A stretch of 46,366 nucleotides of DNA from an uncultured Clostridia bacterium (GTDB lineage: Bacteria; Bacillota; Peptococcia; Peptococcales; Peptococcaceae), in contig CALXUG010000021.1 in the NCBI GenBank assembly GCA_944391625.1, forward strand, positions 1 through 46,366. The letters run 5' to 3'. The notes under the pieces were generated by a model. It made no database searches, was not told the DNA's origin, and saw only the letters and a program-made list of their open reading frames with translations. The translations under genes were made by a program, and so were the position numbers. Each line of letters starts with the position of its first letter. Within the stretch, counting starts at the first letter, position 1. Positions 1 to 46,366 of this stretch are shown here, in pieces.

Positions 1-38
1 AAAAAACGTCGCTTTTCACAAAGAAACAGCGACGTTTT
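1..38 (-). terminator. Rho-independent terminator
   Basis: AAAACGTCGCT (3–13) pairs perfectly with AGCGACGTTTT (28–38). Read on the minus strand the stem is followed by a T run (positions 6–1). It overlaps the stop codon of the 94-aa gene beside it and would also work in the other direction. Confidence 0.8.
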
Positions 39-321
39 AGTGTAGGTTGGCTCGGTTTTTGTTGTGATTTATGATTATGCCTTTGTAAAGAAACCTAAAA
101 CAAACTTGAAATAAATTTTCGATGTCATTCAATTTTAAATCTTTAATCCCTAAAAAATTTATCGTTAATTTTTCACTTTCTTCCCAACATGGAAAGTCTT
201 TTAAAACTATTGTTAAATCATATCTAGAACACTCATCACCATTAAACTCTCTTGATATTAAAAATTCATTTATATATTTATAAATTTTTTGTTTCTCGTA
301 AATTTCATGTGCAATTTTCAT
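37..321 (-). CDS. hypothetical protein, 94 aa, immunity-type accessory gene
   Basis: I do not recognise this family. The 94-aa product is small, has no signal peptide or membrane segment, and is rich in Ile, Asn and Lys. The ATG at 321 follows a good AAGGAGAG ribosome-binding site, and the stop overlaps a strong terminator, so it is a complete, expressible gene. It lies in a run of small minus-strand genes downstream of the C-terminal tip of an Rhs protein. In many genomes that position is filled by immunity proteins for the swapped toxin ends. This role is inferred from context only. Its AT content is visibly higher than that of the core genes from 4.2 kb on, in keeping with horizontal acquisition. 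Confidence 0.6.
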   Translation of the reverse strand: MKIAHEIYEKQKIYKYINEFLISREFNGDECSRYDLTIVLKDFPCWEESEKLTINFLGIKDLKLNDIENLFQVCFRFLYKGIIINHNKNRANLH

Positions 322-434
322 GGTGCATACTCTCCTTTATGAAATTACATAAAGAGACAAGGGTTAACTGTTTTACATAATTTCGATACGATTTTACTTT
401 ACCACATCGATACTGATCTTCACTGGTTAAGAAT

Positions 435-773
435 TCAGAACTTCCCATATGATCCATAAGGTAGTATTTCGTCACACTTTCCCATAAGATCTAAAGCTTC
501 TTCTTGTAAATCATCTATTTCTTTTGCAAGTTTATCTGGCATTAGTGACTCTATATCTTCCAGAAAACACCCTTTTTGTACAACTTCTATAATCTTTCTA
601 TCAATACCCACATCGCTAAAAAGTTCCAACGCCCAAGGGGAAAAGATTACTAGTTCAGCTTCACGAGTTGTTATCTTATTCGTTTTAAGCGCCTCAAGAG
701 TTCCCAACATGACAATTAAAACTATCTTATCGTTGGATTGTGCTTTCCCATTGGGGATTTCAAATAATCTCAT
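435..773 (-). CDS. DUF3969-like small protein, probable immunity gene
   Basis: The 112-aa product resembles in outline the DUF3969 group: an 'IVMLGTLEAL' opening helix, then 'AELVIFSPWALELF', then 'GCFLEDIESLMPDKL'. The match is from memory of the family pattern, and no catalytic residues are known to me. I chose the ATG at 773 because GGGAGG lies nine bases upstream; a GTG seven codons earlier would begin on the ribosome-binding site itself. It lies 34 bases downstream of the stop of the truncated Rhs tail, the classic position for the cognate immunity gene of an Rhs toxin. A soluble cytoplasmic protein is expected, since no membrane segment is visible. Confidence 0.6.
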   Translation of the reverse strand: MRLFEIPNGKAQSNDKIVLIVMLGTLEALKTNKITTREAELVIFSPWALELFSDVGIDRKIIEVVQKGCFLEDIESLMPDKLAKEIDDLQEEALDLMGKCDEILPYGSYGKF

Positions 774-806
774 TCCATTTTCCCTCCCATCCACTCAAAA
801 TTAACT

Positions 807-956
807 CTAATCATTTTTAACTTTGACATTATTATCTGTAAAATTATATGCTGAAACCATCGCCTTAATCTCTTGATCAATAATCAAAGCAAGACCCATT
901 CCCAGCGGATCCGCATACAGCAACGGATTATTCAATACATAGGTATATTGTACCAT
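807..956 (-). pseudogene. Orphan C-terminal tip of an Rhs/YD-repeat protein
   Basis: The minus strand from 956 to a TAG ending at 807 encodes 49 residues opening with 'YTYVLNNPLLYADPLGM'. This is the hallmark end of the Rhs core (Y-x-Y-x-x-N-N-P-L-x-x-x-D-P-x-G), the point where the polymorphic toxin tail begins. Only about 29 tail residues follow before the stop. Immediately upstream is an in-frame stop and a ~70 bp direct repeat, so the large body of the gene is absent and no ribosome-binding site precedes it. It is either a silent orphan tail module or the stump of a deleted Rhs gene. The next minus-strand gene (DUF3969-like) fits as its former immunity partner. Confidence 0.75.
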
Positions 957-1016
957 ATTCTACAAATTACGTACATTATCTTTTTCCGATCATTTTTTCT
1001 AAGACAACAAAAAAGC
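946..1016. repeat. Flanking direct repeat, copy 1
   Basis: These ~70 bases match positions 4100–4170 in the same orientation with roughly 80% identity by eye. The shared core is AAATTACGTAYATYATC, and both copies end in a CA-rich stretch running into AAAAAAGC. The Rhs coding remnant stops exactly at this copy. The pair brackets the accessory patch. Confidence 0.65.
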
Positions 1017-1142
1017 TCAACTAAGTTTCCCGAATCACGCTTAACAGTTACAGTTACATTTCAACTGACTACATATTTTATTAGATTACCAACTTCATCA
1101 TCTTCAACTTTACCATATTGATACCGTTCTCTTATTTGCACT

Positions 1143-1247
1143 TTAGAAAATAGAGTGAAAGTTTATCAAAACAATGTCCTCATTCACTTTGACCCGTGTC
1201 TTCCCATGACAAATGGGACAGCGCACCCAAAAGCATTTCTCCTGCAC
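1143..1247 (-). pseudogene. Cysteine-rich KTR protein fragment
   Basis: The minus strand reads 'VRCPICHGKTRVKVNEDIVL' and continues for a few residues to a TAA at 1143. CPxCxxKTRxK...ED is the signature of the small cysteine-rich KTR proteins often carried by Tn916-type and other mobile elements of Bacillota. The second Cys pair expected after 'NF' appears only in a shifted frame (LYFLKCK), so a frameshift has destroyed the end. The only possible start is a GTG at 1247 without a good ribosome-binding site. It is a decayed passenger of a past mobile element. Confidence 0.6.
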
Positions 1248-1324
1248 TTTTCGTCATCTCTCTTTAGCTAGTATAGACTTCGCTCTGCATCTCTGTGTCC
1301 TAGTCAATAAATTCACTTTAACTA

Positions 1325-1993
1325 TTAAATAGCTGTTCCATCATAAATTTTTAAACCTTCCATTTCTTCTATTAATGGTAGATATTTCAACTCACGATTC
1401 AATGAAACATCTGCATAAAAGTGATATGTTTCTCGCAAAAAGAAATCCATTTTAGCAAAGTCTTCTTTCTGCCAATAAGCTTCATTATCATCTATGAACT
1501 CATCCAACAAATCTTCCGCATTCACAGTACCCAGCAATAATTCCGGTGAAATTGTTTCAGCAATCTCCCCTTCCATTAACAAAATTTTAGAAAGCAACTC
1601 TCCAGCTTCAAATAATTCTATTAAGAACATTTCTTCATATCGGCCACACACAATCAGTCGTCCTGAATACCTTTCAGAGTATTGTTTTCCTTTTTTTTCT
1701 ACATTTCCAATTTTCCCCGAAGCTAGATAATAACTTATATATATACTGCCATTTACCAAAATATCATTATTATTTAATTCTGCTTGTCGGTGGGATGATA
1801 TCGTTTCTAATGCACCTTGCATCGCAACTTTCTTCCATCTTTCTGACCATTCTTGAACAGCTGCTAATTCTTCGTCCCACTTTTTGTTAATTCTACGCAC
1901 CCGTGATCTAGCTTTCTTCTTGGATTCATTTATAACATCTGTCTCATTTTTCTCTTTTGGAATATGAATACTCAAAAAGTCTTCATTAAACAT
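1325..1993 (-). CDS. hypothetical protein, 222 aa
   Basis: I do not recognise the family. The 222-aa product is soluble. It has a charged, helical N-terminal third rich in Lys and Arg ('KKKARSRVRRINKKWDEEL') and an acidic second half ('LLEEF', 'FIDDNEAYW'). The ATG at 1993 is preceded by GGAGAG at suitable distance. It stands alone on the minus strand between the KTR fragment and an IS3 transposase fragment. Size, acidity and company are typical of immunity proteins in polymorphic-toxin loci, but nothing in the sequence proves that. No signal peptide or membrane helix is apparent. Confidence 0.6.
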   Translation of the reverse strand: MFNEDFLSIHIPKEKNETDVINESKKKARSRVRRINKKWDEELAAVQEWSERWKKVAMQGALETISSHRQAELNNNDILVNGSIYISYYLASGKIGNVEKKGKQYSERYSGRLIVCGRYEEMFLIELFEAGELLSKILLMEGEIAETISPELLLGTVNAEDLLDEFIDDNEAYWQKEDFAKMDFFLRETYHFYADVSLNRELKYLPLIEEMEGLKIYDGTAI

Positions 1994-2053
1994 ACCTTCA
2001 ACTCTCCTTACAACAAAATAAATTGGATAGTCATCATAATATTATTTCCCAAG

Positions 2054-2152
2054 TTAATATGCAAATAATGCTGTAGTCGTTTTAGATACATTGTGTTCTT
2101 GATAATACCGGACAGCATCCAGTTTAAACTGTTTGTCATGTTGTTTTGACAT
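2054..2152 (-). pseudogene. IS3-family transposase OrfA fragment
   Basis: The 32-residue reading frame begins 'MSKQHDKQFKLDAVRYY', the opening of IS3/IS150-type OrfA helix-turn-helix proteins, and ends at a TAA after 'ALFAY'. The ATG at 2152 still has its AAGGAG ribosome-binding site. The rest of OrfA and all of OrfB are missing, so this is a dead stump that marks past insertion and deletion in this patch. Confidence 0.75.
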
Positions 2153-2180
2153 AATAAGATACTCCTTCACTTTGGTACAA

Positions 2181-2744
2181 TTATTGTATCATGTTTTTTG
2201 TTTTCGGATTTCTCATTTTGTCTTGTACTATATAAAAAACACTTGCAGCAAATTTTGATACATAATTTTCATTAAAAAATCTCAGACCATTTTCAGAAAA
2301 AGAAATCAATTTCATATCATCATCTTCTACAGGCTCGTATCCTATAATAATCTCCTCCATCGTGTTTAAACTATATATTCTTTCTAATTCAAAACATAGT
2401 TGCCTACACTTTTTCTGACATTCTTGTATGCTATAAACCTCAAATTCACTGGCTAATACCTGAATTGTAAGATCACAATACTCTTTTTCAATAGCCAGTA
2501 ACAGCATTACATCTTTTAATAAACATCCGACTCTCAATTTTTTCAAATAAAAGTAGCAAGTTCCTACTGTCAGAATATACTCAGAAAAAGAAGTGATTTC
2601 TTGATAAATCAAGTCCTGCTTCTGGTTTTGGTCAAAAAAATGTGATCTGATTATATCTTTTTCCGCTAAATGTAGGCAATTAAAAATAAGATTTTTTACA
2701 TCCTTTTTTACAATGTTTTTCATTACTATTTCTATATAGTCCAT
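2181..2744 (-). CDS. hypothetical protein, 187 aa
   Basis: I do not recognise the family. The 187-aa product is predicted helical and soluble, with many Cys, Leu and Glu residues and no signal peptide. The ATG at 2744 has GAGG six bases upstream. It ends 28 bases before the IS3 OrfA stump. Like its neighbours it is an AT-rich, single, minus-strand gene within the Rhs-associated patch, so an immunity or orphan accessory role is the best contextual guess. No motif supports an enzymatic role. Confidence 0.6.
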   Translation of the reverse strand: MDYIEIVMKNIVKKDVKNLIFNCLHLAEKDIIRSHFFDQNQKQDLIYQEITSFSEYILTVGTCYFYLKKLRVGCLLKDVMLLLAIEKEYCDLTIQVLASEFEVYSIQECQKKCRQLCFELERIYSLNTMEEIIIGYEPVEDDDMKLISFSENGLRFFNENYVSKFAASVFYIVQDKMRNPKTKNMIQ

Positions 2745-2759
2745 ATCGAACCTCTACTC

Positions 2760-2885
2760 TTATTTCCTAATTTCATCTATAAACCTTTTTCCGCATGATT
2801 CCTCACAAAAATATACACCCTGGACTGGCATATTGTATCCGACATGATCAAAATGTATCTCATATCTCTGAGTTTTTCCCTGCTG
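2760..2885 (-). pseudogene. Coding remnant with a C-x(3)-C motif, overlapping the gene at 2860
   Basis: In a frame shifted from the 101-aa gene upstream, the minus strand reads 'YEIHFDHVGYNMPVQGVYFC' and continues 'EESCGKRFIDEIRK' before a TAA at 2760. The composition is protein-like, but the frame has no start codon of its own. It could be the original C-terminus of the gene at 2860–3165, cut off by a frameshift near 'EAAGK', or the tail of a separate lost gene. Confidence 0.4.
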
Positions 2886-3165
2886 CTTCAATTAGCTCTA
2901 TTAGCTCTGCAATATTCATCACAACACTCACTTGACTTCTTAATGCCCCATGTTCCAATGCCACTTCATCTGCTATTATCACGTTGTCAAGATCATCTGC
3001 CTTTTTTACAATAGAATACATATTGCCTTCATAAAAAAAACTTCTTACATTCTCCCATTTTAGTAGATTGATTATATCTTCATAATTATACTTATATATT
3101 TCAATTTGAAAGAAATCATTTAATAGAGCATTTAAGTTATCATTTATATCGGTTCTTACTTCCAT
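2860..3165 (-). CDS. hypothetical protein, 101 aa, possibly frameshifted at its end
   Basis: This is an unrecognised acidic small protein with an N-terminal 'DINDNLNALLNDFF' helix and a hydrophobic 'VSVVMNIAELIELIEAA' end. The start at 3165 lies six bases after AAGGAGG; an ATG two codons earlier touches the ribosome-binding site and is less likely. Immediately past the end, another frame continues with a plausible protein sequence, so the present stop may result from a frameshift. It belongs to the cluster of small immunity-type genes between the Rhs tip and the core genes. Confidence 0.55.
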   Translation of the reverse strand: MEVRTDINDNLNALLNDFFQIEIYKYNYEDIINLLKWENVRSFFYEGNMYSIVKKADDLDNVIIADEVALEHGALRSQVSVVMNIAELIELIEAAGKNSEI

Positions 3166-3266
3166 TTTCATCCTCCTTATACGAAAGACGGAAATATCGT
3201 CCATATATTTCCGAACTCATCCATAACTACTCTTAACTTCGTCGTTAAAATGCCTCAATTTGTTTA

Positions 3267-3878
3267 TTATAAATCATTTCTCTCATCATCACTTGGAGGT
3301 TCATAACGCGTTTTTATGCTGCCATCCGGCATTACAGTCGTTATTACGTCCCAGCAACCCTCACAACCTACCCATTCAATGTTGGCTCTTTCATCGCTGA
3401 TAATCACATAACAAACATTGAACAATATCTCATGATTCCTTAACATTTCCAAAAATGCACTAAATCGCAGTACACCCATAACAATTTCCCGCTCTTTGCC
3501 TTCATAACGCGTATGAAATACCATCATCTCCACAGGAGAACTATATAATAAAAATGTTAAGATATTAATTACTTCTTCATAAACATCATCTAATATGATA
3601 AGCGGTGTTAGATCCCTATCTTTTTCCGGCAGCCATTTGGGAACCAAGTCCTCCGGATTATCATTTTCAAAATCTCCATCACATATCAAATAAGCACTAC
3701 CACTGTTCCCAAACCTATCTTTTAAAAGCATGTATAGCATTCCATTTAAGCTACATAAAAACTGCCATCTATAATATCGTTTTCCATTTCTTTCACACTC
3801 TACTTTAATTGATGTTTCAAAGGGAATTTCCACTGCTTCTTCTTGCTGCAAGACTACCACATTCATATCATATGACAT
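3267..3878 (-). CDS. hypothetical protein, 203 aa
   Basis: I do not recognise the family. The 203-aa product is soluble and acidic and has a mixed alpha/beta pattern with several aromatic clusters ('RYYRWQFLCSLNGMLYML'). Its end is Pro-, Asp- and Arg-rich. The ATG at 3878 has AAGGAG at eight bases. It is the first gene of the minus-strand accessory run, and a copy of the hairpin-rich repeat lies just upstream. It resembles the SMI1/immunity class in size and composition only, and I would not assign that family without a profile search. Confidence 0.6.
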   Translation of the reverse strand: MSYDMNVVVLQQEEAVEIPFETSIKVECERNGKRYYRWQFLCSLNGMLYMLLKDRFGNSGSAYLICDGDFENDNPEDLVPKWLPEKDRDLTPLIILDDVYEEVINILTFLLYSSPVEMMVFHTRYEGKEREIVMGVLRFSAFLEMLRNHEILFNVCYVIISDERANIEWVGCEGCWDVITTVMPDGSIKTRYEPPSDDERNDL

Positions 3879-3950
3879 TTTGTTATCTCCTTAATGAAAA
3901 GTGTATACTTCTCCTTCATTTTATAATAACATTTTTCAAAATCACCAGGA

Positions 3951-4090
3951 GGGCAATATCTTTGCAGAAAGTCCACCTCTGGATGGACTGTAGCAAGCGT
4001 ATTTTATGGAGCTGGACGGAGTCCAAAGCGACAAAAATACGTGCAGCTATTGTCCAGAACAGCGTGTGGACGCTGCAACAGATATTGTCC
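3951..4090 (+). repeat. Hairpin-string repeat element, copy A
   Basis: A ~140 bp element with terminal inverted repeats: GGGCAATATCTTTGCAG at the left, and the reverse of GGACAATATCTGTTGCAG at the right. Inside are the near-palindrome AGTCCACC...TGGACT and the perfect hairpin TGGAC-GGA-GTCCA at 4013–4025. Related copies lie near 11.7, 27.5–27.8 and 40.6 kb. Confidence 0.75.
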
Positions 4091-4099
4091 GATAAATAT

Positions 4100-4170
4100 T
4101 ATTATACCACATTCTGTAAATTACGTATATCATCTTTTACCAATCGTTTTCTCAGGCAGCAAAAAAGCCG
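4100..4170. repeat. Flanking direct repeat, copy 2
   Basis: This is the partner of 946–1016, about 80% identical by eye. It joins copy A of the hairpin element to the ytfJ terminator. On the minus strand it holds an extended -10-like TGTGGTATAAT. Together the two copies bracket 3.1 kb of accessory DNA. Confidence 0.65.
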
Positions 4171-4190
4171 GACACCCTAAAGTATCCGGC
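4161..4190 (-). terminator. Terminator of ytfJ
   Basis: GCCGGA (4167–4172) pairs with TCCGGC (4185–4190). On the minus strand the stem is followed by TTTTTT. It lies 29 bases past the ytfJ stop codon. Confidence 0.8.
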
Positions 4191-4218
4191 CTACACCTAT
4201 GGCCTGTTTCATCGCTGT

Positions 4219-4680
4219 TTAATTGCTGCTTTCTGCAGTCATGCTTTCCTGAATCACTTTTTCCAGTAATTGCTGGGAAAACTGCTCCGCCGGATTTTTA
4301 TCTGCTTTGGATTGCTTTAATTTATCCACCATCTGCGGCACTTCATCCAGCAGTCTGTCAAAAATAGCATTGTGGTCTACCACCTGAAACCGAATATCCT
4401 TTTCGCCCACCAGCAAAAATCCTACCGGCTGCAGGGCAACACCGGCACCGGCGCCGCCGCCAAAAGGAGGCTGTCCTTCTTCTGTACCATCTACCGGATC
4501 TTTTTTCCAGGTAAAATGGGTTCCGCCGGAGGCAAAGCCGCAGCACATTTTGGATACGGGAATAATCACCGTTCCGTTGGGGGTTTCTACCGCATCCCCA
4601 ATAATGGTATTCACCTCTACCATCCCTTTGATATTTTCCATTGCCGTTTCCATCAGTCCGCCAACACAATCAGTTTTCAT
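4219..4680 (-). CDS. ytfJ: GerW-family sporulation protein YtfJ
   Basis: This is a member of the YtfJ/GerW family found in spore-forming Bacillota and their relatives. Recognisable parts in order are the 'LMETAMENIKGMVEVNTIIG' opening, 'ETPNGTVIIPVSKMCCGFASG', a glycine-rich 'PFGGGAGAGV' loop and 'PVGFLLVG', followed by a variable charged C-terminus. Length (153 aa) is typical. GerW-type proteins are needed for normal spore germination in Bacillus subtilis; whether this organism sporulates cannot be judged here. The ATG at 4680 lies inside the end of the DUF2953 gene and follows AAGGAG at ten bases. A TTG two codons earlier is also possible. The overlap indicates translational coupling with its upstream partner, as in other genomes. 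Confidence 0.9.
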   Translation of the reverse strand: MKTDCVGGLMETAMENIKGMVEVNTIIGDAVETPNGTVIIPVSKMCCGFASGGTHFTWKKDPVDGTEEGQPPFGGGAGAGVALQPVGFLLVGEKDIRFQVVDHNAIFDRLLDEVPQMVDKLKQSKADKNPAEQFSQQLLEKVIQESMTAESSN

Positions 4681-5428
4681 ATGCAATCTGCTCCTTCCTG
4701 TCCTGCTCCAGTTTTGCCCGAAAAGCCAGCCAGAGCAGCCATATAGTCATACTGATAAGTTGCCCAATGGATGTGGAGATTATACCTTCTATGGCAATAT
4801 CCTGCCGTTGCTGCTGAAAATCGGGCAGATAGTCTACTTCTACCTGCTCCATCCACTTTGGCGGCAGCACTGATAATACCGCCCAAAATAATGCATAGCT
4901 GTAGGCTGTTCTGTCCGGCTGCGAAAATCCAATCTGGCAGCGCAGCGAAAGGCGGTCCAGCCGCAGCTTGGATAGTATAATACCGACAGACTGTATTACA
5001 AAGGTTAAAATTTGTCTCCAATCGGCATAAAAGGCTCTATGTTCAAAAACCTGCCGCTTTTTTTCCTGTAGATTTTTTTGAATCCTTCTTGAAAATGTTT
5101 CACGTGAAACATTTTCTTTTTCGGAACTAATTTTTTTGTCATAAGGCTTTGCATTATCAAGCTTATGCCCAACAACGTCTGGTCGATTCTTTTCTGTTAT
5201 GATAATTTGCTCTTGCGCTGGCTGCTTGGCTGTTTCTTTTTTGGCATCCGGCACTTGCTCTGCTTTGGCAGGAAACTGCCTGTCATACCGCAGCCACAGC
5301 AGATGCAGCGCCAGCCTGCCGCTCCATGCTCTCTGATGCTGTAAATTAAATTCCAGACGCAAAGGCAACATACAAAAGATAAAACATAAACTCAAAAACA
5401 AAAGAAAAAAACTACTCCCCCAGTGCAT
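4670..5428 (-). CDS. DUF2953 membrane-anchored protein (YtfI-like)
   Basis: The 252-aa product has an N-terminal membrane segment ('FFLLFLSLCFIFCMLPL'), a charged Lys/Gln/Glu-rich linker at about residues 55–125 that is longer than usual, and the DUF2953 body with 'RLSLRCQIGFSQPDRTAYSY'. A second hydrophobic segment lies at the C-terminus ('LISMTIWLLWLAF'). This family almost always precedes ytfJ, as here, and the genes overlap by 11 bases. Function is unknown; a link to spore formation is inferred only from its partner. The linker carries an exact parS palindrome at 5096–5111, encoding 'NVSRET', in the least conserved part of the protein. The ATG at 5428 is assigned from the start of the first membrane helix. 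Confidence 0.85.
   Translation of the reverse strand: MHWGSSFFLLFLSLCFIFCMLPLRLEFNLQHQRAWSGRLALHLLWLRYDRQFPAKAEQVPDAKKETAKQPAQEQIIITEKNRPDVVGHKLDNAKPYDKKISSEKENVSRETFSRRIQKNLQEKKRQVFEHRAFYADWRQILTFVIQSVGIILSKLRLDRLSLRCQIGFSQPDRTAYSYALFWAVLSVLPPKWMEQVEVDYLPDFQQQRQDIAIEGIISTSIGQLISMTIWLLWLAFRAKLEQDRKEQIAYEN
5096..5111. promoter_or_regulatory. parS: parS site (ParB/Spo0J binding palindrome)
   Basis: The 16 bases TGTTTCACGTGAAACA match the Bacillota parS consensus at every position. The symmetry extends five bases further on each side (5091–5116), which chance would rarely give. parS sites nucleate ParB–CTP spreading and usually lie near the replication origin, often inside genes, as here. Confidence 0.85.
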
Positions 5429-5486
5429 GCTATCACCTCGAAAGTAGTTTTCTCTATTTTATGGAATCTTATACCAAAACTGCTGC

Positions 5487-5768
5487 TTAACCCTGTTGGG
5501 AATCATTCCAGATATCCACAACTTTTTCCCATTCTTCGTCATCTTCAATATCATACAGCACATCTTCGCCATTTTCATCCTGCACGATTTTCAAAATGAT
5601 GGCTTCATCTTCTTCTGCGCCTTCTTCCAGTGGAACCAGCACTGCATACTGACCGCCGTCCACTTCTACCATATCAATCATCTGGAATGGGTGTTCCTGA
5701 TCTTCTTCATCCACCAAAATCAGCACATCATCCATTTCTTCTTCTACCATATTTTTTTCTTCTGCCAT
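5487..5768 (-). CDS. DUF1292 family protein
   Basis: The 93-aa, strongly acidic protein is of the DUF1292 (YrzB-like) type, with 'DDVLILVDEEDQEHPFQMID' followed by 'YAVLVPLEEG' and 'AIILKIVQDENGED'. The ATG at 5768 follows GAGGTG at seven bases. A long open extension upstream of it has no ribosome-binding site and is not believed. The family commonly sits next to ruvX and ireB, as it does here, but a terminator after ruvX at about 5.99 kb suggests separate or readthrough transcription. Its biochemical function is unknown. It is predicted to be cytoplasmic. Confidence 0.88.
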   Translation of the reverse strand: MAEEKNMVEEEMDDVLILVDEEDQEHPFQMIDMVEVDGGQYAVLVPLEEGAEEDEAIILKIVQDENGEDVLYDIEDDEEWEKVVDIWNDSQQG

Positions 5769-5982
5769 ATCGAGCACCTCATTTCTTTTATTCACGTCAG
5801 AAAAAGTATGTCCAAAATACGGGAATGTATGCCAGACCAATTTTCTGCCGCTTTGGCAGTTATTTTTTGCACAAACACAAAAAACACCTAGTTTAATATT
5901 GTTATTATACAAGCCTGCAAACATTTTTGCAACCAAAATTTGCAAATCCGCACAGCAAAAACGCCGGAAGCATAGAGCATAC

Positions 5983-6011
5983 AAAAAGGAGCAGGAATCT
6001 CCTGCCCCTTT
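5983..6011 (-). terminator. Terminator downstream of ruvX
   Basis: On the minus strand AAAGGGGCAGG pairs with CCTGCTCCTTT around a short AGATT loop, followed by TTTTT. It ends the alaS–ireB–ruvX run before the DUF1292 gene. Confidence 0.75.
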
Positions 6012-6017
6012 GTCGGC

Positions 6018-6425
6018 TCAAATGCGATCCAGATAACTTTGAAGGATAATCACCGCAGCCATTTTATCAATTACTTTTTTTCGTTTTGCCCGGGATACAT
6101 CTGCTTCCAGCAGAGTCCGTTCTGCACTGACTGTTGTCAGCCGTTCATCTACCCAAATTACTTCAATGTTTCGTTCCGCAGTGAAATCAGCAATAAACTG
6201 CTGCACTTCTTCTGCTTTAAAACCTACCGAACCATCCATATTTTTGGGCAATCCCACAACCAACTGGCTGACCTCATGTTCATCTATCAGCTGCCACAAC
6301 CCCGCAATATCTTTGTCCAGCGTTGTGCGCTGAAAGGTTTGCAGTCCCTGGGCAGTAATTTTCAGCGGATCGCTGAGGGCAACGCCAATTCGTTTGCTGC
6401 CCACATCCAGCGCCATAATTCTCAT
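6018..6425 (-). CDS. ruvX: Putative Holliday junction resolvase / pre-16S rRNA nuclease
   Basis: A YqgF/RuvX family protein of 135 aa with an RNase H-like fold. The start 'MRIMALDVGSKRIGVALSDP' holds the first catalytic aspartate (Asp7). Further along are 'VVGLPKNMDGS', 'VIWVDERLTTVSAE' with the conserved Asp-Glu pair, and 'KKVIDKMAAVIILQSYLD' with the last Asp. In E. coli this enzyme processes the 5' end of 16S rRNA; a role in recombination has also been proposed. It follows ireB by 15 bases in the conserved alaS–ireB–ruvX order, so it is probably co-transcribed. The length is normal for the family. Confidence 0.94.
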   Translation of the reverse strand: MRIMALDVGSKRIGVALSDPLKITAQGLQTFQRTTLDKDIAGLWQLIDEHEVSQLVVGLPKNMDGSVGFKAEEVQQFIADFTAERNIEVIWVDERLTTVSAERTLLEADVSRAKRKKVIDKMAAVIILQSYLDRI

Positions 6426-6440
6426 AAGTTGTTTCTCCTG

Positions 6441-6689
6441 TTATTTTTGCAGATAATTACGAACCAGCGCTTCCACCAGTTCATCCCGTTCCATTTTGCG
6501 AATCAGGGTGCGGGCATTTTTGTGACTGGTAATGTAGGCAGGATCGCCGGAAATAATATAACCGACAATCTGATTGATTGGGTCGTAGCCTTTTTCGACC
6601 AGAGCCTCATATACTGTGTTCAAAATTTCCCGTGTGGCATTGTCTTGCACATTATCCGCTCTAAAAAACATTGTGCTGTCTAAATCCAT
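6441..6689 (-). CDS. ireB: IreB family regulatory phosphoprotein (UPF0297)
   Basis: The 82-aa product matches the UPF0297/IreB family along its length: '[18 protein letters not shown]', '[20 protein letters not shown]', '[20 protein letters not shown]' and '[13 protein letters not shown]'. In Enterococcus faecalis IreB is phosphorylated by the Ser/Thr kinase IreK and influences cephalosporin resistance. The threonines near the N-terminus are candidate phosphosites by analogy. It sits between alaS and ruvX with short spacers, a gene order kept across much of Bacillota. It is cytoplasmic. Confidence 0.94.
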
Positions 6690-6734
6690 ATCCCGTCACT
6701 CCTTCTTTTCTTCTCATGGAATACTGCTGCATCA

Positions 6735-9383
6735 TTATTTTAACTGTGCTGCAACCAAACCTTCTGCCAGGCCCAGCGCTTCAGCCAGCTTGCTGTAGTC
6801 CTTGCCGCCGGCCTGCGCCATATCCGGTCGGCCACCGCCGCCGCCGCCGGTCACTTTGGCAATTTCTTTAATCATATTGCCGGCATGCAGTCCCTGTTTG
6901 TTTAAATCTTTGGTCATGGCTACAATCAGGTTTACACCGTTTTCACTTTTTGCGCCCAAAACAACCACGCCGCTCTGCAGCTTATCCCGGAACATATCGC
7001 TCATATCCCGCAGGCTGTTCATATCAGCAGCTTCTACCTCGCAGGCCAGCAGTTTAATGCCTGCTACTTCTTTTACCTGACTCAGCAAATCATCTACCTG
7101 ATTTTTAGATGCCGCTGCATGCAGCTGGGCAATTTCTTTTTCTAATTCTTTATTCTGCGCAGCCAGCTGTTCTACCCTGCTGATAATATCTTTTTCTGCT
7201 GCTTTCAGATTTTTTCCCAGCTGAGCAACCAGCTGTTCCTTCTGCAGTGTATACTGATAAGCGCTCAGTCCGGTTACTGCTTCGATACGTCTGACACCGG
7301 CAGCCACTGCGCCTTCGCTGACGATTTTAAACAGTCCGATCTGGCTGATATTGGCAACGTGGGTGCCGCCGCACAGTTCCATGCTGTAATCGCCTGCCTG
7401 CACGCAACGAACGATATCACCGTATTTTTCGCCAAACAAAGCAGTAAAGCCCAGCTTTTTGGCTTCCTCAATACCGGTTTCAAAAATGGTTACCGGCAGT
7501 GCCTGTAAAATCACTTCATTTACTTTCTGCTCTACCTGCGCCAATTCTTCCGCTGTAACAGCGCTCATATGAGAAAAGTCAAAGCGCAGACGCTGTCCGT
7601 CTACCGAAGAACCAGCCTGATGAACATGATCGCCCAGCACTTGCTGCAATGCTTTGTGCAACAAATGGGTAGCTGTATGATTGCGGGCTGTTGCCTGACG
7701 CACTGCCCCGTCTACCACAGCAGTTACTGTTTCACCGGCATCTACAGTACCGGATACCACGCCGTGATGGACATATTTGCCGTCCGGCATTTTTTCGGTA
7801 TCTGTTACAGTAATTTTTCCGGTAGCGCCGCTGATCACACCACGGTCGCCGGCCTGTCCGCCGCTCATGGCATAGAACGGTGTCATCGGCAGCACAACGT
7901 ATACTTCCTGCCCTTCTTCGGCCTGCATTACCTTTTGTCCATCTACAATCATACCGGCCAATGTAGTTTCGGCAGTCAGCTGTTCATAGCCCACAAACTG
8001 GGTTTTGTCCAAATCGCCCAGCTGTTCTTTGACAGTAAAGGCCAAATCCCAGGCGGTAATATCTTTTTTAGATTTTTTAGACAACGCGCGCTGCGCCTGC
8101 ATAGCGGCTTCAAACCCTGCCTCATCTACAGTCATGCCGTTTTCCGCAGCCATATCCTGAGTTAAATCAATGGGGAAGCCATAGGTATCATAGAAGGTAA
8201 AGGCTGTTGCACCGTCAATTTCGGTTTTGCCTTCGCCTTTTAAACGGGCAATGGTATCGTTTACAATGCGAATACCATCGCTCAAAGTCATTTGGAACCG
8301 TTCTTCCTCTGTTTTGATTACTTTTTCGATAAAGGACAGTTTATCCAGCAGTTCCGGATAATCTTCACCCATCATGTCAGCCACTTTGGCACTGAACTGA
8401 TACAAGAATGCCCCTTCAATGCCCAGCGATTTTCCCAACCGTACAGCGCGGCGCAGAATGCGGCGCAATACATAGCCTCTGCCTTCATTGCTGGGCAGTA
8501 CGCCGTCGCAAATCAGAAATGTGCAGGAGCGGGCATGGTCTGCAATTACCCGGAACGGGAAACCGTCAGCGCCTTTGTCATATTGTTTGCCGGAGATTTC
8601 TTCCACTTTTTCAATCAGCGGATAAATCAAGTCGGTATCATAATTGCTGTTGACATTCTGCATAACCGATGTGATCCGTTCCAATCCCATACCGGTGTCA
8701 ATGCTTGGACGAGGCAGCGGTGTCATAACGCCGTTTTCATCTCTGTTATACTGCATAAATACCAGATTCCAGATTTCCAGCCAGCGGTCGCAGTCGCACA
8801 CGCCCAGCGCACAGCCGTCAGGATGGTTGCAGGCATGTTCTGCGCCCCTGTCAATATGGATTTCACTGCAAGGACCACATGGGCCAGTTTCGCCCATCTG
8901 CCAGAAATTGTCCTTTTCACCCAGCCGAAGGATGCGTTCTTCCGGCATATCGGTAATTTTTCGCCATAAGTCATGGGCTTCATCGTCATCGTTATAAATG
9001 GTAATATATAATTGCTCTTTGGGCAGCTTTAATTCCTCTGTTAAAAAGCCCCAGGCATTTTTGATGGCGTCTTCTTTGAAATAATCACCAAAGGAGAAAT
9101 TGCCCAGCATTTCAAAAAAGGTATGATGTCTGGCTGTCCGCCCTACTGTATCTAAATCATTATGTTTACCGCCGGCACGCACACATTTTTGCGAAGTGGT
9201 TGCTCTGGTATAGTCCCGTTTTTCCAAACCCAGAAAAACATCCTTAAACTGATTCATCCCTGCGTTGGTAAACAGCAGCGTTGGATCGTTGTAAGGAACC
9301 AGAGAAGAACTTGGCACATGGGTATGCCCTCTGTCTTCAAAATATTTGATAAACATTTGTCTGATTTCTTTCCCTGTTAGCAT
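6735..9383 (-). CDS. alaS: Alanyl-tRNA synthetase
   Basis: Full-length class II alanyl-tRNA synthetase of 882 aa. The catalytic core opens with 'FIKYFEDRGHTHVPSSSLVP' (motif 1) and 'RAGGKHNDLDTVGRTARHHT' (motif 2). The editing domain carries the zinc-binding 'HTATHLLHKAL' and 'CGGTHV' motifs. A C-Ala domain ends with the glycine stretch 'GGGGGGRPDMAQAGG'. It charges tRNA-Ala and clears mischarged Ser or Gly. The start at 9383 gives the usual 'MLTGKEIRQMF' N-terminus. No T-box leader is seen upstream, only a short region with a good promoter, so expression appears constitutive. It heads the ireB–ruvX run. Confidence 0.98.
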   Translation of the reverse strand: MLTGKEIRQMFIKYFEDRGHTHVPSSSLVPYNDPTLLFTNAGMNQFKDVFLGLEKRDYTRATTSQKCVRAGGKHNDLDTVGRTARHHTFFEMLGNFSFGDYFKEDAIKNAWGFLTEELKLPKEQLYITIYNDDDEAHDLWRKITDMPEERILRLGEKDNFWQMGETGPCGPCSEIHIDRGAEHACNHPDGCALGVCDCDRWLEIWNLVFMQYNRDENGVMTPLPRPSIDTGMGLERITSVMQNVNSNYDTDLIYPLIEKVEEISGKQYDKGADGFPFRVIADHARSCTFLICDGVLPSNEGRGYVLRRILRRAVRLGKSLGIEGAFLYQFSAKVADMMGEDYPELLDKLSFIEKVIKTEEERFQMTLSDGIRIVNDTIARLKGEGKTEIDGATAFTFYDTYGFPIDLTQDMAAENGMTVDEAGFEAAMQAQRALSKKSKKDITAWDLAFTVKEQLGDLDKTQFVGYEQLTAETTLAGMIVDGQKVMQAEEGQEVYVVLPMTPFYAMSGGQAGDRGVISGATGKITVTDTEKMPDGKYVHHGVVSGTVDAGETVTAVVDGAVRQATARNHTATHLLHKALQQVLGDHVHQAGSSVDGQRLRFDFSHMSAVTAEELAQVEQKVNEVILQALPVTIFETGIEEAKKLGFTALFGEKYGDIVRCVQAGDYSMELCGGTHVANISQIGLFKIVSEGAVAAGVRRIEAVTGLSAYQYTLQKEQLVAQLGKNLKAAEKDIISRVEQLAAQNKELEKEIAQLHAAASKNQVDDLLSQVKEVAGIKLLACEVEAADMNSLRDMSDMFRDKLQSGVVVLGAKSENGVNLIVAMTKDLNKQGLHAGNMIKEIAKVTGGGGGGRPDMAQAGGKDYSKLAEALGLAEGLVAAQLK

Positions 9384-9447
9384 TCTATTTGCCCCTTCCT
9401 AATCCTACAATCTTTATGGCGCACAGAACCACCATATGTATCTTTTT

Positions 9448-9476
9448 ATTATGGATTTTTCCCGTTTTTTTGTCAA
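9448..9476 (-). promoter_or_regulatory. Promoter of alaS
   Basis: TTGACA (9476–9471) and CATAAT (9453–9448) on the minus strand are 17 bases apart, a near-perfect vegetative promoter, and lie about 65 bases before the alaS start codon. Confidence 0.75.
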
Positions 9477-9526
9477 CACATTTCCGCAAAAAAACAGCGG
9501 ATATAACCATATTTTCATGGCAATAT

Positions 9527-10333
9527 TCAGTACAGTCCGTCAAACATATGCAGGAACAAATAAATCAAAATAATCGTGATAGCTGCATATGTCAACCGAT
9601 ACACAGGCGCTTTGCGTCTCCAGTCTTTTTTGCGGTTTACATCTTCACCATGCTGCCGCTGAATAAAATAGCGCATCGGACCAATACAGCCATAAATAGC
9701 CAGCGCAAAGAAAAATACAATCAGCAGCACATCGGGCCACCAATCCCCGGACCGCAGTGCGCTGCGCAAAAATGTATAACCAAAATCGGTAGCGCTTAAA
9801 TAAGCCAATATCATAACCATTGTTGTATTTCTGACAAACTGCGGCACCTTTTTCTGCCAGTAAAACAGCGGCAGTAACGCCGGCAAAAACAGTAACGATG
9901 CTTTGATGCTAATCCACGGCATCATCTGTGCCAATACAATTACCACTAATGCGTAGCAAAGAAATCCAATAGAAGGCCCGTAATCAATATGCCAATCGGT
10001 TTCCAGCTCTGGCGCCTGTTCATCTTCGGTGGCAAAGATGCCAAAAAATCCTCGCTGGGCAATGAATTTCCATCCACTGGCCTCACAAATGGCAATCAAC
10101 TCATCCTGACTGGACGGTGATTTATCATCATAAAAACTGTCTAACGGTAAATCTGTCAGCTGATAGCGCAATTTACGCGGCTCTGCTCGCTCAAACACCG
10201 CCAAACCGCCAATCATCTTACTCAGAATATAACCCTGCTGCGCCATATCCTCCAGCCATGCCGCCATCCGCCCGTTTTCGTAGATTGAGCAGGGCGCAAA
10301 ACGAAACACATATCGTTTTTTTGTTGCTTCCAT
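9527..10333 (-). CDS. DUF2812 domain membrane protein (second paralogue)
   Basis: The first ~130 residues of the 268-aa protein form a DUF2812 domain ('FAPCSIYENGRMAAWLEDMA', 'QQGYILSKM', 'LIAICEASGWKFIAQRG'). About four membrane helices follow, from 'IGFLCYALVVIVLAQMM' to 'LTYAAITIILIYLFLHMF'. Genes of this type are usually paired with a PadR regulator, as here, and their function is unknown. I start at the ATG at 10333, nine bases after GGAG; an ATG two codons earlier crowds the ribosome-binding site. The paralogue at 10379–11215 lies 46 bases upstream, so the two arose by tandem duplication and share the PadR operon. Confidence 0.88.
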   Translation of the reverse strand: MEATKKRYVFRFAPCSIYENGRMAAWLEDMAQQGYILSKMIGGLAVFERAEPRKLRYQLTDLPLDSFYDDKSPSSQDELIAICEASGWKFIAQRGFFGIFATEDEQAPELETDWHIDYGPSIGFLCYALVVIVLAQMMPWISIKASLLFLPALLPLFYWQKKVPQFVRNTTMVMILAYLSATDFGYTFLRSALRSGDWWPDVLLIVFFFALAIYGCIGPMRYFIQRQHGEDVNRKKDWRRKAPVYRLTYAAITIILIYLFLHMFDGLY

Positions 10334-10378
10334 GGTCATCCTCTCCTTTTATCAACCAATCACTACATCAACCCAACT

Positions 10379-11215
10379 TTAATAAAAAAATATCAGAAAA
10401 ACAAAACCGAAGATAAAACAATAGCTGACCATGCACAAAATCGTGGTGACACGATACCGCAATGCGCCGCTGCGCCAATCTTGATTATATTCCGGCAGTT
10501 TTGGATGCAGCCGTTTTAAAAAATTCCGCAGCGCTCCGGCAACAAGATAACAGATTACATATAAAGCGCACAGCAAAAGCAATATGACAGGGATAACTTC
10601 CTGACTGCCCACCATATTCCAAGTATCCATAAGACCATTGGCAAAGGCTGTCGAGGCCAGAGTTGGTATCAACATACTCAAAAAAATAGCCTGAATCCCG
10701 ATTTGAATGGCATCTCTGGACAGTACATGGGTCAAAAATGCCAAAGGCAGCCACAAAATACAACCAACTACCAATCGTTTTAACAAATCACCGTAGTCAG
10801 CTATCGGCCACAGCCAGAGCAGCACCGATGCCAACAGAATATAAAGCAGAAAAATAATATTTCGTTTATACAGCGGACGTCGTTCCGTTTCTAACTCCGG
10901 TACTGTTTCATCCTCGGCAACAAAAATGCCGAACATGCCCCGTTTACAAAGATACTGCCAGCCGCCGGCCTGGCAGATGGCAATGAGTTCCTCCGCATCG
11001 GAAGGAGAACGGTCATTGAATAAACGTTCTTCCGGCAGCTCGCATAACCGATACTGCAGCTTTTGCGGAGCGGCTTTTTGAAATTTGGCAAAACAGCCCC
11101 AGGTTTTTACCAACCGATAGCCCCGCTGCGCCATAAATTCCAGCCAACCGGCCATCCGTTCCGGCTCATAGCCGGAGCAGGGTGCCATGCGCACGATATT
11201 TTTTGTCCCTCCCAT
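10379..11215 (-). CDS. DUF2812 domain membrane protein (first paralogue)
   Basis: The 278-aa product has an N-terminal DUF2812 domain ('MAPCSGYEPERMAGWLEFMA', 'QRGYRLVKTWGCFAKFQ', 'LIAICQAGGWQYLCKRG') and a C-terminal half with four to five membrane helices, among them 'IFLLYILLASVLLWLW'. The ATG at 11215 has AAGGAGG at eight bases and begins 16 bases after the PadR stop, so the genes are translated from one message. The soluble N-terminal domain is on the cytoplasmic side by charge distribution. Function is unknown; other PadR–DUF2812 pairs suggest a response to membrane or antimicrobial stress, which is only inference here. Confidence 0.88.
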   Translation of the reverse strand: MGGTKNIVRMAPCSGYEPERMAGWLEFMAQRGYRLVKTWGCFAKFQKAAPQKLQYRLCELPEERLFNDRSPSDAEELIAICQAGGWQYLCKRGMFGIFVAEDETVPELETERRPLYKRNIIFLLYILLASVLLWLWPIADYGDLLKRLVVGCILWLPLAFLTHVLSRDAIQIGIQAIFLSMLIPTLASTAFANGLMDTWNMVGSQEVIPVILLLLCALYVICYLVAGALRNFLKRLHPKLPEYNQDWRSGALRYRVTTILCMVSYCFIFGFVFLIFFY

Positions 11216-11230
11216 GTTTACCGCCTCCTT

Positions 11231-11542
11231 TTATGCTTCCTCGCTGGCCGCATCCGCCACACAGCGCTGCAGCCGCACCACCTCATCCTGATAGGCTTGT
11301 TTGCCTTTGTCTGTAATGGTATAGGTTCGTTTGCGTCCTTCTACTTTGATTTCTTTGATATAGGCCTCATCTTCAAATTTAGCTAAAATGGTATATAGTG
11401 TCGCCGGACCAATGCGGCATCGCCCCTGTGTTTTTTTCTCTACAAAATCAGCAATTTCAATTCCGCATTTTGGTGCTTTCTGAAAGGCCATCAATACGTA
11501 AAACATAGATTCTGTCAGGTTTTCCAGTGCCTTTCTGGGCAT
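11231..11542 (-). CDS. PadR family transcriptional regulator
   Basis: The 103-aa winged-helix regulator contains 'LTESMFYVLMAFQKAPKCG' (helix 1), 'GPATLYTILAKFEDEAYIKE' (recognition helix and wing) and 'YTITDKGKQAYQDEVVRL'. The C-terminal helix is short, as in the small PadR-s2 type. It is the first gene of an operon with the two DUF2812 membrane proteins. Palindromic ATATCAATA boxes directly upstream are the likely operator, so it is probably an autorepressor relieved by a small ligand. Confidence 0.93.
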   Translation of the reverse strand: MPRKALENLTESMFYVLMAFQKAPKCGIEIADFVEKKTQGRCRIGPATLYTILAKFEDEAYIKEIKVEGRKRTYTITDKGKQAYQDEVVRLQRCVADAASEEA

Positions 11543-11559
11543 TTCACCACCCCTTTTTT

Positions 11560-11591
11560 AATATCGTTTATTGATATCATATATTGATATT
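11560..11591 (-). promoter_or_regulatory. Probable PadR operator
   Basis: On the minus strand this runs AATATCA-ATATA-TGATATC and then ATAAACGATATT: two interleaved inverted repeats of AATATC/GATATT. It lies 18–49 bases before the PadR start, where an autoregulatory operator is expected. Confidence 0.6.
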
Positions 11592-11716
11592 GTAGCAGAG
11601 AGTTATTGCAGTTGTCAATGGATTTGCCTATGCCGGATAGTGTAAAGTTGCTGTAGGAAAGAAAAAGGCAGACCTGTCATAAGACACAATCCGTTTTCTA
11701 TTGTCACAGAACCATC

Positions 11717-11858
11717 GGGCAATATCTGTTGCAGCGTCCACACGCTGCTCTGGACATTTCTTAGCCTGTCCATCTTTGTCAGACTGCGTCTGCCACGATT
11801 GGACAGTCAGCAGAAATCTCCATCCAGAGGTGGACTTTCTGCAAAGAGATTGTCCTCT
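11717..11858 (-). repeat. Hairpin-string repeat element, copy B
   Basis: A 142 bp copy in inverted orientation. Terminal inverted repeats are GGGCAATATCTGTTGCAG at 11717 and the reverse of GGACAATCTCTTTGCAG at the other end. The central hairpin is CAGAC-TGC-GTCTG at 11780–11792. It fills the space between the PadR promoter and the RNase J terminator; I see no gene in 11592–11995. Confidence 0.75.
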
Positions 11859-11891
11859 CAGCGATTTGGCAAAAAGTATATTATCCCATAC

Positions 11892-11934
11892 AAAAAGGAC
11901 TGCCCATCACTGTTTGCAGTGAATGGGTCAGTCC
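11892..11934 (-). terminator. Terminator of the RNase J gene
   Basis: A long stem (GGACTG-CCCAT-CACTG against CAGTG-ATGGG-AGTCC) closes on a CAAA loop, with a T run on the minus strand. It lies 60 bases past the stop. Confidence 0.85.
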
Positions 11935-11995
11935 CGTTACCAACATTTTTCTTTGCTTCTTTTTTACATGTTTATGATAATTACCGGAAACTTTT

Positions 11996-13666
11996 TTAAA
12001 TTTCCTGAATGATTGGCAGAATCATCGGTCTGCGTCGGGTTTTTTCATACAAATATTTGCCCAGATTATCACGCAGTCCGGTTTTCAAACTGGACCAGTC
12101 TACAATATTCCGTTCCAGATATTTTTCTAATGTCTGTTCTACCCGTTCCCTTGCGCCTGCCATTAGTTCATCGGCTTCCCGCACATACACAAAACCGCGG
12201 GATACAATATCCGGCCCGGCAGCAATGGTTTTATGCTCCCGATCCAACGTTACCACTACAATTAAGATACCATCCTGGGACAACTGCTTGCGATCCCGCA
12301 GAACAATGTTGCCTACATCGCCCACGCCCAGACCGTCAATCAATACCCGTCCGGCTGTTACCTTACCGGTGATGCCGCCTTTCTGATCATTCAACTCAAT
12401 CACACTGCCGTTTTCGGCAATAAACACATTTTCATCAGCCATGCCAACTTCCAATGCCAACTGTTTGTGTTTCACCAGCATACGATACTCACCATGCACC
12501 GGAATGAAATACTTTGGTTTCACCAGATTGATCATCATTTTCAATTCTTCACGGCAGGCATGGCCGGATGTATGCACACCGTTGCCGGAACCGGCAATTA
12601 CTTTTGCACCCAACCGATAGAGCATATCAATAACCCGGGCAACCAGTTTTTCGTTTCCCGGAATTGGAGAAGCAGAAAGAATGACTGTATCGCCTTCTTC
12701 AATTTTGACACGGCGGTGGTCAGACATGGCCATTCTTGTCAAGGCCGACATGGGCTCACCCTGGCTGCCGGTTGTCAGCAGAACAACCTCGCTGCGCGGA
12801 TAACGATCCAATTCGTCCAGCTCAATCAGCGTATTAGGCGGCACTTCCAGATATCCCAGCTCCTGCGACACTTTTACAATGTTCACCATGCTGCGGCCGG
12901 CAATGGCCACTTTGCGCTCATACGTGCAGGCAGCGTTGATCACCTGCTGAATGCGATGTACGTTAGATGCAAAGGTAGCTACCACAATACGTTCCTTGGC
13001 ACTACGGAAGATATTATCAAAATTTTCACCTACGGATTTTTCCGAGGTGCTGTAACCCGGACGCTCCACATTGGTACTATCGGACAAAAAGGCCAGTACG
13101 CCTTTGTTGCCCAGTTCGGCAATTCGCTGATAGTCTATACCTTTTCCATCAACTGGTGTTTGGTCAAATTTAAAATCGCCGGAATGGAAGATAATACCAT
13201 AGCGTGTGTGTACGGCAACTGCTACAGAATCCGGAATACTGTGACAGGTGCGCAGCAGCTCAATGCGGAAAGAGCCCACCTTAAACTCCTGCCGCGGTTT
13301 TACAATATGCAGTCTTGGATTATTTACAAATGTTGTTTCTTTTAATTTGGCTTCAATTAAGCCGATTGTCAGCTTCATGCTGTACACAGGCACATTAATT
13401 TCCCGCAAAAGATACGGCAGACCGCCAATATGGTCTTCATGTCCGTGGGTAATCACGACCCCTTTCACCATATCTCTGTTTTCGATCAAATAACTAATGT
13501 CCTGAATCACGATATCAATACCCAGCAGTTCCTCCTCCGGAAACATCAAACCGGCATCGATAATCAAAATTTCGTTGTCGCATTTGATAGCTGTCATATT
13601 TTTCCCGATTTCACCCAATCCGCCCAGGGGAATAATACTGACACCATCATGATTTTTATTTTTAAT
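11996..13666 (-). CDS. rnj: Ribonuclease J
   Basis: Metallo-beta-lactamase/beta-CASP ribonuclease J of 556 aa, the 5'-to-3' exonuclease and endonuclease of RNA turnover in Bacillota. Visible are the zinc motif 'THGHEDHIGG', 'FHSGDFKFDQTP', 'LSDSTNVERPG', the beta-CASP 'TTGSQGEPMSALTRMA', 'HTSGHA' and 'FIPVHGEYRML'. The expected N-terminus 'KNKNHDGVSIIPLGGLGEIG' is encoded in frame, but its first codon is ATT at 13666–13664, nine bases after AGGAGG. No ATG, GTG or TTG lies between the ribosome-binding site and the conserved 'IIPLGG'. The first conventional start is a TTG at 13618, which would delete that strand. I therefore propose initiation at AUU. It has its own promoter and terminator. Confidence 0.95.
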   Translation of the reverse strand: MKNKNHDGVSIIPLGGLGEIGKNMTAIKCDNEILIIDAGLMFPEEELLGIDIVIQDISYLIENRDMVKGVVITHGHEDHIGGLPYLLREINVPVYSMKLTIGLIEAKLKETTFVNNPRLHIVKPRQEFKVGSFRIELLRTCHSIPDSVAVAVHTRYGIIFHSGDFKFDQTPVDGKGIDYQRIAELGNKGVLAFLSDSTNVERPGYSTSEKSVGENFDNIFRSAKERIVVATFASNVHRIQQVINAACTYERKVAIAGRSMVNIVKVSQELGYLEVPPNTLIELDELDRYPRSEVVLLTTGSQGEPMSALTRMAMSDHRRVKIEEGDTVILSASPIPGNEKLVARVIDMLYRLGAKVIAGSGNGVHTSGHACREELKMMINLVKPKYFIPVHGEYRMLVKHKQLALEVGMADENVFIAENGSVIELNDQKGGITGKVTAGRVLIDGLGVGDVGNIVLRDRKQLSQDGILIVVVTLDREHKTIAAGPDIVSRGFVYVREADELMAGARERVEQTLEKYLERNIVDWSSLKTGLRDNLGKYLYEKTRRRPMILPIIQEI

Positions 13667-13718
13667 GACTGTAAACCTCCTTTGTTTTATTTTATAGACC
13701 GACCAAACTAACTATTCT

Positions 13719-13747
13719 ATTATATGCTATTTTTATGATAATAACAA
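13719..13747 (-). promoter_or_regulatory. Promoter of the RNase J gene
   Basis: TTGTTA (13747–13742) and TATAAT (13724–13719) on the minus strand are spaced by 17 bases. Transcription would begin near 13712, leaving a short leader before the AGGAGG and the ATT start. Confidence 0.65.
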
Positions 13748-13860
13748 GCAATAAAAGGAAAAAAACGGAAAAAATATGTACAAAAATTACTGATACGTTT
13801 GTATTCCGATGAAACTGATTGTTTGTCTGCCGGTAACGCTAAGGAACCAAAAGAGATAAC

Positions 13861-13983
13861 GTGCGCTATTTTGCAGCGCCGGAAGAATATACGGTTAGTC
13901 AAAACCTGCAGCCATTTGCTGATATGATTGCAATTTTGGAAGAAATACAATTAAATTATCATCTCGCAATGATAGCGATTTAA
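13861..13983 (+). pseudogene. Unrecognised coding remnant, 40 codons
   Basis: A plus-strand frame from GTG 13861 to TAA 13983 has natural protein character, beginning 'VRYFAAPEEYTVSQNLQPFA'. No ribosome-binding site precedes it, and in-frame stops lie just upstream. It probably is the C-terminal stump of a lost gene, since a terminator follows at once. The rest of 13748–14046 shows only that terminator. Confidence 0.35.
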
Positions 13984-14030
13984 AAACAAAAATGACCGTC
14001 TGCTGCTAACAGAACGGTCATTTTTGTTTT
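13983..14030. terminator. Bidirectional terminator
   Basis: AAAACAAAAATGACCGT pairs with ACGGTCATTTTTGTTTT around a 14-base loop, with T runs on both strands. It serves the lipoprotein gene ending at 14047 and whatever once ended at 13983. Confidence 0.85.
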
Positions 14031-14046
14031 CATCGTCTATCTATTT

Positions 14047-14625
14047 TTAATTTGCTGATTCGATAATCACCTGACGGGCATTTTCACCGCGAAGATCGGC
14101 AAGCTCTACTTTAATGCCCTTGGGCACATAAGAAACCGATACAATCTGTTCCTCAGTACCTGATTCATACAGCACTACATTTTTTTTGTTCAGCACCTGT
14201 GAACCTTCTTCTTCACCGGCATAATCCATCACATAAACCAGTGTGTCCAGGTCGTCGTTCTGCCACATAAATTGTTTGCCGTACTGCTCATACACATACA
14301 TATCCCGCACCACGTCATACACAGCCAGATAAAGCGGCTGCCCGTTGTTGCCGTTGATATTGCATTCTATCATCAATTTATTTTTTTCGATCCAGTGGCA
14401 TCTGGCGATCCGATGCACATAGCTGTTCTTTTCTGCCAAATCAATTTCTTTGCCCGCTGCCATCACCACTGTGCCGTTTACCTGAATGCCTTCGTCAATT
14501 TCCTGCTCCTGAAAGACATCTTCCCGTTCAGTTTGGGAATCAGCGCCAGGCTCCACTGCACAACCCGCTGCGCCCCCAGCCAGCAGCAGGCAAACCAGTG
14601 CAAACGCAATGCATACTCTCCGCAT
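14047..14625 (-). CDS. Putative lipoprotein, 192 aa
   Basis: The N-terminus 'MRRVCIAFALVCLLLAGGAA' followed by Gly-Cys is a lipoprotein signal peptide; the modified cysteine would be Cys22. The mature part starts acidic ('EPGADSQTERED') and has a predicted beta-rich domain with 'VVMAAGKEIDLAEKNSY' and 'YLAVYDVVRDMYVYEQYGKQ'. I do not recognise the family. It is exported and anchored on the outer face of the cytoplasmic membrane. It ends at a strong bidirectional terminator and stands alone between RNase J and the folD operon. Confidence 0.75.
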   Translation of the reverse strand: MRRVCIAFALVCLLLAGGAAGCAVEPGADSQTEREDVFQEQEIDEGIQVNGTVVMAAGKEIDLAEKNSYVHRIARCHWIEKNKLMIECNINGNNGQPLYLAVYDVVRDMYVYEQYGKQFMWQNDDLDTLVYVMDYAGEEEGSQVLNKKNVVLYESGTEEQIVSVSYVPKGIKVELADLRGENARQVIIESAN

Positions 14626-14725
14626 AGCCGGCCCCCTTTACTTATGGTAATCACTTGTTCCTTCTGCATAATCCTATGCATCTGCGCCGCAATTATGCAA
14701 AACAATTACGTTTTTTAAGATAACC

Positions 14726-15256
14726 TTATAATTCCTGATGCCAGTAAATCGTCTGCGGATCATTGGCTACATCTGCAAAACGGGATAACACATTGCCATA
14801 TTTGAAAGCATAGCTGAAATACAGATAGATATCTGCTTTTCCGGCAGCTTTCGGACGCAGGATCACCTTGTCGGGATAGAACATGTAATTATAATCGGCA
14901 TCTCTCCAGGTAACTTCCAGGCTGTCGATAATCAGACTGACATTACCCCATTCTCCGATTTTGATATCGGTTAAAATACCGCGGCCACCCTGCATCTGGC
15001 CATACTTGCAGCCAATGGAATAATCCCATTTGCCCAGAAACAACGAAAAGTGCTCCAGCAAAAACCGGCAGGGCAAACTGATTTCTTCTTGCAAACGACG
15101 TTCTGTCGCAATTTTTTCTTTTAATGTAATCAACCGGCAGTAATACGATGAACTGTCATTATAATCCGGCAGCTGCTCTGCCCGTTTCAGGCACTGCTCA
15201 ATATCCTCGCAAATCAGAAGAAGCTCTTGATCCAACGCCGCTCTATCCTGTTCCAT
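14726..15256 (-). CDS. hypothetical protein, 176 aa, downstream of folD
   Basis: I do not recognise this family. The first half is helical and charged ('ICEDIEQCLKRAEQLPDY', 'RLITLKEKIATERRLQEEI'). The second half looks like beta strands with many aromatics ('LIIDSLEVTWRDADYNYMF', 'IYLYFSYAFKYGNVL'). The ATG at 15256 lies seven bases after AGGAGG and 11 bases past the folD stop, so it is the second gene of the folD operon. A longer in-frame reading back into folD has no ribosome-binding site. The product is probably cytoplasmic. Confidence 0.7.
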   Translation of the reverse strand: MEQDRAALDQELLLICEDIEQCLKRAEQLPDYNDSSSYYCRLITLKEKIATERRLQEEISLPCRFLLEHFSLFLGKWDYSIGCKYGQMQGGRGILTDIKIGEWGNVSLIIDSLEVTWRDADYNYMFYPDKVILRPKAAGKADIYLYFSYAFKYGNVLSRFADVANDPQTIYWHQEL

Positions 15257-15267
15257 ATTTGTTCCTC

Positions 15268-16107
15268 CTAACGCATTGCGCTCTCCAGGGTATTTTTCAA
15301 TAACATTGTAATTGTCATCGGGCCTACGCCGCCCGGCACCGGAGTCAGCCAGCAATCCCGATTTTCCAGACTGGCTCTGTCCACATCGCCGGTCAGTTTG
15401 CCGTTTTCCAGACGGTTCATACCTACATCAATCACCACTGCACCGTCTTTGATCATATCGCCGGTAATAAAATTGGCCTTCCCAATTGCCGCCACAATAA
15501 TATCGGCTGCCAGTAATTCTTCTTTCAGATTTTTGGTTTTTGAATGGCAGATGGTAACGGTGGCATGCTCCCGCAGCAGCATAATGGCCATCGGTTTGCC
15601 TACAATATTGCTGCGCCCTACCACAACTGCTTTTTTGCCTGCAATGGAAATCCCAGTCTGTTTGATTAAATCCAGACAGCCTTTTGGAGTACACGGCTCT
15701 GCACCCGGCTCGCCAATCAGCAGCGCACCCATGTTTTCCGGCAAAAATCCATCCACATCCTTCAGCGGACTGATTGCATGAATCACAGCCTTTTCGTCAA
15801 TATGTGGCGGAACCGGCAGTTGCACCAGCAGACCGTGAATTTTGCTGTCCTTATTTAAACGGTCAATTAACTGCAGAAGTTGTTCTTGGGTGGTGGATTC
15901 CGGCAGACGATGCACTTCTGAATAGAACCCAACTTCCTGACAGGCTTTTTCTTTATTGCGCACATAAACCTGCGACGCAGAATCATCGCCGACCAAAATG
16001 ACTGCCAGCCCTGGAACAATTCCCTGTTGTTTTAATGTTTCTACTGTCTTTTTAATTTCGTCCCGGCGCTGCTGTGCCAGCTGCTTGCCATCAATCAATC
16101 TTAACAT
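15268..16107 (-). CDS. folD: Bifunctional methylene-THF dehydrogenase / methenyl-THF cyclohydrolase
   Basis: FolD, 279 aa, interconverts 5,10-methylene-, methenyl- and 10-formyl-tetrahydrofolate using NADP+. Seen in order are 'SQVYVRNKEKAC' with the catalytic Tyr and Lys, 'GLLVQLPVP', 'KDVDGF', the nucleotide-binding 'VVGRSNIVGKPMA' and 'TPVPGGVGPMTITMLL'. Length and motifs are complete. It is divergent from ttcA, and a TATAAT element on its side of the shared spacer lies about 55 bases upstream. It feeds one-carbon units to purine and formyl-methionine synthesis. Confidence 0.97.
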   Translation of the reverse strand: MLRLIDGKQLAQQRRDEIKKTVETLKQQGIVPGLAVILVGDDSASQVYVRNKEKACQEVGFYSEVHRLPESTTQEQLLQLIDRLNKDSKIHGLLVQLPVPPHIDEKAVIHAISPLKDVDGFLPENMGALLIGEPGAEPCTPKGCLDLIKQTGISIAGKKAVVVGRSNIVGKPMAIMLLREHATVTICHSKTKNLKEELLAADIIVAAIGKANFITGDMIKDGAVVIDVGMNRLENGKLTGDVDRASLENRDCWLTPVPGGVGPMTITMLLKNTLESAMR

Positions 16108-16202
16108 AAACTTCTACACTCCCTGTTTTCTATCTAAACTATAGCAATATGCCATATTTTTTTTATTATAACACAATCTTAGAAAGAACAACTACAATTA
16201 TT

Positions 16203-16231
16203 TTGCTTTTTTTGCGAATTTCACGTATAAT
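16203..16231 (+). promoter_or_regulatory. Promoter of ttcA
   Basis: TTGCTT (16203–16208) and TATAAT (16226–16231) are 17 bases apart. The leader to the ATG at 16306 is about 68 bases and includes AAGGAGG. Confidence 0.65.
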
Positions 16232-16305
16232 AAAGTTTCCGCTGTTACCATTTTATTATTTCCATATCGGCGGACTGTGACACTGCTTTTCAAGGAGGAT
16301 TCTTC

Positions 16306-17103
16306 ATGTGGCATAAATTTAATAAACCCTTACTGGCTAAAATCCGACGCGCCAGCAGAGAATACGGCTTAATTCAGCCTTATGACAAAATTGCAGTAGG
16401 ATTATCCGGCGGAAAAGACAGCACCGTGTTGCTGTACGCTTTGTCGGTTCTGCAAAAAACCCTGCCTTTTCCCTTTGAATTGCAGGGAATTTCCTTAGAT
16501 GTGGGCTGGAACAACGATTATCAAATTGTGGGCGAATACTGCCGGTCATTAGGGATTCCCTTTCATCTGGAACAAACCAACATCGGACGAATCGTTTACG
16601 AGGAACGCAAAGAGTCCAATCCCTGCTCCCTGTGCGCCAATATGCGCCGCGGCGCAATCAACAACACCGCCAAACAACTGGGCTGTAATAAAGTAGCGCT
16701 GGGACATCATCTGGATGATGCCTTGGAAACCTTTCTGATGAGCTTGGTTTTTGAAGGCCGTATGCACACCTTTGCGCCCCGCACCTATTTAACGCGGGCC
16801 GATATTACTGTAATCCGCCCCATGATTTATGTATATGAAAAAGATATTATTTCTATCGCCAACAAATTAGAATTGCCCGTAGTGCCCAATAACTGTCCGG
16901 CTGACGGCATTACCAAACGGCATTCCATGAAAGAAGAAATGGCCCGCTTTGAAACCATGAACGCTACCGTAAAAGAGCGCATGCTCAACGCTGTTACCAC
17001 TTCTATCTGGGCCCCGTTCATGCTGCCGGAAGAAGAACAAATCATGCCTGCTGTCAAAAAACAGCTGCAATGTGAAACCGAGCGAACTACCTTTGAAAAA
17101 TAA
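16306..17103 (+). CDS. ttcA: TtcA-family tRNA 2-thiocytidine synthetase
   Basis: A 265-aa PP-loop ATPase. 'VGLSGGKDSTVLLYAL' is the ATP-binding loop, 'NPCSLCANMRRGAIN' holds the CxxC pair that binds an iron–sulfur cluster with a further cysteine, and 'KVALGHHLDDALETFLMSLV' and 'PVVPNNCPADG' complete the family pattern. TtcA adds sulfur to C32 of certain tRNAs. In anaerobic Bacillota the same group also includes close relatives of uncertain specificity, so the exact target is not certain. The ATG at 16306 follows AAGGAGG. It is a plus-strand single gene divergent from folD. Confidence 0.88.
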   Translation: MWHKFNKPLLAKIRRASREYGLIQPYDKIAVGLSGGKDSTVLLYALSVLQKTLPFPFELQGISLDVGWNNDYQIVGEYCRSLGIPFHLEQTNIGRIVYEERKESNPCSLCANMRRGAINNTAKQLGCNKVALGHHLDDALETFLMSLVFEGRMHTFAPRTYLTRADITVIRPMIYVYEKDIISIANKLELPVVPNNCPADGITKRHSMKEEMARFETMNATVKERMLNAVTTSIWAPFMLPEEEQIMPAVKKQLQCETERTTFEK

Positions 17104-17190
17104 CCCATTTGCTAACTTTTTCATTGCACAACAGTTCTGTTCTTATAGTAAAAATCTACTCCGTTCAACAGATGCATCGTGCATACACGA

Positions 17191-17239
17191 AAGACAAAAA
17201 AAATCTCTATAGCATAGGCCATAGAGATTTTTTTGTCTT
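17191..17239. terminator. Bidirectional terminator
   Basis: AAAATCTCTAT (17200–17210) pairs with ATAGAGATTTT (17221–17231), and the stem extends into A/T runs and AAGAC/GTCTT. It ends the ttcA transcript and overlaps the stop of the Abi remnant. Confidence 0.85.
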
Positions 17240-17608
17240 GATTAGAAGAAACCGGACGCATCCAGTTTCTCCAAGTGTAGTCCGAAGACATTCACCGCAA
17301 TTCGTATTTAGTATATTACCAAACTGCAATGAATTATGCAAGTTTTTTCTTTTATTTTTCGTTATTTCTAAAAACATTATTTTAGGATAAACAATGGTTT
17401 TTAATTCCATATCAAAATTATAAACTGACATTAATTCATCAAAATCTGAATAACTCAGTATATTTTCCGCAGTTCCTTGATATCGGTATCCCTTATATCC
17501 ATGATAATAGCCTATATTTCTCAGATTACGCTTTTGCGATTCTTCTATAGAAATTCCCTTTGTATCTCGCATATATTCCATTAGACCATCTAAACTTTTT
17601 GGTTTCAT
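17207..17608 (-). pseudogene. Truncated Abi-family (AbiD/F type) abortive-infection protein
   Basis: The first ~90 of 133 residues match the opening of Abi_2-type phage-resistance proteins: 'KSLDGLMEYMRDTKGISIEE', 'RNLRNIGYYHGYKGYRY', 'SDFDELMSVYNFDMELKTIV' and 'YPKIMFLEI'. Full proteins of this kind run to roughly 300 residues. Here the sequence leaves the family pattern after 'MFLEI' and soon ends inside a terminator stem. A frameshift or deletion has removed the C-terminal two thirds. The start at 17608 with GAAGGTG is intact. The gene is probably non-functional. Confidence 0.65.
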
Positions 17609-17670
17609 AATTCACCTTCATATTACTGACACAGCTACTTTCGCCATTATTTTTTATTTCAACTCTTTCC

Positions 17671-18978
17671 TTATACTTTTTCTATCAGCACCGCATTGTT
17701 GTCATAATCCCAACGGACTACAGCGCCCAGGGCTTCTGCTGCAAATCGTACAGGCACATAGGTACATCCTTTTTGCACAAACGGAGCATGTTCCAAAGAC
17801 TGAACAGCGCCGTTTATTTCGTACCGGCTTTGCCCCACCTGAAAAGAAATGGTCACGCCATCACAAGCGGCAGATACTTTTTGTGCAGCGGCATCCCAAC
17901 TCACATCTGCGCCCAACGCTTCGGACACCAGACGAAACGGCACATATACCCGTTCCTGCCGCATTATCGGCAACATTTCCGCTTCGGCATTTTCATTGTG
18001 CTGATACAAGCTGATGCCATTTACCTGTATATCCAACTGCCCGGTCTGCGGATTGTTTACAGGTTCCGCCAGCTGCTGCAGCATTTGTTCTAATTCTTCG
18101 GTACTGTACAGAGAGAAATCCTTTTGCACCTCATAATAATCCCGCAGATAGCTTTCAATCGTGAGCCGATGCTCCAATGCATTTAACTGTTCCAGAGAAT
18201 AATTGGACAAATCTTCTGTGGCGCCGTACTCCTCTTGCAGATAATGAATTTTGAGACAGCGATCGTACAGCTGTTCCAGCTCCTGTATGGTATAGCCGGA
18301 AACATCGCCGGTATAGCCGCAGTCCTCCTGCAGCCTGTGCTCTGTATACAGCCAGTACTGCAAATCGTCCAGCCGTTCTATGGTGTAACCGGACAAGTCG
18401 CCGGTAATCTGGTAGGTATCTTTTATTTCCTGTATTTTTTCATATCGTACATACAACTGTTCCAGCTGATACCAGGGCATGGCGTTTAAAGAATCGCCAC
18501 TGCTGTATTGGGCATAGTCCTGCTCCAACATGGTGCGGTAGTATAACGCAGACAACTGCTGCGGGGTATACTGCCCCTCCTTTACCTGCACCTGATAGCG
18601 GTTTTGCAGCTGTATTGCCAGCTCAGTATAAATCCGCTCCGTCAGATTATGCGCTACAAGCTGCTCCAACTGCTCTTCACTGTAGGCTTCCAACTGCGAT
18701 GATGGTTCATAACCATAAAGCATTTGCAGTTCATAACGCAGCATGGCAGTATATTGGCTGAATTCTGCCGACTGCTCCACGTTTTCTATCAGCATCGCCC
18801 GTAATTGACTGTCATCATAGGCGCGATAATCTGTTTCTTCCAGATAATTGCGTGCATAATATTCTAAATAATAGCGGTACTCTGCTTCTGTCACCGCAGG
18901 CACTTGCTCTGCCCAGGCGGCAGCAGGCATACAAAACATCAATAGCATTACCGACAATATATAGTTTAGTATTTTCAT
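17671..18978 (-). CDS. Secreted stalk-domain protein with DLSGYT-type helical repeats, 435 aa
   Basis: A signal peptide ('ILNYILSVMLLMFCMPAAAWA') is followed by a helical, Gln/Tyr/Glu-rich region. This contains at least three ~33-residue units built on 'G-D-L/V-S-G-Y-T-I-x-x-L-x-x-L' ('ITGDLSGYTIERLDDL', 'YTGDVSGYTIQELEQLYDR', 'ATEDLSNYSLEQLNAL'). The last ~110 residues are a copper-amine-oxidase-N-like stalk domain ('YVPFRLVSEALGADVSWD', 'TYVPVRFAAEALGAVVRWD'). Such stalk domains sit on the cell surface of Clostridia and Negativicutes and are thought to mediate wall or peptidoglycan contact. The start at 18978 is nine bases after GGGG. The related 768-aa protein is encoded just upstream. Confidence 0.85.
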   Translation of the reverse strand: MKILNYILSVMLLMFCMPAAAWAEQVPAVTEAEYRYYLEYYARNYLEETDYRAYDDSQLRAMLIENVEQSAEFSQYTAMLRYELQMLYGYEPSSQLEAYSEEQLEQLVAHNLTERIYTELAIQLQNRYQVQVKEGQYTPQQLSALYYRTMLEQDYAQYSSGDSLNAMPWYQLEQLYVRYEKIQEIKDTYQITGDLSGYTIERLDDLQYWLYTEHRLQEDCGYTGDVSGYTIQELEQLYDRCLKIHYLQEEYGATEDLSNYSLEQLNALEHRLTIESYLRDYYEVQKDFSLYSTEELEQMLQQLAEPVNNPQTGQLDIQVNGISLYQHNENAEAEMLPIMRQERVYVPFRLVSEALGADVSWDAAAQKVSAACDGVTISFQVGQSRYEINGAVQSLEHAPFVQKGCTYVPVRFAAEALGAVVRWDYDNNAVLIEKV

Positions 18979-19065
18979 AGTTGATATCCCCACTTTGGTC
19001 AAATTACAACAAAAATTCTGCTTTTATTATACTCGCCGCTGCCAATGTCTGTCTATAGCAATCAC

Positions 19066-19110
19066 AAAAAAGGCGTTATTCCGGTTTTATCTTAACCGAA
19101 ACAACGCCTT
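19066..19110 (-). terminator. Terminator of the 768-aa stalk-domain gene
   Basis: AAGGCGTT pairs with AACGCCTT, with an inner CCGGTT/AACCG stem. TTTTT follows on the minus strand. It separates the two stalk-domain genes into distinct transcripts. Confidence 0.8.
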
Positions 19111-19159
19111 CTGTTTACTTTATCAAATTCTCATAATCGTTCTCTCTGACAGCAACCTA

Positions 19160-21466
19160 TCATGCCTGGCTGTCATCTTCCGTCAACCAAACTGTTGACC
19201 ACGTATTCTCTGATAACGCTGTCCAAGCTGTTGCTTGCTGCCAGTCCTGCAGCAGTTTTTCCAGCGAATACACTGCATCGCCTTTCTGTGGTTGTGCAGC
19301 AGGCAATTTTTCGGTAACGGCATAGTTCCAGCTGCCGTCATACTGTATCACTAAGAAATCAAGAATTCCCATATCCATTGTGGTAATCATTTTGTGATCC
19401 AACTCTTTTAACTGAATATGAGCAGTCAGACCCATGTCTTCCATATCAGCGGTGGTGTCCATGGTATATTCCACACCAACTACCTGATTGGCTCTGGTAA
19501 CAAACAGCAGTTTTTCAGTATAGCCATCTTCCGCACTGTTGGAGATTCGTTCATAGCCCCCGCCTGTGCTGGTCAGCTGATCATCGCCGCAGAATTGATA
19601 CAATGTCTCCAGCATGTCAAGGGTGCCCGATGTGCCGTAGGCATCAGTCAAATCCAGGCCGTCAAATAATTTGACCACCACTCTGTCCAGATCTAACTTC
19701 TGCAAATCCAGCTGCTGTCCCAATTGGTCTATCAGTTCCTGATACTGGCTGTATTCTTCGGCAGTTAAGTACTCTTCCACCGCAATGCAGTACCAGGCAT
19801 CTTTTTCACCCTGTATCAGATCCAACAAATCGGAGCGCAGATAGAACCGTCCCTGTTTTAAATCCAAAATATATTCTATACGGAACTGTTTAAAGGTTTC
19901 TATCAGCTTCATAGTATCGGCATCCAGCGGCTGTTCCTGCTGTATCATGGCCAGCAATTCATCTATATCCAGTTTTACAGCGGCATCATAATTAACTGTT
20001 CCGGCAGCAGCCAAACCGGCCTGCTCTATGGTAAAGGATATTGGCAGTGCAACCGTTTCTCCCGTTTCTTCATCGGGATAACGCAACTCCAATGAGAAAC
20101 CCTGCTCGCCGTCCAGTGCCATGGCATTGTCATCAAAATCCCAATGCTTGATATATTGTTCCAGCACATCAAACTGACCCTGATATTTTTTCAGCAAACC
20201 GGCTTTATCCACCAAGGAAACGGTGCGGTTATCTGCATCCCAGCCTACCGCAACACCCAATGCCTGAGATGCAAAGCGTACCGGCACAAAGGTGCGGCCA
20301 TTCTGCACAAAGGCTGCCGCATCGGTAGGCACTGCCACGCCATTGCTGCTGTAAGAATCCTGCCCTACCGTAAAGGCTATCTCACGGCTGCCCCGTTTGG
20401 CAGTTATGGTTTTGCTGCCGGCATCATACTGCACTTCTGCGCCCAAAGCTTCAAACACAGCCCGAAATGGAATATACACTCTGTCATCCTTCATAACAGG
20501 CGCAGTGTCGGAAACATAAGTATAATACTGAGCAAAGCTATCCTCTGCGTTCTCGATAATATACATTTCTTCACCGTTAATCTGGATTTCAATACGATTG
20601 GCGTAGGCTTCTTCATATGCCTGCCGATCTATGCGATCCTGCTCCTCCTGCAATTCCTCATACAACGCTTCCAGTTCTTCTACCGTATAACCGGACAAAT
20701 CCTCTGTGGAACCAAATTCCCCGATTGCTCCCTCAAAATATAACCGGTCATACATCTTTTCCAATTCATCAATTGTGTAGCCGGATAAATCTTCAGTCAC
20801 GCCAAAATTTTCCCGCAGCCATTTTTCATAATCCAATCGTTCATCCAATTGATATAATTCTTCCAATGTATAGCCAGACAAATCCTCGGTAAGCCCATGG
20901 TCATCCTGTAAACCTTCAGCCGCAAAATGCCAATGATATTTTTCCTGCAACATATACCACGGTTGTTCTTCATCTTCTATCACTACCGAATAATTCTGCT
21001 GCAAACTCTCTTTATAATAAGCCGCCATGATTTCCCGCGGTGTGCTGGTATCCCGATCAAGCTTAGCCTTCCCTTCTTCAGAGAGTTGCTCATAAACATA
21101 TTCGTATACATCGCACGCCATCTCATGAGCGACAAACCGCTCCAACTCCTCTACGGTATGCATGGCAACATCAATAGTATCTTCCTCCCAGTAATAACAG
21201 CTATCTTCTAATAAATCACGGTAGCCGTTTTTACCAAAATCTCCTTCGACTGCAACAATCAACTGTTCCCGCAGCTCCTCATTGCTGGCTTGCGCAATAT
21301 CCTCTGCTGTCAGATAATCAAGAGCAAAATATTCCAGAAAAAAGCGATACTCCATCTCTGTTACCTGCGGCACCTCTTGTTTTTCTGCCGCCCATGCCGC
21401 TGTCGGAACAAGCAACAGCAACACCAATACTACCATCAGTCCCTTTAACCCTTTTTTGTGCAACAT
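19160..21466 (-). CDS. Secreted stalk-domain protein with DLSGYT repeats and a large C-terminal domain, 768 aa
   Basis: The order is a signal peptide ('LMVVLVLLLLVPTAAWA') and a helical region with three well-kept ~34-residue units at about residues 180–280 ('LTEDLSGYTLEELYQLDERL', 'VTEDLSGYTIDELEKMYDRL', 'STEDLSGYTVEELEALYEEL'). A stalk domain follows ('VYIPFRAVFEALGAEVQYD', 'TFVPVRFASQALGVAVGWD'), then an unrecognised ~350-residue domain. The N-terminal 'TEMEYRFFLEYFALDYLT' matches 'TEAEYRYYLEYYARNYLEE' of the smaller neighbour, so the two are paralogues. The start at 21466 has AGGGGG at seven bases. It is extracellular and function is unknown. Confidence 0.85.
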   Translation of the reverse strand: MLHKKGLKGLMVVLVLLLLVPTAAWAAEKQEVPQVTEMEYRFFLEYFALDYLTAEDIAQASNEELREQLIVAVEGDFGKNGYRDLLEDSCYYWEEDTIDVAMHTVEELERFVAHEMACDVYEYVYEQLSEEGKAKLDRDTSTPREIMAAYYKESLQQNYSVVIEDEEQPWYMLQEKYHWHFAAEGLQDDHGLTEDLSGYTLEELYQLDERLDYEKWLRENFGVTEDLSGYTIDELEKMYDRLYFEGAIGEFGSTEDLSGYTVEELEALYEELQEEQDRIDRQAYEEAYANRIEIQINGEEMYIIENAEDSFAQYYTYVSDTAPVMKDDRVYIPFRAVFEALGAEVQYDAGSKTITAKRGSREIAFTVGQDSYSSNGVAVPTDAAAFVQNGRTFVPVRFASQALGVAVGWDADNRTVSLVDKAGLLKKYQGQFDVLEQYIKHWDFDDNAMALDGEQGFSLELRYPDEETGETVALPISFTIEQAGLAAAGTVNYDAAVKLDIDELLAMIQQEQPLDADTMKLIETFKQFRIEYILDLKQGRFYLRSDLLDLIQGEKDAWYCIAVEEYLTAEEYSQYQELIDQLGQQLDLQKLDLDRVVVKLFDGLDLTDAYGTSGTLDMLETLYQFCGDDQLTSTGGGYERISNSAEDGYTEKLLFVTRANQVVGVEYTMDTTADMEDMGLTAHIQLKELDHKMITTMDMGILDFLVIQYDGSWNYAVTEKLPAAQPQKGDAVYSLEKLLQDWQQATAWTALSENTWSTVWLTEDDSQA

Positions 21467-21576
21467 ACTAATTCCCCCTCGTAGTTCGTGTAATGTAATA
21501 TGCTATCGTGACAGCCTGAAAAACAGGCAAATTGCTTATATAATATAATAAATTATATTTATATTATAACACTTTT

Positions 21577-22215
21577 TTAGACTATTTGTCCATTTTTCTG
21601 CACATATTTCCAAACCTGGCCCCAATCTGAAAAATAGGGCCACTCTGAAAAATCTCCTGTCGAAATATATGTCATTGTGCGCGGTCCCGGCAGCTGCTGA
21701 TATGGCGAAACGCTAACATCAGCTGGATAAATACAGACTGTGCCCAAATCAATATCTTGATAATACTCTTCTGTAAAATAAAATTTTCCCTGCTCCAACT
21801 GCAGCGCACCATTTTTTAATTCTTCTTCGGGAATCACAAACTGCAGCTGCAGCAACGTTACACAATAACGGCCAAAATACCGCCGCCCCTCTTGCCATTT
21901 GTGTTTTTCCTGTTCCATTAAGACCGAATACTGCTCGTATTGTTTTGCAGGCTGCAAGGTACACAGCACAGCAGGCCGTTCAGGAAAACAAAAGTGAAAG
22001 GGCTGCCCCCATGATTGTTCCCTGTTATCTATCATATAAAAATAAATGGTATGAACATTGCGTTCATTATTCTGCGTATAATAAACTTGCGTAAAAATTG
22101 GTTTTTGCAGCCCGGTCACTGCATACACCGTTAAACACACACAAAGAAACAGCAACATTACAATGCTTCCAACAGAGATCCACCTATTCTTTTCTTTCAT
22201 CCTGCCATCCCTCAT
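21577..22215 (-). CDS. hypothetical membrane-anchored protein, 212 aa
   Basis: I do not recognise this family. One N-terminal membrane segment ('IVMLLFLCVCLTVYAVTG') follows a short basic stretch, and the remaining ~180 residues should be outside the cell. The external part is rich in Tyr, Gln, Glu and Trp ('EYYQDIDLGTVCIYPADVSV', 'WPYFSDWGQVWKYVQKNGQI'). The start could be ATG 22215 or the ATG five codons later; GAGGG precedes the second. It lies 110 bases upstream of the large stalk-domain gene on the same strand, so an envelope role is plausible but unproven. Confidence 0.6.
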   Translation of the reverse strand: MRDGRMKEKNRWISVGSIVMLLFLCVCLTVYAVTGLQKPIFTQVYYTQNNERNVHTIYFYMIDNREQSWGQPFHFCFPERPAVLCTLQPAKQYEQYSVLMEQEKHKWQEGRRYFGRYCVTLLQLQFVIPEEELKNGALQLEQGKFYFTEEYYQDIDLGTVCIYPADVSVSPYQQLPGPRTMTYISTGDFSEWPYFSDWGQVWKYVQKNGQIV

Positions 22216-22391
22216 TTCTGCCCCTACCGTTGTACTGCCATTGATAATTTAAATTGTATCAATACATGCATATTGTAGCATACCTGATCCTGCTTTCGCT
22301 ATCCTTCTGTCATAAGTGGTCGTTTTTCTTGCATAATCGGTAAAAATCGACATCCGTTACCCCGATAGACAGATGAAAAAATGAACGAAAT

Positions 22392-22441
22392 AAAAGAATG
22401 CCCTGCTTTTCCAAAATCAGAAAAACAGAGCATTCTTTTTA
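22392..22441 (-). terminator. Terminator of the HxlR gene
   Basis: AAAAGAATGC (22392–22401) pairs with GCATTCTTTT (22430–22439), with a further CTG/CAG and TTTT/AAAA inner stem. It lies 90 bases past the HxlR stop. In 22216–22531 I see nothing else except an AT-rich upstream region for the gene at 22215. Confidence 0.8.
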
Positions 22442-22531
22442 TTTCATAGTAACAACACTGTGCATGACTATCATAATTTGATCAGCAATACTCTTTTCAG
22501 CAAACTACTTTTGCTGCAGCCTGGGCCTTGA

Positions 22532-22855
22532 TTACAATTTACTTTTATATTCAATTCCCCAGGCTTCCATCGCTGCCATAATGGGACGCATACTTTCTCC
22601 CAGGTCGCTCAAAGCATATTCCACCCGCAGCGGCACTTCCGGATACACAGTACGGGTAATGATGCCATCTGCCTCCATAGAGCGCAGACTATCGGTCAGC
22701 ACCTTTTGGCTGATTCCTTCCAAAGAATGTTTCAGCTCATTAAAACGCCACGGGCGCTGCAACAAATTTCTCATAATTAATAATTTCCACTTGCTTCCTA
22801 TCAACTGCACCGTAGTGGCAACAGGACATTCGGGCATTTCCTCTTTTGTCAGCAT
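22532..22855 (-). CDS. HxlR family transcriptional regulator
   Basis: The 107-aa winged-helix protein contains 'CPVATTVQLIGSKWKLLIMR' (with the N-terminal sensor-type cysteine), 'LLQRPWRFNELKHSLEGISQ', 'KVLTDSLRSMEADGIITRTV' and 'RVEYALSDLGESMRPIM'. HxlR proteins respond to electrophiles, redox stress or other small molecules, often through that cysteine. The ATG at 22855 lies seven bases after GGAGG; a longer reading upstream has no ribosome-binding site. It is divergent from the ACGX-peptide cassette, and palindromes in the shared spacer make it the likely local regulator. Confidence 0.92.
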   Translation of the reverse strand: MLTKEEMPECPVATTVQLIGSKWKLLIMRNLLQRPWRFNELKHSLEGISQKVLTDSLRSMEADGIITRTVYPEVPLRVEYALSDLGESMRPIMAAMEAWGIEYKSKL

Positions 22856-22878
22856 CGCTGCACCTCCCCAAACTGATC

Positions 22879-22954
22879 TATCAAGTACATGATACAAATT
22901 ATAGCTGAAAATGACAAAGGACACAAGGTAGTTACCAAAAAGTGACCAGGTAAC
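22879..22954. promoter_or_regulatory. HxlR / RiPP divergent control region
   Basis: The spacer holds the palindrome TATCAAGTACATGATA (22879–22894), GGTAGTTACC (22927–22936) and GTGACCAGGTAAC (22942–22954). TATAAT (22903–22898, minus) faces the HxlR gene, with a weak TTGTGT 17 bases upstream. Another TATAAT on the plus strand (22992–22997) faces the peptide gene. Operators on both promoters would allow joint control. Confidence 0.5.
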
Positions 22955-23050
22955 AGATTTGTGCGTACTTTTTTTTTGATATTCAGCAATTTATAATGTA
23001 ATTGTGAACAGGGAAACCTGCTCAAATAGAAAACGATGGAGGTAACTATT

Positions 23051-23347
23051 ATGGCACTCTCTAATCTCTTTGGATGGACAAAAAAGGACAATGAACCAAC
23101 AACAGCTTGCGGTGCTGCTTGTGGCGCTTCCGATAAGCCGGAAGAAACATCCGCTGCTTGTGGTTCTGCCTGCGGCGCTTCCGACAAACCGGAAGACGCA
23201 CCAACTGCTTGCGGTTCTGCCTGCGGCGCTGGAGACAAACCGGAAGACGCACCAACTGCTTGCGGTTCTGCCTGCGGCGCTGGAGACAAACCGGAAGACG
23301 CACCAACTGCTTGCGGTTCTGCCTGCGGCGCCGGAGACAACAAATAA
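23051..23347 (+). CDS. ACGX-repeat ribosomal natural-product precursor peptide
   Basis: The 98-aa peptide has a short leader-like start (residues 1–18, 'MALSNLFGWTKKDNEPTT') and then four 17-residue repeats of the form 'ACGSACGAGDKPEDAPT' and a partial fifth. All ten cysteines lie in A-C-G pairs. I start at ATG 23051, eight bases after GGAGG; an earlier ATG at 23036 overlaps the ribosome-binding site. The pattern is that of the ACGX-repeat peptides known from in-silico surveys of radical SAM–peptide pairs. A radical SAM/SPASM enzyme follows at once, so the cysteines or neighbouring residues are the probable modification sites. The mature product and its activity are unknown. Confidence 0.85.
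   Translation: MALSNLFGWTKKDNEPTTACGAACGASDKPEETSAACGSACGASDKPEDAPTACGSACGAGDKPEDAPTACGSACGAGDKPEDAPTACGSACGAGDNK
23105..23344 (+). repeat. 51-bp tandem repeat within the precursor gene
   Basis: Units start at 23105, 23156, 23207 and 23258, with a 36-bp remainder from 23309. The third and fourth units are nearly identical at DNA level, while the first differs most, which points to recent expansion at the 3' end. Copy number could vary between strains without changing frame. Confidence 0.9.
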
Positions 23348-23368
23348 GTTTGTCTGTTCTCCATCCAT

Positions 23369-23400
23369 CCCCGTCAGGCCGAACCTTTCGGGGATTTTTT
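23369..23400 (+). terminator. Terminator/attenuator between peptide and maturase genes
   Basis: CCCCG (23369–23373) pairs with CGGGG (23389–23393), followed by ATTTTTT. It lies between the precursor stop (23347) and the maturase start (23475). Partial readthrough would give many peptide messages per enzyme message. Confidence 0.75.
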
Positions 23401-23474
23401 CAACAGTTCTGGCAAACCGCCATTTTTTATAAATCAACTCACAGTATAAAACTACACGAAAGGATAAGAATCTT

Positions 23475-24506
23475 ATGAAACAGTACTTTGCTTTTCAATG
23501 GCATATTACCGATGATTGTGACCAGCGTTGTAAACATTGCTACATTTTTTCGGAAAATACCTGCAAAAAACCGGACTCCATGAGCTGGGAACAAATACAG
23601 GATACGTTTTACAATTGTCTGGACTTTTGTCAGGTTTATGATCGCCTGCCCTACTTCTATATCACCGGAGGCGACCCTATTTTACATCCGGACTTTTGGA
23701 AACTGCTGGCATTGATGAAACAGCATGAAATCCCATTTACTATTTTGGGCAATCCCTTCCATCTGACCGATGAAGTGTGTAAAAAGCTCAAAGATTACGG
23801 CTGCCAAAAATATCAGCTTTCCCTTGACGGCATGCAGCAAACCCATGACTGGTTTCGCAAGCCAGGCTCTTTTCAATGTACCCTTGAAAAAATTTCCTGC
23901 ATCAAAAAGGCCGGTATACGCTCTGTCATTATGACAACCGTATCGGGAACCAATATGAAAGAAATTCCTGATATCATTGATACCGTTGTAGCAGCCGGAG
24001 CCGATGTATTCGCTTTTGCCCGCTATTGTCCCACCAGCGAAGAAAAAGATACCGGCATGACGCCGCAAGAATACCGCAACCTGCTGGATATCTGCTGGCA
24101 GAAGTTTCAAAAGTACGAGGCGGACGGCTGCTCTACCTATTTTAACAAGAAAGACCATCTTTGGACACTATATGAATATGAAAAAGGTATTTTTAAAATA
24201 CCCGAGGATGCTCAGGACGGCATGATCTACGGCGGCTGTAATTGCGGCAACTGCCATATGACCATTCTGCCCGGCGGCGATCTGTATGCTTGCCGCCGCG
24301 TACAAAACAGCAGAGTGGGCAATGTATTTGAGGATCGTATCGCTGATATATGGGTTTGCCAGATGGAAACCTATCGGGATTATACAAAGTTTAAAAAATG
24401 CTCAAAATGTGAATTGTTGGCCTATTGCCGCGGATGTCCTGCTGTCGCCAGCGGAAAAGACGGAAATTTCTATGCGGCCGATCCCCAATGCTGGAAAGAG
24501 GTGTAA
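23475..24506 (+). CDS. Radical SAM/SPASM peptide maturase of the ACGX system
   Basis: The 343-aa enzyme has the radical SAM cluster motif C15-x3-C19-x2-C22 ('CDQRCKHC'), the 'YITGGDPILHP' GGE-like motif and 'YQLSLDG'. A C-terminal SPASM region is rich in cysteine ('GGCNCGNCHMTILPGGDLYA', 'CSKCELLAYCRGCP', 'DPQCW') and should bind two more 4Fe-4S clusters. Such enzymes form thioether or C–C crosslinks in ribosomal peptides. Its position right after a repeat peptide rich in Ala-Cys-Gly makes that peptide its substrate. The start at 23475 follows AAAGGA. It ends 3 bases before the nitroreductase gene. Confidence 0.92.
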   Translation: MKQYFAFQWHITDDCDQRCKHCYIFSENTCKKPDSMSWEQIQDTFYNCLDFCQVYDRLPYFYITGGDPILHPDFWKLLALMKQHEIPFTILGNPFHLTDEVCKKLKDYGCQKYQLSLDGMQQTHDWFRKPGSFQCTLEKISCIKKAGIRSVIMTTVSGTNMKEIPDIIDTVVAAGADVFAFARYCPTSEEKDTGMTPQEYRNLLDICWQKFQKYEADGCSTYFNKKDHLWTLYEYEKGIFKIPEDAQDGMIYGGCNCGNCHMTILPGGDLYACRRVQNSRVGNVFEDRIADIWVCQMETYRDYTKFKKCSKCELLAYCRGCPAVASGKDGNFYAADPQCWKEV

Positions 24507-24509
24507 CTG

Positions 24510-25088
24510 ATGCATTTAATGGATATTATCAAAGCTCGTCATTCTATTCGCAAATACATCGACAAACAAATCAGCCGTGAGGATATGGAAAAAGTGCTGG
24601 AAGCCGGTAATTTTGCCCCCAATGCCGGAGGCGGTCAGCGCAGCATACTGGTAGGCATACGGAACAAAGAACTGACCGCCAAAATCGGCATCATGAATCT
24701 GGCTCAGTTTGACCGTTCCAAATTGGTTGGCTCCTATGTTTCCAAAGAACAGCCCAGCGTGATTGATGATGCTGCCATAAAAAACGGCTTTTACGGTGCT
24801 CCCAGTGTTGTAGCTGTTTTTGGGCAAAATAATTTTTCGTTTCGTCAGGCAGATGCATTCTGCTGCGCAGAAAATATGGTATTGCAGGCAACCGAATTGG
24901 GTTTGGCCTCCTGTATTATTTCCCGCGGCGCTGAAACCTTTATCAGCCCCGAAGGACAGCAACTGTTAAAGGACTGGAAAATTCCGGACAACTATTCAGC
25001 GATCTGCTTTGTTATTCTGGGGTACATCGACGGCCAACAGCCGCAGACCAGACCAAGAAAACCGGGCAGGGTCAGAATCATAGAATAG
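24510..25088 (+). CDS. Nitroreductase-family flavoprotein of the RiPP cassette
   Basis: The 192-aa FMN-binding nitroreductase fold has 'IIKARHSIRKYIDKQISRED' (FMN phosphate contact) and 'VLEAGNFAPNAGGGQRS'. Later come 'ADAFCCAENMVLQATELGLA' and 'PDNYSAICFVILGYIDGQQP'. It begins 3 bases after the maturase stop, so it is translationally coupled. Nitroreductase-like enzymes in RiPP operons oxidise azolines or act as NAD(P)H-flavin electron donors, so here it may modify the peptide or reduce the iron–sulfur maturase. A ferredoxin-like frame overlaps its stop codon. Confidence 0.88.
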   Translation: MHLMDIIKARHSIRKYIDKQISREDMEKVLEAGNFAPNAGGGQRSILVGIRNKELTAKIGIMNLAQFDRSKLVGSYVSKEQPSVIDDAAIKNGFYGAPSVVAVFGQNNFSFRQADAFCCAENMVLQATELGLASCIISRGAETFISPEGQQLLKDWKIPDNYSAICFVILGYIDGQQPQTRPRKPGRVRIIE

Positions 25089-25210
25089 AGCATTACCTGC
25101 ACTGCGGCAACTGCGCTGAGCACTGTCCGACGCAAGCGGTGCAAATGGAAGGCTTGGCACAATCAATAATCAAACTGACAAACTGCAAAAATGTCAACAG
25201 CCAGCACTAA
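25088..25210 (+). pseudogene. Ferredoxin-like 4Fe-4S remnant fused by frame to the nitroreductase end
   Basis: In the frame shifted from the nitroreductase, and open back through its last codons, the plus strand reads 'EHYLHCGNCAEHCPTQAVQM'. It runs on about 20 residues to TAA 25210. C-G-N-C-x3-C-P-T-x-A is half of a bacterial ferredoxin; the first cysteine of the usual set is replaced by Leu. There is no start codon or ribosome-binding site. Either a frameshift has split a nitroreductase–ferredoxin fusion, or this is the stump of a ferredoxin gene. Confidence 0.5.
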
Positions 25211-25253
25211 AAAATTTTACACACAACCACACTATTCTGACATTACAAACATA

Positions 25254-25310
25254 AAATCCTCCATAAACAGACCCAGTTATAACGGCTGTCTATGGAGGAT
25301 TTCTCTTTTT
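25254..25310. terminator. Bidirectional terminator, RiPP cassette / leuA
   Basis: AAATCCTCCATA (25254–25265) pairs with TATGGAGGATTT (25291–25302), with a smaller ACAG/CTGT stem inside. T-rich tails flank both sides. It ends leuA on the minus strand and the RiPP operon on the plus strand. Confidence 0.85.
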
Positions 25311-25326
25311 ACAACAGATGCAATTT

Positions 25327-26997
25327 TTAGTCGGCCCAAACGTCCAGACGATTGATGGCTGCATTCAGCGCTTCAATGGAGGATTCAATAATATCCTCAT
25401 CAATGCCGATGCCCCATACCATTTTGTTATTTTGAGTAATGGCTACATAGGACATGGCTTTGGAGGAAGAACCCTTGGACAAAGAATGTTCTTTATAGTC
25501 GGTCAGTTCATAGGAGAAGCCCAGCCCGATTTTCAAAGCTTTGCTGACTGCATCTAAACGGCCGTTCCCTTCGCTCTCCACAGTTTGGGTAGTTCCATTC
25601 ATTGTCATAGTCACGCTGGCTGCGATACCGCCGTCCGGTTTTTGACGGAAATGGAATTCGTCAATTTTAAAGTGTTCTTTTACATTGATATAGTTGCTTT
25701 CCAAAATAGAATAAATCCATTCCGGCGTCAATTCTTTGTGCTCATGGTCGGACACATCTTTTACTGCATAACCAAATTCTTCTTTCATCTTATCCGGCAA
25801 GGTAATGCCATAGCTTTGTTTTAAAATATAGCTTACGCCGCCTTTACCAGACTGGCTGTTAATACGGATCACATCCGAATCATAGGTACGGCCCACATCC
25901 TGCGGATCAATCGGCAGATAAGGAACAGACCAGGTGTTCAGCCCTTTTTCTTCCCGATAGGTCATACCTTTGGCAATGGCATCCTGATGGGAGCCGGAGA
26001 ATGCAGTGAACACCAAAGCACCGCCATATGGCTGCCGCGGATGCACAGTCATGCGGGTCAGCCGTTCATAGGTTTCTGCAATCTTGGCCATATCATGGAA
26101 ATTCAGCTGCGGATCAACGCCATGAGCAAACAGATTCATAGCCAGGGTAATCACATCCACATTACCGGTGCGTTCTCCATTGCCGAACAAAGTCCCTTCA
26201 ATGCGGTCAGCGCCGGCCAGCAACCCCAATTCCGCATCGCTGACACCGCAGCCTCTGTCGTTATGAGGATGCAGGCTGATAATCACATTTTCCCGATAGT
26301 TCAAATGCTTGTGCATATATTCCACCTGGCTGGCAAATACATGCGGCATAGAGGTTTCTACCGTTGTCGGCAGATTGATAATCATTTTGCGCTCCGGTGT
26401 CGGCTGCCACACATCCAGCACCGCATTGCAAACTTCCAGCGCATAATCTACTTCTGTGCCGGAAAAACTTTCCGGACTGTATTCAAAGGTCACATCGCCT
26501 TTTACTTCCTTGGCCAGCTCGTTCAGCAGCTTAGCGCCTTCTACAGCAATTTTTTTGATTTCTTCTTTGGATTTGCGGAATACCTGCTCTCTCTGCGCAA
26601 CCGATGTGGAATTGTACAGATGTACCACTGCGTGCGGCGCTCCGTCAATGGCTTCAAAGGTTTTCCGAATGATGTGCTCTCTGGCCTGCGTCAATACCTG
26701 AATGGTAACATCATCCGGAATCATATTTTTTTCAATCAAAGTGCGCAAAAACAGATATTCTGTTTCAGACGCAGCGGGAAAACCCACTTCGATTTCTTTA
26801 AATCCAACATCCAGCAGCAACTGAAAAAATTCCAGTTTTTCCTCCAGACTCATTGGTTCAATCAACGCCTGGTTGCCATCACGCAAATCCACGCTGCACC
26901 AGATTGGCGCTTTGTCCAAACCATCTTTTTTCACCCAGTCATAACAAGGCTCCGGCGGCATAAAATAAGCTTTCTCGTATTTTTGATATCCTTCCAT
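25327..26997 (-). CDS. leuA: 2-isopropylmalate synthase
   Basis: A 556-aa enzyme of the longer LeuA type, the first committed step of leucine synthesis (acetyl-CoA + 2-oxoisovalerate). Visible are the HMGL-like catalytic start '[20 protein letters not shown]', '[12 protein letters not shown]', the metal-binding '[18 protein letters not shown]' and '[19 protein letters not shown]'. The C-terminal regulatory domain ('[20 protein letters not shown]', 'DAVSKAL') gives leucine feedback. The ATG at 26997 has AGGAGGAG upstream. A T-box leader precedes it, so it is induced when uncharged tRNA accumulates. No other leu genes are near. Confidence 0.97.
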
Positions 26998-27141
26998 CGT
27001 GCATTCTCCTCCTGTTTTTCCCTAATGATTACTGTATAAAAGCTCCTGTAGTCTGCGCAAAGCTATTTTACAGGAAATAAAAGAATCTGTTTAAGATTCC
27101 CGCTTTATTACAACTTCTATCGAAAAACCGTAAAAAATTGT

Positions 27142-27400
27142 AATAAAAAAGTCCTTCTTCTCTCTGTTGCCAGAGACGAAAAAGGACATGTTCCGCGGTA
27201 CCACTCTATTTGACGATTTATTCTAATCGCCCACTTTACCCCTGTAACGGCGGGATACCGACTGTTCTTACTTACGTTCAGACCAGCAGCTCCAGAGCCA
27301 GTTCATCTGCCTTCCACATCTGCCTTGCACCACCCGGCAGCTCTCTGTATGCTTTCCGCAAACTACTTTTCTCTTTCCAAGCTTTTTATTATGCAACTTT
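27142..27400 (-). promoter_or_regulatory. T-box riboswitch controlling leuA
   Basis: The minus-strand leader holds the T-box AGAGTGGTACCGCGGAA (27207–27191), followed by a strong terminator (27187–27145: GTCC...GGAC stem then TTTTTT). Upstream lie Stem I-like segments, including 'GGTGGTGCAAGGCAG' and 'GGCTCTGGAGCTGC'. Its position before leuA implies tRNA-Leu; CTC in the latter segment is a candidate specifier but is not certain. Confidence 0.92.
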
Positions 27401-27406
27401 CCATAC

Positions 27407-27434
27407 ATTATATCAAAGAAAAAAATATTGTCAA
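27407..27434 (-). promoter_or_regulatory. Promoter of the leuA T-box leader
   Basis: TTGACA (27434–27429) and TATAAT (27412–27407) on the minus strand, 16 bases apart, are both perfect consensus hexamers. Transcription starts near 27400. Confidence 0.85.
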
Positions 27435-27495
27435 CCTCTATTTTGCTAGTGATGGTGTAAATTTACTGTAGAAAAAAGATAACACTATCCCAAAT

Positions 27496-27582
27496 ACCAA
27501 ATCGCGACAGACGCAGTCTGACTAAGATGAACAGGCTAAGAAATGTCCAGAGCAGCGTGTGGACGCTGCAATAGATATGCCC
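27496..27582 (+). repeat. Hairpin-string repeat element, partial copy C
   Basis: This is a 5'-truncated copy that keeps the hairpin CAGAC-GCA-GTCTG (27508–27520), the TGTCCA...TGGACG stem and the right end, with a one-base loss (GATATGCCC). It lies in tandem with copy D. Confidence 0.7.
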
Positions 27583-27636
27583 GATAAGACTATCACCTTA
27601 CCCCATCACCATCAACAACGCTTCAAAATCACTAAG

Positions 27637-27778
27637 AGGGCAACATCTTTGCAGAAAGTCCACCTCTGGATGGAGATTTCTGCAGGCTGTCCAAATCGTG
27701 GCAGACGCAGTCTGACTAAGATGGACAGGCTAAGAAATGTCCAGAGCAGCGTGTGGACGCTGCAATAGATATTGCCCG
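27637..27778 (+). repeat. Hairpin-string repeat element, copy D
   Basis: A complete 142 bp copy with ends GGGCAACATCTTTGCAG and the reverse of GGGCAATATCTATTGCAG. It has the hairpin CAGAC-GCA-GTCTG at 27702–27714. It lies in the space between the leuA promoter and the 3' end of the AI-2E-type gene; I see no gene in 27435–27793. Confidence 0.75.
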
Positions 27779-27793
27779 ATAAGCTGCCTATTC

Positions 27794-28933
27794 TTACAGC
27801 TGGATATTTTTCCGCTCCAGACGCTGCTGCACCACCTGACTCAGCAGCTTATAAATAACGGTAAAGATCGGCACACCCATCAGCATACCCAAAATGCCGC
27901 CCATACCGCCGCCGACAACAATTCCCATCAATACCCATAAAGGCGGCAGACCAACCGATTCGCCCACCACTTTTGGGTAAATCAAATGCCCTTCTATTTG
28001 CTGCAGAATTACAATAAACACAATAAACCACACTGCCTGCATAGGTTCTACCAGGAACAGCAAAAATACTGCCGGCACCGTACCAATAAACGCACCTACG
28101 ATTGGTACAATAGCAGACACACCAATCAACAGACTGACCAGGAACGCATATTCAAAATGAAATATCCGCATCCCGATAAAACACAGCGTACCCAAAATGC
28201 AGGCTTCCACCAACTGCCCGCTGACAAAATTGGTAAAACACTGATTGATTAACTGGCAGGTTTCCACGCACTCATCGGCCCACCGTTTTGGCAAGAAGGC
28301 ATAGGTCATCCGTTTTACCTGCCGGCACATCGTTTCCTTGCTGAACAGCAGATACACAGACACAATCAGCCCGATGCCCACATTGGCAACACCCTGCACA
28401 ATGTTGGTAGTCATACGGAACAACTGCGGAAACAATGTGGACAACGCATCTACCACCTGTTTGGTCAGCGCCGTTAATTCCTGCTGTACACTGGCTAAAA
28501 TACCGGCAACATCTAAATCCTGCAAATGGGGTAAGTTAAACTGATTGAGCCAGGCCACTGCCATTTGAAAATTTTGCTGATAGGTTTCACTGTTATCAAT
28601 CAGCATATTGACACTGCGCGCCAATTCAGGAATTACCACCGCAATTACACCGCCGAAAATACCAAAACTGAGTAAATAAGCGCCGACGATAGACAGCGGC
28701 TTCCCTAATCGTTTAATAACCCGATTGCCCTCATATTTGTCCAAAGCGCGGCGGATTGCTTCATAGGGAATATTGAGTACAAAGGCAATGGCAAAGCCGA
28801 TAAAAAAGGGTCTGAACAGCCGTAGAACGATACCCAATGCACCGACCAGCAGATCAATCTTTGTGATTACCAGCACCAACGACACCGCAAAGGTAATCAA
28901 TAACAAATAGCTGCGAAACATCTTTTTCTCCAT
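27794..28933 (-). CDS. AI-2E family transporter
   Basis: The 379-aa membrane protein has the AI-2E (TqsA/PerM) plan: N-terminal helices ('SYLLLITFAVSLVLVITKID', 'LFRPFFIGFAIAFVLNIPYE'), a soluble segment with 'VIPELARSVNMLIDN', and C-terminal helices carrying 'PIVGAFIGTVPAVFLLFL' and the family mark 'EGHLIYPKVVGESVGLPPLW'. Some members export autoinducer-2 or act as Na+/H+ antiporters; the substrate here is unknown. I start at ATG 28933, eight bases after AGGAGG, instead of the longer frame that extends into the spacer. It is transcribed alone; a terminator precedes it. Confidence 0.92.
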   Translation of the reverse strand: MEKKMFRSYLLLITFAVSLVLVITKIDLLVGALGIVLRLFRPFFIGFAIAFVLNIPYEAIRRALDKYEGNRVIKRLGKPLSIVGAYLLSFGIFGGVIAVVIPELARSVNMLIDNSETYQQNFQMAVAWLNQFNLPHLQDLDVAGILASVQQELTALTKQVVDALSTLFPQLFRMTTNIVQGVANVGIGLIVSVYLLFSKETMCRQVKRMTYAFLPKRWADECVETCQLINQCFTNFVSGQLVEACILGTLCFIGMRIFHFEYAFLVSLLIGVSAIVPIVGAFIGTVPAVFLLFLVEPMQAVWFIVFIVILQQIEGHLIYPKVVGESVGLPPLWVLMGIVVGGGMGGILGMLMGVPIFTVIYKLLSQVVQQRLERKNIQL

Positions 28934-28951
28934 AATCATTTCCTCCTGCGG

Positions 28952-28993
28952 AAAAAGGCAACGGAGCTTTATCAAAACTCGGTTGCCTTTTCT
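28952..28993 (-). terminator. Terminator of the ferredoxin gene
   Basis: AAAAGGCAAC pairs with GGTTGCCTTTT around GAGCTTTATCAAAACTC. The opposite strand also ends in T-rich sequence. It lies directly after the ferredoxin stop. Confidence 0.8.
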
Positions 28994-28995
28994 TT

Positions 28996-29193
28996 TTATT
29001 CTTCTATAATCTGCAGAGCCTTTTTGCCGCAAACCCTTGTGCAAGCACCGCAAGCTACACAGGTATTGTAATTAATTTCTGGAGCATGGTGATCGTCCGC
29101 CTGATGCAATGCATCCATAGGACAAACTTTTACTGCTGGACAGCTATGATTGGCCGGACATTTCTGCAAATCTATGATCAACTTTTTAGCCAT
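28996..29193 (-). CDS. 4Fe-4S ferredoxin
   Basis: The 65-aa iron–sulfur protein has a C-terminal cluster motif 'CVACGACTRVCGKKAL' and an N-terminal 'CPANHSCPAVKVCPMDAL', which together supply eight or more cysteines in a slightly divergent two-cluster arrangement. The final Cys of the second motif is followed by Gly instead of the usual Pro. The ATG at 29193 follows GGAGAG at seven bases. It sits between potD and the AI-2E gene with its own terminator. It probably carries electrons in anaerobic metabolism; its partner is not evident. Confidence 0.88.
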   Translation of the reverse strand: MAKKLIIDLQKCPANHSCPAVKVCPMDALHQADDHHAPEINYNTCVACGACTRVCGKKALQIIEE

Positions 29194-29264
29194 AGTATCT
29201 CTCTCCTTCACAAAATTATTCATTATAATCATTCTGCTTTTATGAGAGAAATTCCTTTATCACT

Positions 29265-30347
29265 TTATTGTCCGCCGGCTTTTACTTTAATCCACAACTG
29301 TGTCAGCTGTTCTTTTAACACCTGATTATCTTCAAATACTTCGTCTTTATCATATCCATCTCTTGGCAGATATGCTTCGTTCCCTTCAAAGTAACCGCCT
29401 TCACCGCTCAGTTCATCCAATACTTCCTGATTAGAAGAAGCGTATCCAACAGTTTCGCTGTTATCCATAGATGCTTCATAAGTCAAAATATAATTGATAA
29501 ACTCATGGGCCAGCTTTGGATTTTCAGCATTAGCCGGAATTACCATGGCGTCGCTCCACAGGTTGGTTCCTTCGTTAGGCAGGAAGAAGCCCATCTCTTC
29601 ATTTTCCGCTAAAATAGTAGCAGCGTCGCCGCTGTATACCACAGCCATATCTTTATTGCCGTTAATCATACCGTCAATTACTTCATCCGCTACATAAGCC
29701 GGATTCATGGTTTTACGCTGTTCCATCAGCCATTCATAAGCGGCCTGTATTTCATCCGGATTCTGGGTATTCATAGAATAACCCAGCGCTTTGAACGCTA
29801 CCATAAAAGAATCCCGTTCAGAATCATACATATAAATTTTATCGGCATATTTTTCATTTTTCAGAATATTATAGCCTTCCGCTTCCAAATCAGCCGCATC
29901 TACATTGTTCTGATTGTACACGATACCCACACTGCCCCAGAAATATGGAATGGAATAGGTGTTGTCCGGATCGTACGGCAGATTTTTTACACCGTCAGCC
30001 AGATTGCTGATGTTTGGAATCAGACTCAAATCCAACGGCTGCAGCATTTCTTCATTCATCAGCCGTTCAATCATGTAATCAGATGGAACCAGTACATCAT
30101 AAGCATCGCCGGCCTGCAGCTTGGTATACATCATTTCGTTGGAATCAAATACTTCATAAACCACTTTTACGCCAAATTCTTTTTCAAAATCAGAGATTAC
30201 ACTTTCCCCGATGTATTCACCCCAGTTATAAACCTTCAAGGTGTCAGAACCATATTTTTCAATGGCATCCTCACTGCTGGCGCCACCGCCGCCGCAGCCT
30301 GTCAACAACAGCATTGCTGTCACTGCTACTGCAATTAATTTTTTCAT
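29265..30347 (-). CDS. potD: Spermidine/putrescine ABC transporter, substrate-binding lipoprotein
   Basis: The 360-aa PotD-type binding protein has a lipobox 'MLLLTGCGGGG' with Cys at about residue 18. Family segments are 'LKVYNWGEYIGESVISDFEK', 'YDVLVPSDYMIERLM', 'YSIPYFWGSVGIVYN' and 'DAMVIPANAENPKLAHEFIN'. The 'NWGEYI' and 'WSDAMVIP' regions hold the acidic and aromatic residues that grip amines in PotD. It lies just downstream of potABC but behind a terminator and with its own promoter, so the binding protein can be made in excess. The start at 30347 is chosen before 'MKKLIAVAV'; a GTG three codons earlier is possible. Confidence 0.92.
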   Translation of the reverse strand: MKKLIAVAVTAMLLLTGCGGGGASSEDAIEKYGSDTLKVYNWGEYIGESVISDFEKEFGVKVVYEVFDSNEMMYTKLQAGDAYDVLVPSDYMIERLMNEEMLQPLDLSLIPNISNLADGVKNLPYDPDNTYSIPYFWGSVGIVYNQNNVDAADLEAEGYNILKNEKYADKIYMYDSERDSFMVAFKALGYSMNTQNPDEIQAAYEWLMEQRKTMNPAYVADEVIDGMINGNKDMAVVYSGDAATILAENEEMGFFLPNEGTNLWSDAMVIPANAENPKLAHEFINYILTYEASMDNSETVGYASSNQEVLDELSGEGGYFEGNEAYLPRDGYDKDEVFEDNQVLKEQLTQLWIKVKAGGQ

Positions 30348-30393
30348 GTACAGCACCCCTTTTTCAGATTAAAATAATAAAACGATTTTGTCA

Positions 30394-30418
30394 GACAGCT
30401 GCGCCAGAAACAGCTGTC
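30394..30418 (-). promoter_or_regulatory. Perfect 8-bp hairpin in the potD leader
   Basis: GACAGCTG (30394–30401) and CAGCTGTC (30411–30418) form a perfect stem in the ~80-base potD leader, with T-rich sequence further downstream. It may stabilise the message or act as a weak attenuator. Confidence 0.45.
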
Positions 30419-30432
30419 CATTCGACATAAGC

Positions 30433-30461
30433 AATATACCATAGTTTGCCGGGGATTACAA
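30433..30461 (-). promoter_or_regulatory. Separate promoter for potD
   Basis: TTGTAA (30461–30456) and TATATT (30438–30433) on the minus strand are 17 bases apart. They lie downstream of the potABC terminator and about 85 bases before the potD start. Confidence 0.65.
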
Positions 30462-30622
30462 TAGAATCAAAAAAATCGCAGAAAAATATTTTTACAGCAT
30501 AAATTCCGGACAAAATTCACGCTCAACTCTCTATCTTTAAAACGGATATCCCAAAACAACTACACTGTTTTTAATGTTCCGTATATCCCCATATCAGACT
30601 GTGCACCGATTCAGCAGCACAC

Positions 30623-30649
30623 AAAAAAGCCGCCCCAAATTGAGACGGC
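30623..30649 (-). terminator. Terminator of potABC
   Basis: On the minus strand GCCGTCTC pairs with GGGGCGGC around AATTT, followed by TTTTTT. It lies 24 bases past the potC stop. Confidence 0.75.
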
Positions 30650-30673
30650 CTCTTTGGCATGCTGCATATCGCA

Positions 30674-31492
30674 TTAAGCTTCTTCCTGCAGCTGCGCCCG
30701 TTTTTTCTTTTTCTCCCGCTGTTCTTTGATAATCGGCACCACATTGACAACAACCAATATGATGGTAATCATCAAAATAATCAAGGTAGACAGCGCATTA
30801 ATGGACGGATTTACCCGCTTGCTCATGGTATACACCAAAATGGAAATGTTATTGACCCCATTGCCGGTTACAAAATAGGAGATGATAAAATCATCAAAGG
30901 ACATGGTAAAAGCAATCAGCGCCCCAGAGATAATCCCCGGCATAATCTGCGGCACGATAACCTTAACCAGCGCCTGCCAGGGTGTTGCGCCCAAATCCAG
31001 CGCTGCATCAGCCAAATTGGGATCTAAGGAACGCAGCTTCGGCATCACGCTTAACATCACATAAGGGATACAGAACATCACATGAGCCAGCAGCATGGTG
31101 GTAAACCCTTTGCGGATTCCCAGCATACTGAAGAACATCAGCAAGCCAATGGCGGTTACAATCTCCGGGTTCATAATCGGCAGATTGTTCACCTGCTCCA
31201 TAATGCCCCGCACAACCTTCTTGGAATTGGACAAGCCGATAGCGGCAATAGTCCCTACAATGGTAGAGATAATGGTGGCCAGCACAGCGATGGCAATGGT
31301 ATAAAAGATGGCGCTCATCATGCTGGAATCATTAAACATTTTTTCATACCAACGCAGTGAAAACCCGTCAAACCGAGTCAGTGAACGGCCGGAGTTGAAG
31401 GAAAACACCACGGTATACAAAATCGGCAGGTAAAAAAAGGCCAGTACCAGCGCCATATACAACTTGGATAAAATCTTTTTCGATTGTTTCAC
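30674..31492 (-). CDS. potC: Spermidine/putrescine ABC transporter permease PotC
   Basis: The 272-aa inner-membrane permease has six predicted helices, from 'MALVLAFFYLPILYTVVFSF' to 'IILMITIILVVVNVVPII'. The EAA loop is 'LADAALDLGATPWQALVKVI' followed by VPQIMPGI, which docks on PotA. 'MSFDDFIISYFVTGNGVNNI' is typical of PotC. The C-terminus is basic (KKKKRAQ). It begins 2 bases after the potB stop, so the operon potA-potB-potC is translationally coupled. Several start codons are possible; ATG 31492 fits the first helix. Confidence 0.95.
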   Translation of the reverse strand: MKQSKKILSKLYMALVLAFFYLPILYTVVFSFNSGRSLTRFDGFSLRWYEKMFNDSSMMSAIFYTIAIAVLATIISTIVGTIAAIGLSNSKKVVRGIMEQVNNLPIMNPEIVTAIGLLMFFSMLGIRKGFTTMLLAHVMFCIPYVMLSVMPKLRSLDPNLADAALDLGATPWQALVKVIVPQIMPGIISGALIAFTMSFDDFIISYFVTGNGVNNISILVYTMSKRVNPSINALSTLIILMITIILVVVNVVPIIKEQREKKKKRAQLQEEA

Positions 31493-31494
31493 TG

Positions 31495-32331
31495 TTATCT
31501 GCCCCCTTCTTTCTGTCCGGTCTTGTCAACTTTTTTGGTGATATACATGGAAATCATAATAATGATAGCCATAATCAAGGAAATGGCGCTGCCAAAGTTC
31601 CAGTTGCCGGAAGTCAGGAACTGAGATTCTATTACATTCCCAATCAGTACATACTGTCCGCCGCCCAGCATTTTTGGAATAAAGAAGCTGGACACCGCCG
31701 GTAAAAATACTAGTGTGATACCACTGATAACCCCCGGTAATGACAACGGCAGCGTAATCTTAATGAAGGATTCCACTTTATTGGCACCCAGATCGCTGGC
31801 GGCTTCCAAATAACTTTTATCCATTTTGCTCAGCGAGGTATAAATCTGCAAAATCATAAAGGGAATAAAGTTATACACCATGCCCAAAACAACGGCAAAA
31901 TCGGTGTAAATCAACGGCAGCGGGCCAATACCGATATAGCCCAGCAGTGTATTAATCAGCCCTTTATCCTGCAAAATACCCACCCAGGCATAGGTGCGCA
32001 CCAGCATATTAATCCACATTGGAATGGTAATCAGCATCACCAGCAGAATTTTTTTGCGGCCGCTGGTCTGCGAGATAATATACGCGATGGGATAACCCAA
32101 CAGCAAGCACAGCACAGTCGTCAACAAAGCAACCCACAGGGAGCGTCTCAGCACATCCAAAAAGATAGGGTCGCTGAAAAACTTCAGAAAATTTTCTATG
32201 GTAAAACGAAAGGTCAATACATCGTTGCCCTTCTGGGTAAATGCGTACATCAAAATCATCAGCATGGGCAGAACAATCATGATGACGCTCCAGACAATAT
32301 ATGGATAAGCCATATTCCGAAATTGCTTCAT
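31495..32331 (-). CDS. potB: Spermidine/putrescine ABC transporter permease PotB
   Basis: The 278-aa permease has six membrane helices ('PYIVWSVIMIVLPMLMILMY', 'LLTTVLCLLLGYPIAYII', 'ISLIMAIIIMISMYI'). Its EAA loop is 'YLEAASDLGANKVESFIKIT' followed by LPLSLPGV. 'INMLVRTYAWVGILQDKGLI' and 'PLIYTDFAVVLGMVYNFIPF' are standard PotB stretches. It sits 2 bases after potA and 2 before potC. Together PotB and PotC form the membrane channel for polyamines or a related cation. Confidence 0.95.
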   Translation of the reverse strand: MKQFRNMAYPYIVWSVIMIVLPMLMILMYAFTQKGNDVLTFRFTIENFLKFFSDPIFLDVLRRSLWVALLTTVLCLLLGYPIAYIISQTSGRKKILLVMLITIPMWINMLVRTYAWVGILQDKGLINTLLGYIGIGPLPLIYTDFAVVLGMVYNFIPFMILQIYTSLSKMDKSYLEAASDLGANKVESFIKITLPLSLPGVISGITLVFLPAVSSFFIPKMLGGGQYVLIGNVIESQFLTSGNWNFGSAISLIMAIIIMISMYITKKVDKTGQKEGGR

Positions 32332-32333
32332 GA

Positions 32334-33908
32334 TTAATAACTCCCTTTCTTCGACATGATGTGAATATCTTCAGGCATAAACATCAGCCCCACTTCTTCC
32401 CCCACTTCATGCTTATCAGTCGTATCAATCATGTATTCATAGCCCTCGGTTTTAAAGGTAACCTGATAATCCCCCGGTGTCAGATTTTCCACATCAAAAT
32501 CGTACACCACGTCGGTAATTTCTACTGCCGAATCATCTTCCAGACTCCAGGCAGAAGCATTTGCCCAGGTTTTTAAGTCGGTGTCCAACGCCATACTTTC
32601 CTGAATTTCGTCTACTTTTTTGAAGAAATTCACGGCAAAAATTTCTTCCTCATACTCTTTGCTGGCAATGCGGTTGGCTTCCCGCACAAACATATTGGCG
32701 GATACCATAGTGCCCGCTTTGGTAGAGAAGGTTACCGGATAGGTGCCGGTTTTTGGTTCAATCTGGTATTCTACTTTATGAATAGAAATCCAGTCCTCTG
32801 TTTCCGAATCCCAGGCCTGCGCATCAGCACGGGCAATAATTTCCGCATCGTTCAGCTCTGCAATATCCTCTAAATCCAGATAAAAATCGTTGGCACTCAT
32901 GTATTCCTTGGCCTCGGTGTTTACCACAGGCTTAGCCTCGGATACATGCATGGTTACAGTAATACTGGTGCCGGAACGGGTTTCCACGATGGTTTCGTAA
33001 TGCACCCCTTTGAACAACACCGATTTGACCACGCCTTTCAGCTTACCCTGCTCTCTGGGCACAATGTCCAAATCCTCCGGCCGGATAACCACATCCACTT
33101 TTTCATTAGGCGCAAATCCCACATCCAGACAGGCAAAGTGCTTATCTTCAAACACAACTTCTTTGTCCTGCACCATAATCCCGTCAATGATATTACTTTC
33201 ACCGATAAAGCGGGCTACAAACTCATTGGCCGGTTCATTATAAATGTCGGTAGGACTGCCAATCTGCTGAATTTCGCCGTCTTTCAGCACCACAATTTTA
33301 TCGCTCATGGTCAGGGCTTCCTCCTGGTCATGGGTAACAAAAATAAAGGTAATGCCTACTTCCTGCTGAATTTTTTTCAGCTCATGCTGCATCTCTTTCC
33401 GCAGCTTTAGATCCAATGCGCCCAGAGGTTCGTCCAACAGCAATACCATCGGTTCGTTTACCAGCGCCCGGGCAATGGCCACACGCTGCTGCTGCCCGCC
33501 GGACATCTCTGTTACCTGGCGCTTTCCGTATTCCTCCAGGCCTACCAGCTTCAGCATACGTTTTACTTTCTGTTCTATTACATCCTTTGGCTCTTTTTTA
33601 ATTTTTAAACCAAAGGCTACATTATCATATACGTTCATATGCGGGAACAACGCATATTTTTGGAAAACGGTGTTAATTTCCCGTTTGTAAGGCGGCAGCT
33701 GCGTAATATCCTCGTTATCAAACAGTACCTGCCCTTCATCAGCGGTCAAAAAGCCGCCCAATATCCGCAATAATGTGGTTTTCCCACAACCGCTGGGCCC
33801 CAGCAGTGTTACGAATTCATTCTCGTAAATATCCAAATTGATACCCCTTAACACCAGCTGCCCATCAAATTCCTTTACAATATTTTTAAACTGAATCAGC
33901 TTTTTCAT
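32334..33908 (-). CDS. potA: Spermidine/putrescine ABC transporter ATPase PotA with inserted repeat domains
   Basis: At 524 aa this is about 150 residues longer than ordinary PotA. The ATPase half is complete: Walker A GPSGCGKT (37–44), Q-loop, signature MSGGQQQR (135–142), Walker B VLLLDEP (155–161), H-loop His193. The TOBE domain starts at about 270 ('[14 protein letters not shown]', '[13 protein letters not shown]') and its last strand is at 500–517 ('[11 protein letters not shown]', 'MPEDIHIM'). Between them, about 320–490, two similar ~75-residue modules are inserted, each with an 'A-x-A-W' element and a 'G-x-Y-x-V-T-F-x-T' strand. Such modules are otherwise familiar from surface proteins. 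The reading frame is intact. It is the first gene of potABC. Confidence 0.95.
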
Positions 33909-34122
33909 TGTTTCCTCCTCTTCTCACACAAAGATTTTTATCATGCCTCTTTTCCAAAATAATAAAATTTATGATAAATCTAAATTATTATACTATATTT
34001 CCTCTAAAATCTACAGTATTTTCATTTTTTTCTTAAAAAAAATTAATTTATAATTTACAATCCGTTCTTTACAGCAAAACAGCTTTGCTAAGCGGATTCG
34101 ACCGGAATCTTCTTTTGTCCGC

Positions 34123-34158
34123 AAAAAAAGATTCCGCCGCTTGTCTGCAGCAGAATCT
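34123..34158 (-). terminator. Terminator of yitT paralogue A
   Basis: AGATTC (34129–34134) pairs with GAATCT (34153–34158), with inner GC pairs. A run of seven T follows on the minus strand. The rest of 33909–34168 is AT-rich upstream DNA of potA with a TATAAT at 33992–33987. Confidence 0.8.
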
Positions 34159-34168
34159 ATTGTTCATA

Positions 34169-35059
34169 TTATAACTTTTTAAAGAAATTGCCCTCTACCT
34201 CAACCTGCTCTTTTATCACCACAAATGCGCCTTCGTCAATACTGCGCACATGACGCAGCAGCTGGGTGACTTCATATTTGGATACCACCACGCAGATAAT
34301 TGTGGTAGGAGATTCGGTCAATGCACCCTTGCCTTGCCAATAAGTACAGCCCCGCGCCATCTGTTCCACGATAAACTGACTGATTTCCTCCATTTTATTT
34401 TTTGTATAAATATTCACTTCCACAGCAATATTCTGCGAGTGGGTTCTGTCAATCATAATGGATAAGATGACAGTATAGATAACAGAATAGATTACAACGG
34501 ATAAATCAAACAACACTGCGCACACTGCATACACCATAAAGTTGATGATCAACCCCATCTTTCCTACGCTGAAATTGCTCATTTTTTTGGTAAAGTACAC
34601 GCCCAAAATATCCTGCCCGCCGCCGGAGGCGCCATTTTTCAAAGTAATTCCCACGCCCCAGCCGGCAATAATCCCACCAATAAAACAAGCGGTCAATTGA
34701 TCCTCTATGATAGGCACTGCAGGACTTTTTATCACCGTTAAAAAAATAGTCTGGCAAATAACGCAGATAACCGTTTTAATAAAAAATCCCCGGCCCAAAG
34801 AATGAAAAGCCAAAATAAAAAGCGGCACATTGCAGAGAAAATAAATCAGACCGGCAATATCCACATCACCAAAATTCATCCCTGCGTATTGTACCAGCAC
34901 AGTCCGCACAATCTGTCCGATCCCTACAAAACCACCATTATACAACCCTATCGGCACAATAAAATAATTTACGCCAAAAGAAAACACCAGTGTACCAAAT
35001 ATGGCCATCAATAATTTTTTTGTTTCTTCAATTCGCTGTTCACGCCGCATTTCTAACAC
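34169..35059 (-). CDS. YitT family membrane protein, paralogue A
   Basis: The 296-aa product has five to six membrane helices ('LMAIFGTLVFSFGVNYFIVP', 'DIAGLIYFLCNVPLFILAFH', 'FFIKTVICVICQTIFLTVI', 'ACFIGGIIAGWGVGITLKNG') and a C-terminal cytoplasmic DUF2179 domain ('HSQNIAVEVNIYTKNKMEEI', 'LTESPTTIICVVVSKYEVTQ'). YitT proteins are widespread in Bacillota and of unknown transport role. The GTG at 35059 follows a GGGAGGGGGC ribosome-binding site and matches the start of the neighbour paralogue. It has its own terminator. Confidence 0.9.
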   Translation of the reverse strand: MLEMRREQRIEETKKLLMAIFGTLVFSFGVNYFIVPIGLYNGGFVGIGQIVRTVLVQYAGMNFGDVDIAGLIYFLCNVPLFILAFHSLGRGFFIKTVICVICQTIFLTVIKSPAVPIIEDQLTACFIGGIIAGWGVGITLKNGASGGGQDILGVYFTKKMSNFSVGKMGLIINFMVYAVCAVLFDLSVVIYSVIYTVILSIMIDRTHSQNIAVEVNIYTKNKMEEISQFIVEQMARGCTYWQGKGALTESPTTIICVVVSKYEVTQLLRHVRSIDEGAFVVIKEQVEVEGNFFKKL

Positions 35060-35183
35060 AAAGCATCTGCCCCCTCCCTAACTGCCTTGATAGTGCTATA
35101 TCTTCCTGTTCATTATACTACACGCTTCATAAAAGTAGTTATGATTTTATTTATTCCTGGTATAGCAATCTGTAAATGAAAGC

Positions 35184-35217
35184 AAAAAACAACAACGCAC
35201 TGCCGAAGCAATGCGCT
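35184..35217 (-). terminator. Terminator of yitT paralogue B
   Basis: On the minus strand CGCATTGC-TTCG-GCAGTGCG is a UUCG-capped stem followed by a T-rich run. A close copy ends the alcohol dehydrogenase gene. Confidence 0.8.
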
Positions 35218-35270
35218 GCAAATATGATGAAACAACTCCAGTATTGTTTCATTTTTATAATTCTCAAAGT

Positions 35271-36158
35271 TTATAATTTTTTAAAGAAATTCCCTTCCAC
35301 CGAAACTGCATCTTTTAACACGATAAATGCATCCTCATCAATTGCATTCACATAACGCAATAATTGTGTCACTTCGTATTTCGATACTACCACACAAATG
35401 ATGGAAGTTTTTGATTCTGTTAAAGCGCCTTTCGCATCCCAATAGGTGCAGCCACGTGCCATGCGTTCTACTACCACCTGTGTAATTTCTTCTGTTTTAT
35501 CTTTGGTATAGATATCTACTTCCATCGCAATATTCTGAGAATGTGTTCTATCCATCATAAAGGAAAGGATTAAGTAATAAATGATGGAGTAAATCATGAT
35601 GGACAAATCAAACAGCAACGCACAAGCGATATAAATACAAACATTCACCATAAGGCCCAAACGCCCTACGCTAAAATGTTTCAATTTTTTTGTAAAATAT
35701 ACGCCCAGCACATCGGTACCACCACAGCAAGCTCCATTCTTTAAGGTGATCCCAACACCCCAGCCGGCAATGCTGCCGCCAACAAAGCAAGCAGTCAGCG
35801 TATCTGTAATGACCGGTACTTCCGGACTTGGAATCAGCGTTAAAAAAATCGACTGACTGATAACGCAAATCACTGTTTTGATAAAAAAGCCCCGTCCCAG
35901 TGAATGAAACGCCAAAATAAATACAGGAATGTTAAACAGAAAGTACAGGATACCGGCAATATCCACAGAACCAGGTTCCAAACTGGTGTACCGGAACAAT
36001 ATGGTTTGTATTACCTGGCCAATGCCTACAAAGCCGCCATTATACAATCCCATTGGAACAACAAAGAAATTTAAACCAAACGAAAAAATTAACGTACCCA
36101 ACACCGCAAAAATAACTTTCTTTCCTTCCGTCATTCGTTGTTCTCGCGTCATTTCCAT
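35271..36158 (-). CDS. YitT family membrane protein, paralogue B
   Basis: The 295-aa product is highly similar to paralogue A over its whole length, for example 'IFSFGLNFFVVPMGLYNGGF', 'FHSLGRGFFIKTVICVISQS', 'WGVGITLKNGACCGGTDVLG' and the DUF2179 end 'VSVEGNFFKKL'. A differs by 'GASGGGQDILG' in place of 'GACCGGTDVLG', so B has two vicinal cysteines in a conserved glycine-rich loop. It starts at ATG 36158 with AGGAG. Each gene ends at its own terminator, so they are transcribed separately despite being a tandem duplication. Confidence 0.9.
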   Translation of the reverse strand: MEMTREQRMTEGKKVIFAVLGTLIFSFGLNFFVVPMGLYNGGFVGIGQVIQTILFRYTSLEPGSVDIAGILYFLFNIPVFILAFHSLGRGFFIKTVICVISQSIFLTLIPSPEVPVITDTLTACFVGGSIAGWGVGITLKNGACCGGTDVLGVYFTKKLKHFSVGRLGLMVNVCIYIACALLFDLSIMIYSIIYYLILSFMMDRTHSQNIAMEVDIYTKDKTEEITQVVVERMARGCTYWDAKGALTESKTSIICVVVSKYEVTQLLRYVNAIDEDAFIVLKDAVSVEGNFFKKL

Positions 36159-36267
36159 AAATCTTTGCTCCTCTTCTCGATAATTTTAACGATTGTTTCT
36201 AGTTTCTCCGATTATAATCTGTATTCTCTTGTTGTGTCCGCAGAGCATGCCAAGCAAGCAAAAGATA

Positions 36268-36301
36268 TGTAAAACAGCGCACTGCCGAAACAATGCGCTG
36301 C
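36268..36301 (-). terminator. Terminator of the alcohol dehydrogenase gene
   Basis: CAGCGCACTG (36275–36284) pairs with CAATGCGCTG (36291–36300) around CCGAAA, followed on the minus strand by TTTTAC. It is a near copy of the yitT B terminator. Confidence 0.75.
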
Positions 36302-36335
36302 GAAAAGTTTATAATTTAATTTTGATAATCAACGA

Positions 36336-37469
36336 TTATTTGCTAGCCAGTTCATGATACATGGTGTCTAACATTTCATCTGTAATGTAAACAGGCATGT
36401 TGCGCAGGTTTGGATGAACGCTGATGCGAACCAGATCAGCAATCTGTTCTTCTGTTAAGTTCAGATCTTTCAAACCGTTACGCAGACCCAGTCTTGCTTT
36501 CAGAGCATGGATTTCGTCAGCCATTTCGTTCATGTCTTTGAAACCTAATTTAGCTGCAAATTCGTTTACACGTGGGCCAGCTTCTGCATCGTTAGCAATG
36601 ATGTGAGCAAAATAGTCAATGGTCAGACCGCAAGCTTCACCATGTGGAATATGATGCAGGTTGGTCAGTGGGAAGGAACAAGCATGAGAACCGGTTGTCA
36701 AAGGAATGGTAAATGCCAGACCAGCCATTACGGATGCTTCAGACATTTTTTCTCTAGCTTCAACGTCCTGCGGATCTTTGTAAGCGCGTTCCAAATATTT
36801 GAATACTAAATCAGTAGCGTGTAATGCAACTGCATCACAGATTGGCTGATGATTTTTGCTCCAGAAACCTTCAATTGCGTGGCACAATACGTCGATACCG
36901 CAGCCAGCAGTTACCTGTGGTGGGCAGCTGTAGGTTAATTCTGGGTCAATAACTGCCAGTGTTGGGTAGAAGTTCATGGAATTGATTGGAGCTTTTTTAC
37001 CCAGTTCATGGTCAGTTACAACAGATACTTTTGTAACTTCGGAACCTGTACCGGATGTAGTTGGTACAGCAATCAGTGGCAGATGTTCTTTTGGCAGCTG
37101 TTTGCCTGTGCCATGATATTCTCTGATGGATTCATCGGTCATGCATACAGAAGCAGCAGCTTTTGCAGCGTCCATTGCGGAACCGCCGCCCAGTGCTACT
37201 ACGAAACCGTGTTTATTTTTTCTGATAACATCAGCGCAAGCATCAATTTCTTTTACATCTGGGTTAGGAGAAACATCACCAAAAGCAGCTGTTAAAGCAC
37301 CATTGCTGCTGTCAACGATTTTCTGAGCCAGACCATTGGTCAAGAAGAATTTGTCTGCTACCAGCAAACCATTTGCAATGCCCAGTTCCTGTGCGATTTC
37401 GTCAATTTTATTGATCAGGCCAGCGCCAAATCTGATTTCTACTGGCTGAATATAATTCCAAGATGCCAT
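36336..37469 (-). CDS. Iron-dependent (group III) alcohol dehydrogenase, putative sulfoacetaldehyde or semialdehyde reductase
   Basis: The 377-aa enzyme has the NAD(P)-binding 'ALGGGSAMDAAKAAA' (GGGSAMD at 94–100), 'AVPTTSGTGSEVTKVSVV' and the metal site: Asp193 and His197 in 'AGCGIDVLCHAIEGFWS', plus the histidines of 'TNLHHIPHGEACGL'. It begins 'SWNYIQPVEIRFGAG'. It lies 144 bases downstream of a class III aminotransferase and shares its leader pattern (TATTTTGAAAGG before the start). Its codons are strongly biased (GGT, GCT, GTT, CGT), as in very highly expressed genes. It likely reduces the aldehyde made by the aminotransferase: sulfoacetaldehyde, succinic or malonic semialdehyde are the candidates. 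Confidence 0.9.
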   Translation of the reverse strand: MASWNYIQPVEIRFGAGLINKIDEIAQELGIANGLLVADKFFLTNGLAQKIVDSSNGALTAAFGDVSPNPDVKEIDACADVIRKNKHGFVVALGGGSAMDAAKAAASVCMTDESIREYHGTGKQLPKEHLPLIAVPTTSGTGSEVTKVSVVTDHELGKKAPINSMNFYPTLAVIDPELTYSCPPQVTAGCGIDVLCHAIEGFWSKNHQPICDAVALHATDLVFKYLERAYKDPQDVEAREKMSEASVMAGLAFTIPLTTGSHACSFPLTNLHHIPHGEACGLTIDYFAHIIANDAEAGPRVNEFAAKLGFKDMNEMADEIHALKARLGLRNGLKDLNLTEEQIADLVRISVHPNLRNMPVYITDEMLDTMYHELASK

Positions 37470-37613
37470 AATTAGTATCCACCTTTCAAAATATCAAAAT
37501 AATAAATAATTTATATCCTAGTTACCCTAGTAAGACAGGCCATCTACTCTTTTGTTAAATAGACAGCCTGTCAAAAAGTTCATATTTGCAATGTTACAAA
37601 TACAATCATTTAA

Positions 37614-38996
37614 TTATTTTACAATAGCTACAGCTGTTGTATAGTCTGGGTTCTTTTCTACAGTTGCTAACTGTTCGTCGATCCAGGTCAGAACTTCATC
37701 AATTTTTGGCAGAACTGCATCCAGTTCTTCTTTGGTGATGGTCAGTGGAGGACAAATGGACATTGTGTTTTCACGACCATACAGATGAACGTTGTATTCG
37801 TTTTCCAGTTTAGCAATAGCCTGTGCTTTGATAGCATTTGGGCAACCATAGTAATCCAGTGGTTCACGAGTTGCTTTGTCTTTTACCAGTTCAAATGCTG
37901 TGAACAGACCAATGTGTCTAGCTTCGCCAACACAAGCATGTTTTTCAACCATTTCGTCTTCCCATTTAGCCAGGTAAGCGCCAACTTCATTTACATGGTC
38001 GCAAACATTGTGATCCAGATAGTAGTCAACTGCTGCATTACCAGCTGCGCAAGCCAGTGTATGACCACTGTAGGTCAGACCGCACTGCAGTACATGATCT
38101 TCAAAGAATTTGCTGATTTCTTTGCTCATTACTACGCCGCCCAGTGGGATGTAACCGCAGGTAACACCTTTAGCGAATGTGATGATATCTGGTACGATAT
38201 CAAAGTTCTGCCAGCAGAACATTTTACCGGTACGACCGAAACCAGCCATAACTTCGTCGCAGATCATCAGGATGCCGTATTTGTCGCACAGAGCGCGAAC
38301 GCCTTCCATGTATCCTTTTGGTGGAATCAGAACGCCGTTAGCACCTGTGATGGATTCCATCATGATAGCTGCTACATTGTCTGTACCTTCATAATGCAGC
38401 TGTTCTTCCAACAGATGCAGATAATATTTTGTAGCTTTTTCATCATCAGCTTTGTCCCAACCATCATGATAGGTGTATGGGTCGATGAATTTGATGAAAC
38501 CATTTGCACCGCCTACTTCAGCAGCGAAACGTCTCCAGTCACCGGAAGCATTGGAAGCACCCAGGGTAGCACCATGATAGCTTCTGTAACGGTTGAAGAT
38601 TTTTGTACGGCCTGTGAAGTTACGAGCGATTTTGATAGCATTTTCGTTAGCGTCTGCACCAGCGTTGGTGAACAGTACTCTCTGGAAATGATCAGCACCA
38701 GCGATATCTACGATTTTTTTAGCCAGTGTGGATTTTGCTTCTGTTGCATAGCATGGAGCTGCAAAACACAGTTTGTCAGCCTGAGCTTTAATAGCGTCTA
38801 CGATTTCTGGCAGGCTGTGACCTAAGTTTGCACATACCAGCAGGGAGGACATATCTGCGATTTCGTTTCCATCATAGTCATACAGATAAATACCTTTACC
38901 ACTTTCGATTGGTCTTGCTGCACCGCCAGATTTAGACCAAGACTGAGCGATGTACTGTGCATGCATCTGAGAGATTTCTTTTCCTGTTAATGCCAT
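37614..38996 (-). CDS. Class III PLP aminotransferase, putative taurine or omega-amino acid aminotransferase
   Basis: The 460-aa fold type I aminotransferase has 'FTNAGADANENAIKIAR', 'RYRSYHGATLGASNASGDWR', 'ILMICDEVMAGFGRTGK' with Asp247, and 'TFAKGVTCGYIPLGG' with the PLP-binding Lys276. The start at 38996 lies eight bases after AAAGGATGG; the earlier ATG lies inside that site. Codon use is as biased as in the adjacent dehydrogenase. Known pairs of this kind turn taurine into sulfoacetaldehyde then isethionate (Bifidobacterium, Bilophila), or GABA into 4-hydroxybutyrate. No CoA-transferase or dehydratase for the GABA route is nearby, so I favour taurine, weakly. Confidence 0.88.
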   Translation of the reverse strand: MALTGKEISQMHAQYIAQSWSKSGGAARPIESGKGIYLYDYDGNEIADMSSLLVCANLGHSLPEIVDAIKAQADKLCFAAPCYATEAKSTLAKKIVDIAGADHFQRVLFTNAGADANENAIKIARNFTGRTKIFNRYRSYHGATLGASNASGDWRRFAAEVGGANGFIKFIDPYTYHDGWDKADDEKATKYYLHLLEEQLHYEGTDNVAAIMMESITGANGVLIPPKGYMEGVRALCDKYGILMICDEVMAGFGRTGKMFCWQNFDIVPDIITFAKGVTCGYIPLGGVVMSKEISKFFEDHVLQCGLTYSGHTLACAAGNAAVDYYLDHNVCDHVNEVGAYLAKWEDEMVEKHACVGEARHIGLFTAFELVKDKATREPLDYYGCPNAIKAQAIAKLENEYNVHLYGRENTMSICPPLTITKEELDAVLPKIDEVLTWIDEQLATVEKNPDYTTAVAIVK

Positions 38997-39097
38997 TTGA
39001 ATTACCATCCTTTCAAAATATAAAAAATATTTTTTAATAAAGGAATTGAGACGCTTATTATCGAACTTATCCCGTTCCTTTAATGTAACCTATAAAC

Positions 39098-39125
39098 ATT
39101 TTATATCATAACGAAAAAAATTCAA
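39098..39125 (-). promoter_or_regulatory. Promoter of the aminotransferase gene
   Basis: TTGAAT (39125–39120) and TAAAAT (39103–39098) on the minus strand are 16 bases apart. The untranslated leader would be about 95 bases. It lies just past the regulator gene stop. Confidence 0.55.
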
Positions 39126-39212
39126 TATCTTAAAGCATAACTTTTTCTGTGCTAACGCACACAGGTATTTATGGATTATATAAATTATATTCATTTTATA
39201 CAAAATATTGCA

Positions 39213-40370
39213 TCACATAATCTTTTTCAACATAAACGCGATACTGTACAACAACCGTGTATCCAGCTCTGACAGGTCGCAGTTCAGCATTTCCTCAATT
39301 TTATTAATTTTATAATTAATCGTATTTCTGTGTACAAACATAGCCTCCGCAGTTTCTTTTACACTGCCGCTATGTTCTAAATAACACTGCAATACGTCGC
39401 AGTAATTGGTTTGGTTCAGCTTGTCATACTCTACCAGACGCTGGATGGTTTCCGCATAATACTCATTGATCACGTCCTGATTTTCGATATCCATCAGCAA
39501 TTTGTATACGCCCAGCTCCTGATAAGCCACCACATCTTTATCATTGTGCATATTTCTCTGCAGTTTCAGCACCTGACAGGCTTGTCTGTAGGATTTGCCA
39601 ATATTCTGTGCATTTAAGGTACAACGGCCAATCCCTACATAACACTGTTCTTTCTGGAAATTGCACCGTTTTAACATATCGCTGACGGTTTTTTTCACCA
39701 TCGGTTCACTGTATCCTGCAAACAGCAGTACAATGTTTCCGCCCAATTCAAACACAAATGTTTTTTTGCGGGAAAAAATCATATAATTTTCCATTGTCTT
39801 TACATATCGCTGCAGCTTATCATCGGCAATCTTTTCGCCGCCGTCTACAATATCAATCACAGTGACACAGTAAGACCAGTTGCGTAAAAAATTATTACGT
39901 TCCAGCTGCGGTACATACAAATCTTCCTGATTTGAGAAAAATATAGCGTTTTTTACTGCACTGGACAATTCCAGATTATATTTATCAGATTCGGTAATCA
40001 TATAGCAGATAGTACGCATAATTTCCGCCATATGCACCTGCCAGGGAACAATAAACAAGGGAAACCCTTCCTGGTTGCAATAAGCAATGACATCCTCCGG
40101 CACTTCTTTTACAAAAGGACCGATATTCACTACCATACCGCTGGCTTTATGTTCATTGTTGGCCTTTACCAAATCCAGCAGCGTTACATTTCCGTTCAAG
40201 CCAACGCCTGTGGTAAATGCAATTTCCTGCCCATCCAAAAAGGAAGAACTTTCATTACTTTCTACCATATGCAGCCAGCGCACCACATTGCCCATGCCCT
40301 GCTCACCGGCTACCAAAGTAATATCCTGATTTTTGACACCCTCATATAAATCTGACAGCAAAACCGCCAT
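39213..40370 (-). CDS. PucR family transcriptional regulator
   Basis: The 385-aa regulator has an N-terminal PucR purine-catabolism-type domain ('LSDLYEGVKNQDITLVAGEQ', 'RWLHMVE', 'AFTTGVGL'), a GGDEF-like central CdaR region and a C-terminal helix-turn-helix ('YLEHSGSVKETAEAMFVHRN', 'TINYKINKIEEML'). PucR/CdaR proteins activate catabolic genes for nitrogen compounds. It lies directly upstream of and co-directional with the aminotransferase–dehydrogenase pair, so it is their likely activator. I start at ATG 40370 after GGGTGA; a start five codons upstream is possible. Confidence 0.9.
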   Translation of the reverse strand: MAVLLSDLYEGVKNQDITLVAGEQGMGNVVRWLHMVESNESSSFLDGQEIAFTTGVGLNGNVTLLDLVKANNEHKASGMVVNIGPFVKEVPEDVIAYCNQEGFPLFIVPWQVHMAEIMRTICYMITESDKYNLELSSAVKNAIFFSNQEDLYVPQLERNNFLRNWSYCVTVIDIVDGGEKIADDKLQRYVKTMENYMIFSRKKTFVFELGGNIVLLFAGYSEPMVKKTVSDMLKRCNFQKEQCYVGIGRCTLNAQNIGKSYRQACQVLKLQRNMHNDKDVVAYQELGVYKLLMDIENQDVINEYYAETIQRLVEYDKLNQTNYCDVLQCYLEHSGSVKETAEAMFVHRNTINYKINKIEEMLNCDLSELDTRLLYSIAFMLKKIM

Positions 40371-40557
40371 GTAAATATCACCCAACCCTTCAAGTCGTTA
40401 CTATGTATGTGTTATCTTTATTGTACCTATTTATCGAATCAGTTGCAAGATTTTTTGTGCATATCACACAACAAATTATCTTATTTATCTGGAAATTCAG
40501 TATTTCAGCACAAATTCACACATTTTCTCTGGGAAAACAGATTTTCATTGTTTGGTC

Positions 40558-40700
40558 GGCTGTCCTATCTTTGCCTATCCTTCAGCGCGTCGGACACCAA
40601 CTTGTTTGTTTCTTTCGCTTTGGACTGTGTCCAGCTCAATGAAAACAAACTGCGTTGCTGACCGCCGCAATTCAGAATTTTGGCAAAGAATAGGCCAGCC
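40558..40700 (-). repeat. Hairpin-string repeat element, divergent copy E
   Basis: It has the same plan as copies A–D, but different ends: GGCTGTCCTATCTTTGCC (40558–40575) and GGCAAAGAATAGGCCAGCC (40682–40700), which pair. The inner hairpin TGGAC-TGT-GTCCA (40621–40633) reads on the minus strand with the flank 'AGTCCAAAGCGA', as in copy A. Length is 143 bp. Confidence 0.6.
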
Positions 40701-40745
40701 TTATGTGCGCAAACCAGGGATATATTTTGTTGCCGTTGTCGACAT

Positions 40746-40857
40746 TGAAGCAGACAGGTGTGCAGTCTGTCTTGCTGAACTGGACGCAGTCCAAAGTGAA
40801 GCAGACCGACAAGCAGATGTCTGTGCCCGACGCCTTTCTGGTCGGGTAGGAGGGCAG
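40746..40857 (+). repeat. Chained stem-loops next to copy E (copy F)
   Basis: Three hairpins lie in a row: AGACAG/CTGTCT (40752–40772), TGGAC-GCA-GTCCA (40781–40793, flank AAAGTGA) and CCCGAC/GTCGGG (40826–40846). It is the same kind of module string without recognisable termini. I see no gene in 40371–40946. Confidence 0.5.
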
Positions 40858-40897
40858 GCAACAAACAATCTCCCGACAAAGAAGCATCACAAACAAT

Positions 40898-40930
40898 AAA
40901 AAACACAGCCCTCTAAAAAGAGAACTGTGT
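40898..40930 (-). terminator. Terminator of the MFS transporter gene
   Basis: On the minus strand ACACAGTTCTCT pairs with AGAGGGCTGTGT around TTTT, followed by TTTTTTATTG. It lies directly after the stop at 40947. Confidence 0.8.
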
Positions 40931-40946
40931 CCATATTTATTTCATA

Positions 40947-42203
40947 TCAAGCTTCTAAGCGCAATTTATATTTTTTCCAAATCTGATATCCGGTAAAACT
41001 GGAAAAAATACCGATACCGCCGCATACGCACCAGAAAATCATGGTCATATCCCAGCCAAAAGCTTCCGAAAAAGCGCCTGTGGCAAACATGGATGTAGCA
41101 ATACCCAGATTGACAAAAGCATTCAAAATGCCGGATACAGAAGAACTGCGGCCCTGTTTAGCAAAATATCCCGGCACCACACCTACATATACCGTATTGA
41201 CAGCCATCATAATGGTTGTAGCAATGGAGAAGAATACAAACATGGGAATCAACCCGATAAACGATGTCACATACAAAATCACCAACGAAATGGTTCCTGC
41301 AATAAACAGGAAGAAGGAACAGCGCACTTCGTCGCCGATGACTTTTCTGGCCACTGCAGCAATACTGATCCCAACAATATTAAACATCGGAATCAGCGCT
41401 GTACTGACAATGGCTAATGTAGTGCCAATATCAAACCGTTCCCCCATCAAATTGGGCATCCACGCCGTAATACCTTCTTTTAACATACCCTGCATCATCA
41501 ATACCAGACACATAAACACCATACCGGACGAAAGCACCAGCTCTCCCAAAGGCATTTTTTTGGCGGTCTTATCCGCATCGGCAGTCTGCACTGTGTTATC
41601 GGTATCCACCCGTGTCAATTTAGGAAGCAGCATTCCGGTAGAAATCCACCAGCCCGCCGCAGTCAGCATCACTACCACAAAGGAGCCGAAGAATACCATT
41701 TTCCAGTTTCCTGTCATTTCCAGAATCAACGCAGTAAAGCCATAGGTTGCCAATGTTCCTACCGGCACTGTGCTATTAATATACACACCCAGCGTACCCC
41801 GCACCTGGGCAGTAAAATACTGCGCAAACATACGCACAATAGGCGACCACAATAATGATTGCATAAAACCATTCACACACCAGGCAATAATCATAAAATT
41901 AAGATTCGGCGCCACACACATACATAAGTTACTAATACTGGAACCAACCAGCCCTACCATAATCATTTTTCGCGGTGACACATAGTCGCCCAAAAATCCG
42001 CTGAAAATTTGTCCCAGCCCATAGGTAATAAACAGACCGGTTCCCACCAGCCCCACCATGCCCTTAGAATATCCTTCTGCAACAATAATTGCCGCCATAC
42101 AGGCAGAATAATTCATTCGGCCAAAATAGGCAAAAAAATAGCTCAGCCAGCAAATACTGAACAGCGCAATATCCTTTTTTTCAATTTTTTCTTCCGCCGC
42201 CAT
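40947..42203 (-). CDS. MFS transporter, GlpT/OPA-like
   Basis: The 418-aa protein has twelve predicted helices. 'ICWLSYFFAYFGRMNYSACM' (helix 1 with the FGRMNYS arginine), 'GLFITYGLGQIFSGFLGDYV' followed by SPRKM, and 'GYFAKQGRSSSVSGILNAFV' follow the organophosphate:phosphate antiporter branch of the MFS. The substrate is probably an organic anion; a sulfonate or the amine's product acid would fit the neighbouring aminotransferase–dehydrogenase–PucR genes. The ATG at 42203 has GGAGG at seven bases. It is upstream of PucR on the same strand but ends at its own terminator. Confidence 0.85.
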   Translation of the reverse strand: MAAEEKIEKKDIALFSICWLSYFFAYFGRMNYSACMAAIIVAEGYSKGMVGLVGTGLFITYGLGQIFSGFLGDYVSPRKMIMVGLVGSSISNLCMCVAPNLNFMIIAWCVNGFMQSLLWSPIVRMFAQYFTAQVRGTLGVYINSTVPVGTLATYGFTALILEMTGNWKMVFFGSFVVVMLTAAGWWISTGMLLPKLTRVDTDNTVQTADADKTAKKMPLGELVLSSGMVFMCLVLMMQGMLKEGITAWMPNLMGERFDIGTTLAIVSTALIPMFNIVGISIAAVARKVIGDEVRCSFFLFIAGTISLVILYVTSFIGLIPMFVFFSIATTIMMAVNTVYVGVVPGYFAKQGRSSSVSGILNAFVNLGIATSMFATGAFSEAFGWDMTMIFWCVCGGIGIFSSFTGYQIWKKYKLRLEA

Positions 42204-42339
42204 AGTTAAGCCTCCATCTCCTTTTTCGTTTTCATTTTCGTTCTATTGGAAAAACTTCCCCCGCTTTGACCATTCTACAACACCCTTTATTCTTTGTAAA
42301 TTCAAAATATTAAAAAAGTTTATTCAACAGCAAAATATT

Positions 42340-42368
42340 TTTTCAAAAAATACAAAATATGGTATACT
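42340..42368 (+). promoter_or_regulatory. Promoter of the DUF1624 gene
   Basis: TTTTCA (42340–42345) and TATACT (42363–42368) are 17 bases apart, with TGG before the -10 element. The leader is about 50 bases. Confidence 0.5.
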
Positions 42369-42423
42369 ACCTGATATGAACGACAACATATAGCAAAACT
42401 GCTTTTCTGGAGGTTACAACTTT

Positions 42424-43173
42424 ATGCATACACCAAAATCACGGCTGCATGTGCTGGATTTGTTGCGCGGTATCTTGTTTCTCAACATGGCCGCTTATCA
42501 CTTTTTATATGACTGGGTGTTCCTGTTTGGACAATCCTGCCCTTTTATGAACACACAGGCCGCCTTTCTGTGGCAGCAGATAATCTGCAGCGGCTTTATT
42601 CTTCTGGCCGGCTGCTGCTGTACCTTGAGCCGAAATCCTGCCAAACATGGTGTTCAAATTTTGGGCTGCGGTCTTATCATCACCCTTGTAACTGTATTTA
42701 TCACACCGCAGGAGCAAATTTTATTCGGCATCCTGCATTTTACCGGGTTGGCCTATCTCATCACAGCCTGTCTGCGGCCAGCAGCTTCCAAATTACCAAC
42801 TCTGCCCGCCTGCACCGTTGCGTTTCTGCTATTTGCGTTTACCAAAGGAATCTATTACGGCTATCTCGGCTTTTTGCACACACCGCTCTGGTATTTACCC
42901 GACTGGTTGTATCAGTTCCCCATGCTGTTTGTTCTGGGGCTGCCGACACCGGACTTTTATTCCGGCGATTATTTTCCTTTGATTCCCTGGTTTTTTCTGT
43001 TCCTTGCGGGCTATTTCGGCGGACCTGCTGTACTGAAATCAAAGCCCTTTGCCAAGATAAAACAATGGTATCTTCCACCGTTTAACTGGATTGGACGCCG
43101 CACCTTATTCTTATATATGCTGCATCAGCCCGTTATCTTCGGAGCCTTGACCTTGTACTTTTCCATATTCTGA
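42424..43173 (+). CDS. Heparan-alpha-glucosaminide N-acetyltransferase-like membrane protein (DUF1624)
   Basis: The 249-aa protein has about seven membrane helices. The start 'RLHVLDLLRGILFLNMAAYH' is the acyltransferase-type opening, with the Asp and Arg of L-D-L-L-R-G and a His in helix 1. Then come 'SGFILLAGCCCTLSR', 'RNPAKHGVQILGCGLIITLV', 'FGILHFTGLAYLI' with the family's G-I-L-H, and 'FNWIGRRTLFLYMLHQPVIF'. It would move acyl groups across the membrane onto an unknown sugar or lipid. The ATG at 42424 follows GGAGG. It is a single plus-strand gene. Confidence 0.88.
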   Translation: MHTPKSRLHVLDLLRGILFLNMAAYHFLYDWVFLFGQSCPFMNTQAAFLWQQIICSGFILLAGCCCTLSRNPAKHGVQILGCGLIITLVTVFITPQEQILFGILHFTGLAYLITACLRPAASKLPTLPACTVAFLLFAFTKGIYYGYLGFLHTPLWYLPDWLYQFPMLFVLGLPTPDFYSGDYFPLIPWFFLFLAGYFGGPAVLKSKPFAKIKQWYLPPFNWIGRRTLFLYMLHQPVIFGALTLYFSIF

Positions 43174-43318
43174 ATTACTTCAACAACTTTGTAGCTTCGA
43201 CATTATTTTTATAAATTACCCCGGTATAAATTCAAATAATAGTATATATATGCATCAGAGTGCTATAATTTTTACAAATACATTTATGTAATACTTTTTG
43301 AAAGGGGTAAACAGTTTT

Positions 43319-44767
43319 ATGCAAGTCAAACAAGAACTTAACCAGTGGTTCAGCAATGCCAAGGGAGATGTATTGGCTGGTTTGGTATCGTCCTTTGCCG
43401 TCATTCCGGAAGTTGTCGGCTTTTGTATCGTCGCCGGCATCAGCCCCATGATGGGCTTATACGCTTCTTTCTGGCTGACTGTGCTAATGGCCTTTATCGG
43501 CGGCCGCCCTGCCATGATTTCAGCCGCAGCTGGCTCTATGGCCCTGGTCATTGTCAGCTTGGTGCGGGATTACGGCCCGGAATATCTGATGGCCGCCACA
43601 ATTTTAACCGGTATTCTGATGTTCCTTTTAGGTGTGTTTAAAGTAGGGAATCTCATCAAATTAATTCCAAACAGCGTACAAATTGGTTTTGTAGATGCGC
43701 TGGCCATTTTGATTTTTACTTCTCAATTAGGCAATTTTGCCGGAGAAGGATGGCAGATGTATGCCTTAGTTGCTCTGGGAATTGCTATTATTTATCTGTT
43801 TCCGCATCTGACTCGCGCCATTCCTTCTACTTTGGTTGCGGTTGTGGTTGTCACCGCCATTGCTATTGCTTTTCAGGTTCCGGTGCGCACCATCGGCGAT
43901 ATGGGCAACATTACCGCAGCCCTGCCGCCATTCCACATTCCGGCAGTCCCGTTCAATCTGGAAACGCTGCAGATTATTCTGCCCTATTCCATTTCTTTGG
44001 CGCTGGTTGGATTGGTGGAAACGCTGCTGACCTCCAAAGTAATTGACGAAATGACCGACACCGAAGGGGACCGCAACCGAGAATGCCGCGGTCTTGGCAT
44101 TGCCAATATGGTATCCGGCTTTTTCAGCGGCACCTGCGGCTGCGCTATGATCGGACAGGCCATTGTCAATGTCAATTCCGGCGGACGGGGCCGTTTGTCC
44201 AACTTTGTATCCGGCGCATTTTTGATGGTCTTAATTTTCATTTTAAACGATTTAATGGTGCAGATTCCTCTGGCAGCCCTGGTGGCAGTTATGATTACCG
44301 TTTCCATCTCTACCTTTGACTGGGATTCGCTGCGGCGCCTGACCCGTATGCCGCGCACCGATGCTCTGGTCATTGTATTGGTAGTTGCCATTGTGGTAGC
44401 AACCAATAATCTGGCCTACGGTGTTGTAGTCGGTCTGGTACTGACCGCCATTTTCTTTGCCATGCAGATGTCTAAAATCAAAGTCAACAGCCACGAAGAA
44501 AACGGCACTGTCACCTATCAAATTTATGGGCAGATTTTCTTTGCCTCTACCGAATCCCTAATGAACGCATTGAACTTTCACGATAACGCCCATACTGTCA
44601 TTCTGGACTTTTCTCAGGCGCATCTTTGGGACGAATCGGCAGCTACCAGCCTGAACAAAATCGTAAAAAAACTGGAAGCCAATCAAAAACAAGTCACCGT
44701 TTACGGACTGGACGAAAAAAGCAATGCGCTGATGACAACCCTTTACGGCACCATCGTATCACCATAA
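43319..44767 (+). CDS. SulP family inorganic anion transporter
   Basis: The 482-aa protein has an SLC26/SulP transmembrane core ('GDVLAGLVSSFAVIPEVVGF', 'AGISPMMGLYASFWLTVLMA', 'AAAGSMALVIVSLVRDYG', 'ECRGLGIANMVSGFFSGTCG') and a C-terminal STAS domain ('NGTVTYQIYGQIFFASTESL', 'VILDFSQAHLWDESAATSLN'). The substrate may be sulfate, bicarbonate or another anion. If the nearby amine pathway handles sulfonates, sulfate or sulfite movement would fit, but there is no direct proof. I start at ATG 43319, preceded by AAAGGGG; an upstream TTG in frame is less likely. Confidence 0.93.
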   Translation: MQVKQELNQWFSNAKGDVLAGLVSSFAVIPEVVGFCIVAGISPMMGLYASFWLTVLMAFIGGRPAMISAAAGSMALVIVSLVRDYGPEYLMAATILTGILMFLLGVFKVGNLIKLIPNSVQIGFVDALAILIFTSQLGNFAGEGWQMYALVALGIAIIYLFPHLTRAIPSTLVAVVVVTAIAIAFQVPVRTIGDMGNITAALPPFHIPAVPFNLETLQIILPYSISLALVGLVETLLTSKVIDEMTDTEGDRNRECRGLGIANMVSGFFSGTCGCAMIGQAIVNVNSGGRGRLSNFVSGAFLMVLIFILNDLMVQIPLAALVAVMITVSISTFDWDSLRRLTRMPRTDALVIVLVVAIVVATNNLAYGVVVGLVLTAIFFAMQMSKIKVNSHEENGTVTYQIYGQIFFASTESLMNALNFHDNAHTVILDFSQAHLWDESAATSLNKIVKKLEANQKQVTVYGLDEKSNALMTTLYGTIVSP

Positions 44768-44783
44768 TTGTCTGCTGTATTTT

Positions 44784-44890
44784 GCAGCTTCTTTTTCAGT
44801 TTCTTTTGCAGCTTCTTTTTCAGTTTCTTTTGCAGCTTCTTTTTCAGTTTCTTTTGCAGCTTCTTTTTCAGTTTCTTTTGCAGCTTCTTA
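44784..44890. repeat. 24-bp tandem repeat
   Basis: Four perfect copies of a 24-mer beginning GCAGCTTCTTTTTCAG start at 44784, 44808, 44832 and 44856, with 11 more bases following. It lies between the SulP stop and the ribosome-binding site of the next gene. One minus-strand frame reads KETEKEAA per unit, a coiled-coil type repeat, but has no start. Confidence 0.95.
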
Positions 44891-44909
44891 TGTTTGGAGG
44901 TAATCACCC

Positions 44910-45971
44910 ATGTTAAATCTGGTCGCATCCGGCCCAAAACTAATTTATATCGAAACCGCCCAGCCGCAAGCCCTTCTCCAATCGATCACTGACCAGTTTT
45001 CCTGTCAGCCCATGGAGCAATTAGGCACCGGCATTGATATTGCAAAAACCCAATGCATTTTGTGTGTCGTTTCCAACGACAGCCACGCCAACCAACCATA
45101 TTATCTGGGTATGGCACAAACAGCAGAATCCGTTCTCTGCCAGCTGATGACATCCCAGCTGCAGCAAATGATAACGCACATTCGGCCTCTGCCTCCTATC
45201 ATTCTCTTCAATAGTTTAGGGGAGCAAAAACCGGTGGTCGATAAAATACAATCCGAGTTTTCTTGCCGGCGTGTGCATATTTCACAGCTTTTAGCGCAAA
45301 AAAACGCCCGGGAAACCATCCTGTGCTTCTTAACAGAAGACAAGCAGGGCAGCCGCAGCTTTTATCAGGATGTGCTGCTGATTGAGCAAGACTATCTCTC
45401 TCTGCTGTCCTATCTGCAGATTCATGCGCCTCGTTATCTGGCCAAGGCTTTTCCGCCCAATGCCTGGCATATGGTAGATTTGCGCATCTATGACCGCTAT
45501 GAAGCCTACGAACTGCAATATAAACGGCTGACAGAGGCCATTAAAATTTTGCAGCTGGGCTATCTGATCACCGAAACCTGGAATCGAGAAATCAGCATGT
45601 TTTCTGACCCCATAGGCACTTATCATATCCGTCTGCTGACCTTTTTGGAACCCATGGAATTGAAAAAGCGGCTTATCGCTCTGGAATACAGCCAGCGCGG
45701 CCAGCGCATTGTGGATTTGAATCTGATCTGGCACAAAAAGAAAATTTCCTGGAAAGACCTTCTGGACAACAAAGCCATTCGCAAAGAAATTAAGCAAACA
45801 GCTGCCTTTTTTCCAAAATCCAACTTTTTTGCCATTCAAAACGATAAAGCTGCTCTGATTCAATACTGCATGAAGCAGACCTACCAGTCGGTATCTCAGG
45901 AAGAAAAAGCACAGCTGCAGCGGCTGGAATCCGCTATCTGTGCCAAAAGCACCGACAACCTAACCATATAA
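44910..45971 (+). CDS. hypothetical protein, 353 aa
   Basis: I do not recognise this family. The 353-aa product has no signal peptide or clear membrane helix. The first half looks alpha/beta with 'LGTGIDIAKTQCILCVVSND' and 'PPIILFNSLGEQKPVVDKI', which recalls an actin-like or nucleotide-binding fold only loosely. The second half is helical and basic ('LKKRLIALEYSQRGQRIVDL', 'KKKISWKDLLDN'). The ATG at 44910 has GGAGG at eight bases. It follows the SulP gene with a 24-bp repeat array in its leader and is followed by a strong terminator, so it is a real expressed unit. Confidence 0.75.
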   Translation: MLNLVASGPKLIYIETAQPQALLQSITDQFSCQPMEQLGTGIDIAKTQCILCVVSNDSHANQPYYLGMAQTAESVLCQLMTSQLQQMITHIRPLPPIILFNSLGEQKPVVDKIQSEFSCRRVHISQLLAQKNARETILCFLTEDKQGSRSFYQDVLLIEQDYLSLLSYLQIHAPRYLAKAFPPNAWHMVDLRIYDRYEAYELQYKRLTEAIKILQLGYLITETWNREISMFSDPIGTYHIRLLTFLEPMELKKRLIALEYSQRGQRIVDLNLIWHKKKISWKDLLDNKAIRKEIKQTAAFFPKSNFFAIQNDKAALIQYCMKQTYQSVSQEEKAQLQRLESAICAKSTDNLTI

Positions 45972-46038
45972 ATTGCCCTTCTGCCCTGCATCTAATCGAC
46001 AGCAGGGGTTCCATCTTACTATTCAGAAAACAACCAAA

Positions 46039-46095
46039 TAAAAATCAGCCCGGATAAAAACAAACCATTCTTGTTTTTTATCCAGGCTGATTTTT
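46039..46095. terminator. Bidirectional terminator
   Basis: AAAATCAGCC, then GGATAAAAACAA, pairs with TTGTTTTTTATCC, then GGCTGATTTT, around ACCATTC. It ends the 353-aa gene; the minus-strand gene fragment further right may also use it. Confidence 0.85.
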
Positions 46096-46173
46096 GCTCT
46101 CTGCCCTATCCATGATGTAATACTCCTTATGCGCACATAAAAAAGTCACTGTACCATTTTCCTATCCTCTCAC

Positions 46174-46284
46174 TTATGCAATCCCGCTGCTATCCGGGCC
46201 AATAGACTGCATCAGAGTCATTACCTGCTCCACATCATCTTTGTGTACATACAAATGATACTCTATGGTTTTTCGCTGCAGCAT
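46174..46284 (-). pseudogene. 3' fragment of an unrecognised gene cut by a probable IS
   Basis: A minus-strand frame from 46284 to TAA 46174 reads 'RKTIEYHLYVHKDDVEQVMT', then 'LMQSIGPDSSGIA'. It looks like natural protein but has no ribosome-binding site. The presumed IS end starts eight bases upstream, so the insertion probably separated it from its 5' part. Between 46096 and 46173 I see nothing else. Confidence 0.4.
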
Positions 46285-46291
46285 ATTAGAC

Positions 46292-46366
46292 GGGTTCTTT
46301 GTCAATAGTTGGGGTAAAGAAAAAAGTTGAGAATAAGAGGCAGAGGAAAAAACATCTGCCTCTTAA
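46292..46366 (-). mobile_element. Probable insertion sequence end (ISL3-like), continues past the window
   Basis: From 46292 the sequence GGGTTCTTTGTCAATAG resembles the terminal repeat of ISL3-type elements as I remember them. It is followed by a strong inverted repeat AAGAGGCAGA/TCTGCCTCTT (about 46337–46365), which would terminate a transposase gene reading in on the minus strand. The transposase itself lies outside the window, so the family is tentative. Confidence 0.4.

Follow-up and report, generated by a model that had tools for sequence, protein, structure and literature searches.

A Bifidobacterium-type Toa-TauF module as the likely entry to taurine respiration in an uncultured gut genus of Peptococcaceae

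Taurine is a bile-derived amino acid whose conversion to sulfide in the gut has been associated chiefly with Bilophila and further Desulfovibrionaceae. In Bilophila wadsworthia, taurine is respired through Tpa, SarD, IslAB and Dsr (PMC6453916, PMC8667426). Taurine respiration by Tpa and Xsc was described in Taurinivorans muris (PMC10507020) and predicted in Desulfotomaculum ruminis (PMC3569383), which, like the host of the DNA studied here, is Gram-positive and was formerly placed in Peptococcaceae. In Bifidobacterium kashiwanohense, a Toa-TauF module (structures 6JIX, 6JKO and 6JKP) has been proposed to serve nitrogen assimilation, with taurine imported by TauABC and isethionate excreted (PMC6616044). 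BkTauF prefers NADH as cofactor and is 28% identical to BwSarD, and its authors left open whether TauF-derived isethionate enters sulfite-reducing metabolism (PMC6616044). A further study reports MAGs of Desulfovibrio and Bilophila that have toa but lack tpa, and suggests Toa as an alternative first step of a taurine reduction pathway (PMC9016944); these MAGs are Desulfobacterota, unlike the present host, and in the passages searched neither Peptococcaceae nor a BkTauF-type reductase was found.

The stretch analysed here (the window) comprises 46,366 nucleotides of the draft genome (96% complete) of an uncultured member of the Peptococcaceae. A first-pass annotation had placed four neighbouring genes in it, and searches with NCBIfam and Pfam agreed with their families and positions. 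All four are on the minus strand: an iron-dependent alcohol dehydrogenase of 377 amino acids (36336-37469), a class III aminotransferase (37614-38996), a PucR-family protein with PucR, GGDEF_2 and HTH_30 domains (39213-40385) and an OPA-like MFS carrier with MFS_1 and weak PgtP/UhpC-type matches (40947-42203). The annotated reading frame of the aminotransferase extends to 39008, but translation probably starts at the ATG at 38996 (MALTGKE..., giving 460 amino acids), because relatives begin at the later of the two ATGs and the earlier one overlaps the ribosome-binding site.

The aminotransferase is most likely a Toa, that is, a predicted taurine:2-oxoglutarate aminotransferase of the BkToa type. 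Among solved structures it scored 676 bits against 6JIX (BkToa) and 240 against the second-best chain, and the phylogenetic placement proposed in the first-pass annotation put it within the BkToa clade with a support of 99/99. The dehydrogenase is, most likely as well, a predicted sulfoacetaldehyde reductase of the BkTauF type (560 bits to 6JKO; second-best chain, 179). Assignment to this type was based on the metal ligands and the substrate residues D192, Q/H196, F252, T257, H261, F/Y265 and H275; the protein retains D192, F252, T257, H261, F265 and H275, with H rather than Q at position 196. It reached 186 bits with the NCBIfam model for the Bilophila-type SarD, whose cut-off is 700. The same two enzymes lie side by side in B. 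kashiwanohense and in the window, in the same transcript order and with the same substrate residues.

The neighbourhood of related clusters agrees with this assignment. TauABC was present in 12 of the 14 TauF-type clusters outside the genus, and in the sister genera G008 and G010 a Toa homologue and Xsc are encoded in one cluster, which marks the product of that homologue as sulfoacetaldehyde. A PucR-type regulator also stands beside clusters related to the B. kashiwanohense module, and in the clade beyond the genus most clusters with a PucR relative (35-48%) have it next to toa (L025-L030 and L059, for example). Hence, the PucR-family protein is likely the regulator of the toa-tauF cluster. 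Unlike the B. kashiwanohense system, the window contains neither TauABC nor a TSUP-type exporter and has the MFS carrier instead; in the whole genome the taurine-binding-protein model gave at best 34 and 28 bits (cut-off 304). The MFS gene is retained beside PucR-toa-tauF in relatives L021, L024 and L073 (85-87%); TauF-type clusters from outside the genus gave no match to it and mostly carry TauABC in its place. It may encode a carrier for taurine or isethionate.

The conversion of taurine into isethionate, which the first-pass annotation had put forward as nitrogen source or electron sink, is thereby upheld, and the choice of role can be narrowed. For isethionate, a role as intermediate of taurine respiration is more likely than one as waste product, because the genome also encodes an IslA-type lyase, DsrABC, DsrMKJOP and a glutamate dehydrogenase (GDH) with similar codon bias. 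Judging from these genes, we have good confidence that toa and tauF would provide the first two steps of a dissimilatory taurine respiration of the form Toa-TauF-IslA-Dsr. Toa would transaminate taurine with 2-oxoglutarate as acceptor, yielding sulfoacetaldehyde and glutamate, from which GDH would regenerate 2-oxoglutarate with release of ammonium and reduced nicotinamide. TauF would reduce sulfoacetaldehyde to isethionate, and the IslA-type glycyl radical enzyme (GRE), activated by IslB, would split it into sulfite and acetaldehyde. Through an acylating acetaldehyde dehydrogenase and a transacylase of the PduL type, acetaldehyde would give acetyl-CoA and acetyl phosphate, and sulfite would be reduced to sulfide by DsrAB, DsrC and DsrMKJOP.

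These later genes were found elsewhere in the genome. As the first-pass annotation had stated, there is no isethionate lyase in the window; a search of the genome for islA and islB located an IslA-type GRE and its activase on contig C33. The dsrABC genes are on contig C55 and dsrMKJOP on contig C28; dsrA, dsrB, dsrC and dsrMKOP exceeded the curated cut-offs, and dsrJ, a 143-amino-acid reading frame, was placed by position only. No ATP sulfurylase match was obtained in the 96% complete genome, which therefore does not point to sulfate reduction. The acetaldehyde dehydrogenase is encoded in a microcompartment operon (C14), and the PduL-type transacylase together with microcompartment shell proteins; C14 also has a TRAP binding protein. 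This microcompartment could instead serve the choline lyase CutC, but the CutC cluster carries its own acetaldehyde dehydrogenase and has a modest codon bias; the C14 microcompartment may serve IslA. With B. wadsworthia the genome shares the IslA-type GRE, an acetaldehyde dehydrogenase with microcompartment genes and Dsr, and the proposed intermediates (sulfoacetaldehyde, isethionate and sulfite) are the same. It differs in that Toa and GDH replace Tpa and alanine dehydrogenase, TauF replaces SarD, and IslA lies outside the microcompartment operon. In the Tpa-Xsc systems taurine also supplies sulfite to Dsr, but there Xsc splits sulfoacetaldehyde directly; the best Xsc match in this genome reached 188 bits (cut-off 676), whereas G008 and G010 pair a Toa homologue with Xsc.

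Codon adaptation indices (CAI) were calculated with codon weights taken from ribosomal proteins and compared with those of 291 genes from 20 stretches of 20 kb at contig starts unselected for content; the codon statistics also drew on the fetched loci. The values of tauF (0.819) and toa (0.806) were reached by none and one of the 291 unselected genes, respectively, whose median was 0.520, whereas PucR (0.587) and the MFS carrier (0.515) were ordinary. This bears out the extreme codon bias, absent from the neighbours, that the first-pass annotation had noticed. The bias of toa and tauF exceeds that of ribosomal proteins and matches that of IslA (0.822), DsrB (0.830), DsrC (0.823) and DsrA (0.790), each reached by at most one of the 291 genes; GDH (0.802) and the acetaldehyde dehydrogenase (0.782) also had high values.

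One alternative is that toa-tauF serves solely to obtain nitrogen from taurine, with isethionate leaving the cell as waste and IslA and Dsr being used for other sulfonates. The authors of the closest characterised enzymes, those of B. kashiwanohense, proposed this role (PMC6616044), and it agrees with the fact that islA, dsr, gdh and the microcompartment genes are unlinked to toa-tauF on the chromosome. Two further findings speak against respiration: the GDH matches an NADP-specific model whereas BkTauF prefers NADH, and three less complete members of the genus lack at least one of Toa, the C33 GRE and DsrA. However, a side path for nitrogen would not need a codon bias that surpasses that of ribosomal proteins and equals that of IslA and DsrABC; a TSUP carrier, which may export isethionate and is present in 8 of the 14 TauF-type clusters outside the genus, is absent from the window cluster; and Toa, the C33 GRE and DsrA co-occur in five genomes of the genus. 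Nitrogen assimilation alone is consequently an unlikely explanation.

Another question is whether the C33 GRE acts on DHPS as an HpsG-type sulfite-lyase, in which case taurine would still give isethionate and the respiratory sulfite would come from DHPS and other sulfonates. With 1436 bits the protein lies above the cut-off of the NCBIfam HpsG model (1000), and its activase scored 427 against 430 for HpsH. The tree is compatible with this assignment: the GREs of Peptococcaceae, an HpsG-like copy included, group together beside Desulfobacterota references, and IslA and HpsG are not separated. The name of the HpsG model is nevertheless weak evidence, because no competing IslA model of NCBIfam was among the matches. 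Both solved IslA chains (1202 and 1180) outscored HpsG (1144). The IslA residues R189, Q193, W374, C468, E470, R678, V680, F682 and G805 are all retained, although residue 192 is N instead of the I of IslA across the whole genus. Residue 682 is I in HpsG, and in genome G005 an additional, HpsG-like GRE has L192 and I682. In addition, the iron-dependent alcohol dehydrogenase adjoining the C33 GRE is closest to the alcohol dehydrogenase domain of AdhE, which fits acetaldehyde. We regard the HpsG assignment as very improbable.

A GABA, beta-alanine or polyamine-aldehyde pathway of a transaminase and a hydroxy-acid dehydrogenase supplied by the neighbouring pot transporter, raised in the first-pass annotation, is not supported and very unlikely: enzymes of this kind belong to both protein families and the window has pot-like transport genes near toa-tauF, but the models for GABA transaminase (218 bits, cut-off 507) and 4-hydroxybutyrate dehydrogenase (220 bits, cut-off 500) fell short, F252, T257 and F265 are TauF residues whereas V257 and R265 predominate in the related group, which forms a separate clade, and the related clusters carry TauABC or Xsc, their PotA-like matches being the taurine ATPase TauB.

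Taken at genus level, respiration of taurine by Toa-TauF-IslA-Dsr, with GDH recycling 2-oxoglutarate and an acetaldehyde microcompartment encoded at another locus, is the likely lifestyle of these uncultured gut Peptococcaceae, and the Bifidobacterium-type module would then be respiratory in Gram-positive sulfide producers. This would bear on the question left by the authors of TauF, as a single cell here is probably capable of both isethionate formation and sulfite reduction. The individual enzymes were already known; their combination and the host appear to be new. A literature search, with subscription papers and preprints mostly outside its scope, returned no report of Toa-TauF-IslA-Dsr in Gram-positives or of this genus using taurine. 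According to their record titles, the MAGs of the genus come from the hindgut of cattle, buffalo and goat. If the respiratory reading is true, a genus of the ruminant hindgut, outside the phylum of Bilophila, would specialise in respiring taurine, and surveys based on tpa, sarD or xsc would overlook it.

Two neighbouring features had been linked to the module. The SulP gene does follow the MFS gene at a distance of about 1.1 kb, but the sulfur theme drawn from it was not sustained, since its CAI is ordinary (0.507) and it has no match in the 16-kb relative L021. The leader motif said to be shared by toa and tauF held as an extended Shine-Dalgarno box (three matches in the window with at most two mismatches, against 0.25 by chance) and as nothing beyond that. 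Of the leader features, a hairpin located between toa and tauF (37534-37572, minus strand), with a 16-bp stem and a 7-nt loop, is stronger than this box. An Rfam search of positions 35000-43500, hairpin included, gave no match. The RNA fold has -23.5 kcal/mol and a z score of -5.65, and none of 200 shuffles was equally good; transcript processing, stability or attenuation are candidate roles. Among the fetched loci the hairpin occurs in this genus only, in every member whose intergenic region was covered, and its core is invariant across the five members aligned.

The four genes described in the first-pass annotation were all found on the reverse strand of the window: tauF (36336–37469), toa (37614–38996), a PucR regulator gene (39213–40385) and an MFS carrier gene (40947–42203). 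The genome that contains them (G000) is a 2.97-Mb draft of 74 contigs (completeness 96.2%, contamination 0.72%), and its nearest relatives are gut MAGs labelled Peptococcaceae, including UBA7185. Toa aligned over its full length with BkToa, the taurine:2-oxoglutarate aminotransferase from Bifidobacterium kashiwanohense whose structure is 6JIX, with 676 bits, the second-best solved chain reaching only 240. TauF gave 560 bits against 6JKO/6JKP and 179 against the next solved chain. 6JKO is named 'methanol dehydrogenase' in the PDB, and both entries are the sulfoacetaldehyde reductase BkTauF (PMC6616044). Among the residues tested or assigned in that study, D192, F252, T257, H261, F265 and H275 are kept in the window TauF, and Q196 is replaced by H, a change that its authors reported for other homologues. 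GABA and 4-hydroxybutyrate readings were not supported, the respective models scoring far under cut-off.

In a sample of 80 loci with Toa-like genes from public genomes, two groups were distinguished by residues of the partner dehydrogenase: F252, T257 and F/Y265 in the first, matching BkTauF, and mostly I252, V257 and R265 in the second. The window Toa and BkToa fell in a 13-row clade (support 99/99), and a broader 18-row clade (99/96) contains the rows with TauF-type partners. Outside the genus, TauF-type clusters carried TauABC in 12 of 14 cases and a TSUP carrier in 8 of 14. In two sister genera (G008, locus L182; G010, locus L183) the cluster that holds the Toa homologue also encodes Xsc, the sulfoacetaldehyde acetyltransferase, which scored 774 and 772 bits against a cut-off of 676; this connects the Toa lineage with sulfoacetaldehyde as its product. 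By its gene content, the cluster gives the family another taurine route besides the one proposed for G000, where no Xsc over cut-off was found. Elsewhere, both genera also encode an IslA-type glycyl radical enzyme (GRE) together with IslB, along with a TRAP transporter and an amidohydrolase. The second, larger Toa-like clade (L031, L032, L036, L038–L054 and most of L056–L100; 52–58% to the window protein) adjoins PucR regulators and the different Fe-ADH, whose R265 suggests a carboxylate substrate, e.g. a semialdehyde. Candidatus Anaerostipes avistercoris (L059) has one cluster of each clade, ~7 kb apart.

Five PFL-like GREs are encoded in G000, one CutC and four matching the sulfonate-lyase model. 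That on contig C33 (28320–30824; reverse strand of locus L112, 6321–8825) gave 1202 bits with DvIslA, 1180 with BwIslA and 1144 with BwHpsG, the reference chains being 5YMR (DvIslA), 7KQ3 and 6LON (HpsG). It keeps F682, where HpsG has I, and its position 192 (BwIslA numbering) is N across the genus, IslA having I and HpsG L. Except for I192, all catalytic and substrate residues tested in PMC8473560 are kept. Its neighbours are an activase and an Fe-ADH nearest to the AdhE alcohol dehydrogenase domain, consistent with acetaldehyde as product. In the GRE tree, IslA and HpsG did not form distinct groups within this family; hence, the IslA assignment was based on residues, context and codon bias. 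Three further GREs of the HpsG/IslA superfamily (L113 on C11, L121 on C3) have altered pocket residues (N193, F374, and I or V at 682) and may cleave other sulfonates; genes for LysR regulators and for TSUP- and DASS-like carriers are found close to them. The choline trimethylamine-lyase CutC (L176, on C6) is accompanied by an activase and its own acetaldehyde dehydrogenase, with no adjoining shell genes.

Within the genus, Toa was present in G001, G003, G004, G005 and G006, the C33-type GRE in G001, G004, G005 and G006, and DsrA in G001, G002, G004, G005 and G006. Five genomes, G000 included, hold all three markers together; the members missing at least one (G002, G003 and G007) are 76–82% complete.

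An operon on C14 encodes shell proteins, an acylating acetaldehyde dehydrogenase (691 bits; cut-off 620), a PduL-type transacylase, and PduT-like and RnfC/PduS-like proteins, a content similar to that of the Bilophila IslAB compartment (PMC8667426). In G008 and G010, islAB is flanked by the TRAP transporter and amidohydrolase, relatives of which (43–57% identity) occur at both ends of the C14 region, linking this operon to isethionate. The microcompartment might instead serve choline use. With regard to sulfite, dsrA, dsrB and dsrC (C55) and dsrM, dsrK, dsrO and dsrP (C28) all scored above curated cut-offs, and a 143-aa ORF occupies the dsrJ position. ATP sulfurylase was not found in G000, which suggests an organism that respires sulfite rather than sulfate.

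The extreme codon bias claimed for tauF and toa proved to be real. With ribosomal-protein codon weights, TauF (0.819) and Toa (0.806) were matched by 0 and 1, respectively, of 291 genes from 20 stretches not selected by content; the PucR and MFS genes were ordinary. DsrB (0.830), DsrC (0.823), IslA (0.822) and DsrA (0.790) likewise had scores attained by at most one of the 291. The C16 glutamate dehydrogenase (GDH) scored 0.802 (0.473 for the other copy), the C14 acetaldehyde dehydrogenase 0.782 and its adjoining shell protein 0.785, the remaining three sulfonate-type GREs 0.68–0.72 and the CutC cluster 0.51–0.67. The most strongly biased genes thus correspond to successive steps from taurine to sulfide.

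What the sequences show is the presence of the genes, their protein families, residues, synteny, codon bias and co-occurrence; from these we infer the activities, the flux, the carrier and the regulator ligand. Toa would transfer the amino group of taurine, giving sulfoacetaldehyde and glutamate, the latter being recycled by GDH with gain of reduced nicotinamide. TauF would reduce sulfoacetaldehyde to isethionate, IslA would cleave this into sulfite and acetaldehyde, and acetaldehyde would be converted into acetyl-CoA and sulfite, by Dsr, into sulfide. GDH matches an NADP-specific model while BkTauF prefers NADH (PMC6616044), so the two pools may need linking. For BkToa-BkTauF, PMC6616044 proposed a role in assimilating nitrogen, isethionate being a waste product. 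Bilophila relies on a Tpa-SarD-IslAB route (PMC6453916, where SarD is named 'TauF') and T. muris a Tpa-Xsc route (PMC10507020), the use of which was predicted for D. ruminis (PMC3569383); PMC9016944 describes Desulfovibrio and Bilophila MAGs with toa and without tpa. In the papers searched, no organism was described as combining Toa, TauF, IslA and Dsr, and taurine use by this genus was not mentioned. None of the enzymes is new in itself; the pathway would be a new variant through their combination and its host.

The leader motif said to be shared by toa and tauF was mostly an extended ribosome-binding site. Between both genes lies a 16-bp hairpin (37534–37572, reverse strand), invariant in the genus (five aligned members), not seen in the loci examined from outside it and without match in an Rfam search; it is a candidate for attenuation, processing or stability. 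Downstream of tauF, two neighbouring similar genes for YitT-family membrane proteins (34169–36158, reverse strand) look like a tandem duplication.
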